Assembly (NCBI GenBank): GCA_018650645.1
Contig: JABIFP010000008.1
Coordinates: 1-41,302 of the forward strand
Reading direction: 5' to 3'
Source of the DNA: Candidatus Magasanikiibacteriota bacterium
GTDB lineage: Bacteria; Patescibacteriota; Patescibacteriia; Magasanikbacterales; UBA922
Length of the DNA: 41,302 nucleotides
In this document: positions 1 to 41,302 of the stretch, piece by piece
Layout: every line of letters starts with the position of its first letter
Numbering within the stretch: position 1 is the first letter of the stretch
Notes under the pieces: model-generated
Database searches by the model: none
Told to the model about the DNA's origin: nothing
What the model saw: the letters and a program-made list of their open reading frames with translations, nothing else
Program-made: the position numbers and the translations under genes

Positions 1-2
1 AT

Positions 3-650
3 ATCAATATTGCGCTTATGAATGAATTATCAATGGTATTTCATAAAATGGATATTGATACAAAAGATGTATTAGCTGCTGCGGGAACAAAATGGAATTT
101 TCTTCCATTTACACCGGGGCTTGTGGGAGGGCATTGCATTGGTGTCGATCCGTATTATCTTACCTATAAGGCTGCAGAGTGCGGTCACCATGCAAAAACA
201 ATTTTGGTGGGCAGAGAGATAAATGATGGTATGCCAAAATATATTGTGAGTGAAATTGAGGATTGGAGCCGAAATCAAGGTAAAAACATCGATACATTGA
301 ATGTTTATGGATGGGGTGTTACCTTTAAAGAGAATGTATCAGATATTAGAAATGCGAAAATAGCTGAAGTTTATTTGCTTCTACAAAAAAAAGGTGTAAC
401 ATTGCAGGTGCATGATCCACACGCTGATGCAGGAGATATCCAGTCAGAATATGGATTACCATTACAGAGTGAATTGAAAGATGCGCAAGCAGACATACTT
501 ATTGTAGGGGTGGCTCACAAGGACTATACTTTGCTGAGTGAAGAGGCTGTCGCTTCATACGTGAAGCAAGGAGGCTTAATTGTAGATATCAAGGGACTCT
601 ATAATAAAGAACATTTTATTTCCAAAGGATATTCATACTGGCGTCTATAA
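3..650 (+). CDS. Nucleotide-sugar dehydrogenase (UDP-GlcNAc/ManNAc or UDP-GalNAc type), C-terminal part
   Basis: This is the C-terminal part of a UDP-glucose/GDP-mannose dehydrogenase family protein. The frame is open to the window edge; residues INIAL precede the first internal ATG at 18, so the start lies outside. The central helical domain ends in GLVGGHCIGVDPYYL, which carries the catalytic cysteine. The C-terminal Rossmann-like half follows, with GVTFKENVSDIRN and HDPHAD. The closest known pattern is the WecC/TviB/WbpO group, which oxidises C6 of a UDP-N-acetylhexosamine in two NAD-dependent steps. It sits 10 bp before a sugar epimerase, the pairing used for nucleotide-sugar precursors of surface polysaccharide. 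The family is clear; the exact substrate is not. Confidence 0.9.
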   Translation: MNIALMNELSMVFHKMDIDTKDVLAAAGTKWNFLPFTPGLVGGHCIGVDPYYLTYKAAECGHHAKTILVGREINDGMPKYIVSEIEDWSRNQGKNIDTLNVYGWGVTFKENVSDIRNAKIAEVYLLLQKKGVTLQVHDPHADAGDIQSEYGLPLQSELKDAQADILIVGVAHKDYTLLSEEAVASYVKQGGLIVDIKGLYNKEHFISKGYSYWRL

Positions 651-651
651 T
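646..651 (+). promoter_or_regulatory. Possible -10 box (TATAAT) for the epimerase
   Basis: A perfect TATAAT overlaps the stop codon of the dehydrogenase and ends 9 nt before the epimerase ATG. If used, the transcript would be almost leaderless. No good -35 is visible, so cotranscription with the upstream gene is equally possible. Confidence 0.35.
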
Positions 652-660
652 ACATTTTCT

Positions 661-1575
661 ATGGCAACATACCTCATAACCGGTGGAGCGGGCTTCATTG
701 GGACAAATTTGACCATTGCACTTCTTGCAGAAGGGCATACGGTTAAAGTGTTTGATAATTACGCAGGCGGAAAGTTTGAAGATAGAGTGCAAGAAGGAGC
801 AGAATATATTGAAGGAGACATCAGAGATAAAGCGGCACTTGTTGCAGCACTTGATGGCGTTGACGGAATCTTTCACATGGCCGCACTCCCACGTGTTGGA
901 TACTCAGTAGAACATCCAGAACTGACGCATGATGTAAATGTAAACGGAACTCTCAATGTTTTGCAAGCGGCAAAAGAAGCTGGCGTAAAGCGAGTGGTAT
1001 TTAGTAGTTCTTCTTCAACCTATGGAGATCAAGAAGTGTTTCCGCTGAAAGAAGATGGCATGGAAAAATTACCAATTGCACCATATGCACTGCATAAACT
1101 GATTGGTGAACATTATGGTAGATTATTTGCCGCTCTTTACGGTGTTGAAACTATCAGTCTGATTTACTTCAATGTATACGGGCCGTACGCTGATCCAAAT
1201 GGTGCACATGCACTCGTGATTGGTAGATTCCTCAAACAAAAATCAGAAGGAGAACCCATGACCATTTGTGGGGATGGAGAGTATTTTAGAGATTACACTT
1301 ACGTTGATGATGTCGTGCGTGCAAACATCCTCGCTATGACAACAGAAAAAGCTGGAAAAGGTGAAACCATTAACATAGGAAATAATAATCCTCGTTCGGT
1401 AAACGATATTGTTAAAATCATTGGCGGGGAATCAGTATTTGTAGATGCAAGAGCGGGAGACGGCAGATATTTTGAAGCCGATATTACCAAAGCAAAAGAA
1501 TTACTTGGTTGGGAACCATCAATGGAACTGGAAGAGGGAATTGCCAAGCTCAAAGCACACATGGGACTCGAATAA
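661..1575 (+). CDS. NAD-dependent nucleotide-sugar epimerase/dehydratase (extended SDR)
   Basis: A complete 304-aa extended short-chain dehydrogenase/reductase. GGAGFIG (residues 8-14) is the NAD-binding glycine motif. A run of serines followed by TYG (near 115-122) supplies the catalytic Ser/Thr, and Tyr142/Lys146 form the YxxxK pair (YALHK). FNVYGP and the later YVDDVV motif are typical of UDP-hexose and UDP-HexNAc 4-epimerases and of dTDP-glucose dehydratases. Pairing with the upstream dehydrogenase suggests C4 epimerisation of a UDP-N-acetylhexosamine or uronate (WbpP/TviC-like) for surface glycan synthesis. The ATG has no Shine-Dalgarno. The precise substrate cannot be read from the sequence. 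Confidence 0.88.
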   Translation: MATYLITGGAGFIGTNLTIALLAEGHTVKVFDNYAGGKFEDRVQEGAEYIEGDIRDKAALVAALDGVDGIFHMAALPRVGYSVEHPELTHDVNVNGTLNVLQAAKEAGVKRVVFSSSSSTYGDQEVFPLKEDGMEKLPIAPYALHKLIGEHYGRLFAALYGVETISLIYFNVYGPYADPNGAHALVIGRFLKQKSEGEPMTICGDGEYFRDYTYVDDVVRANILAMTTEKAGKGETINIGNNNPRSVNDIVKIIGGESVFVDARAGDGRYFEADITKAKELLGWEPSMELEEGIAKLKAHMGLE

Positions 1576-1591
1576 TAATCGCCAGAGAGGT

Positions 1592-3367
1592 ATGTCAGAT
1601 ACGCAGCGCATCAAGGACCGGATCGATGTTGTTGATCTTGTTGGTGAATATGTACAACTGAAACCTGCCGGTACGCGGCATAAAGGATGTTGTCCATTTC
1701 ACAATGAAAAAACACCATCTTTTATGGTAAGTAAAGAGCGTCAGTCATGGCATTGTTTTGGGTGTAATAAAGGTGGCGACATCTTCTCGTTTATTCAAGA
1801 TGTGGAAGGAATGGAATTTGTAGAGGCGCTAAAATTTTTAGCGCAAAAGGCGGGAATTCAACTTGAAACAAACGTATCAGAGGTAAAACAGCACCAAAAA
1901 AATCGGCTCAGAGACATTATGCAAGATGCCGGATATTTTTATCATAATTTTTTAATGCAAATGGAAGCATCTCAAGATGCTCGTGCATACCTTACGGGAA
2001 GAGGAGTGAAAGAAGAAACCATGATTGGTTGGCAGATAGGATTTGTGCCAGAACAGTGGGAGCTGTTAACAAAATATTTACTAAAAAAAGGGCATAGTAT
2101 TGATGATTTGATTTTGACTGGGCTCACGATTAAAAAAGATGGTGCAAGTAGAGGGCGGGGTTTTTATGATCGATTTAGAGGAAGAATAATGTTTCCCATT
2201 CATGATTTGCACGGAAATATTGTTGGATTTACCGGAAGACTGTTAGAAGAGAAGGAAGGTGCCGGCGGAAAATATGTAAACACTCCACAAATGCCGCTTT
2301 ACGACAAATCTAGAGTAATATTTGGATTACACAAAGCAAAAAAAGCGATTCGGGAAGCGGGAGTGGCCGTTGTTGTAGAAGGTCAAATGGATGTCATTGC
2401 TTCTCATCAGGCGGGGATTACACATGTGGTTGCCTCCAGTGGAACGGCGCTTACAGAAGTACATATTGGCGTATTAAAACGGTATTCAAATGTGATTGCC
2501 ATGGCATTTGATGCTGATGAAGCAGGAATGAAAGCCATGGAGCGGGGGATTGATTTATCTGTGGAAGCGGGGTTACAGGTAAAAATTATTTCGATTCCAG
2601 AAGGAGCAGGGAAGGATCCTGATGATTGTATAAAGAAGGATCCACAAATGTGGCGCCAGGCGATTGCTGATGCACTGCCTGTTATGGATTGGCAAATTAT
2701 ACGGGCATTTAAGGGAAAGGATATTACCAATCCAACGGATAAAAATGCGATTGCAAATAATTTATGTCAGAAAATTGCTTCTATGCCTTCGCCAATAGAG
2801 CGCGATCATTGGTTAGAAGTGGTGGCAAGAAAGTTGCAAGTGCGTGCAGATGTTCTGAGAGAACAGCTCAAGCAGGTGAAGCCTCAAAATTCACAGCATA
2901 TGCAGCAGGAAGCGCCGCAGGTAGAGGAAGAAGTGGCTCCACAATCGGCCCTCGATCCATTTATTAGCAGTTTAATTGAGGAGCTCATCATGATTGTGCT
3001 CAAAACAGGATTTTTCCCGGCATTATTGCTCCCAGAACTCATCCACCATCACCCCCTTTACGAATTCATAAAAAATCGCTATACTCAGGCAAGTACAGCT
3101 CCAGCGGAGACATTTCTCTCTGAAATGCTTCTTTCGGAGTACGCAGATCAGGTACAAGTATATCAGCTAAAAGGTGATACACTCTTTACAGAGCACTCAG
3201 AGCAGCAGCTTCAAGCAGTCGCTCTTACGCTTGTTCGCAGATTGCAAGATCATGTGAATAAAGAAAAAAGAACCGTGCTACAAGCGCAGATTGCGCTTGC
3301 TGAGCAGCAGGGAAATACTGATTTACTCAGACAGCTACTCGAGGAGTTTCAAACCCTTACAAGATAA
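1592..3367 (+). CDS. dnaG: DNA primase
   Basis: Replicative primase of 591 aa, near the usual length. The chosen ATG at 1592 is preceded by a GAGAGG Shine-Dalgarno and gives the family N-terminus; a longer frame reaching back to 1445 would run inside the epimerase. The N-terminal CHC2 zinc finger is visible (Cys34-x2-His37, Cys55-x2-Cys58). The catalytic core and TOPRIM domain follow, with VVEGQMD and FDADEAG carrying the acidic metal ligands. The C-terminal region, after a Q/E-rich linker near residue 450, is the expected helicase-binding part and diverges most. It is followed after 17 bp by rpoD, so the classical dnaG-rpoD macromolecular synthesis pair is retained. Confidence 0.97.
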   Translation: MSDTQRIKDRIDVVDLVGEYVQLKPAGTRHKGCCPFHNEKTPSFMVSKERQSWHCFGCNKGGDIFSFIQDVEGMEFVEALKFLAQKAGIQLETNVSEVKQHQKNRLRDIMQDAGYFYHNFLMQMEASQDARAYLTGRGVKEETMIGWQIGFVPEQWELLTKYLLKKGHSIDDLILTGLTIKKDGASRGRGFYDRFRGRIMFPIHDLHGNIVGFTGRLLEEKEGAGGKYVNTPQMPLYDKSRVIFGLHKAKKAIREAGVAVVVEGQMDVIASHQAGITHVVASSGTALTEVHIGVLKRYSNVIAMAFDADEAGMKAMERGIDLSVEAGLQVKIISIPEGAGKDPDDCIKKDPQMWRQAIADALPVMDWQIIRAFKGKDITNPTDKNAIANNLCQKIASMPSPIERDHWLEVVARKLQVRADVLREQLKQVKPQNSQHMQQEAPQVEEEVAPQSALDPFISSLIEELIMIVLKTGFFPALLLPELIHHHPLYEFIKNRYTQASTAPAETFLSEMLLSEYADQVQVYQLKGDTLFTEHSEQQLQAVALTLVRRLQDHVNKEKRTVLQAQIALAEQQGNTDLLRQLLEEFQTLTR

Positions 3368-3384
3368 TTTTTTAATATTTTTCG

Positions 3385-4728
3385 ATGCCACCAAAGAAAG
3401 CATCGACAACTAAGAAGCGTGTTGCCACTAAAAAGGCAGTCACAAAAAAACGTGCAGTAACAACTGGACGAAAAGCAAAAGCAACAAGTGCCAAGGTGAA
3501 ACAATCCAGCACTCCTACGCGGACCAAGAAAGCCACCGCAAAGAAATCGGCTTCCAAGACCAAAGTTACTACTCCAGCAGCAAAAGGAGTAAAGAAACGA
3601 GCAAAAATAAAAGCAGAAAAAGGAATTCCACCAGGAGAAGAAGCTGTGTGGGGACTTTTGAATAAAGGAAGATCTCGTGGATTTTTGACGGAAAAAGAAA
3701 TTTTCCATGTCTTTCCAGGAATTGAGTGGTACGTTCCAGAGTATGAATCATTTTTAGATGTACTTGATTGGAATAGTATTGGTATTGTAGAGCGAACTGG
3801 TGGGGGACTCCTCGGCAGACGCGATGAACGCAAGGAGCAGCTTGCAGCATTCCAAGGAAAGCAACCGGATCAAGAGGCGGGAACATTTGATCTTGCAAAA
3901 ATTTCTCAAGATTCAATTCAAATGTATTTGCGCGAGATTGGAAAGATTCCACTTCTTACTGCGGAGCAAGAAGTAACGCTTGCAAAAGGAAAAGAGCGAG
4001 GAGATAAGGGATCTGAACGGCAAATGATTGAAGCCAACCTTCGTTTGGTTGTTTCTATTGCAAAAAAGTTTGTTGGAAAACAGCTGACGCTTCTTGATTT
4101 GATTCAAGAAGGGAATATTGGATTGTTCCGAGCAGTAAAAAAATTCGATTATAGAAAGGGATATAAATTTTCTACCTATGCGACATGGTGGATTCGTCAA
4201 GCCATTACGCGCGCATTAGCGGATCAATCAAGAACCATTCGTATTCCTGTGCACATGGTTGAAACGATTAATCGGTTTAAGCAATTGCAACGACGCTTGC
4301 TGCAAGACCTTGGTCGTGATCCAACGCCAGAAGAACTTTCTGCAGAAATGGGAGAAGATATTGATAAGGTAAAGCAAATCATCAAGATTAGTCAGGATAC
4401 TATTTCACTTGAGACGTCAGTTGGTGACGATGACGACGATGATTCACCGCTTTCTGACTTTATTGAAGACGTGAAGAATGCATCTCCGTCTCACGTTGCT
4501 GGAGTCGAATTACTCAGAGAGTATATTCAAGAAGCCATTACTCAGCTTTCACCGCGTGAGCAAAAAATTCTAGAAATGCGTTTTGGATTAAGTGATGGAG
4601 TCACGCATACACTTGAAGAAGTGGGAAGAGAATTTGATGTGACGCGTGAACGTATCAGACAAATTGAAGCGAAGGCACTTGAAAAAATTAAGAGCTTTAG
4701 TATCATCTCAAAGTTGCGCGATTATTAA
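3385..4728 (+). CDS. rpoD: Primary RNA polymerase sigma factor (sigma-70)
   Basis: A 447-aa housekeeping sigma factor. Residues 1-80 are a lysine/alanine/threonine-rich, histone-H1-like basic tail, which is unusual for RpoD. A region 1.1-like segment follows ([17 protein letters not shown]). Region 1.2 begins [21 protein letters not shown]. Region 2 contains [22 protein letters not shown] and the -10 recognition stretch [13 protein letters not shown]. Region 3 follows, and region 4 ends in a helix-turn-helix ([20 protein letters not shown]) for the -35. An acidic DDDDDD stretch lies between regions 3 and 4. It directs transcription of most genes here. It lies in an operon with dnaG and ends at a strong terminator. 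Confidence 0.97.
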
Positions 4729-4730
4729 AT

Positions 4731-4773
4731 CGAAAAACAAAAAAAGTGGTGTCCCCACTTTTTTTGTTTTTCG
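4731..4773 (+). terminator. Intrinsic terminator after rpoD
   Basis: A perfect 19-bp inverted repeat (4731-4749 with 4755-4773, loop TGTCC). The GTGG/CCAC core is flanked by A-rich and T-rich arms, so it could act in both directions. Confidence 0.9.
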
Positions 4774-4786
4774 CTGCGCTAAAGTA

Positions 4787-4795
4787 TGGTATACT
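4787..4795 (+). promoter_or_regulatory. Extended -10 promoter for pilM
   Basis: TGGTATACT is an extended -10 (TGn plus TATACT) that ends 20 nt before the pilM ATG, just after the rpoD terminator. No convincing -35 is present. The same TGnTAnAnT pattern recurs before several other genes in the window. Confidence 0.65.
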
Positions 4796-4815
4796 TTTGG
4801 CACTAATCGCGCGTT

Positions 4816-5937
4816 ATGGGACTATTTGCAAAAAAAGAACAATCACATTTGGGTGTTGATATTGGTGCACACGGCATCAAAGTGGTCGAGCTTAAAAAAA
4901 CAAAGGGTCGTCCGCAGCTTTGGACCTATGGCATGACGCGAGATCACATGGATATTCATGCGGATGCGGTAGATACAAAAGAACCCATGGTACAGGCACA
5001 GGCGAGTGGCATGCAGCCAAAAGAAGAGCCTGAATCGGATGAAGATAAACGTATTGCGCAGTATGGCGATCAGCTAAAGGTGTTACTTGAAAAAGCAAAA
5101 GTTCAGGCAACTGTTGCTACTGCCAGCTTACCTGTGTCACAGGTGTTTCATACACTCATTACGCTTCCGCTGGTAGACGCAAAAGAGATTGATCATCATG
5201 TGCGGGCAAAAGTAAAGAAAATGCTGCCACTGCCAATAGATCACATGCAAGTGGTGCATCAAGAGGTGCCACATTTCGATACGACAAAAAAAGAAACGTA
5301 TAAAAAAATTCTTGTTACTGCTGCGCCAAGGCGACTTGTGTCGTTTTATGCGCGTATTTTTCAAAGAGCTGGATTACAGCTTGATGAGTTAGAAACAGAA
5401 GCGTTTGCATTGCAAAGAGCACTGGTAGGAAATGATCCGGCAACAACCATGATTATTGATATTGGTGCAGAGCGCGCAAACTTTTTTATTGTAGATCAAA
5501 CATTGCCGCTGACGCATCGATCAATTCAAGTTGGAGGAAATAATTTTGATGCACAAATAGCAGCAACCTTGGGTATTTCTCCGCAAGAAGCGCGCGCACT
5601 AAAATACGATTTTTCTAAACTTGGATCAAAACAAATCAAGGATGAAATTTTTGCGAGCACTGTGGATCCGATCATTAAAGAAATTAGTTATAATGTGGAA
5701 ATGTTCACTTCTCAAACAGGAAATGAAGGAAAACGTATGCAAAAGATTATTTTTACTGGTGGAGCCTCACTATTTCCGCCAATTGTAGACCATATTCGGC
5801 AGGCATTTCCGGTAAATGTGTTTATTGGAGACCCGTGGGCTCGAATTGTATACCAACAAGGGTTAAAACGCATATTAGATGAGATTGGTCCACGTATGGC
5901 TGTTGCCGCTGGATTATCTATGCGGAATATTGTATAA
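4816..5937 (+). CDS. pilM: Type IV pilus assembly ATPase-like protein PilM
   Basis: A 373-aa actin/FtsA-fold protein of the PilM/competence ComA family. The start region reads GVDIGAHGIKVVELKK, the phosphate-1 loop plus the segment typical of PilM. A central TMIIDIGAERANFFIV gives the second nucleotide-binding strand, and IFTGGASLFPPI is the adenosine motif. PilM is cytoplasmic and couples the inner-membrane PilN/PilO complex to the pilus motor. No pilN or pilO follows here; instead a response regulator, a prepilin and the prepilin peptidase come next, so the pilus genes are split. It has its own promoter after the rpoD terminator. Confidence 0.93.
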   Translation: MGLFAKKEQSHLGVDIGAHGIKVVELKKTKGRPQLWTYGMTRDHMDIHADAVDTKEPMVQAQASGMQPKEEPESDEDKRIAQYGDQLKVLLEKAKVQATVATASLPVSQVFHTLITLPLVDAKEIDHHVRAKVKKMLPLPIDHMQVVHQEVPHFDTTKKETYKKILVTAAPRRLVSFYARIFQRAGLQLDELETEAFALQRALVGNDPATTMIIDIGAERANFFIVDQTLPLTHRSIQVGGNNFDAQIAATLGISPQEARALKYDFSKLGSKQIKDEIFASTVDPIIKEISYNVEMFTSQTGNEGKRMQKIIFTGGASLFPPIVDHIRQAFPVNVFIGDPWARIVYQQGLKRILDEIGPRMAVAAGLSMRNIV

Positions 5938-5959
5938 TGACCAGCATAATAAAGACCCT

Positions 5960-6355
5960 ATGGCAAAGAAAAAAGCACTACAAATACTGCTCGTAGAGGA
6001 TGATGCATTCCTCGCGAACATTTATAAGACCAAGTTTGAAATGGAAGGATTTAAGGTAACTGTTGCAGAGAACGGAGAACTTGGTTTAAAAGAAGCAAAT
6101 AAGAAACGACCGGATTTGGTGCTCTTAGATATTCTATTGCCAAAAATGGATGGGTTTACGGTAATCGAACATCTTAAAGAAGACAAGGTACTTCGAGATG
6201 TACCGGTTATTATGCTTACCAACCTAGGGCAAAAAGACGATGTAGAAAAAGGATTAGAGCTTGGTGCTGATGAATATTTGATTAAAGCACATTTTAAACC
6301 GTCAGAAACAGTAGATAAGGTACGAGAAGTACTCAAAAAATATAATATTGAGTAA
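5960..6355 (+). CDS. Single-domain response regulator (CheY-like receiver)
   Basis: A 131-aa stand-alone receiver domain. The ATG at 5960 is chosen because the protein then begins directly before the first beta strand (ILLVEDD). The acidic pocket is in VEDD (near 12-15), the phosphoacceptor is Asp57 in LLDILLPKMDG, the switch threonine is Thr87 (MLTNL), and the conserved lysine is Lys109 (LIKAHF). No output domain is attached, so it must act by protein-protein contact. Its position between pilM and a prepilin suggests control of the pilus. A TATAAT at 5933-5938 overlaps the pilM stop and may give it a separate promoter. Confidence 0.93.
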   Translation: MAKKKALQILLVEDDAFLANIYKTKFEMEGFKVTVAENGELGLKEANKKRPDLVLLDILLPKMDGFTVIEHLKEDKVLRDVPVIMLTNLGQKDDVEKGLELGADEYLIKAHFKPSETVDKVREVLKKYNIE

Positions 6356-6356
6356 T

Positions 6357-6797
6357 ATGCCATTTTCAAGAAAAGGATTTACATTGATTGAGTTATTGAT
6401 TGTATTAGCCGTTGTTGGACTCCTCAGCGTTGTTGCTGTTATTGCGCTTGGGAACGCACGAGCAAGTGCAAGAGACGCTGTACGGCTTGCTGATTACAGA
6501 GATATGCAAGCGTCATTAGAAATTTATTATCTAGACCACTTAGCGTACCCAGTTGTGAGTGAGGCGCAGGTACTTGGAGAGGGAATGCAAGCTTGTCTGA
6601 ATACAGATGGATTTGGGGAAGCTGGATGTCCAAGTCCTTATTTGGCAGTTGTACCACATGATCCTGGAAATAATGCCTATAGGTATGTTTCTGAAGATGG
6701 TATTAGTTACACAATATATGCTGCACTAGAGGGGAATGTGAACGGACTTACAGGAAATGTACTGATTGGTCCGTCGCTCATTACCAATGCACCATAA
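6357..6797 (+). CDS. Type IV pilin-like prepilin (type II secretion/pilus subunit)
   Basis: A 146-aa prepilin. The class III leader is MPFSRKG followed by FTLIELLIVLAVVGLL: cleavage falls after Gly7, Phe8 is methylated, and Glu12 is the conserved Glu+5. The hydrophobic helix is followed by NARASARDAVRLADYRDMQASLEIYY-type sequence (an alpha-1 helix), then a short globular domain. One cysteine pair (near 80 and 91) could form the D-region disulfide. The ATG at 6357 follows the response-regulator stop by one base (TAA-T-ATG), so translation is probably coupled. A TTG at 6348 would add three residues and is less likely. The product would be processed by the peptidase encoded next. Confidence 0.9.
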   Translation: MPFSRKGFTLIELLIVLAVVGLLSVVAVIALGNARASARDAVRLADYRDMQASLEIYYLDHLAYPVVSEAQVLGEGMQACLNTDGFGEAGCPSPYLAVVPHDPGNNAYRYVSEDGISYTIYAALEGNVNGLTGNVLIGPSLITNAP

Positions 6798-6814
6798 TTA
6801 ACAGACACGTTATA

Positions 6815-6842
6815 AACATCCACCGTCTGGTGGATGTTTTCC
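6815..6842 (+). terminator. Intrinsic terminator after the prepilin gene
   Basis: A 10-bp inverted repeat (AACATCCACC at 6815-6824, GGTGGATGTT at 6829-6838, GTCT loop) followed by a short T run. It separates the pilin gene from the peptidase gene. Confidence 0.8.
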
Positions 6843-6860
6843 ATTTATCCTATATATCTT

Positions 6861-7628
6861 ATGATTGATATTATTACGTACATATTTGCGGCATTACTCG
6901 GGTTAGGGATGGGAAGTTTTTTAAACGCCTGGGTATGGCGAACGCGATCTGGTCATAGCATTATAAAAGGACGGTCGATGTGCACCAGCTGTAAAACAGT
7001 ACTAAGAGCCCTCGACAATATTCCCGTGATAAGTTTTTTGTATTTGAAAGGCAAAGCATTTTGTTGCAGGAAAAAAATATCGTGGCAATATCCTTTGGTA
7101 GAATTAGCAATGGCAGTGCTGTATGTGGGCGCGGCATACACATATATTGGCGATGCTACTATGACCGCTATCAGTTTCATAGTATTGTTTTTCTTCATGT
7201 TTGTTTTTGTCTATGACCTTCGGTACGGAGAAATATGGGATAAAATGACAACCGTTCCTGCGGCAATATTATTTTTTGTTCAAGGACAGCTTGGCATTTT
7301 GGCATGGCAAGATATGGCATTGGGTGCACTGATTGGTGGAGGATTTTTTCTTCTGCAGCTCATTGTTTCAAGAGGAAAATGGATTGGCGGAGGAGATATT
7401 AGAATGGGATTGCTTTTGGGAATTGTACTTGGTTGGCAGCGTACAATATTCGCACTACTCATTTCATATGTTGGCGGCGCAATTGTGGGTGTATATTTGC
7501 TTGCACGTAAAAAAGTGAAGAAGCATGCAACCATTCCATTTGGCACATTTTTAGCTATGGGGGGTACTGTAGCACTATTTTGGGGATATGCTATGATTGA
7601 GTGGTATATGAGGCTATTGCATATTTAG
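6861..7628 (+). CDS. pilD: Prepilin peptidase / N-methyltransferase (A24 family)
   Basis: A 255-aa polytopic membrane aspartyl protease that cleaves and N-methylates prepilins. The ATG at 6861 lies after the preceding terminator and gives the usual N-terminal helix (GLGMGSFLNAWVWR). The cytoplasmic methyltransferase loop has Cys41-x2-Cys44. The second zinc pair is odd: Cys68 and Cys69 are adjacent (KAFCCRKKIS) rather than CxxC. The first catalytic Asp lies in VYDLRYGEIWD and the second in GGGDIRMG. About seven membrane segments follow the family pattern. It lies 6 bp upstream of ligA and is probably cotranscribed with it. Confidence in family and function is high. Confidence 0.93.
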   Translation: MIDIITYIFAALLGLGMGSFLNAWVWRTRSGHSIIKGRSMCTSCKTVLRALDNIPVISFLYLKGKAFCCRKKISWQYPLVELAMAVLYVGAAYTYIGDATMTAISFIVLFFFMFVFVYDLRYGEIWDKMTTVPAAILFFVQGQLGILAWQDMALGALIGGGFFLLQLIVSRGKWIGGGDIRMGLLLGIVLGWQRTIFALLISYVGGAIVGVYLLARKKVKKHATIPFGTFLAMGGTVALFWGYAMIEWYMRLLHI

Positions 7629-9668
<2,040 letters not shown>

Positions 9669-9694
9669 TCTAGCGTATATTTTTTGTGTTCAAT

Positions 9695-9728
9695 GTTACG
9701 TCTGTGGTACAATGAGTGTTGACGTAAC
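9695..9728 (+). promoter_or_regulatory. Extended -10 promoter inside an inverted repeat
   Basis: TGGTACAAT (9705-9713) is an extended -10 for the gene at 9737. Two perfect 8-bp inverted arms flank it: GTTACGTC (9695-9702) and GACGTAAC (9721-9728). The -10 therefore sits between the arms, a layout typical of an operator for a dimeric repressor. It could instead be chance or a transcript hairpin. Confidence 0.5.
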
Positions 9729-9736
9729 TCACTTGT

Positions 9737-10081
9737 ATGACAGAGACAAAAACAAAAACAAAAATTGGTGTAACCGTAGGTGTGGTTTGCCTCATTATTG
9801 GGCTGTCTTATGCATTTGCTACTCGGCCAAATGCAAGAGCCTATAGTAAAATGTTGGTAACCTGCCAAGACGGAAGTAATGCGGTGTATACGAATGGCAG
9901 TGCTGTGGTATATGATGCAAACGGAAACAGTACAAAGTCTCCCTTAGATACGGCATGTGCACATGCAAGCGATTGGTATCAGCGAGCGCAAGACTTTTGC
10001 GCTTCGAGTGTACATAGAGAAACTGGGGAAGAAGGAATAGATCAGTATAGGGTAGATAATGAATGTGAATCAGTAGAATAA
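9737..10081 (+). CDS. Hypothetical small membrane-anchored, Cys-containing protein
   Basis: A 114-aa protein of unknown family. Residues 1-9 are a polar, Lys/Thr-rich cytoplasmic stub. Residues 10-28 (IGVTVGVVCLIIGLSYAF) form one membrane segment or uncleaved signal anchor. The rest (about 85 aa) would be extracytoplasmic. It holds four cysteines, in CQDG, CAHAS, FCASS and NECES, enough for two disulfides. It is monocistronic, with its own promoter inside an inverted repeat and a strong terminator. Base composition is like the native genes. I do not recognise a function. Confidence 0.75.
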   Translation: MTETKTKTKIGVTVGVVCLIIGLSYAFATRPNARAYSKMLVTCQDGSNAVYTNGSAVVYDANGNSTKSPLDTACAHASDWYQRAQDFCASSVHRETGEEGIDQYRVDNECESVE

Positions 10082-10093
10082 TACGCATAATCA

Positions 10094-10121
10094 AAAAGCC
10101 GCACAGTGTGCGGCTTTTTTT
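10094..10121 (+). terminator. Intrinsic terminator after the small membrane protein
   Basis: GCCGCAC-AGT-GTGCGGC (10098-10114) with an upstream A run and a T7 tail; a textbook rho-independent terminator. Confidence 0.92.
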
Positions 10122-10125
10122 CAGA

Positions 10126-10266
10126 TAAAAAGGGTGTGAACCTAAAGGGATGCTATTACCGGTATGTAGCAGCAACTCACCAGCGGCAAGTTGCCTGTAT
10201 CCAGGGTCACACACATGACCCCCACCCAAAGGGAGGAATGGGTACCGGAATCTTCAGGTTCACACA
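10126..10266 (-). ncRNA. Probable structured small RNA, unknown class
   Basis: A gene-free stretch of about 140 nt with dense secondary structure. A 10-bp closing helix pairs 10134-10143 with 10256-10265 (GTGTGAACCT/AGGTTCACAC). Inside are hairpins at 10151-10171 (TGCTA/TAGCA), 10172-10194 (GCAACT/AGTTGC), 10204-10221 (GGGTCA/TGACCC) and 10224-10243 (ACCC/GGGT). CCGGT (10159-10163) could also pair with ACCGG (10244-10248) as a pseudoknot. The minus strand is favoured: the closing helix is followed there by CCTTTTT, and TAGACA-17-TAGGCT (10273-10301) would start RNA almost exactly at the helix. I see no SRP, RNase P, tmRNA, 5S or known riboswitch core. Confidence 0.5.
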
Positions 10267-10272
10267 AGTAAG

Positions 10273-10301
10273 AGCCTACCAGAAGAATAGAACTTTGTCT
10301 A
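10273..10301 (-). promoter_or_regulatory. Possible promoter for the minus-strand structured RNA
   Basis: On the minus strand, TAGACA (10296-10301) and TAGGCT (10273-10278) are 17 bp apart. The -35 matches five of six consensus bases; the -10 is weak. The predicted start, around 10266, coincides with the first base of the closing helix. Confidence 0.35.
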
Positions 10302-10314
10302 GGGGGCGTCTATC

Positions 10315-10343
10315 TTGTCAGGGGATACTCGATGCGGTATGAT
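10315..10343 (+). promoter_or_regulatory. Promoter for gatC-gatA
   Basis: TTGTCA (10315-10320), a 17-bp spacer and TATGAT (10338-10343) make a good sigma-70 promoter. The expected start near 10350 supports the ATG at 10369 rather than the upstream in-frame codons. Confidence 0.75.
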
Positions 10344-10368
10344 ACGAGCAGTAAATAACAACAGAGAT

Positions 10369-10662
10369 ATGCCAGTTTCAGCAGAGGATGTGGCTCACAT
10401 TGCCAAATTAGCTCGACTTTCACTAAATGAGCAAGAAATTGAGATGTATGCAACCCAGCTATCGGGTATTTTTTCATACATGTCATTACTCGATGAAGTA
10501 GATACCGATGGAGTAGAGCAAACCTGTCAGGTTACAGGACTTGAAGATATCACAAGAGAAGATCTTGCTGTGCCAATTTCTGACGAGCAGCGTGCGGCGC
10601 TTATTGCAGCGTTTCCAGAGCGGGTAGGCGATTTACTCAAGGTGCAAGCGGTATTTACATAG
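10369..10662 (+). CDS. gatC: Asp-tRNA(Asn)/Glu-tRNA(Gln) amidotransferase subunit C
   Basis: A 97-aa GatC, the usual length. The start at 10369 is chosen because transcription should begin near 10350 and the family N-terminus is SAEDVAHIAKLARLSLNEQE. GatC is the small stabilising belt subunit of the GatCAB complex, which converts mischarged Glu-tRNA(Gln) or Asp-tRNA(Asn) to the correct amide. The TCQVTGLEDITREDL stretch resembles the NVLREDE-type loop of the family. The gatA ATG follows after one base, so the two are translationally coupled. gatB is not in this window and must lie elsewhere. Confidence 0.93.
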   Translation: MPVSAEDVAHIAKLARLSLNEQEIEMYATQLSGIFSYMSLLDEVDTDGVEQTCQVTGLEDITREDLAVPISDEQRAALIAAFPERVGDLLKVQAVFT

Positions 10663-10663
10663 T

Positions 10664-12088
10664 ATGAATTTACACGAATTAACAATAGTAGAAGCTGCAA
10701 AAGGATTGAGAGATGGTTCTTTTAGTGCAACCAATCTTGTACAAGCGTGTTTAGATAGAATTGCAGCGCGAAACGAAACCGTGAATGCGTTTATTAGCGT
10801 CTTTGCTGAAGAAGCATTAGCGGCTGCAGCAAAAGCAGATGAAGATTTGGCAGCTGGTAATGCTAAACCACTTACAGGAATTCCATTTGGTGTAAAGGAT
10901 GCAATTTGTACTGTGGGGCAGAGATCCACAGGAGCCGCAAAAATGTTAGATGCATATGTGCCGTCGCATGATGCCACTGTTGTAGCAAAGCTAAAAGACG
11001 CAGGAGCAATTTTGATAGGAAAGCAAAACTGTGATGCCTTTGGGCATGGAGCCAGTAATGAAAATTCAATGTACGGGCCAGTTAAAAATCCACACGATTT
11101 AGGAAAAGTTTCTGGAGGTTCATCTGGTGGATCTGCAGCGGCGCTTGCAGATAATCAATGTTTGTTTTCTATTGCAGAAGATACCGGTGGATCAATTCGT
11201 CAGCCTGCAGCATTTTGCGGAGTAGTTGGGTTGCGGCCAAGTTATGGAAGAAACTCTCGGTACGGTATTATGCCTATGGGAAGTTCACTCGATACGGTTG
11301 GGCCTATGACAAAAACGGTTGAGGATTTGGCATTGGTGCAAGAGATTATGGCCGGGCATGATGCAAACGACATGACAACGGTGCCAGATGCTGTGCAGCC
11401 TTTGACTTCTGCAATGAATAAAAAGGTAGAGGGATTAACTGTGGGTATTCCAAAAGAATACATGGAACTTGAAGGATTAGATGACGAGGTAAAACAGGCA
11501 ATTACAGCGCAAGTGGAAGCGTTGCAACAACAAGGATGCATCATAAAAGAAATTTCTCTTCCGCATACAACATATGCTATTGCAACCTATTATATTTTAG
11601 TGCCAAGTGAAGATAGTTCAAATTTGGGTCGGCTTGATGGTATTCGATATGGATCAAGAAAAGAGGGGGATTCATTGTTTGATGTATATGCACAGACTAG
11701 AAGAGATGGATTTCCAGAAGAAGTGAAGCGGCGAATTATGATTGGAACGTATTGTCTTTCTGCTGGATATTATGATGCGTATTACAAAAAAGCGCAGCGT
11801 GTGCGAACAAAAATCATGCAAGATTTTACTGAGGCGTTTTCTGATGTCGATGTTATTATTGCACCAACCTCGCCATTTCCAGCATTTGGGATTGGTGAAA
11901 AGGCTGACGATCCGATTGCTATGTATTTAGCAGATGCGTTTGTTTGCCCAGCAGCCGTTGCTGGCATGCCTGCTGTATCTATTCCTGCAGGAAAGACAGA
12001 GGCAGGGTTACCAATTGGGTTACAAATCATTGCTCCTCGGCTTGCGGAAGAGAAATTGATTCAAGTAGCTAGTGCCATCCATTCATAA
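10664..12088 (+). CDS. gatA: Asp-tRNA(Asn)/Glu-tRNA(Gln) amidotransferase subunit A
   Basis: A 474-aa amidase-signature enzyme that releases ammonia from glutamine for tRNA amidation. The Ser-cisSer-Lys triad is visible: Lys78 (GVKDA), cis-Ser154 (GGSSGGSAAA) and nucleophile Ser177 (DTGGSIRQPA). Positions match those known for bacterial GatA within one residue. The DSSNLGRLDGIRYG segment is also characteristic of GatA rather than of general amidases, and the C-terminal GLPIGLQIIAP is conserved. It directly follows gatC. No downstream gatB is present; an unrelated LOG-family gene comes next after 20 bp. Confidence 0.96.
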   Translation: MNLHELTIVEAAKGLRDGSFSATNLVQACLDRIAARNETVNAFISVFAEEALAAAAKADEDLAAGNAKPLTGIPFGVKDAICTVGQRSTGAAKMLDAYVPSHDATVVAKLKDAGAILIGKQNCDAFGHGASNENSMYGPVKNPHDLGKVSGGSSGGSAAALADNQCLFSIAEDTGGSIRQPAAFCGVVGLRPSYGRNSRYGIMPMGSSLDTVGPMTKTVEDLALVQEIMAGHDANDMTTVPDAVQPLTSAMNKKVEGLTVGIPKEYMELEGLDDEVKQAITAQVEALQQQGCIIKEISLPHTTYAIATYYILVPSEDSSNLGRLDGIRYGSRKEGDSLFDVYAQTRRDGFPEEVKRRIMIGTYCLSAGYYDAYYKKAQRVRTKIMQDFTEAFSDVDVIIAPTSPFPAFGIGEKADDPIAMYLADAFVCPAAVAGMPAVSIPAGKTEAGLPIGLQIIAPRLAEEKLIQVASAIHS

Positions 12089-12108
12089 TTTTTTTGTCCT
12101 GTCATTAT

Positions 12109-13467
12109 ATGAAAGTTGAAGATATTGAAAAAATGCAAACGCAATCACAAAAAGTGTTTGGGTATTCCGCACATGAATCAGGAACATACAGAGAATCTTG
12201 GCGAATTTTTCGGATAATGGCAGAACTTGTAGAAGGATATCAATTTTTGCGTGGGTTAGAAAAAGAAATCACTGTTTTTGGAAGTGCTCGTTTTCCTGAG
12301 ACTAATGAACATTATCAGCGTGCTAAAGATTTTGGCGCGCTTTGTGCAAAAGGTGGGTTTACTACTCTTACTGGTGGTGGACCTGGAATTATGGAAGCTG
12401 CAAATCGTGGTGCCCATGAAGAAAAAGGTGAATCGATTGGATTGAATATTGAGTTGCCCTTTGAGCAAGTACTTAACCCATATGTGACAAAATTCACCTC
12501 GTTTAATTACTTTTTCACAAGAAAAGTAATGATGACGTCTCCGGCGCATGCATTTATTTATTTCCCTGGAGGATTTGGAACCCTGGATGAATTATTTGAA
12601 GTAGTCGATTTAATGGACATGAACATGATTAGTCGTGTGCCAATTGTGCTTGTTGGAAAAAGTTATTGGCAGCCGCTTATTGAATTTATAAAAGATAGTT
12701 GTGTTGGATCTGGGACGTTACATCATGAACAGGTAGACAGTTGGCATATAGTTGATACTGCCGAGGAGGCATATGATTTGATTGCTCACGTGGATACGGA
12801 TACGAGCGAATGTAATTTATCACCAAATAATTTTCATTGTGAAGGTGACATCGATTGGAAAATTTTTAGAGTCATGGCAGAATTGGTAGAAGGGTTCGAA
12901 TTTTTGACAGGACTTTCTCATGATATTACGGTGCTTGGAACCAAAAGTATTAAACCAGGCAGCATGTATTATGAGACTGCAGAAGAATTAGGAAAACGAT
13001 TGGCAGAGCAGGGATATGCTGTAGTAACAGGTGGTAGAGGAGGAATTGCGGAAGCCGCAAACAAGGGAGCGTTCGAAGCAAAAGGTGAATCGATTGGACT
13101 TACTATTGATATTGAAGGTGAGTCAAAAGAAAATAATAAGTATCTTACTAAATCGCTTGCGTTTAAATTTCCATTTACGCGTAAACTCATGGTAACGGCT
13201 CCTTCAGAAGGATTTATCTTTTTCCCTGGTGGATTTGGAACCATGCACCAGTTGTTTGAAATACTCACACTGATTCAAACAAAAAAGATGAAACCACAAC
13301 CAATTATTTTATTCGATAGAGCCTTTTGGCAACCAATGCACGAATTGATTAAAATGCATTTTGTGCATGATGTGCACACTATTAGTGAAGAAGATGATGA
13401 ACTATATCAAATTGTAGACGACGTAGATGGCGTGCTTAAGGTGTTAGAAGATGCCCATAAAAAATAG
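12109..13467 (+). CDS. Tandem LOG-family protein (two Rossmann-like 'lysine decarboxylase' domains)
   Basis: A 452-aa protein made of two related LOG/TIGR00730-type domains; normal LOG proteins have one, about 180-220 aa. LOG enzymes hydrolyse nucleoside 5'-monophosphates such as cytokinin riboside phosphates. Copy 1 (to about residue 230) has GSARF, TGGGPGIMEAANRGA and the catalytic PGGFGTLDELFE. Copy 2 (from about residue 245) begins with the same WxIFRxMAELVEG lead but reads GTKSI, TGGRGGIAEAANKGA and PGGFGTMHQLFE, so the conserved Glu is Gln. Copy 2 is therefore probably inactive or structural. The ATG at 12109 is preferred over 12094. The lgt ATG lies one base after the stop. Confidence 0.85.
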   Translation: MKVEDIEKMQTQSQKVFGYSAHESGTYRESWRIFRIMAELVEGYQFLRGLEKEITVFGSARFPETNEHYQRAKDFGALCAKGGFTTLTGGGPGIMEAANRGAHEEKGESIGLNIELPFEQVLNPYVTKFTSFNYFFTRKVMMTSPAHAFIYFPGGFGTLDELFEVVDLMDMNMISRVPIVLVGKSYWQPLIEFIKDSCVGSGTLHHEQVDSWHIVDTAEEAYDLIAHVDTDTSECNLSPNNFHCEGDIDWKIFRVMAELVEGFEFLTGLSHDITVLGTKSIKPGSMYYETAEELGKRLAEQGYAVVTGGRGGIAEAANKGAFEAKGESIGLTIDIEGESKENNKYLTKSLAFKFPFTRKLMVTAPSEGFIFFPGGFGTMHQLFEILTLIQTKKMKPQPIILFDRAFWQPMHELIKMHFVHDVHTISEEDDELYQIVDDVDGVLKVLEDAHKK

Positions 13468-13468
13468 T

Positions 13469-14236
13469 ATGATTCCTTGGTTTGAAGTACATGTCATAAA
13501 CATAGGCCCCGTACCAGTTCAGGTATGGGGATTCTTTGTTGCGCTTGGTATGAGTGTGGGAACGTGGATGCTAGTAAAGGCGTTAAAAGGAAAAGTAAAA
13601 CAGGAAGCGGTGATGGATTTAGCGCTTTGGCTTGTCATTGGGGGAGTGATTGGTGCACGCATTGTGCATGTCGTACTGTATGAACCGGGATTTTATCTTG
13701 CTCATCCAGCCGAGCTCATAAAAATTTGGCATGGAGGATTATCTTCTTTTGGTGGATTTTTAGGGGCGCTTGGTGCAGCCATGCTGTATAGTCGTACCAA
13801 GGGTAAAGAATGGATGAAAAAGGTGAAGTGGCCTCATATTCTTTCTGTTGGTACGCTTCCGTTTCTTATGGGGTGGATGATAGGAAGAGTTGGTTGTGTG
13901 ATGATACATGATCATCCAGGGGCATCTTGTGATTGTTTACTGGCGTTAAATAATAAAGAAACAGGGCCCATGCTCGACATGGCACTGTTAGAAATTATTG
14001 GACTATTGCCGCTGTTGCTGTTTTATATGCTCACTAGAAAGAAGCCGCGATTTGATGCACTTCGGTTTCCACTTATGCTGGTCTACTATGGAGTACTTCG
14101 GTTTACACTTGACTTTTATAGGGTAATTGATGCAACATACCTCGGGCTTACTCCAGGACAATATCTTTCTTTAGGAATGGTACTCTTTGGAGCTGTGTTG
14201 TTAAAAAAAGGATGGAAAAATGGAGAGTTCGCCTAG
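13469..14236 (+). CDS. lgt: Prolipoprotein diacylglyceryl transferase
   Basis: A 255-aa polytopic membrane enzyme that transfers diacylglycerol from phosphatidylglycerol to the lipobox cysteine of prolipoproteins. Family marks include VWGFFVALGMSVG, VIGGVIGARIVHV, the conserved IWHGGLSSFGGFLG and the arginine-containing GRVGCVMIHDHPG. The C-terminus has LRFTLDFYRV and LTPGQYLSLGM. The ATG at 13469 follows the previous stop (TAG-T-ATG); an upstream in-frame ATG at 13451 would overlap it by 17 nt. The last five codons lie inside the tRNA-Ser gene. A predicted lipoprotein encoded at 22687-23226 would be one substrate. Confidence 0.95.
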   Translation: MIPWFEVHVINIGPVPVQVWGFFVALGMSVGTWMLVKALKGKVKQEAVMDLALWLVIGGVIGARIVHVVLYEPGFYLAHPAELIKIWHGGLSSFGGFLGALGAAMLYSRTKGKEWMKKVKWPHILSVGTLPFLMGWMIGRVGCVMIHDHPGASCDCLLALNNKETGPMLDMALLEIIGLLPLLLFYMLTRKKPRFDALRFPLMLVYYGVLRFTLDFYRVIDATYLGLTPGQYLSLGMVLFGAVLLKKGWKNGEFA

Positions 14237-14306
14237 AGGCCTATGGCGCCGCCTTGGAAAGGCGGTTGGGTGCAAGCCCTCGCGAGTTCGAATCTCGCAC
14301 TCTCCG
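14222..14306 (+). tRNA. tRNA-Ser (anticodon GGA)
   Basis: A class II tRNA. The acceptor stem GGAGAGT (14222-14228) pairs with ACTCTCC (14299-14305), and G14306 is the discriminator base. The anticodon stem CCGCC/GGCGG (14249-14253, 14261-14265) encloses TTGGAAA, giving anticodon GGA at 14256-14258, which reads UCC and UCU. A long variable arm follows, then GCGAG-TTCGAAT-CTCGC as the T arm. CCA is not encoded. The first 15 bases overlap the end of lgt on the same strand, including its TAG stop. Confidence 0.95.
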
Positions 14307-14315
14307 CCTTCGCGC

Positions 14316-14389
14316 GCCGAAGCCTTGGCGTAGGCGTGCTACGCACGTTCACACCAAGACTTCAGCACGCTTCGGCGGACGCAGTCCGC
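14316..14389. repeat. GC-rich palindromic intergenic element (two hairpins)
   Basis: The outer arms GCCGAAGC (14316-14323) and GCTTCGGC (14369-14376) are perfect complements. CTTGG (14324-14328) pairs with CCAAG (14354-14358), and CGTA with TACG closes an inner loop. The right arm overlaps a second perfect hairpin, GCGGAC-GCA-GTCCGC (14375-14389). It is much richer in G+C than the surroundings, resembles REP-type elements, and follows the tRNA directly. No second full copy is seen in this window. Confidence 0.55.
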
Positions 14390-14396
14390 TACAATA

Positions 14397-14431
14397 TAAA
14401 AGGATACCATTCGAGTATCCTTTTATGTTTT
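14397..14431 (+). terminator. Intrinsic terminator after tRNA-Ser
   Basis: TAAAAGGATAC (14397-14407) and GTATCCTTTTA (14415-14425) form a perfect 11-bp stem, followed by a T run after ATG. The A/T-rich arms mean it may work on both strands. Confidence 0.85.
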
Positions 14432-14610
14432 TTTGAAATAATGAGCGAATCAAGTAAAGCAGCTAGGTTTTACTTGTGAGTGATTGCCGCGTGGCTAGTG
14501 AAGCGTAGCGGAACGTCATCTCGCCCACCTACAGCGAAAGCTGGTATTTATTATTGCGGAGATGTTCAGTGCTGAAATGTATAAAGTGAATCGCAGAAAA
14601 TCATTTTTTT
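14432..14610. other. Non-coding spacer with small hairpins
   Basis: No convincing gene. It contains an 8-bp stem (CAAGTAAA/TTTACTTG, near 14453-14477) and a CAGC-GAAA-GCTG hairpin with a GNRA loop near 14530. GC-richer words such as GAAGCGTAGCGGAACG resemble the palindromic element upstream. A small RNA is possible but I see no good promoter for one. Confidence 0.35.
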
Positions 14611-14619
14611 TGGTACAAT
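14611..14619 (+). promoter_or_regulatory. Extended -10 promoter for the MASE3 gene
   Basis: TGGTACAAT, identical to the box before the gene at 9737, ends 21 nt before the ATG at 14641. It follows a T9 tract; no -35 is evident. Confidence 0.65.
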
Positions 14620-14640
14620 AGATACATTCAGTCTGTCATT

Positions 14641-15768
14641 ATGAAGTTAGAAAAACCTACATTGCAGCAAATTCATTCCCGCGCGACTGTTCGGATGATA
14701 TCGTATGGCGTACTTGTCATTGCATTACTCTTTGCGTATGCAGGCGCACGAATTTGGAATTGGCAGGGGTATTCACAATTACATACCGTAATGGAGGTCG
14801 TAGCCAGTATGCTCGCGCTTACTGTTGGTATTTTGGCATTGGTTCGTTACTACGCAAAACCAAGTAATACGTATTTGATTATTGGAGCAGGGTTTTTGGG
14901 AACAGGTATATTAGATTGGTATCATACAGTTGTTACTTCACAAATTTTTGCGTCTGTGATGAGTAGCACGCCGGAATCGCTTATTCCTTGGAGTTGGGAT
15001 GCCTCTCGGTATTTTTTAGCCATTATGATGTTGGTAAGTATTGTTGGGTGGAAGCGTGAACAAACATTAGGAGAGGAAGCCGGAAGGATGTCGGCAAAGG
15101 TGGTGTTTGCAGGTGTTGGCATGAGTACGATTATGATGGCAGTATTTTTTGCGCTTTATCCATTGCCGCGAGCATATTATCCGGAAGCTTTTTTTGGAAG
15201 ACCTGCTGAAATTGGTGCTGCGATATTATTCTTTGCCGCACTTATTGGGTATATAAAAAAAAGAGCATGGAAAATAAATGTTTTTGAACATTGGATGATA
15301 TATTCATTGATTATTGCTGTTATTTCTCAGGCGATGTTTATGTCTGCTTCGACGCAGCTTTTTGATGCCATGTTTGCTTCTGCGCATCTGTTAAAGATTG
15401 TAAGTTATGGTGCTGCATTGATTGGGCTACTCATTGCAATTTATTATTTATTTTTGGAACTCGAGGAAGGCAAGAATACATTGATACAACAAAATAAAAA
15501 ATTGTTTATGGCAAAAATAGCATTAGAGGAAGCTATTATAACAGCCGAAAAAAGTAAAAAAAACATGAAGCGAACCGTGAATCAAGCAAAAGAAGGAAAA
15601 GACATTTTGGAACGTATGAACGCGGTTATGACTGGAAGAGAGCTCAGAATGATAGAATTAAAGGAGAAAATATCTGAATTAGAGGACGTTGTAGCGAGGA
15701 GGGGAGAGAAGAAAAAGCCCCTACGTAAGCCTAGAGCGAAAAAAAAGATATCCACACCTAAGAGCTAG
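14641..15768 (+). CDS. MASE3-like membrane sensor protein without output domain
   Basis: A 375-aa protein. Residues 1-275 contain about eight membrane segments arranged like MASE3, a sensor domain usually joined to histidine kinases or diguanylate cyclases (LHTVMEVVASMLALTVGIL, FLGTGILDWYHTVVTS). Residues about 275-350 form a charged coiled coil (LEEGKNTLIQQNKKL and onwards). The last 25 residues are a Lys/Arg-rich tail (KKKPLRKPRAKKK) that could touch nucleic acid or lipid. There is no HisKA, HATPase or GGDEF domain. The coiled coil may instead recruit a separate partner, perhaps a stand-alone receiver such as the one at 5960. The MASE3 assignment is by pattern and moderately sure. Confidence 0.75.
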   Translation: MKLEKPTLQQIHSRATVRMISYGVLVIALLFAYAGARIWNWQGYSQLHTVMEVVASMLALTVGILALVRYYAKPSNTYLIIGAGFLGTGILDWYHTVVTSQIFASVMSSTPESLIPWSWDASRYFLAIMMLVSIVGWKREQTLGEEAGRMSAKVVFAGVGMSTIMMAVFFALYPLPRAYYPEAFFGRPAEIGAAILFFAALIGYIKKRAWKINVFEHWMIYSLIIAVISQAMFMSASTQLFDAMFASAHLLKIVSYGAALIGLLIAIYYLFLELEEGKNTLIQQNKKLFMAKIALEEAIITAEKSKKNMKRTVNQAKEGKDILERMNAVMTGRELRMIELKEKISELEDVVARRGEKKKPLRKPRAKKKISTPKS

Positions 15769-15772
15769 GGGG

Positions 15773-15800
15773 TTGCATTATCCTCAAAACTGCGTATAAT
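15773..15800 (+). promoter_or_regulatory. Promoter of the cold-shock gene
   Basis: TTGCAT (15773-15778), a 16-bp spacer and TATAAT (15795-15800). The predicted start near 15807 leaves a 5' leader of about 78 nt, long for this genome and typical of cold-shock mRNAs. Confidence 0.8.
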
Positions 15801-15849
15801 AGAGCCAAACCACACAAGAACCCATCATAGAGAGTCTCGTCGAACTTTC

Positions 15850-15862
15850 AAGGGTACAATTA
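15850..15862 (+). repeat. Leader copy of the csp start-codon region
   Basis: AAGGGTACAATTA at 15850-15862 is repeated exactly at 15888-15900, which begins with the last base of codon 1-2 of the cold-shock gene. Similarity extends to the following GTG with two mismatches. The copies are 38 bp apart. The leader copy has no ATG in front of it. Confidence 0.6.
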
Positions 15863-15884
15863 GATGTGAAGTAATCAAGCTCCT

Positions 15885-16085
15885 ATGAAGGGTACAATTA
15901 AACGTGTTACTGACAAAGGATTCGGATTCATGGAAGTAGAAGGATATGACAAAGATATCTTCTTCCACGCTTCTGCGCTTGATGGCACAATGTTCAACGA
16001 TCTCAAAGACGGTGACATCATGGAATGTGATGTAGTCGAGAGTGACAAAGGACTAAACGCTATCAACGTCCGCGCTGCAGAATAA
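15885..16085 (+). CDS. Cold-shock domain protein
   Basis: A 66-aa single CSD protein. RNP1 is KGFGFMEV (residues 11-18) and RNP2 is DIFFHASAL (25-33), both on the OB-fold beta strands that bind single-stranded RNA or DNA. These proteins melt mRNA structure and act as RNA chaperones. The surrounding signals suggest high, regulated expression: a strong promoter, a leader of about 78 nt carrying a copy of the first coding bases, and a terminator directly downstream. It is monocistronic. Which Csp paralogue it matches cannot be said. Confidence 0.96.
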   Translation: MKGTIKRVTDKGFGFMEVEGYDKDIFFHASALDGTMFNDLKDGDIMECDVVESDKGLNAINVRAAE

Positions 16086-16098
16086 CATTTGCAACTCA

Positions 16099-16130
16099 AA
16101 AAGAAGTCTCGTAAGAGGCTTCTTTTATTT
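16099..16130 (+). terminator. Intrinsic terminator of the cold-shock gene
   Basis: AAAAGAAGTCTC (16099-16110) and GAGGCTTCTTTT (16115-16126) with a GTAA loop and a T-rich tail; one mismatch in a 12-bp stem. Confidence 0.85.
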
Positions 16131-16142
16131 GCGGTAAAGATC

Positions 16143-16171
16143 TTGACAATTGTGGCCATATTTGATATGGT
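16143..16171 (+). promoter_or_regulatory. Sigma-70 promoter of a short RNA unit
   Basis: Consensus TTGACA (16143-16148), a 17-bp spacer and TATGGT (16166-16171). The expected start is near 16178. Confidence 0.75.
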
Positions 16172-16177
16172 CGGTAC

Positions 16178-16256
16178 TCACTCAGGTGGCAATTGGGGGT
16201 TGCTGCAGAGCTGAAAAAAAAGAGGTACTGACATTTGTTGGCGCCTCTTTTTTTGT
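16178..16256 (+). ncRNA. Probable small RNA (about 80 nt)
   Basis: The region between a strong promoter and a terminator has no ATG-started ORF. A short stem GCAA/TTGC lies around 16190-16205. The 3' end is an intrinsic terminator: the A8 tract plus GAGG (16214-16225) pairs with CCTC plus the T7 tract (16244-16254). A GTG-started 29-codon frame would run through the terminator and is not believed. Function is unknown. It lies between the cold-shock gene and a second short unit, both in the same direction. Confidence 0.55.
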
Positions 16257-16264
16257 TTTTGGGA

Positions 16265-16293
16265 TTGACGAATAGGGGCGCCGTGCGTACTAT
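16265..16293 (+). promoter_or_regulatory. Sigma-70 promoter of the leader-ORF unit
   Basis: TTGACG (16265-16270), a 17-bp spacer and TACTAT (16288-16293). The expected start is near 16300. It begins about 9 bp after the T tract of the preceding small RNA. Confidence 0.7.
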
Positions 16294-16326
16294 GCATATG
16301 CACGTGCACAGCAAGGAGGGGAGCCT

Positions 16327-16404
16327 ATGCACGAGCGCCGGCCCACTATGGTGGTAGGATTGCTAGACCCATCCACTTGTGTGGGCCGGTTCTTTTTTAG
16401 ATAA
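16327..16404 (+). CDS. Possible 25-aa peptide with strong SD, overlapping a terminator
   Basis: ATG at 16327 is preceded, seven bases upstream, by AAGGAGG, the best Shine-Dalgarno in the window. The frame encodes MHERRPTMVVGLLDPSTCVG followed by RFFFR and a TAA at 16402-16404. The coding bases contain both arms of the terminator at 16338-16398, and the stop codon lies four bases after its T tract. RNA ending at the terminator would lack a stop codon. It is therefore either a regulatory leader peptide or not translated. The strong ribosome site is the only real evidence for translation. Confidence 0.4.
   Translation: MHERRPTMVVGLLDPSTCVGRFFFR
16338..16398 (+). terminator. Long-loop intrinsic terminator or attenuator
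   Basis: CCGGCCCAC (16338-16346) and GTGGGCCGG (16381-16389) are perfect complements, followed by TTCTTTTTT. The 34-nt loop can form a second helix (GTGG and GAT with ATCCAC). The unit from 16300 to 16398 would be about 100 nt long. Confidence 0.7.
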
Positions 16405-16411
16405 GTGGGGC

Positions 16412-16440
16412 TTGACAAAAGCAAGAATATATGATATGCT
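16412..16440 (+). promoter_or_regulatory. Sigma-70 promoter of the GC-rich gene at 16570
   Basis: Consensus TTGACA (16412-16417), 17 bp, then TATGCT (16435-16440). The expected start is near 16447, giving a leader of about 120 nt. Confidence 0.78.
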
Positions 16441-16464
16441 TGCTCGTCATTAATTGTGTGTGAT

Positions 16465-16503
16465 TTTCTGAATATATGTCTCAGGCAGGTATATATTCAG
16501 AAA
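16465..16503 (+). promoter_or_regulatory. Strong hairpin in the 5' leader
   Basis: TTTCTGAATATAT (16465-16477) pairs perfectly with ATATATTCAGAAA (16491-16503) around a 13-nt loop. It lies near the mRNA 5' end, 66 nt before the ATG, and may stabilise the transcript or act as a regulator site. No T tract follows, so it is not a terminator. Confidence 0.6.
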
Positions 16504-16569
16504 GTTGCAAGACGCGGCTTTCCTCTTTGCCGATGGACGGTAAGGAGCTGTTTCCGAAAGGGAAGCGAA

Positions 16570-17109
16570 ATGAGCAAGCGCATCAGCGCGGCGGCCATGG
16601 TTCACATCGAGAACGAGCTCGGACCGCAGGGGGCGCAGGCCCTCTTCGATCCGGCCAACGTGACCGTCCTCCGGATGGTCGCGGACAACCTCCTCATGTT
16701 AGCGCAGGGGCAGGTTGAGACAATGTTCGAGATCGATGGGGAGGAGTTTGAGATCGTCACCGCCCTGTTCTCTGGTGAGTTCAGCGTTTCGGGGCGTACC
16801 ATCATCGAGCGTATGCGTGAGCATGAAGGCAAGATGACCAAGGTGCTCGTGACCTGGCTCCGTGACCGTGGGGACCAGATCCCCCTGTCGTTTCGACGGT
16901 TCTCGCTGGTTCTGCCTGGGCTGAAGGGTCAGGATGTGAGTGAGCCTGCTTTCTGGGATGACTACGTTTTCCTCGCCTTCAGTCGGGGCCGGTGGGGTTT
17001 TCACCCCTTCTGCGTCAACGTGTCGAATCACCAGAAGGATGATCGGCTCGTGGACCCCGACAGCGGCTACGGCCACGACATGGTCTTCCTGGTCCACAAC
17101 CCCGAGTAA
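16570..17109 (+). CDS. GC-rich ORFan protein (cassette-like gene)
   Basis: A 179-aa soluble-looking protein of no family I recognise. The ATG at 16570 is chosen because an AAAGGGAAG ribosome site precedes it and the coding signal starts there; the open frame extends upstream only through the leader. Third codon positions are mostly G or C (for example 23 of 25 codons near 16620-16695), unlike the AT-ending codons of all neighbouring core genes. No signal peptide or membrane segment is visible. The N-terminal half looks helical and the C-terminal half is rich in aromatics (WGFHPFCVNVSNHQ). It is monocistronic, with its own consensus promoter, a structured leader and two downstream terminators. 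It is probably acquired laterally. Confidence 0.75.
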   Translation: MSKRISAAAMVHIENELGPQGAQALFDPANVTVLRMVADNLLMLAQGQVETMFEIDGEEFEIVTALFSGEFSVSGRTIIERMREHEGKMTKVLVTWLRDRGDQIPLSFRRFSLVLPGLKGQDVSEPAFWDDYVFLAFSRGRWGFHPFCVNVSNHQKDDRLVDPDSGYGHDMVFLVHNPE

Positions 17110-17181
17110 TCGCCTAGGCCCATCCGGGCCAATGTATCGTTCATGACACGGTCATGACCGATCTGAGAGGCGAATTTCAAT

Positions 17182-17243
17182 CACCCCGCAATGGCTAGTC
17201 CGTGCGGGGTGTTTCTGTTTTGCACCATAGGGTGCATTTTTTT
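17182..17243 (+). terminator. Tandem intrinsic terminators after the GC-rich gene
   Basis: The first hairpin is CACCCCGCA (17182-17190) with TGCGGGGTG (17203-17211) and a T-rich tail. The second, immediately after, is TGCACC-ATAG-GGTGCA (17221-17236) followed by T7. Together they isolate the unit from the convergent gene. Confidence 0.85.
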
Positions 17244-17247
17244 ATAC

Positions 17248-17285
17248 AAAAAAAAGAGCCACATCTTCCCTCAGTCGATGCGGCT
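17248..17285 (-). terminator. Intrinsic terminator of the minus-strand GC-rich gene
   Basis: On the minus strand, AGCCGCATC (17277-17285) pairs with GATGTGGCT (17257-17265), with one G-U pair, followed by a C and a T8 tract. It faces the plus-strand terminators. Confidence 0.8.
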
Positions 17286-17310
17286 GCCTGGAACGCCAGG
17301 CGCGGTGTTG

Positions 17311-17634
17311 TCAGGCCGGTGTGCGGCCGACGGTCAGGAAGATCAAGTTCTCATGGGGCCGCTGCTCCGTGATCTTCAGATCGTAGGCCTTGGCCCACTC
17401 CTGCGCTGCCTGCACGAACTCGCTTGTTTGGTTCGGATCGAACCAATCGGCTGCGGCCAGCGTGAGGGTGACACGCGCGGTCGGCGGCATTCCCGCGTAG
17501 ATGCGCACCTTTGTTTGCAGACGGGACGGGTCCAGGACGATGTGGTAGCCGGGATGCAGTTCCTTGCTTCCCATCTTCTCCTTGAACCTTTCCCCGAGTG
17601 ATTTGCGATGACTGGTATGCGTCGTTCGGCTCAT
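17311..17634 (-). CDS. GC-rich ORFan protein (cassette-like gene)
   Basis: A 107-aa protein of unknown family. The ATG at 17634 is chosen because a GGGAGGG Shine-Dalgarno lies about six bases upstream and a full promoter lies just beyond; the longer open frame would cross that promoter. The N-terminus is basic (HTSHRKSLGERFKEKMG). The rest alternates hydrophobic strands (ARVTLTLAAADW, LIFLTVGR) with a helix (SEFVQAAQEWAKAYDLKI), suggesting a small alpha/beta fold. No signal peptide or membrane segment is seen. Codons are GC-ending, as in the convergent gene at 16570. It has its own promoter and terminator. No function can be assigned. Confidence 0.72.
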   Translation of the reverse strand: MSRTTHTSHRKSLGERFKEKMGSKELHPGYHIVLDPSRLQTKVRIYAGMPPTARVTLTLAAADWFDPNQTSEFVQAAQEWAKAYDLKITEQRPHENLIFLTVGRTPA

Positions 17635-17659
17635 TCTATCCCTCCCTTGTCTGGCACTA

Positions 17660-17688
17660 GTTGTACCAGATATTTTTTTTTTCGTCAA
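17660..17688 (-). promoter_or_regulatory. Sigma-70 promoter of the minus-strand GC-rich gene
   Basis: On the minus strand, TTGACG (17683-17688), a 17-bp A-rich spacer and TACAAC (17660-17665). The -10 is the same as that of the lipoprotein unit at 23269. Confidence 0.75.
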
Positions 17689-17739
17689 TATCAAAGCGTA
17701 AATGTGGATAACATTTCCTATATTCCTTGCCACTACAAC

Positions 17740-17779
17740 TATAGTGGAGTAAAATGGAGATAAGTGGGGAAACGTGGGG
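17740..17779 (+). promoter_or_regulatory. mraZ promoter with MraZ operator boxes
   Basis: Four tandem boxes with a 10-bp period lie just upstream of mraZ: GTGGAG (17744), ATGGAG (17754), GTGGGG (17764) and GTGGGG (17774). Direct repeats of this kind, one per helical turn, are known MraZ binding sites. TATAGT (17740-17745) is a possible -10, so the boxes cover the predicted start of transcription and MraZ would repress its own operon. Confidence 0.82.
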
Positions 17780-17826
17780 AATTTGAGTGCTATGCTTGTC
17801 AACTCAAACCTCATAAACGCTTATCT

Positions 17827-18258
17827 ATGTTTATTGGCGAATACACCCACAACCTTGACGAAAAGGGACGCATCGCTGTACCCAAAAAGTTTCGTACCGC
17901 TCTTGCAAAAGGCGCAGTCGTAACCCGAGGGCTCGATGATTGTCTCTTTTTGTACACAAAGGGTGAGTGGAAGGTACTTGCTGAAAAATTAGCGAACCTC
18001 CCATTCTCGCAGGCTAACACGCGTGCATTTGCGCGCTTGATGCTCGCTGGGGCAATGGAAGTTGCACCAGACAAACAAGGAAGAATTATGCTTCCAGAGT
18101 ACCTGCGTGAATATGCCGGGCTTTCAAAGGAGATTACCGTGGCAGGTCTATACAACCGTCTCGAACTTTGGAGTCAGTCAAAATGGAAAGCGTACACAAA
18201 GAAAACACAAGCAGCGCGCAATGAAATCGCGGAGCAGCTTGGGGAGCTTGGTATATAG
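17827..18258 (+). CDS. mraZ: Transcriptional regulator MraZ
   Basis: A 143-aa protein with the family start MFIGEYTHNLDEKGRIAVP. It has two SpoVT/AbrB-like halves, each with the signature DxKGR: LDEKGRIAVPKKFR near the N-terminus and PDKQGRIMLPEYLR in the second half. MraZ forms ring-shaped oligomers that bind tandem repeats upstream of its own gene and control the division and cell wall cluster. The four boxes at 17744-17779 fit this exactly. The ATG at 17827 gives the canonical N-terminus; the longer frame from 17764 would run through the operator. rsmH follows after three bases. Confidence 0.97.
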   Translation: MFIGEYTHNLDEKGRIAVPKKFRTALAKGAVVTRGLDDCLFLYTKGEWKVLAEKLANLPFSQANTRAFARLMLAGAMEVAPDKQGRIMLPEYLREYAGLSKEITVAGLYNRLELWSQSKWKAYTKKTQAARNEIAEQLGELGI

Positions 18259-18261
18259 CCT

Positions 18262-19173
18262 ATGCGACATATTCCAGTATTACTAAGCGAGACGATAGAA
18301 GGACTCGATCTTCATGAGGGCGATATTGTTGTTGACTGCACGCTTGGCGATGCCGGTCATGCAGAACAAATCATGGAGCTGATTGCTCCAACGGGCAAAC
18401 TCATCGGGATTGATGCAGATGCGGAAGCGCTATTACGCGCAAAGCAGTTTCTGTATCGATTTGGTGAGCATGCAACATTTGTGAAAGATAATTTTAGTAA
18501 TCTTTCATCAATTACCCATGCAGAGGGGGTGCACGGCAAAGTACATGCCATTCTTGCTGACCTTGGTTGGTCAACACCACAATTTGCAGAACGCGGCAGA
18601 GGGTTTAGTTTTCATAATGAAGACGAACTTTTAGACATGCGATACGGAAGTGGAGCAATTGCTCCGGCACATGAGCTGCTCGATGAAATGTCTGAGTCGC
18701 AGCTTACAGAAATCTTTCAAGAATATGCCGACGAATCGCTTGCAAGTAATATTGCTTACGCGATTGTGCAGCATAGAAAGAAAGCACACATTCGCACGGT
18801 TGGAGATTTGGTAGAAATTGTACTGCAGACATACAGAGAAAAATTAGGGACAGAGAAGCGAGTACCGTGGGTTGGGGGTAATCACCCGGCAACCAAAGTA
18901 TTTCAAGCACTCAGAATTGCCGTGAATGATGAATATGGCGTTATAAAATCATTTATTCCAGAAGCAATAGAGGCGTTAGCGCCCGGAGGGATACTGGCAA
19001 TCATAACGTTTCATTCCGGAGAAGATCGAATAGTCAAACATATGTTTAAAAAGGCTGCGAGCCTTGGACAGATACAATTGGTACAAAGAAAACCTATTGT
19101 CTGCTCTGAAGAAGAAGCAAAAGAAAATCCACCATCAAGAAGTGCAAAGCTTCGACTGGTAAAAAAAATATGA
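18262..19173 (+). CDS. rsmH: 16S rRNA m4C1402 methyltransferase
   Basis: A 303-aa RsmH/MraW, the usual length. It methylates N4 of C1402 of 16S rRNA using S-adenosylmethionine. The family start HIPVLLSETIEGL is followed by the SAM site DCTLGDAGHAE, which reads GDAG instead of the more common GGGG. ILADLGWSTPQ and the later FQALRIAVNDE, ALAPGGILAIITFHSGEDRIVK and C-terminal PSRSAKLR are all conserved. It overlaps the next gene by four bases (ATGA), so translation is coupled. Confidence 0.97.
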   Translation: MRHIPVLLSETIEGLDLHEGDIVVDCTLGDAGHAEQIMELIAPTGKLIGIDADAEALLRAKQFLYRFGEHATFVKDNFSNLSSITHAEGVHGKVHAILADLGWSTPQFAERGRGFSFHNEDELLDMRYGSGAIAPAHELLDEMSESQLTEIFQEYADESLASNIAYAIVQHRKKAHIRTVGDLVEIVLQTYREKLGTEKRVPWVGGNHPATKVFQALRIAVNDEYGVIKSFIPEAIEALAPGGILAIITFHSGEDRIVKHMFKKAASLGQIQLVQRKPIVCSEEEAKENPPSRSAKLRLVKKI

Positions 19174-19511
19174 AACAAAAACAATACAAAAAAAGTTTTA
19201 AAGAAAAACGAGACGCCGTAAAAGCGCTCTCAAAAAAACGCAGTTTCCGCGTGGGGTTATTAGTGTTTACCATTAGTATGCTTGTGCTTGATGTGTTTCA
19301 AACGTCTGTTGTTTCTGCAACAGGAGATGAGATTTCAGCACTTCAGCAGGAGTCGCGGGAGCTCGGATATCAACATGAGCGCATTGTATATGATATTGCG
19401 CAGCATAGATCAATGCTCGCAGTACAAGAACGACTTACCGGAATGGATTTTGTGGCAGCAGGTGAAAGAGAGTACATACTCCTCAGTGGTAATGCCGTTG
19501 CAAGTAGATAA
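19170..19511 (+). CDS. ftsL: FtsL-like cell division protein
   Basis: A 113-aa bitopic protein. A very basic cytoplasmic tail of about 30 residues (KQKQYKKSFKEKRDAVKAL) is followed by one membrane helix (VGLLVFTISMLVLDVFQ). The periplasmic coiled-coil region includes ISALQQESRELGYQHERIVYDI. FtsL proteins diverge in sequence, so the call rests on topology, size and position after rsmH in the dcw cluster. FtsL works with FtsB and FtsQ to activate septal wall synthesis. The cluster stops here: no ftsI, mraY or mur genes follow, only a terminator. Confidence 0.75.
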   Translation: MKQKQYKKSFKEKRDAVKALSKKRSFRVGLLVFTISMLVLDVFQTSVVSATGDEISALQQESRELGYQHERIVYDIAQHRSMLAVQERLTGMDFVAAGEREYILLSGNAVASR

Positions 19512-19519
19512 AAAAGAAG

Positions 19520-19541
19520 ACTCCCGTGTGGGAGTTTTTTT
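19520..19541 (+). terminator. Intrinsic terminator ending the short dcw operon
   Basis: ACTCCC-GTGT-GGGAGT (19520-19535) followed by a T7 tract. Confidence 0.88.
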
Positions 19542-19548
19542 GTTGGTG

Positions 19549-19557
19549 TGGTAAAAT
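19549..19557 (+). promoter_or_regulatory. Extended -10 promoter of the membrane protein/Clp-like pair
   Basis: TGGTAAAAT ends 10 nt before the ATG at 19568, so the mRNA would be nearly leaderless. Confidence 0.6.
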
Positions 19558-19567
19558 ACATGTATTC

Positions 19568-19945
19568 ATGAATAATTGCATCATGTTCGTCTTGCTACTA
19601 CAAAAAATTTCACTTCGATTATTACTCGATGTAATTCAGTTTCCACTTTGGTGGTATTCCAAAGGGCTTGTGATTGCTGCTCGGCAATTAGGGACGCGTA
19701 TTGCTGGGGCGAGTGCACGACTCGCACCAGGATTATGGCTCAAAAATATATTTGTTCCCATGTTTGGGCAATATAGTTTAGAAGGAAGATTGACGAGTTT
19801 TTTTGTACGCGGAGGAAACGTCATACTTCGATCTATTGGACTATTCTTTGTAACATGTTGGTACGCTCTTTTATTTGTGGTGCAGGTACTGTTGCCACTG
19901 TTTGCTGCATACATGTGTATTCTTTCTTTTAGCGCTCTTGTATGA
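19568..19945 (+). CDS. Small hydrophobic membrane protein, partner of the Clp-like gene
   Basis: A 126-aa protein I cannot place in a family. It has a hydrophobic N-terminus (IMFVLLLQKISLRLLLDVIQ), an amphipathic middle with Arg/Lys and Gly/Ala (LGTRIAGASARLAPGLW), and a long hydrophobic C-terminal segment (SIGLFFVTCWYALLFVVQVL) that probably crosses the membrane as a hairpin. The ATG at 19568 follows a -10 box directly. It overlaps the Clp-like gene by four bases (ATGA), which strongly suggests that the two products act together, perhaps as a membrane anchor or regulatory subunit. That role is inferred only from the overlap. Confidence 0.7.
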   Translation: MNNCIMFVLLLQKISLRLLLDVIQFPLWWYSKGLVIAARQLGTRIAGASARLAPGLWLKNIFVPMFGQYSLEGRLTSFFVRGGNVILRSIGLFFVTCWYALLFVVQVLLPLFAAYMCILSFSALV

Positions 19946-22623
19946 TGTTTGGAAAAAATGCGCAGCTCGATGTTATTACGAGTTCACTGGCTACTCCGTC
20001 AAAAAGAGAGCAACAATTGCAGGCAGGAATAATGAAAGGAAAGCGATTTCACTATTTTGGTGCGCAGCTTTCTAGAATGCCAATCAAATATGAACGCATG
20101 AAACGGGTGGTGGATAAAGTTGAAGTATTTGTTTCTATTGCAGTTGGTTTAGCGCTGGTGCTTGTATTCATGTGGCAGATTATTCAGACAGGTACAGAGC
20201 CGCTATTGTTTACTACACGATTTTGGCTCGGTAGTTCAGCACTCCCTATGTATCTATGGGGTGCGGTATTATGTTTCTGTTTTGCCTATTATCAATTTGT
20301 TTCAAATACACCACATAAAAAAGAAATTCCTGCTGACATTTCAGAGCCCGCTCGCATTGTATCTTTAACAGAAGTGGCTAATGGCCATGCGGGTAGACGA
20401 TTTGATATGTCGCAAACGTGTACGGCATTAGCACTGCACGTTGTAGAAGAAGCATTTTTGATTACAGACAACGTAAATGCAGAGGAGGTACTTCCAACAC
20501 ACATATTTGCGGCACTCTTGCGTGATCAGCGTATTGCAGGTATTTTTGTTCGATTAGGAATTCCTGCTGGGCAGCTCGCCAAAGAGATTGAAAAACATTT
20601 TCCAAAAGGCCTGCAACCGAGCGAACCAAAGATGAGTGCGGATGCGTGGCAAATTATGTTTAACGCATATGAAATTGCAGCACAAGCAGAGCAAGAATAT
20701 GTGCATGTCACAGAATTGCTACTTGCTACTGTGCGGCAGTCTGAATCGATTGGACAAATGTTACAAGATTTAGGAGTCAACAGTCAGAAGCTTACAAATG
20801 TTATTGAATGGGTGCGCATAAGAGAGCGGCTACACATGCAGTATCTGCAAATGAAACAAGCCGCAGGGTCTAGAAACAAACATGGATTAGATAGAGCCAT
20901 GACAGCAGTGGCAACGCCATTTTTGCATCAGTATAGCCAAAACCTGACACAGGCTGCTGCATTGGGGCAGCTCGAGCCTTGTGTTGCAAGAAAAATAGAA
21001 TTAGATGCTATTTTCAGATCGATTGAAAGTGGACAGCACGGTATGTTACTTGTTGGAGACCCGGGAGTAGGAAAAATGAGTCTGATTCAAGGAATCGCAC
21101 AGCGAATGGTAGAAGAACATGTGCCAAAAGAACTAAAAGATAAACAGCTTATTGCGCTTTCAACATCTGCGCTGGTTGCTGGAGTGACCGTAAGTGGCGC
21201 ACAAGAAAGAATTTTGCACATGGTAAAAGAAATGCGCAAGGCAAAAAACATCGTTTTATATATTCATAACATTCATGACTTGGTTGGTTCTGCCGATGCG
21301 GGGCTTGATGTATCAGAGGCGCTTGCAGAATTTATTTCTTCAGGGCAGGTACTTGTTATTGCAACAACAACTCCAGACGCATATGCAAAATATATTAGCC
21401 GAACAGAATTAAGTTCAGTACTCAGTAAGATTGATGTACATGAAATGGATGAGAACCAAGCAATTCAAGTGTTAGAAGCAACGGCTGGACCGCTTGAATA
21501 CAAGCATCATGTATTTTATTCATATGGTGCTATTGAATCTGCCGTTGCACTTGCAACGCGGTTTATGCATGAACAGCAATTGCCAGAGAATGCAATTCGA
21601 TTACTCAGTGAATCAGCAACTGTGGCACGGTCAGCTCGTGGAAATGATACGTTAGTGACCAAACAAGATGTTGCTGCAGTTGCTTCAGAAAAAAGTGGTG
21701 TTCCCGTAGAAAATCTTGGCGCAGATGAATCACAAAAATTATTACAGTTAGAAGAAGAAATGCATAAGCGTGTTGTTGGTCAAGATGAGGCAGTGGGTGT
21801 TGTTTCTGCAGCATTACGGCGTGCGCGGGCAGAAATTCGATCGCTGAATAGACCCATTGCAAATTTCTTATTCTTGGGTTCAACAGGTGTTGGAAAAACA
21901 GAGCTCGCTAAAACAATTGCAGAAGTGTATTTTGGTGGGGAGCAGGCAATGATTAGAATTGATATGAGTGAATACAAAGATGCTACCGCGGTGTATCGGC
22001 TAATTGGACAGGCGGGGCAACAGGGAACAGGGCAGCTTGCAGAAGCCGTTCGGCAGCAACCATTTTCTCTTGTACTGTTAGATGAAATTGAAAAAGCAGA
22101 CCCTTCAATACTCGATTTGTTTTTGCAAATATTTGATGACGGAAGAATGACTGATAGTACTGGGCGAGTTGTTGATTTTACCAACACAATCATCATTGCA
22201 ACAAGTAATGCAGGAACAGCGCGTGTGCAGCAGGGAATAACAGCTGGACAATCACATGAACAAATTAAAGAGACACTTTTGAAAGAAGAGTTGAAACAGT
22301 ATTTCCGCCCAGAATTTATTAATCGATTTGATGGGGTAGTCGTATTTACTCCGCTCGATAGAGATGACATTAAGCACATTGCGCATAATATGCTGAAGCG
22401 TGTTGCTTCTGACGTAGAAAAGAAAGGAATTACGCTTGATGTGAATGAGGATGGATTAGAGTTACTAGCACAAGCAGGATTTGATCCAGAATATGGTGCT
22501 CGGCCAATGCGTAGAGCTATTCAAGATCATGTAGAAAATGCACTTGCTGATATGATTTTGAAAGGCGAGTTGAAGCAGCAAGATACGGTAGTATTTGGTG
22601 GAGAAGGATTGGTGAAACAATAA
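19942..22623 (+). CDS. Membrane-anchored ClpC/ClpB-like AAA+ protein with a degenerate first ATPase domain
   Basis: An 893-aa protein. Two membrane segments (about 62-81 and 100-120) precede a Clp N-type repeat region (about 155-290). AAA1 keeps Walker A (GDPGVGKM, 372-379), but Walker B reads IVLYIHNIHDL, so the catalytic Asp-Glu is His-Asn, and the usual ERRF arginine fingers are absent (SSVLSKI). AAA2 has an intact Walker A (GSTGVGKT, 646-653) and Walker B (VLLDEIEKA). The substrate-gripping tyrosines are missing in both pore loops: AAA1 has VTVSG where KYRG is normal, and AAA2 has GQAGQQGTG where GYVGY is normal. I see no ClpP-binding IGF-type loop. It is probably ATP-driven through AAA2 only, with a non-standard role at the membrane. 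Confidence 0.85.
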   Translation: MMFGKNAQLDVITSSLATPSKREQQLQAGIMKGKRFHYFGAQLSRMPIKYERMKRVVDKVEVFVSIAVGLALVLVFMWQIIQTGTEPLLFTTRFWLGSSALPMYLWGAVLCFCFAYYQFVSNTPHKKEIPADISEPARIVSLTEVANGHAGRRFDMSQTCTALALHVVEEAFLITDNVNAEEVLPTHIFAALLRDQRIAGIFVRLGIPAGQLAKEIEKHFPKGLQPSEPKMSADAWQIMFNAYEIAAQAEQEYVHVTELLLATVRQSESIGQMLQDLGVNSQKLTNVIEWVRIRERLHMQYLQMKQAAGSRNKHGLDRAMTAVATPFLHQYSQNLTQAAALGQLEPCVARKIELDAIFRSIESGQHGMLLVGDPGVGKMSLIQGIAQRMVEEHVPKELKDKQLIALSTSALVAGVTVSGAQERILHMVKEMRKAKNIVLYIHNIHDLVGSADAGLDVSEALAEFISSGQVLVIATTTPDAYAKYISRTELSSVLSKIDVHEMDENQAIQVLEATAGPLEYKHHVFYSYGAIESAVALATRFMHEQQLPENAIRLLSESATVARSARGNDTLVTKQDVAAVASEKSGVPVENLGADESQKLLQLEEEMHKRVVGQDEAVGVVSAALRRARAEIRSLNRPIANFLFLGSTGVGKTELAKTIAEVYFGGEQAMIRIDMSEYKDATAVYRLIGQAGQQGTGQLAEAVRQQPFSLVLLDEIEKADPSILDLFLQIFDDGRMTDSTGRVVDFTNTIIIATSNAGTARVQQGITAGQSHEQIKETLLKEELKQYFRPEFINRFDGVVVFTPLDRDDIKHIAHNMLKRVASDVEKKGITLDVNEDGLELLAQAGFDPEYGARPMRRAIQDHVENALADMILKGELKQQDTVVFGGEGLVKQ

Positions 22624-22630
22624 TTTGCGT

Positions 22631-22657
22631 AAAAAAATAAGCCCGCCGAAGCGGGCT
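22631..22657 (-). terminator. Intrinsic terminator of the lipoprotein unit
   Basis: On the minus strand, AGCCCGC-TTCG-GCGGGCT (22640-22657) is followed by TATTTTTTT. It has a UUCG-type tetraloop. It lies just after the stop of the convergent Clp-like gene. Confidence 0.88.
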
Positions 22658-22686
22658 GTTGACGTTTCGGCCGGGTGGCCAGGGCG

Positions 22687-23226
22687 TCAGTCCTCTTCCT
22701 CCGCGGGCGGGCACTCGCTGTGGAGCACCGCGGGGCCGCCGTGCTCCTCGGTCAGGTGGGCGTTGGAGCAGAAGCTTCTGTCCGGGAACAGGTCTTCCTC
22801 GTAGTCCTCCGAGCACGCCTCGAAGTTCTCGACCGGAACGCACCGAGCCACCTCAATGCGGTCGAGGTAATGGTAGAGGTTCGCGTCCTGCTGCACGCCG
22901 TGAGGAACGGGCGGGTCGATGCGCTTACCGGTGCAGTAGGTGCAGGTGAGACATGCGTAGGTGTCCTGATCTTTGCTCAGGTACCAGTTGTTGCCGTCAC
23001 AGACCGCGATTCGGCCGCTGTCCGCGCACACGCGCAGGGTCTGGCCTTCATCGATCACGTTGGTGCCGTGCAGCAGGTGGTGCAATCGCCACTCCGTGTG
23101 GACCTCGCGGCAGTTCTCACCCACAAGGGGGAGCTCAGTCGCATCAGCCACACCAGCATCCAGTGCCAGAGGCGCGGGCTCGCAAGCCAGCAGCACAAGT
23201 GGCAAAAGCCACAACAAATATTTCAC
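22687..23226 (-). CDS. GC-rich, Cys-rich predicted lipoprotein (cassette-like gene)
   Basis: A 179-aa secreted protein of unknown family. A GTG start at 23226 is preceded by AAGGAGAG; the longer frame lacks such a site. The signal peptide is KYLLWLLPLVLLAC, with an LLAC lipobox and Cys15 as the lipidated residue, a likely substrate of the Lgt encoded at 13469. The mature part starts with a low-complexity EPAPLALDAGVADAT spacer, then carries ten more cysteines, including CLTCTYC. This suggests a disulfide-stabilised or metal-binding domain. It ends in an acidic tail. Codons are strongly GC-ending, unlike the flanking genes. The spacer style is reminiscent of high-GC predatory or myxobacterial lipoproteins; that origin is only a guess. 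Confidence 0.75.
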   Translation of the reverse strand: MKYLLWLLPLVLLACEPAPLALDAGVADATELPLVGENCREVHTEWRLHHLLHGTNVIDEGQTLRVCADSGRIAVCDGNNWYLSKDQDTYACLTCTYCTGKRIDPPVPHGVQQDANLYHYLDRIEVARCVPVENFEACSEDYEEDLFPDRSFCSNAHLTEEHGGPAVLHSECPPAEEED

Positions 23227-23268
23227 TGATCTCTCCTTGCAACAGGGCACTTGGCCCATTCATGTATT

Positions 23269-23297
23269 GTTGTATCAGAAAAGATGCACTTTGTCAA
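23269..23297 (-). promoter_or_regulatory. Promoter of the lipoprotein gene
   Basis: On the minus strand, TTGACA (23292-23297), 17 bp, TACAAC (23269-23274). The -35 overlaps, on the opposite strand, the -35-like TTGTCA of the divergent glycosyltransferase gene. Confidence 0.78.
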
Positions 23298-23318
23298 CGG
23301 GCATTGCCATGCTACAAT
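23291..23318 (+). promoter_or_regulatory. Promoter of the WecA/TagO-like gene
   Basis: TTGTCA (23291-23296), 16 bp, then the extended -10 TGCTACAAT (23310-23318). The -10 ends 8 nt before the ATG, so the mRNA would be leaderless or nearly so. Confidence 0.65.
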
Positions 23319-23326
23319 ACGCGCAT

Positions 23327-24382
23327 ATGATTTGGATGTTTACTACTGCCGTAGCGCTTGCTGCGCTGCTTACCTGGGGAGTGCGACTACTCATGCTTCG
23401 GCTCAGCGTCGTTGATGCTCCAGAAGGGGGAAGAAAAATTCACAAAAAGCCGATTGCTCTTGGTGGTGGTTTGGCTATTTTTTTGACATGCTCAACCCTC
23501 ATGCTCATTCTTTTGCAGCAGGGAAAGCTCGGAGCAGATATTTCACCGAAAATAATTATTGGATGTGTGATTGCAGGGGCCGTGCTGATGATTGGGGGCT
23601 TCTTAGATGACAAACATCGTTGGAAGCCTAAAAAGCAGCTTATAGCCCCAATTATTGCCGCTGGCATCATTCTTACAGCTGGGCTTGGATTAGAAAGTGT
23701 GACAAATCCAACAGGTGGGCTATTAGCACTTAATCAAATTCGATTTACATTAGAAGGATTAGGGAACCTGGTGCTCTTTGCGGATACTGTTGTGTTCTTT
23801 TGGCTGATGGGAATGATGTTTACCACTAAATTTTTAGATGGACTTGATGGACTCGTTGCAGGAACCGCTGCCATTGGTGGGCTTATGATGTTTTTTGTTG
23901 CACGTCAACCGCAATGGTTTCAGCCAGAAGTGGCTATGGTAAGTCTCATTTTTGCGGGTGCGTGTGCTGGTTTTTTAGTATGGAATTTTCATCCAGCAAA
24001 AATATTTTTAGGCGAAGGGGGAAGTGTGTATACCGGATTTATGCTTGGCGTGCTTGCACTTATTTCTGGAAGTAAAATAGCGACAACGCTTCTTGTGATG
24101 GGTGTTCCTATTTTAGATGTTGCGCGCGTTATTGTAACAAGAAAAATGAAAGGGAAATCGATTTTTGAAGGAGATGATGAACATTTGCATTACAAATTAC
24201 TGCACTCTGGCCTTTCTCAGAAACAAACCGTGTATATTTTTTATGGCATCTCTGCACTTTTTGGCATGAGTACGCTATACTTACAAAGTAAAGAAAAACT
24301 GATGGCGTTAATACTCCTTGGAATCATGATGCTTTTTGTGGGCGTGTGGTTTTCTAAACATCCTTATGAGCAAGCAAAATAG
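23327..24382 (+). CDS. Polyprenyl-phosphate sugar-1-phosphate transferase (WecA/TagO/MraY superfamily)
   Basis: A 351-aa protein with about ten membrane segments. Family motifs are HKKPIALGGGLAIF near the N-terminus, GGFLDDKHRWKPKKQL (the Asp-Asp Mg2+ site), TTKFLDGLDGLVAG, FLGEGGSVYTGF and the cytoplasmic DDEHLHYKLLHSG, which reads HLHY where HIHH is usual. These enzymes attach UDP-HexNAc-1-phosphate to undecaprenyl phosphate and start a surface polysaccharide. The motifs fit WecA/TagO better than MraY. The ATG at 23327 follows an extended -10 box; an in-frame ATG at 23309 would overlap that box. A DUF192 gene overlaps the 3' end. Confidence 0.9.
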   Translation: MIWMFTTAVALAALLTWGVRLLMLRLSVVDAPEGGRKIHKKPIALGGGLAIFLTCSTLMLILLQQGKLGADISPKIIIGCVIAGAVLMIGGFLDDKHRWKPKKQLIAPIIAAGIILTAGLGLESVTNPTGGLLALNQIRFTLEGLGNLVLFADTVVFFWLMGMMFTTKFLDGLDGLVAGTAAIGGLMMFFVARQPQWFQPEVAMVSLIFAGACAGFLVWNFHPAKIFLGEGGSVYTGFMLGVLALISGSKIATTLLVMGVPILDVARVIVTRKMKGKSIFEGDDEHLHYKLLHSGLSQKQTVYIFYGISALFGMSTLYLQSKEKLMALILLGIMMLFVGVWFSKHPYEQAK

Positions 24383-24848
24383 AAAAAAGAAATATAAAAT
24401 TTGGTATTCATGGGGTATTGTGGTGCTTTTTGTTTTGAGTTTGAGCTATACCGTATTCATGCAATATCGGCATAAGGAAGCGATTATTTCTTTTGAGCAG
24501 CAAGAACTTCATGTGCAGATTGCGCATACACCAAAGCAGTGGCATAGAGGGCTTGGGAAAAAGGAAACGATTGCTCCATACGACGGGATGCTCTTTTTGT
24601 TCCCATTTTCACGTCGTCATGGCATTGTCATGAGGGACATGGGATTCCCAATAGATATTGTTTGGCTGGATAGAGGAACCATTATAGATATCGCTCCTCA
24701 GGCACAGCCTCAACCAGAGGCCGCAGAAGCTGATTTATACGTCTATTACCCCCGCATGGACGCAACTATGGTATTAGAGCTTGAAGCGGGGAAAGCGGCT
24801 AAAATTGGGCTTAAAATAGGGGATACTATGAACGTTGTGGAGGAGTAG
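24366..24848 (+). CDS. DUF192 family membrane-anchored protein
   Basis: A 160-aa protein. A basic N-terminus (SKQNRKKKYKIWYSW) precedes one membrane helix (GIVVLFVLSLSYTVFM). The DUF192 domain follows outside the membrane, with the hallmark RGLGKKETIAPYDGMLFLF, a HGIVMRDMGFPIDIVWLD core and a hydrophobic C-terminal strand (VLELEAGKAAKIGLKIGD). The domain is a small beta barrel of unknown biochemical function, common in bacteria and archaea. The gene starts inside the end of the transferase gene (17-nt overlap) and so is probably coexpressed with it. Confidence 0.9.
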   Translation: MSKQNRKKKYKIWYSWGIVVLFVLSLSYTVFMQYRHKEAIISFEQQELHVQIAHTPKQWHRGLGKKETIAPYDGMLFLFPFSRRHGIVMRDMGFPIDIVWLDRGTIIDIAPQAQPQPEAAEADLYVYYPRMDATMVLELEAGKAAKIGLKIGDTMNVVEE

Positions 24849-24850
24849 AT

Positions 24851-24879
24851 TGACATAATTAGGCCGTTAGGCTATAATG
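24851..24879 (+). promoter_or_regulatory. Consensus promoter of rplU
   Basis: A perfect sigma-70 promoter: TTGACA (24851-24856), 17 bp, TATAAT (24874-24879). It is the strongest match among the native genes, as expected for a ribosomal protein. The leader is about 65 nt. Confidence 0.92.
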
Positions 24880-24908
24880 GCGCCACTACATATGACCCTT
24901 TTGTGTGT

Positions 24909-24927
24909 GGTTTCCCGGTAAGAAACC
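24909..24927 (+). promoter_or_regulatory. Hairpin in the rplU leader
   Basis: GGTTTC (24909-24914) pairs with GAAACC (24922-24927) around CCGGTAA. It could be a binding site for autoregulation by L21, as known for other ribosomal protein leaders, but it does not match a leader class I can name. Confidence 0.45.
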
Positions 24928-24949
24928 AATATACTATAATAACAACACT

Positions 24950-25264
24950 ATGTTTGCAGTTATTGAAACAGGTGGAAAGCAGTATCTTGTAAAGAGTGGG
25001 CAAAAGCTCTCAATTGAAAAGATCGATGCTGAACCTGGGACAGACATCACTTTTGATAAAGTACTTCTCGTCGCTGATGAAGAAGGAAAAAATGTAAAGA
25101 TTGGCGCTCCATATATTGATGGCGTTACTATTACAGCAAAGGTAGATGAACAAATGCGAGAAAGAAAGATTCGCGTTGTAAAATACAAACGAAAAATTCG
25201 ATACAAACGTGTTCACGGACACAGACAGCACAAGAGTATTATCACTCTCGGAGCTATCGCATAA
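24950..25264 (+). CDS. rplU: 50S ribosomal protein L21
   Basis: A 104-aa L21, the usual length. It begins FAVIETGGKQYLVKSGQKL, continues with ITFDKVLLVADEEG and GAPYIDGVTITAKV, and ends in the basic RNA-binding segment IRYKRVHGHRQHKSII, all typical of the family. L21 binds 23S rRNA domain I. The ATG at 24950 gives the canonical start. The usual partner rpmA (L27) does not follow: a terminator comes directly after, then genes on the other strand. Confidence 0.98.
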   Translation: MFAVIETGGKQYLVKSGQKLSIEKIDAEPGTDITFDKVLLVADEEGKNVKIGAPYIDGVTITAKVDEQMRERKIRVVKYKRKIRYKRVHGHRQHKSIITLGAIA

Positions 25265-25267
25265 AAA

Positions 25268-25296
25268 AACAACCGGTTATACCGGTTGTTTTTTTT
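25268..25296 (+). terminator. Intrinsic terminator after rplU
   Basis: AACAACCGGT-TAT-ACCGGTTGTT (25268-25290) followed by T8. The symmetrical A/T flanks could also terminate the convergent minus-strand operon. Confidence 0.9.
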
Positions 25297-25308
25297 GTTG
25301 TAATACTA

Positions 25309-26079
25309 TTACACCGCAGGAGTTGCTGCTGGTGGAACGTAGGGTTGTCGCACTGTTGGTGGCATTCCTTTAATTGTTCGGTAAAAGTGAACGCCGGCCA
25401 TTAAGGTCATTGGAATGGTGATAAGTAATCCTACAAACAGGAAGAGCATTCCTGCAAAATTTATCAGTGAAAGTACAAGATATAGCGCAATCATTTCAAA
25501 CATGTGTCCGCGCATGATTTGTGCACTTCTTCTAAAAGAATCCATAATGGAGAGATCTTCGTCTAGCATGACGAGCATGAACATAGAATATTTGATAGCC
25601 CAGTACCATCCTACAATAAGTCCGGCTAATCCTCCCAAGATTGCAATGGTTGCTCCAAGCCAGACTATGCCAGAAATGCTCCAAATAATTAAACCGAGCA
25701 TAATCATGAAGAGCATAACTCCTGTAAGAAGGAAGTTATACAAGATAGATCCTCCTAAAAATCTGAAGAAATATTTTCCTTCAGTAAAGAGCATACTGAT
25801 TGTTGGTGTTTTTTCGTCACAGGCAACTAATCCAATTCTGATTAGCCCAAGTTGCAATAGTACATTCATAATAATGTATGCAATGAGGGCAATAATACCA
25901 ATAGAATAGTGCCATTCCCATCCAAAGCTCATAAGCAAATTGAGTCCAAATACAATTACCAATTGTAATAGAATAGCTCCAATAAGAAGTCCCATGTGTT
26001 GCTTCATTTTGTTCCATCCATAACTGAGCGCTTCAGAAATATCAGCGCGATGGATAGGGTGTGGTTGCGTTGTTTCCAT
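25309..26079 (-). CDS. Multi-pass membrane protein, unknown function
   Basis: A 256-aa integral membrane protein with about six hydrophobic segments, for example HMGLLIGAILLQLVIVFGL, WLGATIAILGGLAGLIVGWY and NFAGMLFLFVGLLITIPMTL. The layout resembles DUF975 or the membrane domain of glycerophosphodiester phosphodiesterase-like proteins: an amphipathic N-terminal helix (ISEALSYGWNKMKQHMGL), and a central SFRRSAQIMRGHMFEMIALY motif after the charged DEDLSIMDS. It ends in a Pro-rich tail. It lies 33 bp downstream of the Wzy-like gene and may be its last operon partner or have its own start. No function can be given. Confidence 0.7.
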   Translation of the reverse strand: METTQPHPIHRADISEALSYGWNKMKQHMGLLIGAILLQLVIVFGLNLLMSFGWEWHYSIGIIALIAYIIMNVLLQLGLIRIGLVACDEKTPTISMLFTEGKYFFRFLGGSILYNFLLTGVMLFMIMLGLIIWSISGIVWLGATIAILGGLAGLIVGWYWAIKYSMFMLVMLDEDLSIMDSFRRSAQIMRGHMFEMIALYLVLSLINFAGMLFLFVGLLITIPMTLMAGVHFYRTIKGMPPTVRQPYVPPAATPAV

Positions 26080-26112
26080 AGAAAAATAGTTATATATAAG
26101 TACAGTATATCA

Positions 26113-27585
26113 TTATTCAGGTAAGATATGCAGTTTGTGATGAATCCATTCGAGCATATCGTGTCTATGAGGTGCTTCAGGTAATGTCATGCTGATGCTG
26201 AGGGTGATAAACAAAATACCGTAAATATGGAATAGGCCAGGACCAAATATGCCTAAGAAACACAGGGTCATAAGTGCCGCAATAACACCGCGGTCAACGC
26301 TTCTGCTGTGGTGGGCATGTAAAATATGACTATGGAGCGCTACAATAATCGACCCAATAAGGATAAGCACACTGGCCAGTCCAAGGATGCCAAGTTCTGC
26401 CCATAGTTCTAATAGTCCCCAGTCAAAATGCCTTGTGGTAATAGACATGCCTGAGAGTGGATGAGGAAAGGTAATGGTAGCGCCAAGTCCATGACCAAGG
26501 ATTGGCCGCTCAATAATCATGTCCCAGACGCGTGGTAACACGGCCATGCGGGTATAAGTGCTGTATTCAATCTCGGGTTCAGAAAAACTTTGAATACGAT
26601 TGGTAAGCAGCTCAATTCCCGTGCTGGTCCCAAGGCTTGCTGACAGATTCAGTGCAAGGAACATACCGGCAGTAATAAGCAGTGAAATAAGTCCAACTTT
26701 TATCCAGTCAGCAACGTATTGTTTTCTAAAGAGCAGTAGGTATCCAACGATCGCTCCGAGTGCATATGCTCTTGATAAATCGAGTACTAATATAAGCAGC
26801 ATTGGAATAATCAAATACCAAAGCTGATATTTTTTGCTATGCAATTTGAGTGAATAAACAACCGTAAGGAAAAGGGGAATCAGGAGATGTACGGGCGCTA
26901 CAATGCGGAAGAATCCATTGTGCATATCCGTGATTTTCTGTGCACCTGCATCTCTTAGCCAAGAATAGAATGGATCGTGGATGATACTTATTCCTGTGGT
27001 AAATAAGATAAAGAGCATGAGTTCCCACAGCACCGTACCAAATACAAAAGCTACAATAAGGGCAGTAAGCTCTTTTTGGAAGCGTTTTCTTTTAATCATG
27101 TGAAAGAGCGGGGGAATCAGTAAGAAGTATAAGTACGGGAGGGTATCTTGAAGCACTGCAACAAGGCCATTCCCGAGGAGTGTTCCACGCACTGCCCCAA
27201 TCAGAATAAATACTGCTGCGGGTAAAAAGATATAAAATAATCGATGTGGAATGTACACTTCTTTTCTGTGACCTGCACTTGAAATGAGGTGGAGCATCCA
27301 GACAAGGATAAATGTAATGAGAAGTGCGGAGCGAAGTGACAGCCCAAACAGCTCAAGGTATTGGCCATTTCCCCCAAGAAGGAGTTCTGCAATGAGTAAA
27401 AAAATCGCTGTATCTCTATCTTTGTAATAGAGTGACGCAAGGCCCATACATAACCCAATAACAATCAGTGCTTGGAATATGAGTGCATCAGTAAACACAT
27501 ATGATGCTGCGCGAAGGGCAAAGAAGCCCCCAATATATGCAGCGAGGTGTTTTGCCGATAGTCGAGACTTCCATTGAAAGCGCAT
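26113..27585 (-). CDS. O-antigen ligase/polymerase-like membrane protein (Wzy/WaaL fold)
   Basis: A 490-aa polytopic protein with about eleven membrane segments. The characteristic large loop near the C-terminus (ERPILGHGLGATITF and HFDWGLLELWAELGILGLA) is the Wzy_C/O-antigen ligase signature, in which Arg, His and a Gly-rich stretch are conserved. Such enzymes polymerise lipid-linked repeat units or transfer finished glycan to an acceptor. With the dehydrogenase, the epimerase, the WecA/TagO-like enzyme and the GT2, it points to an elaborated cell-surface polysaccharide. It lies 9 bp after fmt and is probably cotranscribed with it. Confidence 0.82.
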   Translation of the reverse strand: MRFQWKSRLSAKHLAAYIGGFFALRAASYVFTDALIFQALIVIGLCMGLASLYYKDRDTAIFLLIAELLLGGNGQYLELFGLSLRSALLITFILVWMLHLISSAGHRKEVYIPHRLFYIFLPAAVFILIGAVRGTLLGNGLVAVLQDTLPYLYFLLIPPLFHMIKRKRFQKELTALIVAFVFGTVLWELMLFILFTTGISIIHDPFYSWLRDAGAQKITDMHNGFFRIVAPVHLLIPLFLTVVYSLKLHSKKYQLWYLIIPMLLILVLDLSRAYALGAIVGYLLLFRKQYVADWIKVGLISLLITAGMFLALNLSASLGTSTGIELLTNRIQSFSEPEIEYSTYTRMAVLPRVWDMIIERPILGHGLGATITFPHPLSGMSITTRHFDWGLLELWAELGILGLASVLILIGSIIVALHSHILHAHHSRSVDRGVIAALMTLCFLGIFGPGLFHIYGILFITLSISMTLPEAPHRHDMLEWIHHKLHILPE

Positions 27586-27594
27586 AGAAAAGTA

Positions 27595-28521
27595 TTAGCG
27601 ACAAGCGAGTGGAAGGGAGGATGCATTACCGTGTAAAAACACTTCAGAAGTAGTTGCTGGTTTCCCCTCCAGTTGAATAGATGTTACTTCAAGTGTTCCT
27701 GTAATAGTTTGTAAAAAAAGTGATCCATGGGCGGTAAACAGTGTTCCAGGAGCATGATCAGTTTTTTCTGCGCCAGGTAAGAGGTGCAGTAATTTGATTC
27801 GTTTGTCGTTTGCTGTGGTCCAGACGCCTGGCCATGGTGTTAATCCTCTGTATTGGTTATATATATTTGTTGCTGATGCATTCCAATCGATTCGGCCATC
27901 GTCTCTTGAAAGCAATTTGCAATGCGTTGCTTCAGCATCATTCTGCGCTTTAGGAAGAAGCTCTCCGGCAACATATGCTGGTGCGGCTTTAAGAAGTGCA
28001 CGAGTGGAAAGTGGCGCAAGTCGCTGATCTAGTTGTGCGTAGGTTTCATCAGGATGTATATCGATTGATTCTTGTAAAATTATTGGCCCTGTATCCATTC
28101 CTGCATCCATTTTCATAATGGTTACACCCGTGACGGTTTCTCCGTGTACAAGCGCTGACTGGATAGGGGATGCACCTCTGTATTTTGGTAAAAGTGATGT
28201 GTGCGTGTTGAGCGTGCCATGAGTAGGTCCTTCTACAATTGATTCTGGAATGATTTTTCCGTACTGCGCTACAATGTTGAGATCATATGCATCTGCGTCG
28301 TATGTATATTTTTTTAATGATGCGGGTTGATCTACTGAAATATCATGGGCAAGCGCAAGGAGCTTGGTTTCTGGAGCTGTCATCACCTTTTTTCTGCCTA
28401 CAGGCTTGTCTGGTTGGGTAATAACTTTCTTTACACAAAAAAGAGGACTATCAATAAGTCCCTTTAATACGGTTGCCGCAAAGGTGTGCGTCCCAAAAAA
28501 AGCAATGTCTATAGGTTTCAT
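27595..28521 (-). CDS. fmt: Methionyl-tRNA formyltransferase
   Basis: A 308-aa Fmt. The start at 28521 gives MKPIDIAFFGTHTFAA, the normal N-terminus; an ATG six codons upstream is possible. The N-terminal domain has the catalytic Asn105 and His107 (LNTHTSLLPKYRGASPIQ) and Asp143 in KMDAGMDTGPI. The C-terminal tRNA-binding domain contains GLTPWPGVWT. The enzyme formylates Met-tRNA(fMet) with 10-formyl-THF. It follows def, the deformylase that removes the same group later, after 43 bp; the two genes are commonly paired. Confidence 0.96.
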   Translation of the reverse strand: MKPIDIAFFGTHTFAATVLKGLIDSPLFCVKKVITQPDKPVGRKKVMTAPETKLLALAHDISVDQPASLKKYTYDADAYDLNIVAQYGKIIPESIVEGPTHGTLNTHTSLLPKYRGASPIQSALVHGETVTGVTIMKMDAGMDTGPIILQESIDIHPDETYAQLDQRLAPLSTRALLKAAPAYVAGELLPKAQNDAEATHCKLLSRDDGRIDWNASATNIYNQYRGLTPWPGVWTTANDKRIKLLHLLPGAEKTDHAPGTLFTAHGSLFLQTITGTLEVTSIQLEGKPATTSEVFLHGNASSLPLACR

Positions 28522-28564
28522 ACCCCTATAGGGTAGCATTTTAGCGCTAATAAATCAATGCAAT

Positions 28565-29074
28565 TTAGGGTTTTGATGAAACGATGTCAACGGCCTTATC
28601 AATAAAGAGAATTCCGTCTAAATGGTCAGTTTCGTGCTGAATGACGCGTGCAAAGTAGCCTTTTGCTTCAAATTCAATTTTTTCACCATCTCTTTTTAAT
28701 GCACTTACACGAATCGATCCGAATCGTTTTACTTTTCCGTAGGTATTTGGCACGGAAAGACAGCCTTCAGTATCCCAAAGTGTTTTTTTTGTAGTTTTTT
28801 CCCAAACTGGATTTATCAGAACAAGTTCTTGGTCAACAGGTAATGACCCAGTATAGACTTTAAATCGTTTGAGCGCTTCTATTCCAACAGAAAATGCGCG
28901 AAGTTGTTTCCCTATTTGCGGTGCTGCAATGCCAATACCATCATCTGCATGCATGGTAGCAATCATGTTATCAAAAAATTGCTGCATATCTGGAGATGCA
29001 ATTATTTTCTGATCGATTTCTTGCGATCTTTTTCTGAGGCGCTCGTCTGGCGCTTGAAGGACTGGTAAAACCAT
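28565..29074 (-). CDS. def: Peptide deformylase
   Basis: A 169-aa Def, the usual length. The three family motifs are present: GIGIAAPQIG (motif I), EGCLSVP with the metal-binding Cys (motif II) and QHETDHLDG with the HExxH metal ligands and catalytic Glu (motif III). It removes the N-formyl group from nascent proteins. The ATG is one base after the priA-like stop (TAA-T-ATG on the minus strand), so translation is probably coupled. fmt follows in the same direction. Confidence 0.97.
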   Translation of the reverse strand: MVLPVLQAPDERLRKRSQEIDQKIIASPDMQQFFDNMIATMHADDGIGIAAPQIGKQLRAFSVGIEALKRFKVYTGSLPVDQELVLINPVWEKTTKKTLWDTEGCLSVPNTYGKVKRFGSIRVSALKRDGEKIEFEAKGYFARVIQHETDHLDGILFIDKAVDIVSSKP

Positions 29075-29075
29075 A

Positions 29076-30923
29076 TTAGGCGTATCCGATAATAGTTTGT
29101 GGATGAGGATCTATCTGCCACCTCGCTCCAACATGAGCGTTCAGCATCAGCAAATCATTCATCCAATTTTCATGAGGTATCCGTGCGAGTATAGCATACC
29201 AACTCATTCCCTTGTAGCGGAGTGGTAATATCTGGTACGGATCTGAAATTGTAATCGCTGAAGAGCGATTTGTCAATGCCTGCATAAGTGCTGCATGTTG
29301 TTTTTTGGCTATGCTCAGCGCTTTTTCTTTTGACCTGTCGCCAAAAAGATAGCGTACACTAAAGCAGTATGGTGGGTATTTTAGGGCGTGCCGCAGTTCT
29401 AGTTCATGTTTATAAAAGCTAGATTGATCTTGGAGCGATTGTAAGAGTGTGTGGTCAGGCGATTTGGTTTCTATGATAAGCGATGCTGATGGATTCAATT
29501 TATAGCGCATTTGGGCTAAGGTGTGCCATAGTTTTTCTCCAGCCATCACTTCCGGAACGGCAAGCGTATTATCGATATCAAGATACACAACATGCATGAG
29601 CGTTGCCCAGTCAACTATGGGAAGTGCCTTTTGGGTTCCTATAATAATCGGATTTGTTATTTCTTGGAGCATCTCTGATTGATCCACATCGCTATCAATG
29701 CGCACAATACGTGCTGCGATTGATGGGTGCAGCGATTTCACAAATTCTGCCATGTGTTCTGTTCCAGATCCACGCAGTCTTACATAATTTGAATTGCATT
29801 CTGGGCAAACGGAATGTACGGTGCCTTGGCGCTTGCAGTAATGGCAGCGAAGCGTGTTGTCGGATGCGTAATACACAAAGGGTTTATCGCAATGCGTGCA
29901 GGCATTTACATGCCCACAGTCTTGGCAGCTCAGTGATGACGCATAGCCTCTTCTATTTAGATAAAGGAGTATAGCTCCTTCGGCATCTGGAAGCAGGGCC
30001 TGCACAGAAGGGGCGAGCGGTGCATATTCTTTTGCGCTGCCCGCTGCTCGCATATCAATAATGTGCATCTTTGCGGCATGTTCGCTTTGCTTTGGCAGCG
30101 TAACCGATTCTTGCGCATACGCTTCAAGAGAAAGCGAGTACGACATGCGCAGCGTGTTTACACCAAAAATTCTGCAGAGCAGCCATGCAATGTCACGTGC
30201 GTCATACCGTGGTTGTTGCTCCCAACTTTTGTGATGATCAGAATGCTCCTCGTCTACAATAATCGATGTAAGAGAAAAGTAGGGAAGTAGTGCAGCACTT
30301 TTTGTTCCAATAATAAGTTTAGCTTCTCCATTTCTAATGGCAAGCCAGTTGGTAAATTGCTGTTTTACGGTGAGCCTTGAATGCCAAAGGGTGGGATGTT
30401 TTTCCTGCAGTGCTTTTGCTAATGCATTGGCAGCTCGCTCTGTAGGAACTAACATAAGCGTTTGGCCTTTTTTTGCCATAGCCTTTTCAATATACTCGAG
30501 CCGTTCGCTCGGTTCTGCATATTGTTTTGCTGCAAATGAGCCCGTCCCTTTTGTGGGTGTTGCTGTAGCAAAAGAAACTGTTTGCAGTTTTCTTTTTTGC
30601 ATTGGCAAAAGTGCCATCTTAATAATTGTGCCAAGTGAAACGCCATACCACTTAGAGACAATCACATATTGGTGCAAATGCGCTTTTGAGAGTATTGGAT
30701 CGGGTTGAACAATACTGTTCACTTCTTTTACAGTATATTCTCTGGAATTTGCATTAGCATCAGGTTCAATCGATTGGACCACACCAAAACTCATTGATTT
30801 GCGAAGGGGAATGGTGACGAGTTGCCCAATACAAAGATCCTCCTGCAATGCAGGAGGAACGTCGTAATCAAATTGGTGCATCCCCGCGGGCATGCGTGCT
30901 ATTGGGATAATCTGCGCAATCAT
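29076..30923 (-). CDS. PriA-like primosomal protein, helicase-dead
   Basis: A 615-aa PriA homologue, shorter than the usual 700-740 aa. The N-terminal 3'-DNA-binding domain is present (FDYDVPPALQEDLCIGQLVTIPL, FGVVQSI). Walker A is gone: YAEPSERLEY (135-144) replaces the GxTGSGKTEVY stretch. Walker B is kept (IIVDEEH, 221-227), as is RYDARD. The usual LGSATPSLES motif reads RMSYSLSLEA, GTQMIAKGHDFP reads GTQKALPIVDWA, and the arginine-finger motif QVAGRAGR is absent. All eight zinc cysteines remain as four CxxC pairs (333-376), as does LNRRGYAS. It probably keeps DNA and protein binding for replication restart without unwinding. It is embedded in an intact operon, so it is not simply decaying. 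Confidence 0.85.
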   Translation of the reverse strand: MIAQIIPIARMPAGMHQFDYDVPPALQEDLCIGQLVTIPLRKSMSFGVVQSIEPDANANSREYTVKEVNSIVQPDPILSKAHLHQYVIVSKWYGVSLGTIIKMALLPMQKRKLQTVSFATATPTKGTGSFAAKQYAEPSERLEYIEKAMAKKGQTLMLVPTERAANALAKALQEKHPTLWHSRLTVKQQFTNWLAIRNGEAKLIIGTKSAALLPYFSLTSIIVDEEHSDHHKSWEQQPRYDARDIAWLLCRIFGVNTLRMSYSLSLEAYAQESVTLPKQSEHAAKMHIIDMRAAGSAKEYAPLAPSVQALLPDAEGAILLYLNRRGYASSLSCQDCGHVNACTHCDKPFVYYASDNTLRCHYCKRQGTVHSVCPECNSNYVRLRGSGTEHMAEFVKSLHPSIAARIVRIDSDVDQSEMLQEITNPIIIGTQKALPIVDWATLMHVVYLDIDNTLAVPEVMAGEKLWHTLAQMRYKLNPSASLIIETKSPDHTLLQSLQDQSSFYKHELELRHALKYPPYCFSVRYLFGDRSKEKALSIAKKQHAALMQALTNRSSAITISDPYQILPLRYKGMSWYAILARIPHENWMNDLLMLNAHVGARWQIDPHPQTIIGYA

Positions 30924-30947
30924 TTCAGTAGGGTTACTGCTATCATC

Positions 30948-31748
30948 TTAGTCGATATGAAAATTTCCCGTCAAGTATCCAACCCCAAATGGATGTTCAT
31001 AAGCATATTTTTCAAAGGCACATTTCATTGGACCAATGGCTCCACAGGCTATAAGAAGTGAGCGGTAACCACATTCTTGTGCACCTTGTACCATTTCAGG
31101 ATCCATATTCACCAGCCCCTGCGTATCATGTGTTGCTAATATTTGCATGAGCGCGCTATCAAACTCAGACCCCTTTGGATGGAGGCCACCAGGAGATCCT
31201 TTGGTGAGGGTATGTGACAAGTCGCCGGAAGAGAGAATGGCAACGCGCTTGTTGCTGTCCATAAATACTTCATGCAAAAGGTTTCCAAATATCACATGCT
31301 GTTCTGGTGTTCCACCACTAAAACCAATTGGCAAGATTTTTACGTCAGGTAAGTTTTTGGTAAGCATGAAGAGGGGAACAGAAGAACCATGCCCAAGTTT
31401 TGATTCAGTAATGAGTGTAACAGGGTATTCAGAAATGCCATTTGCTCTTGTTGTGACATTGGCCGCTAAATCAGGCGATCCTTTCCAGCTCATGGCCGTA
31501 GTCATGTCCCCAAACTCAGCAAAATTTGATTCGTATGATGTGTGTGCATTAATCACAAACGCATCCTCAAATACGCCTTCGTGCGGAGAAATAATACAAA
31601 TGACATCTGGTTTTGCCAAATAAAGATCTTGCTCTAATGTTGCCAGACCTTGGATTGTTTTTTTCAGCTCGTTTTGTCCTTCGTCTTTCCCAATTGCAGG
31701 GATAAGTGCGAGTGGATGGGGAGTGATACCAGCAAAGACAATTGCCAT
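30948..31748 (-). CDS. MEMO-like / class III extradiol dioxygenase-fold protein
   Basis: A 266-aa protein of the LigB/MEMO superfamily. Likely metal-ligand histidines sit in ITPHPLALIP (near residue 11), ISPHEG (near 54), LGHGSSVPLF and SSGDLSH. Members include catechol-type ring-cleaving dioxygenases and the MEMO part of the AmmeMemoRadiSam group, whose chemistry is still unclear. Its usual partners, AMMECR1 and a radical-SAM protein, are not adjacent here. It lies between a peptidoglycan hydrolase and the priA-like gene in the minus-strand operon, with short gaps (6 and 24 bp). The family is fairly sure; the reaction is not. Confidence 0.82.
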   Translation of the reverse strand: MAIVFAGITPHPLALIPAIGKDEGQNELKKTIQGLATLEQDLYLAKPDVICIISPHEGVFEDAFVINAHTSYESNFAEFGDMTTAMSWKGSPDLAANVTTRANGISEYPVTLITESKLGHGSSVPLFMLTKNLPDVKILPIGFSGGTPEQHVIFGNLLHEVFMDSNKRVAILSSGDLSHTLTKGSPGGLHPKGSEFDSALMQILATHDTQGLVNMDPEMVQGAQECGYRSLLIACGAIGPMKCAFEKYAYEHPFGVGYLTGNFHID

Positions 31749-31754
31749 AAAATA

Positions 31755-34001
31755 TTAGTTAAATTGCTTCATAACGAGTCGCGCAATGCGTTCTGGCTCG
31801 TCAAAGCGGTTGTAAAAATCAACATTTCCTAAGGTGATGATCATAAATTCTTTGCTGTCACTATGGCGCCGCACATGCATGGCAATATTTGCTCCAGAGT
31901 CGTATAAGTAGCCAGTCTTACTGCTTAAAATAGTAAACGGTAAGTCATTTTTTTGCATCAAGTCGTTTGAATGATCGTCAAAGTGATCAGGTTTGTCATC
32001 AAGGTCTTTAAACTCAGTGTATTTGTAGGAGTCGCTACCAAGGACTTGTCTGATGGTTCTATTTTTTGTGGCTTTTTTGAAAAGTGTAAAATAATCAGAA
32101 GCCGTACTTACATTATGTTCGTGTTCGCCCGTTGCGTCAACAAAGGTAGTGTCTGTCATGCCCCAATCATCAGCTTGCTGGTTCATACGGGTAACAAACT
32201 TTGCTCTATTCGGCTCAACAGAAGAAACCAGCATGTTGGTTGCCGTATTAATAGACGAGATGAGGGAAGCGTCTAATAAATCTTCATTAAAAATCTTTTC
32301 TCCCTCTGTAATGCGGAATCGGTGATAGGTTGCTTTATGTGCTGACGGAACGTATTCAGTTACTTTGCGAGGTGCAAATCCTTCATCCATAACTCTATAT
32401 GCACTCATTACTTTTGTGAGCGACGCGAGTGGTCTGACGACTGCAACATTTTTTCCGGCAAGAATCTTTTCTGAATCGTATTCAGCAATAAGATAGGCAT
32501 CAATATCTGTTTCTATTTCAGTACCAATAAAGGTGGTGTCAGCTTCTGGCGTGCGCTGCATGATATCTCTAAAGTCGACTTCTTCTTTTTCTGCTACAGG
32601 TTCTGGTGCGGTGACACCGTCTCCTGTGCGCATAAAGATTGGTTGCGCTTCTTCAATATAGATGCCGGCACTAAATGATGTACTTACAATATTATCCCAT
32701 TTTAAGCCAAGGTTATTAAAGACATCTTCAGAAGCAATATGTCGTTTTTTGCCATGCTCCATGACGTACACTTTGTTAGATCCTTGCACTAAAATAAGTG
32801 TTCCGTCTTTAAACGGTACCGGTGTACCAAGCGCGTACCCTTGGTAATCTGAGATTGATCCTTTGGTTGGGGTAATGTGCGGATAGTTTATCTTTTTGAT
32901 TTTGTCGTCTAAAAGCGGCCGCAGAGTTTGTTCATCAATAAAGTAGGTAATGCCATCTTCTTGCATCGTTACCAGTTGCCCAAAGATGTGCTTATCGTCG
33001 GATTTGATAATTTTTCCTGCGGTAAATCCGTTTAGTTCGCTTGTGGAAACGTCAACAATTTCATCTGGGTGGTAGCCGAGCTGCCTGACCACTTCACGCG
33101 ATTCAAATGAGTGCAAGTAATCAAAATCGACTAAATAGTAGGAGCCATTAGCATGAAGAATGGAAAAGTTTGGAAGTGCAATGTCTGTACCATTTTCATA
33201 TCGGCGAATTTCTGATGCTGGGGCGGTAACGACGGCATTCAGATCATATCGGGTAGAAAATGCAGTCTTTGAAGCAAACTTTCTTTTTTCCCCATCTTGA
33301 ATCAAATAAATTGTTTCTCCTCCATCAGAAGACATAAGCGTGCCGTCTGGATAGAGCTGATCAAACCACCGCTGCCAGAGTGTCCAAAAGTTTTTGTTTC
33401 CTTGAATGTGTGGTGTGTATGTATATAAGTATCCGGTGGCATCTGTTTTTGGTGTTACAGAAATGCCATCAATGGTATAGGTTTGGCCTGCTCGTTTAAT
33501 CCAGGATTCACTCGATTCATTATCATAATACCAGCGGATAATGCCTGCAGCTTTATTCACTTGTGTACCGAATCCTTTATATTTTTGCAAATCTGGGTCA
33601 CTTTTTGAACAGCTATCACAAATACCGTATCCAGTTGCCCAATCGAGTTGCTTTTGTGATGCACTTTTGTCTGTAATCAGGCTTTGTTCTTTTTGCAGCT
33701 TTACCAGCAGATATTTTGGGTTAATTTTGTGTTCCATGGACGACCGGATGATAATATCTGCGGCAGTACGCTTTTTACCGTCTTCATATATGAACTTATC
33801 GTCTTTAATGTCGCCACCCAGATCGTCCAAAAAAATCTGGACGTCAGATTGTGTCATTGAGTCCCAATCTTGCATTTCTTCGTCAGAAATAAGGAAGTTT
33901 GGGTCAAATTCAGCTGCCAGTGCGCGTATCGGTAGTAGAGAACCGATCATTGCTATAGCAAGCAAAAGAGAAATAGGAGTTTGAAATTGATTTTTTTTCA
34001 T
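31755..34001 (-). CDS. Secreted fusion: lysozyme-like domain, KR-repeats and D-Ala-D-Ala carboxypeptidase (S11)
   Basis: A 748-aa exported protein. A signal peptide (about 1-30, ending ALAA) is followed by a helical domain (about 40-215) that looks lysozyme- or transglycosylase-like (IIRSSMEHKINPKYLLVKLQ, Glu105 a candidate acid). The middle (about 225-460) has repeated modules with GxKRxFAS/GxKRHIAS and LGYxxDEIV/LGLKWDNIV, probably cell-wall or glycan binding. The C-terminal 250 residues are a peptidase S11 domain with all three motifs: SLTK (527-530), SIN (583-585) and KTG (695-697). It would trim pentapeptides, and perhaps glycan strands, of peptidoglycan. An extended -10 lies nine bases before the ATG. 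Confidence 0.88.
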   Translation of the reverse strand: MKKNQFQTPISLLLAIAMIGSLLPIRALAAEFDPNFLISDEEMQDWDSMTQSDVQIFLDDLGGDIKDDKFIYEDGKKRTAADIIIRSSMEHKINPKYLLVKLQKEQSLITDKSASQKQLDWATGYGICDSCSKSDPDLQKYKGFGTQVNKAAGIIRWYYDNESSESWIKRAGQTYTIDGISVTPKTDATGYLYTYTPHIQGNKNFWTLWQRWFDQLYPDGTLMSSDGGETIYLIQDGEKRKFASKTAFSTRYDLNAVVTAPASEIRRYENGTDIALPNFSILHANGSYYLVDFDYLHSFESREVVRQLGYHPDEIVDVSTSELNGFTAGKIIKSDDKHIFGQLVTMQEDGITYFIDEQTLRPLLDDKIKKINYPHITPTKGSISDYQGYALGTPVPFKDGTLILVQGSNKVYVMEHGKKRHIASEDVFNNLGLKWDNIVSTSFSAGIYIEEAQPIFMRTGDGVTAPEPVAEKEEVDFRDIMQRTPEADTTFIGTEIETDIDAYLIAEYDSEKILAGKNVAVVRPLASLTKVMSAYRVMDEGFAPRKVTEYVPSAHKATYHRFRITEGEKIFNEDLLDASLISSINTATNMLVSSVEPNRAKFVTRMNQQADDWGMTDTTFVDATGEHEHNVSTASDYFTLFKKATKNRTIRQVLGSDSYKYTEFKDLDDKPDHFDDHSNDLMQKNDLPFTILSSKTGYLYDSGANIAMHVRRHSDSKEFMIITLGNVDFYNRFDEPERIARLVMKQFN

Positions 34002-34009
34002 AGAGTATT

Positions 34010-34018
34010 AGTATATCA
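34010..34018 (-). promoter_or_regulatory. Extended -10 promoter of the minus-strand operon
   Basis: On the minus strand, TGATATACT ends 8 nt before the ATG at 34001. It would start a seven-gene operon with a leaderless or near-leaderless mRNA. Confidence 0.6.
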
Positions 34019-34044
34019 TGATTTTTCTTATCTATGCGCAGGAG

Positions 34045-34072
34045 TTGAATTTTTCGCTGTAATTGCTATACT
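34045..34072 (+). promoter_or_regulatory. Promoter of the 34.1-38.6 kb operon
   Basis: TTGAAT (34045-34050), 16 bp, then the extended -10 TGCTATACT (34064-34072). It ends 26 nt before the ATG at 34099 and is divergent from the promoter at 34010. Confidence 0.68.
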
Positions 34073-34098
34073 TTGTCTATATATGTAACCCCCGCAGT

Positions 34099-34299
34099 AT
34101 GGTAGAAGGTGGTCCAAAGAGAGGAGACGCACCAAAAGAATTTGGTGATGACCTTGGTACGTTCGGAAAAAGAACCGAAACAGCTCCAGAGAAAAAAAAG
34201 CCAATTGATCCGAGCGCTGCAGCAGAAGTAGTTATTCCAGAGTCAGATGGTCCTTCAGAATTTTTTGCAGACATTTCTTTTGATCCAGATGAAGATTAA
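34099..34299 (+). CDS. Small acidic hypothetical protein
   Basis: A 66-aa protein, mostly disordered by composition: rich in Gly, Pro, Lys and Glu at the start (EGGPKRGDAPKEFGDDLG) and acidic at the end (SFDPDED). No signal peptide, membrane segment or known motif. The ATG at 34099 fits the promoter at 34045-34072. The stop is three bases before the rsmI ATG, so it is the first gene of that operon. Real coding is likely from its position and spacing, but function is unknown. Confidence 0.65.
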   Translation: MVEGGPKRGDAPKEFGDDLGTFGKRTETAPEKKKPIDPSAAAEVVIPESDGPSEFFADISFDPDED

Positions 34300-34302
34300 T
34301 CT

Positions 34303-34983
34303 ATGGAAGGAATACTATATATCGTCGCCACACCAATAGGTAATCTATCAGACATGACCCCACGCGCTATTGAAACACTCAGTAGCGTTGATGTGATTTA
34401 TGCAGAAGATTCACGCGTTTCAAAATCATTATTACAAAGATATGATATTGATACGCATCCAAAAACATTTCATCAGCATTCATCAGGATCAACGTTAGAA
34501 GAAATTATTGAGGAATTGCAATCGGGGAATAGTGTTGCATTTATGTCCGATGCAGGTACCCCAGCTATTAGCGATCCCGGTGGTTTTTTGGTAGAGGCTG
34601 CTCACACAGTGGGAATCACCGTAGTACCAATAGCAGGAGTGAGTGCCGTGAGTGCTGCCATGAGTGTATGTGGCTTTCCAGCAGACAAGTTTATCTTTAT
34701 GGGATTTCCGCCGCATAAAAAAAAGCGGAAGCAATTTTTTGAAGAAGTGGCAGAAGCAAAGTATACCGTTTGTTTTTACGAATCGCCGCATAGAATTGAA
34801 AAAGCGATTATTGCAATGACAGAAACACTCGCACCAGATACGCAGGTCTGTATTTGTAGAGAACTTACAAAGAAATTTGAATCTATTTATTGGGGCACGA
34901 TTGAAGAAATAGCAGAGATGGATATTCCGGTAAAAGGGGAATTCGTTGTGTGTGTCCGTAAAGCACCAAAACATGCTAAGTGA
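34303..34983 (+). CDS. rsmI: 16S rRNA 2'-O-ribose C1402 methyltransferase
   Basis: A 226-aa RsmI of the tetrapyrrole methylase fold. It begins LYIVATPIGNLSDMTPRAIE, has the SAM-binding SDAGTPAISDPG and PIAGVSAVSAA, and carries FMGFPPHKKKRK and YESPHRIEKAI, all family signatures. It adds the 2'-O-methyl to C1402 of 16S rRNA; RsmH, encoded at 18262, adds the N4-methyl to the same base, so both halves of that modification lie in this window. The C-terminal extension of some RsmI proteins is absent. The next gene starts inside its 3' end. Confidence 0.97.
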   Translation: MEGILYIVATPIGNLSDMTPRAIETLSSVDVIYAEDSRVSKSLLQRYDIDTHPKTFHQHSSGSTLEEIIEELQSGNSVAFMSDAGTPAISDPGGFLVEAAHTVGITVVPIAGVSAVSAAMSVCGFPADKFIFMGFPPHKKKRKQFFEEVAEAKYTVCFYESPHRIEKAIIAMTETLAPDTQVCICRELTKKFESIYWGTIEEIAEMDIPVKGEFVVCVRKAPKHAK

Positions 34984-36469
34984 TTATAGAAAATATCGAT
35001 TGTTAGAGATGCTGCCGGGGCTCACTATTTGGGCAACGCTTATTGGCGCCGTGACACTCAGTTTTATAAAACCGCTTTGGATGATTTATGCGGTTATTTT
35101 ATTCGATATTTATTGGGTGCTTCGTGTACTCAATTTTTCTTTCTATTTGATACTCGCTTGGGCGCGCTTTCATAAAGTAAAAAAAGTCGATTGGAAAGAT
35201 GCGCTTGTGCATGATATTGCTGATTACGAAACCAAACATCACGTGGTGTTCTTAACACTATATAAAGAAGACTGGGAAGTGGTAGAAACGTCGCTGCAAT
35301 CGGTTGTGGACGCCATGTATGATAAAGAGAAATTCACTATTGTGATTGCCGGAGAAGCGCGGGCACAATCGCATGTAGATATGATTGCAGAGAAAACCAA
35401 AGAACATTTTGGAGAGCATTTTACGGATCTCCTTGTGGTGTCTCATCCTGCAGATTTAGAAGGAGAAATTCCAGGGAAAGGATCGAATTTGCATTATGCA
35501 GAGCGGCAGTTGAAAAAACATATTGATAAAAAAGGCTGGGACTATGCAAATGTGATTGCCACGATTTTTGATATCGATACGATTTGTCATTCGCAGTATT
35601 TTGCATATCTCACATACGTATATTCTCGTCATCCAAATCCAACACGTAGTTCGTACCAGCCAATTGCTGTGTACAATAATAACCTGTGGGATTCGCCAGC
35701 GCTGCTGCGTATTATGTCTTTTGGTACAACATTTTGGATGTTTACGTCACTCGCGCGCCAAGATGCACTCGTGACATTTAGCTCGCATTCAATGAGTTGG
35801 AAAGCCATTGTAGATGCTGGGTTCCATGAAAAACGCATTGTGAGTGAGGATTCCAGAATCTTTTATCAGTGTCTGCTCAGATACAATGGGGAATATGAAG
35901 TAACACCGCTGTACATGCCGGTATCAATGGATACGGTAAGAGACGATAAGTGGACTAAGAGTATTAAAAATTTGTATAAACAACAGCGTAGATGGGCGTG
36001 GGGAGCAGAACACGTACCATATTTGATTTGGGAATTTGCAAAAAAAGGAAAGGAATTTCCACTTTGGAAGAAATTCAAGTGGGTATTTGTAGAATGGGAA
36101 GGGAAGTGGTCTTGGGCGTGTGTTGCTATTTTGATTACTATTTTAGGATGGTTACCACTCTCTGATGCCGTTGCACCTGCTGCGGTGCGGCAAAGTGCGT
36201 TGTTTTTCAACACACCGCATATTTTACAGAACCTCATGACCGTCGCAATGCTCGGGCTGTTTTTAACCGCGCTATTCAGTTTTCCACTTTTGCCTAAAAA
36301 ACCAGAATCGCATCCGTCTCACAGATACATTATGATGCTCTTGCAGTGGGCGCTTCTGCCAATCTCTATGATATTTATTAGTGCTATTCCTGCGATTGAT
36401 GCGGTTACCCATTTGATGTTTGGGAAGTATTTAGGATTCAATGTATCGCAGAAAAAACGTAAATCATAA
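34973..36469 (+). CDS. Membrane glycosyltransferase family 2 protein
   Basis: A 498-aa processive-type GT2. Two N-terminal membrane helices (LTIWATLIGAVTLSFI, WMIYAVILFDIYWVL) precede a cytoplasmic catalytic domain. This contains VVFLTLYKEDWEVVETSLQSV, the DxD motif in FDIDT, the acceptor-site SEDSR and the QQRRWAWG form of QxxRW. Three or four C-terminal helices follow. The motif set resembles cellulose synthase-like or beta-glycan synthases, though PilZ or regulatory domains are absent. It probably makes or extends a surface glycan. The ATG at 34973 overlaps rsmI by 11 nt. The DUF4012 gene comes next. Confidence 0.85.
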   Translation: MLSDYRKYRLLEMLPGLTIWATLIGAVTLSFIKPLWMIYAVILFDIYWVLRVLNFSFYLILAWARFHKVKKVDWKDALVHDIADYETKHHVVFLTLYKEDWEVVETSLQSVVDAMYDKEKFTIVIAGEARAQSHVDMIAEKTKEHFGEHFTDLLVVSHPADLEGEIPGKGSNLHYAERQLKKHIDKKGWDYANVIATIFDIDTICHSQYFAYLTYVYSRHPNPTRSSYQPIAVYNNNLWDSPALLRIMSFGTTFWMFTSLARQDALVTFSSHSMSWKAIVDAGFHEKRIVSEDSRIFYQCLLRYNGEYEVTPLYMPVSMDTVRDDKWTKSIKNLYKQQRRWAWGAEHVPYLIWEFAKKGKEFPLWKKFKWVFVEWEGKWSWACVAILITILGWLPLSDAVAPAAVRQSALFFNTPHILQNLMTVAMLGLFLTALFSFPLLPKKPESHPSHRYIMMLLQWALLPISMIFISAIPAIDAVTHLMFGKYLGFNVSQKKRKS

Positions 36470-36473
36470 GTGT

Positions 36474-37931
36474 ATGCATCTTCATAAAAAACGACGCGTG
36501 TGGCCAATTGGAGTAGTCATGTTTTTGGCTTTTCTTGTTGGGGCCGGTGGATATGCGTATTATTTTATTTCTCACATCTCTTTAGACACACTCGTGACAA
36601 GTGAATTTGCACGCAGCACATTTGAAGAATTCGCTGGGGATGAGCTTTCTGATGGTTTTGAATTATTGCCAACACTTCTGGGATTAGAAGAACCGCAAAC
36701 ATATCTCTTTCTTTTCTTAAACAATACAGAGATGCGACCTGCTGGTGGATTTTTGGGAAGTTATGCTACAGTGCGTGTAGATAAGGGACATGTAGAAACG
36801 CTCGTAGTAGAAGGAACCGAATCGCTAGACAGAAAAACACCAGACAGCTGGCGATTGCCACCACCGGCGATTTTGAAAGAAAAATTAGGTGTAGACAGAT
36901 GGTATTTTAGAGATGGGAACTGGTCACCAGATTTTGGTGAAAGTGCAAAGACGCTTGCAGTCATGTATGGCGCTGAAGGGGGAGTTGCTGCTACAGAGCT
37001 CGATGGGATGATTGGATTTACGCCAACAGTATTAGAGGAATTACTACGTATTTCTGGGCCAATGACAATCGAGGGGCTGACGTTTAATGCGGATAACGTC
37101 ATTGAAAAGCTCGAGTTTGAGGTTGAGTATGGATATAAAGACACACGTAGTTTTGAACAAAGAAAAGCGCTTATAGGACTCTTTTTTGAGGAACTTATTA
37201 CGCATGTAAAGCAGGATGTGTTTAGCAATCCTGGTGCGTATATGGAACTGATTGAAACAATGCTGGCGCAAAAGCATATTATGCTTGCTATGAATGATGC
37301 CGAGGTGCAAGAGACTGTTGACGCGCATAGCTGGGGAGGAAAGATTGGGCCTTATGAAAGCGATACACTTGCCTACATTGATGCAAACCTAGCAGCGCTG
37401 AAAACTGATCATGCAATAAATAGACACCTTGAATATTCAGTGACAAAGGAAGGTGAAGGATATGTGGGTGTTGCAAAAATGACATATGAGCATACGGGTT
37501 CATTTGATTGGAGAACGAGCAGGTACTTATCATATCCGCGTATTTATGTGCCAAAAGGTGCGCGCATTCTTTCTGTAATAGGAGAGACAAATGGGAAACA
37601 AGAACGATTTGCAGAGGTTGATTCAGGAGAGGAGCTTGAACGAACCTGGTTTGGGACCAGTATTCGCATTGAACCTGGCGATACTATGACACTTACATGG
37701 AAATATGCGTTGCCACAGCGTGTACAAGAGCAAATTACAGAAGGTGCGTACAGCTTAGACCTCATAAAGCAGTCTGGCTCGACAAATGTGGATGTTTCCG
37801 CTATTCTTAGCTTTGAAAAACCAATTCAAGATGCAGCGCCACCAGAGAGTCGCGAAGATTGGGGCAACAATGATTATACATTGCGCCGCGCAGCATTCTT
37901 AGAAGATCAGTTTATTACTATTGAGTTATAG
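36474..37931 (+). CDS. DUF4012 domain membrane protein
   Basis: A 485-aa protein with a basic cytoplasmic start (HLHKKRRVWP), one membrane helix (IGVVMFLAFLVGAGGYAYYF) and a large outer part. The DUF4012 signature NNTEMRPAGGFLGSYATV is clear, along with WSPDFGESAKTLAVMYGAEGG and DGMIGFTPTVLEELL. The C-terminal region is beta-rich. The domain is frequent in Patescibacteria and actinobacteria, often beside glycosyltransferases, and has distant likeness to LytR-CpsA-Psr enzymes; its reaction is not established. Position directly after a membrane GT2 supports a cell-envelope glycan role. The start at 36474 is five bases after the previous stop. Confidence 0.88.
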   Translation: MHLHKKRRVWPIGVVMFLAFLVGAGGYAYYFISHISLDTLVTSEFARSTFEEFAGDELSDGFELLPTLLGLEEPQTYLFLFLNNTEMRPAGGFLGSYATVRVDKGHVETLVVEGTESLDRKTPDSWRLPPPAILKEKLGVDRWYFRDGNWSPDFGESAKTLAVMYGAEGGVAATELDGMIGFTPTVLEELLRISGPMTIEGLTFNADNVIEKLEFEVEYGYKDTRSFEQRKALIGLFFEELITHVKQDVFSNPGAYMELIETMLAQKHIMLAMNDAEVQETVDAHSWGGKIGPYESDTLAYIDANLAALKTDHAINRHLEYSVTKEGEGYVGVAKMTYEHTGSFDWRTSRYLSYPRIYVPKGARILSVIGETNGKQERFAEVDSGEELERTWFGTSIRIEPGDTMTLTWKYALPQRVQEQITEGAYSLDLIKQSGSTNVDVSAILSFEKPIQDAAPPESREDWGNNDYTLRRAAFLEDQFITIEL

Positions 37932-37937
37932 TTTTGT

Positions 37938-38627
37938 ATGGACCAATCGCTAAAGATTTTGTCAGTAGGGGGATCTATTGTTATTCCAAAAACCGGTTTT
38001 GATATTGCGTTTTTGCAATCGTTTAAAAAGATGATTTTAGAAGAAGTGGCTGCAGGGTCACGTTTTATTTTAGTCATTGGTGGAGGAGCAACATGCAGAG
38101 CGTATCAGAATGCAGCAAAAGAAGTGACAGAACTCACCAAAGATGATTTAGATTGGATTGGTATTTATACTACGCAGTTCAATGCAAAATTTGTGCATCG
38201 ACTATTTAAAGGGCATGTAACAGAAGCATTCTTGTTTAATCCGCATGAAAAAATCGAGCTTACTGAGGCTATTTCAATTGGTGCTGGATACGAACCGGGG
38301 CATTCAACGGATATGGATGCAGTCATCTTGGCAGAAACATATGGTGCATCAGAAATTTTGAATCTTTCAAATATTGCATACGCGTATACCAAAGATCCGA
38401 ACAAATTTGATGATGCTGAAAAAATTGAACAGATCGGTTGGCAAGAGTTTAGGGATGAAGTGGTAGGACACGATTGGGATCCAGGGAAAAGCGCACCGTT
38501 TGATCCGATTGCTAGTAAACGAGCGCAAGAGCTTGGGTTAAAGGTGGCAATTTTGGATGGGACGAATATTGATACGGTAAGAAAAGCCGTTCGCGGAGAG
38601 GATTTTGACGGGACGCGGATTGGGTAA
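37938..38627 (+). CDS. pyrH: UMP kinase, archaeal type (amino acid kinase family)
   Basis: A 229-aa kinase that phosphorylates UMP. It starts with ILSVGGSIVIP, has GSRFILVIGGGATCRAYQ, the UMP-binding GAGYEPGHSTDMDAVILAE and NIAYAYTKDPNKFDDAEKI. The GYEPGHSTD-type stretch and the lack of the usual bacterial N-terminal KLSGEAL pattern match the archaeal PyrH branch, which is also known from CPR bacteria. It closes the operon begun at 34099 and is followed by a terminator. Transfer from archaea or deep divergence are both possible. Confidence 0.9.
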   Translation: MDQSLKILSVGGSIVIPKTGFDIAFLQSFKKMILEEVAAGSRFILVIGGGATCRAYQNAAKEVTELTKDDLDWIGIYTTQFNAKFVHRLFKGHVTEAFLFNPHEKIELTEAISIGAGYEPGHSTDMDAVILAETYGASEILNLSNIAYAYTKDPNKFDDAEKIEQIGWQEFRDEVVGHDWDPGKSAPFDPIASKRAQELGLKVAILDGTNIDTVRKAVRGEDFDGTRIG

Positions 38628-38645
38628 TCACAATCTATATAGAGT

Positions 38646-38683
38646 AAAAAGCCCATTCTAGCGTTTGCCGGGGTGGGCTTTTT
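38646..38683 (+). terminator. Intrinsic terminator after pyrH
   Basis: AAAAAGCCCATTC pairs with GGGTGGGCTTTTT (two G-U pairs), followed by T's. It ends 18 bp before the next start codon. Confidence 0.85.
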
Positions 38684-38700
38684 GAGGTACAGTGAAATAT

Positions 38701-39798
38701 ATGGAAGAGTCACAATATACAATATATAGTAGTTCAAGAGAGGCCTGGAACGGCATGCTGGAAGCAATTAAGGGTGCCACCAAGTCAATATATTGGGAGG
38801 TATATATTTTTGTTGATGATGAAGTAGGAAACACTTTTTTTGATGTACTTGCACAAAAAGCAAAAGAAGGTGTGGATGTGAAAGTGATTATTGATTCGCT
38901 AGGAAGTTTTTGGATATCACGTAAGCGCGTAACTTCATTAAAAAAGTCTGGTGTAGACATTCGTTTTTTTCATGAACGTAAACATCGCTACAGAGGCTTG
39001 TGGAAAAAGTTAATTACACGCACGCACAGAAAAGTACTTATTGTTGACGAAAACATTGGATTTATTGGTGGAGTAAATGTACACGGGAAAATGAAAGAGT
39101 GGTTAGATATTCAGGTGCGCATTGAAGGAAATGTTGTGCGTTCACTATTACGCGCATTTGCAAAAATGTATATCATTTGTGGTGGAAATAAAAAGAATGT
39201 AAAGAAACTTTTGAAATATAAGTTCAGGGTGAAAAAAGATATCGATGATATTGAATTTGTATACGACGAATCGAATACGAAAAAAAGAAGTCGTACCAGA
39301 AAAAAATATGTAGAAGCACTCACCAAAGCGCGTGAACGGGTGATTTTATTTTCTCCATATTATTTTCCAGACAAAAAATTCCTCTTTGCACTGTGGAAGG
39401 CAAGGAAGCGCGGCGTAAAAGTCGATTTAATTATTCCGTTTAGAACCGATGTGCGTATTGCAACTTACGCTGGGTATGCGCTATTTTCACTTATGCAAAA
39501 ATATGGGGTAAAGGTGCATATATTAGATAAAATGATGCACGGAAAAGGAATGATCGTGGACGACGACTGGGCAATGGTCGGGAGTAGTAATATTGATCAG
39601 GGAAGTTTTTACGATAACTATGAAGCGAATGTACGGTTTAAACATAAGGGAGCCGTGGGTAGGTTAAAGAACATAGTAGAAGGATGGATGTTGCAGGCAA
39701 AGAAACTCGATGATATGAAATGGGAGAAACGTGGCCGGTGGCAGCGAATGAAAGAATGGGTAGCGGTAAAGCTATATAGAACATGGTTCAAAAACTAA
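38701..39798 (+). CDS. Phospholipase D family protein (cardiolipin synthase-like)
   Basis: A 365-aa protein with two HKD motifs. The first is THRKVLIVDENIGFIGGVN (His109, Lys111, Asp116). The second is MHGKGMIVDDDWAMVGSSNID near residue 280. Each is followed by the GG/GSS element typical of the family. The two lobes form one active site that transfers phosphatidyl groups through a covalent His intermediate. The nearest pattern is bacterial cardiolipin synthase, but the N-terminal membrane helices of ClsA are missing, as in ClsB/YbhO. The protein is strongly basic (KKRSRTRKK), suiting contact with acidic lipid or nucleic acid. A GTG at 38692 would extend it by three codons. Confidence 0.88.
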   Translation: MEESQYTIYSSSREAWNGMLEAIKGATKSIYWEVYIFVDDEVGNTFFDVLAQKAKEGVDVKVIIDSLGSFWISRKRVTSLKKSGVDIRFFHERKHRYRGLWKKLITRTHRKVLIVDENIGFIGGVNVHGKMKEWLDIQVRIEGNVVRSLLRAFAKMYIICGGNKKNVKKLLKYKFRVKKDIDDIEFVYDESNTKKRSRTRKKYVEALTKARERVILFSPYYFPDKKFLFALWKARKRGVKVDLIIPFRTDVRIATYAGYALFSLMQKYGVKVHILDKMMHGKGMIVDDDWAMVGSSNIDQGSFYDNYEANVRFKHKGAVGRLKNIVEGWMLQAKKLDDMKWEKRGRWQRMKEWVAVKLYRTWFKN

Positions 39799-39826
39799 AA
39801 AAAGATGCATATACTGCATCTTTTTT
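39797..39826. terminator. Bidirectional terminator between the PLD gene and tsaE
   Basis: AAAAAAGATGCA and TGCATCTTTTTT form a perfect 12-bp stem with a TATAC loop. The A and T flanks serve both convergent genes. Confidence 0.88.
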
Positions 39827-39827
39827 A

Positions 39828-40253
39828 TTACGAAATGGTAATTGATCTACCATCTCCCTCAGAAGAAATGGTAATTGATATAGATTTTTTTTCTTTGAGC
39901 AGCGGCGCCACCAATTCCGGCCACTCAATCAAACTCACCGTGCCACTCTGCCCAATGTAGTCTTGCATGCCTGTACCCAGCACTTCGGTAATAGATTCAA
40001 GTCGATAGGTATCTATATGGACGAATTCCTTGATGTGCTTATGCTTAGTAGGGAATACATTCATAAGAGTGAATGTTGGACTAGGGGCGCGATCAATGCC
40101 AAAATAGGCGGCCACACCTTTTGTGAATGTGGTTTTACCTGCTCCAAGTTCACCTGTAAGCAGCACAATGTCGCCGCTTTTCAGGGTGGTTGCAAATTGC
40201 GCTCCAAGAGCTATGAGTTCTTCTTCGGATTGTGATGTGAAGGTTCCTGTCAT
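39828..40253 (-). CDS. tsaE: tRNA t6A biosynthesis ATPase TsaE
   Basis: A 141-aa TsaE, the usual length. The P-loop GELGAGKTTFTKG (Gly34 to Thr41) is followed by the family motif SPTFTLMNVF, then HIDTYRLES (with the Asp of switch type) and LIEWPE. With TsaB, TsaC and TsaD it makes N6-threonylcarbamoyl-adenosine at position 37 of ANN-decoding tRNAs. The ATG at 40253 lies one base after the glyA stop (TAA-T-ATG); the longer upstream frame would run inside glyA. Confidence 0.95.
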   Translation of the reverse strand: MTGTFTSQSEEELIALGAQFATTLKSGDIVLLTGELGAGKTTFTKGVAAYFGIDRAPSPTFTLMNVFPTKHKHIKEFVHIDTYRLESITEVLGTGMQDYIGQSGTVSLIEWPELVAPLLKEKKSISITISSEGDGRSITIS

Positions 40254-40254
40254 A

Positions 40255-41301
40255 TTAAATAGGAAGCGGGAAGTGTCCGCACATTTCTGTAACTTCTGCG
40301 TGAATTTTTGCAAGTTCAGCATCGTTTTCTGTATTTGTGAGTGCTCTATCAATATACCCGGCAATCAGTTTCATTTCTGCTTCTTTCATACCGCGCGTGG
40401 TAATAGCTGGTGTTCCCATGCGGATTCCAGAAGGGTCGAAGGGAGAGCGAGGATCGAATGGTACGGTGTTTTTATTCACGGTAATACCAGCTTTTCCAAG
40501 TGCTTTCTCTGCGATTTTCCCTGGGATTTGTTTATTGTGCAGATTCAATAAGAGTAAATGCGTATCAGTTCCGCCGGTTACTAGTTCATATCCATTACTC
40601 ATGAGTCCGTCAGCTAGTGCACGTGCATTTGCTACCACTTGTGCGGCATACGTTTTAAATTCTGGCTGCATCGCTTCTTTTAATGCAACGGCAATTCCAG
40701 CTGTCTGGTGATTGTGTGGTCCTCCTTGAATTCCAGGAATAATCGCTCGGTCAATAAGTGTGGGGATATTTTCTTTTGTTTTCGGTGCTTTTTTTAACGG
40801 AGTCGATGGATTTCCATTTGCTAAAATCATTGCGCCGCGTGGGCCGCGCAGTGTTTTATGTGTGGTCGTTGTTACAACATCAGCAACGCCAACGGGATTT
40901 GGATGCACGCCACCAGCAACAAGACCTGCTACATGACTCATGTCGGCTAATAAAAATGCGCCAACTTCATCTGCAATTTCTTTATATTTGTCCCATTCAT
41001 ACTGCCGTGAGTATGCACTTCCACCAGTAACAATCATTTTTGGTTTGTGCTCAAGCGCCAATGCTCGCATCTGATCGATATCAATATATCCGTCTTCTTT
41101 ACATCCGTATTGCACCGCGTTATAAAAGGTAGAAGAGAAGTTGAGTTTAAGTCCATGTGTCATGTGCCCACCGTGAAAAAGTTTGAGTCCCAAAATAGTA
41201 TCGCCTGGGTTTAGTAGGGCAAAGTACACGGCTAAGTTTGCTGGGCAGCCAGAATGTGGTTGTACATTTGCATGCGTTGCACCAAAGAGTTTCTTTGCGC
41301 G
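40255..41301 (-). CDS. glyA: Serine hydroxymethyltransferase, N-terminus cut by the window
   Basis: This is the C-terminal part (about 349 residues) of a PLP enzyme that converts serine and THF to glycine and methylene-THF. The frame stays open past the first internal start to the window end and reads KKLFGATHANVQPHSG, so the true start is outside. The PLP lysine is in TTTHKTLRGPRGAM. Other marks are LLADMSHVAGLVAGG, FHGGHMTHG, GGPHNHQTAGIA and DPSGIRMGTPAITTRGM. The usual SGSQAN reads SGCPAN here. Methylene-THF made by GlyA is a source of the 10-formyl-THF used by Fmt. Confidence 0.97.
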   Translation of the reverse strand, partial: RAKKLFGATHANVQPHSGCPANLAVYFALLNPGDTILGLKLFHGGHMTHGLKLNFSSTFYNAVQYGCKEDGYIDIDQMRALALEHKPKMIVTGGSAYSRQYEWDKYKEIADEVGAFLLADMSHVAGLVAGGVHPNPVGVADVVTTTTHKTLRGPRGAMILANGNPSTPLKKAPKTKENIPTLIDRAIIPGIQGGPHNHQTAGIAVALKEAMQPEFKTYAAQVVANARALADGLMSNGYELVTGGTDTHLLLLNLHNKQIPGKIAEKALGKAGITVNKNTVPFDPRSPFDPSGIRMGTPAITTRGMKEAEMKLIAGYIDRALTNTENDAELAKIHAEVTEMCGHFPLPI

Positions 41302-41302
41302 G

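Follow-up and report, generated by a model that had tools for sequence, protein, structure and literature searches.

We found that the GC-rich units of this window, by which we mean the whole analysed stretch of 41,302 nucleotides (the entire contig C2), belong to a second class of genes present throughout the genome, mostly ORFans, whose codon use and ribosome sites are foreign. We think it probable that each is a complete foreign transcription unit of a single gene (a "chromosomal moron"), acquired singly from Shine-Dalgarno (SD)-using GC-rich bacteria and quickly lost. The name stands for moron-like foreign transcription units and makes no claim that they are phage morons. The genome consists of 1,035,600 bases in 32 contigs, is rated 100% complete and has a reported contamination of 0.02%. 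Its size, gene content and relatives indicate a Patescibacteria (CPR) lineage. Our genome sample comprised 636 kb (61%) of it, read as stretches, with genes called by a simple ORF caller at fixed thresholds. The units of the window and their neighbours are the following.

15885 to 16085, forward strand: cold-shock protein gene (csp), native, left of the array (Pfam CSD, 2e-16)
16143 to 16256, forward strand: unit 1, with promoter TTGACA-17-TATGGT, a short structured transcript and a predicted terminator (RNA fold z -4.3)
16265 to 16398, forward strand: unit 2, with promoter TTGACG-17-TACTAT, SD AAGGAGG and a predicted terminator (fold z -2.7)
16412 to 16440, forward strand: promoter of gene A, predicted from sequence, TTGACA-17-TATGCT with a TG extension
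16570 to 17109, forward strand: gene A, 179 aa, ORFan, GC3 0.80
17110 to 17215, forward strand: 3' structure of gene A, a branched hairpin with a TCGCCT/AGGCGA closing stem, then a terminator (fold z -5.8)
17255 to 17310, reverse strand: 3' hairpin and terminator of gene B (RNA fold z -2.8)
17311 to 17634, reverse strand: gene B, 107 aa, ORFan, GC3 0.77, a small alpha/beta protein (pLDDT 73)
17660 to 17688, reverse strand: promoter of gene B, TTGACG-17-TACAAC, with SD AAGGGAGGG at about 17645
17827 to 18258, forward strand: mraZ, native, right of the array, first gene of a family-conserved operon
19942 to 22623, forward strand: ClpB/ClpC-like AAA+ gene (named from sequence reading), left border of the second slot
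22638 to 22686, reverse strand: 3' hairpin and terminator of gene C (RNA fold z -4.5)
22687 to 23226, reverse strand: gene C, 179 aa, ORFan, GC3 0.80, GTG start, a Cys-rich putative lipoprotein with lipobox LLAC
23269 to 23297, reverse strand: promoter of gene C, TTGACA-17-TACAAC
23327 to 24382, forward strand: glycosyl transferase family 4 gene (GT4), right border of the second slot (Pfam 3e-27)

The GC3 values of genes A, B and C were 0.80, 0.77 and 0.80, respectively, whereas those of the remaining genes of the window lay between 0.28 and 0.48, which bears out the GC-ending codons that the earlier note on this DNA had ascribed to the three genes. GC3 was bimodal in the 636 kb sample: the 328 native genes had a GC3 of 0.33±0.04 with a maximum of 0.44, the range between 0.45 and 0.60 was nearly empty, and 57 GC-rich genes, hereafter cassettes, ranged from 0.64 to 0.91 with a mean of 0.755, the thresholds that define them having been set after the data were seen. 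The cassettes occurred at about 9 per 100 kb, which, for a representative sample, would mean about 90 in the whole genome. They were mostly monocistronic and placed between native operons, in GC-rich islands of about 0.3-2.5 kb (median 650 bp) that hold one gene in most cases. The spread of their GC3 (sd 0.062 versus a binomial 0.032) suggests several donors or partial amelioration. Their Cys content was 2.1% versus 0.9% in native genes and their K/(K+R) 0.35 versus 0.59, while 6 of 57 cassettes were lipoprotein-like versus 8 of 328 native genes (p 0.009; the pattern was crude, and the six include at least one helicase). Since lipoproteins and Cys-rich proteins are in excess, some units may act at the cell surface. 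At L071 (1722-4010, forward strand) three successive GC-rich lipoprotein-like genes, weakly interrelated, form a multi-gene run, which is rare among cassettes. Two tandem GC-rich paralogues at L078 (4511-7372, forward strand) are 28% identical, and their leaders and N-termini are almost the same, which suggests a local duplication of a cassette.

All five units of the window had the promoter TTGACR-N17-TAnnnY with a spacer of exactly 17 bp, as had been reported for them; the -35 and -10 hexamers are at 16143/16166, 16265/16288 and 16412/16435 on the forward strand and at 17688/17665 and 23297/23274 on the reverse strand, and the promoter of gene C abuts the divergent promoter of the glycosyltransferase (TTGTCA at 23291). 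This strict motif gave 93 matches at spacer 17 versus 6-27 at spacers 13-16 and 18-21 in the 636 kb. With units treated as independent, as in all our cassette enrichment tests, and promoters, SD sites and terminators taken as sequence predictions, 25 of 44 complete cassettes had a strict promoter in the 300 bp before them versus 13 of 153 native operon-first genes (p 6e-11). A narrower form, TTGACAAA-N12-TGNTATANT, was present in all 46 family genomes, usually about ten times in each, while the 18-bp-spacer control of this pattern gave 5 matches in total across the 46. The same -35/-10 layout also precedes rpsO, a DEAD-box helicase gene and tRNA genes in the family. We regard the cassette promoter as the recipient's own type because it occurs in all 46 genomes and before rpsO and other native genes; a foreign origin was rejected, the layout being the family's own strong promoter. 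The layout is thus not peculiar to the cassettes, and extended -10 boxes, which had been read as a native trait, were commoner in cassettes (29 of 38 cassette promoters versus 16 of 49 other canonical promoters). Besides GC3, the distinguishing feature of the cassettes is the SD site and not the promoter layout.

None of 323 native genes had GGAGG at the first start, a stronger result than the lack of SD sites claimed for them beforehand, and native genes of the sampled relatives were likewise almost SD-free. With all candidate starts up to codon 80 allowed, GGAGG was found in 28 of 53 cassettes versus 8 of 328 native genes (p 7e-21), with 5 of 43 in the internal control within cassettes. The ribosome sites described earlier for the three genes were found as AAGGGAGGG in gene B, AAGGAG in gene C and, in gene A, a purine-rich AAAGGGAAGCG directly before its ATG; unit 2 has AAGGAGG. 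The 16S 3' end reads GGATCACCTCCTTTCT with an intact anti-SD, and the ribosome could therefore use the cassette SD sites.

Genes A, B and C each have a hairpin immediately past the stop codon, then the predicted terminator, and these 3' folds, like those of units 1 and 2, were far more stable than those of shuffled sequences (z values above), in agreement with the terminators assigned to them previously. The mean 3' folding z was -3.4 for cassettes versus -1.8 for native operon ends (p 6e-6), and a terminator was predicted for 12 of 44 cassettes versus 8 of 146 in the native set (p 2e-4). Several units in L067 and L079 have a common 3' sequence around GGGCACTACTGCCCGC plus a terminator.

Units 1 and 2 are both below ordinary gene size. 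Sequence reading of unit 1 gave no convincing ORF, and this unit is a candidate small RNA or gutted cassette. Unit 2 has a possible 25-aa ORF behind its SD, with an ATG at 16328, and is comparable to two 46-aa mini-units with full signals at L086 (6304-7000); because of these two, very small cassettes can be said to exist. Unit 1, and perhaps unit 2, has the look of a gutted or miniature unit. A 12-bp direct repeat, AGATAAGTGGGG, is located at 16399-16410 and 17758-17769, on both sides of genes A and B, and its right copy falls within MraZ-box-like repeats preceding mraZ. It is probably a product of chance or part of these repeats.

The Pfam cut-off was passed by none of the three proteins A, B and C. 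Searches for homologues returned marginal matches at most, for gene A in phages, plasmids, IMG/VR and 287 phylum genomes, for gene B in IMG/VR and for gene C in IMG/VR and GTDB, so that the absence of a recognisable family, as previously stated, held. The AlphaFold2 model of gene A was uninformative (pLDDT 44), and a fold search with the model of gene B (pLDDT 73, moderate) gave no match. Eight cassette proteins searched in the 45 other family genomes had no homologue above marginal scores, five further ones had no match in phages, and one ORFan cassette had none in IMG/VR. Comparison of the 57 cassettes showed that they are almost unrelated to one another. Few had Pfam matches, namely two response-regulator receivers and single cases of a MopE/FGE domain, a helicase, PAP2, RNA polymerase alpha-CTD, integrase-repeat, cupin and two weaker ones; PHROG matches were also few. 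The closest relatives of the helicase cassette were from about 24% (GTDB) to 37% (Deinococcus plasmid) identical, and the MopE/FGE-domain cassette had remote matches only (25-36%), nearly all inside the FGE part. The alpha-CTD match was assigned by sequence reading to a GC-rich gene at L076 (3-335, forward strand, contig C21), the product of which resembles an alpha C-terminal domain of RNA polymerase standing on its own. This contig has the length of phiX174 (5386 bp), but no phage record matches its first 1.5 kb. A GC-rich ORF at L057 (8788-9672, reverse strand) is apparently made up of integrase repeats (Pfam INT_rpt with a best E of 2e-55, assigned by sequence reading). In G171, a genome of the same order, the protein of a GC-rich unit at L205 (6638-7912, reverse strand) scores 134 bits, above the cut-off, against NF052498, the model of the TIGR-Tas RNA-guided endonuclease.

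Comparison of the locus in 20 family genomes, all of other genera than the source genome, showed that the gene order mraZ-rsmH-clpC-glycosyltransferase is kept in most of them (tblastn for clpC next to mraZ) and that the gap between clpC and the glycosyltransferase is 40-165 bp in most. This clpC-GT4 slot holds unrelated GC-rich sequence in the source genome, G029 and G012, the filling of G012 lying behind a strong SD, and AT-rich genes in two other relatives. The slot upstream of mraZ holds GC-rich units in G019, G035, G016, G030, less clearly G021, and the source genome, which is modestly above an assumed occupancy of 10% (p 0.009). Unrelated GC-rich genes have refilled the two slots of the window independently, while other genera have them empty, and the slot upstream of mraZ is, on this comparison, a recurrent insertion site. 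Some relatives at the level of order and class, such as G171 and G083, have units of this kind, which were absent from others of the sampled genomes; no gene sharing between genera was found among the cassettes tested. About 15 GC-rich islands (tRNA-free) without an intact ORF suggest decayed cassettes. The relatives thus lack the same genes, the GC3 of genes A, B and C lies outside the native range, and independent assemblies carry such units; on these points the earlier note had staked its reading, and contamination or misassembly of the units is unlikely.

That note had likened the units to a cassette system, and our results support stand-alone, promoter-bearing units of fast turnover, whereas the dedicated recombination machinery that the comparison implies did not emerge from our searches for a border motif, an integrase or IS110. 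A system in which a Xer-, IntI- or IS110-like recombinase exchanges promoter-gene-terminator modules among these bacteria would account for the head-to-tail or tail-to-tail packing with short gaps (window 16143-17700; L079, L066, L086) and for the re-use of slots, and candidates exist, since the source genome has three Phage_integrase-type proteins and the family genomes several tyrosine recombinases. However, the integron integrase model (cut-off 265) was passed in none of the 46 family genomes, the best matches (about 154+108 bits) being tyrosine recombinases that skip model positions about 183-235; the Xer-like recombinase at G029:C8:43217-44008, for example, scores near the cut-off with these positions skipped. 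An IS110-type transposase was absent from the source genome and present in 2 of the 46 family genomes, genes A-C include no transposase, and no inverted repeat bounds the csp-mraZ units. The k-mer and short-repeat search of cassette borders, which was general and not attC- or dif-specific, gave no common motif, the strongest shared 3' sequence being limited to a few units in L067/L079, and no target duplication or integrase accounting for insertion was found. With no genes shared between genera, we judge such a dedicated system unlikely.

Ordinary horizontal transfer of small GC-rich fragments, the cassette look being all that a compact genome tolerates, seems to us equally improbable. It agrees with the decayed islands and with the single-gene transfers reported for aquifer Patescibacteria, about 0.9 kb in size and as much as 13% of the genome length (PMC12455944), but these, as described there, concern mainly annotated functions and Patescibacteria donors, whereas ours are mostly ORFans with SD sites, which native genes of the sampled relatives also lack. 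Moreover, the units have promoters, SD sites and strong 3' structures more often than native genes do, which is not expected of random fragments. Host-like codons, an SD, a consensus promoter and a terminator are also what a gene needs when it is delivered as DNA for expression in another cell; the promoter, however, is the recipient's own as well, and the decay of units speaks against strong use, so that we consider this reading very improbable. GC-rich sequence at 24 of 58 contig ends versus 5.1% of internal windows speaks for an assembly chimera or contamination, to which we nevertheless give hardly any credence: the units lie inside contigs with conserved neighbours and recipient-type promoters, independent assemblies of other genera have the same slots filled, the reported contamination is 0.02%, and hardly any repeats are common to the contig ends. 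The GC-rich ends would be explained if cassette content varied between strains, the alternative being uneven coverage. The 3' ends of contigs C6 (L061) and C14 (L069) have the same lysine/alanine-rich tandem repeat coding sequence.

Phage morons, or "accessory" or "moron" loci (Juhala et al. 2000, cited in PMC7067206), resemble our units in being single genes with their own promoter and terminator (here predicted from sequence) and a deviant base composition, diverse and dispensable, between genes of a compact genome. The units differ from them in their location on a bacterial chromosome, in their number (dozens per genome), in their neighbours, which in the window are cellular (csp, mraZ, clpC-like, GT4) with no phage genes seen around, and in bearing a translation signal that the recipient almost never uses otherwise. 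They share with integron gene cassettes the mostly ORFan single genes, the high turnover and the short arrays, but here no integrase exceeded the cut-off in the 46 family genomes, no common recombination site was seen, each unit has its own promoter and the units are scattered over the genome. Xer-dependent pdif modules are likewise small, with their own promoters, and inserted between other genes, whereas our general k-mer and repeat search gave no conserved flanking motif. Unlike transposons or insertion sequences, the window units have neither a transposase nor bounding inverted repeats, and the genome has no IS110 type; unlike genomic islands, which span at least some 10 kb and hold several genes, mobility genes among them, they measure 0.3-2.5 kb and are mostly one gene. 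The transferred single genes of about 0.9 kb that make up a large share of small aquifer Patescibacteria genomes (Gios et al. 2025, PMC12455944) were, as described in that paper, exchanged mainly between Patescibacteria and had annotated functions; we saw in that description no mention of cassettes or of GC-rich SD-bearing stand-alone ORFan units. Our literature search found no paper describing such units.

If the units are chromosomal morons acquired singly, as we favour, each would have come alone from a GC-rich (about 60%) SD-using bacterium, which may have been a host, prey or a neighbour. The DNA may have entered by the type IV/ComEC uptake route (ComEC is present in the source genome), only units that are ready for transcription in the recipient and land between operons would persist, and deletion would precede codon adaptation, so that slot content would turn over between genera. 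The donors probably lie outside the SD-poor group and have about 60% GC, as indicated by SD use, codon bias, the low lysine content and the Cys-rich lipoproteins. The MopE-type DDCDG repeats with an FGE domain, together with the lipoproteins, presumably recall Myxococcota-like secretomes; a donor search with the helicase cassette gave remote relatives only. It counts against this explanation that random donor pieces predict more truncated and more conserved housekeeping genes, and that the promoters match the recipient's strong type, which is not needed in a distant donor. A bolder version, with some hundred rapidly exchanged foreign units that form, next to native genes almost devoid of SD sites, a second, SD-led and GC-ending grammar of translation initiation, fed by host or prey and moved by a footprint-free mechanism not yet described, is doubtful in our view; if such a host-fed SD-led layer were real, the cassettes would be a record of host identity.

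Genomes of about 1 Mb are usually regarded as streamlined. Our results serve as a warning that units of this kind can be broken or lost during assembly and binning, and they make testable the origin of CPR ORFans, the donors (perhaps hosts) of uncultured Patescibacteria and the use of SD-led messages in an SD-free bacterium, in which perhaps nearly one gene in ten is foreign, unadapted and quickly replaced, with a ribosome signal of its own.
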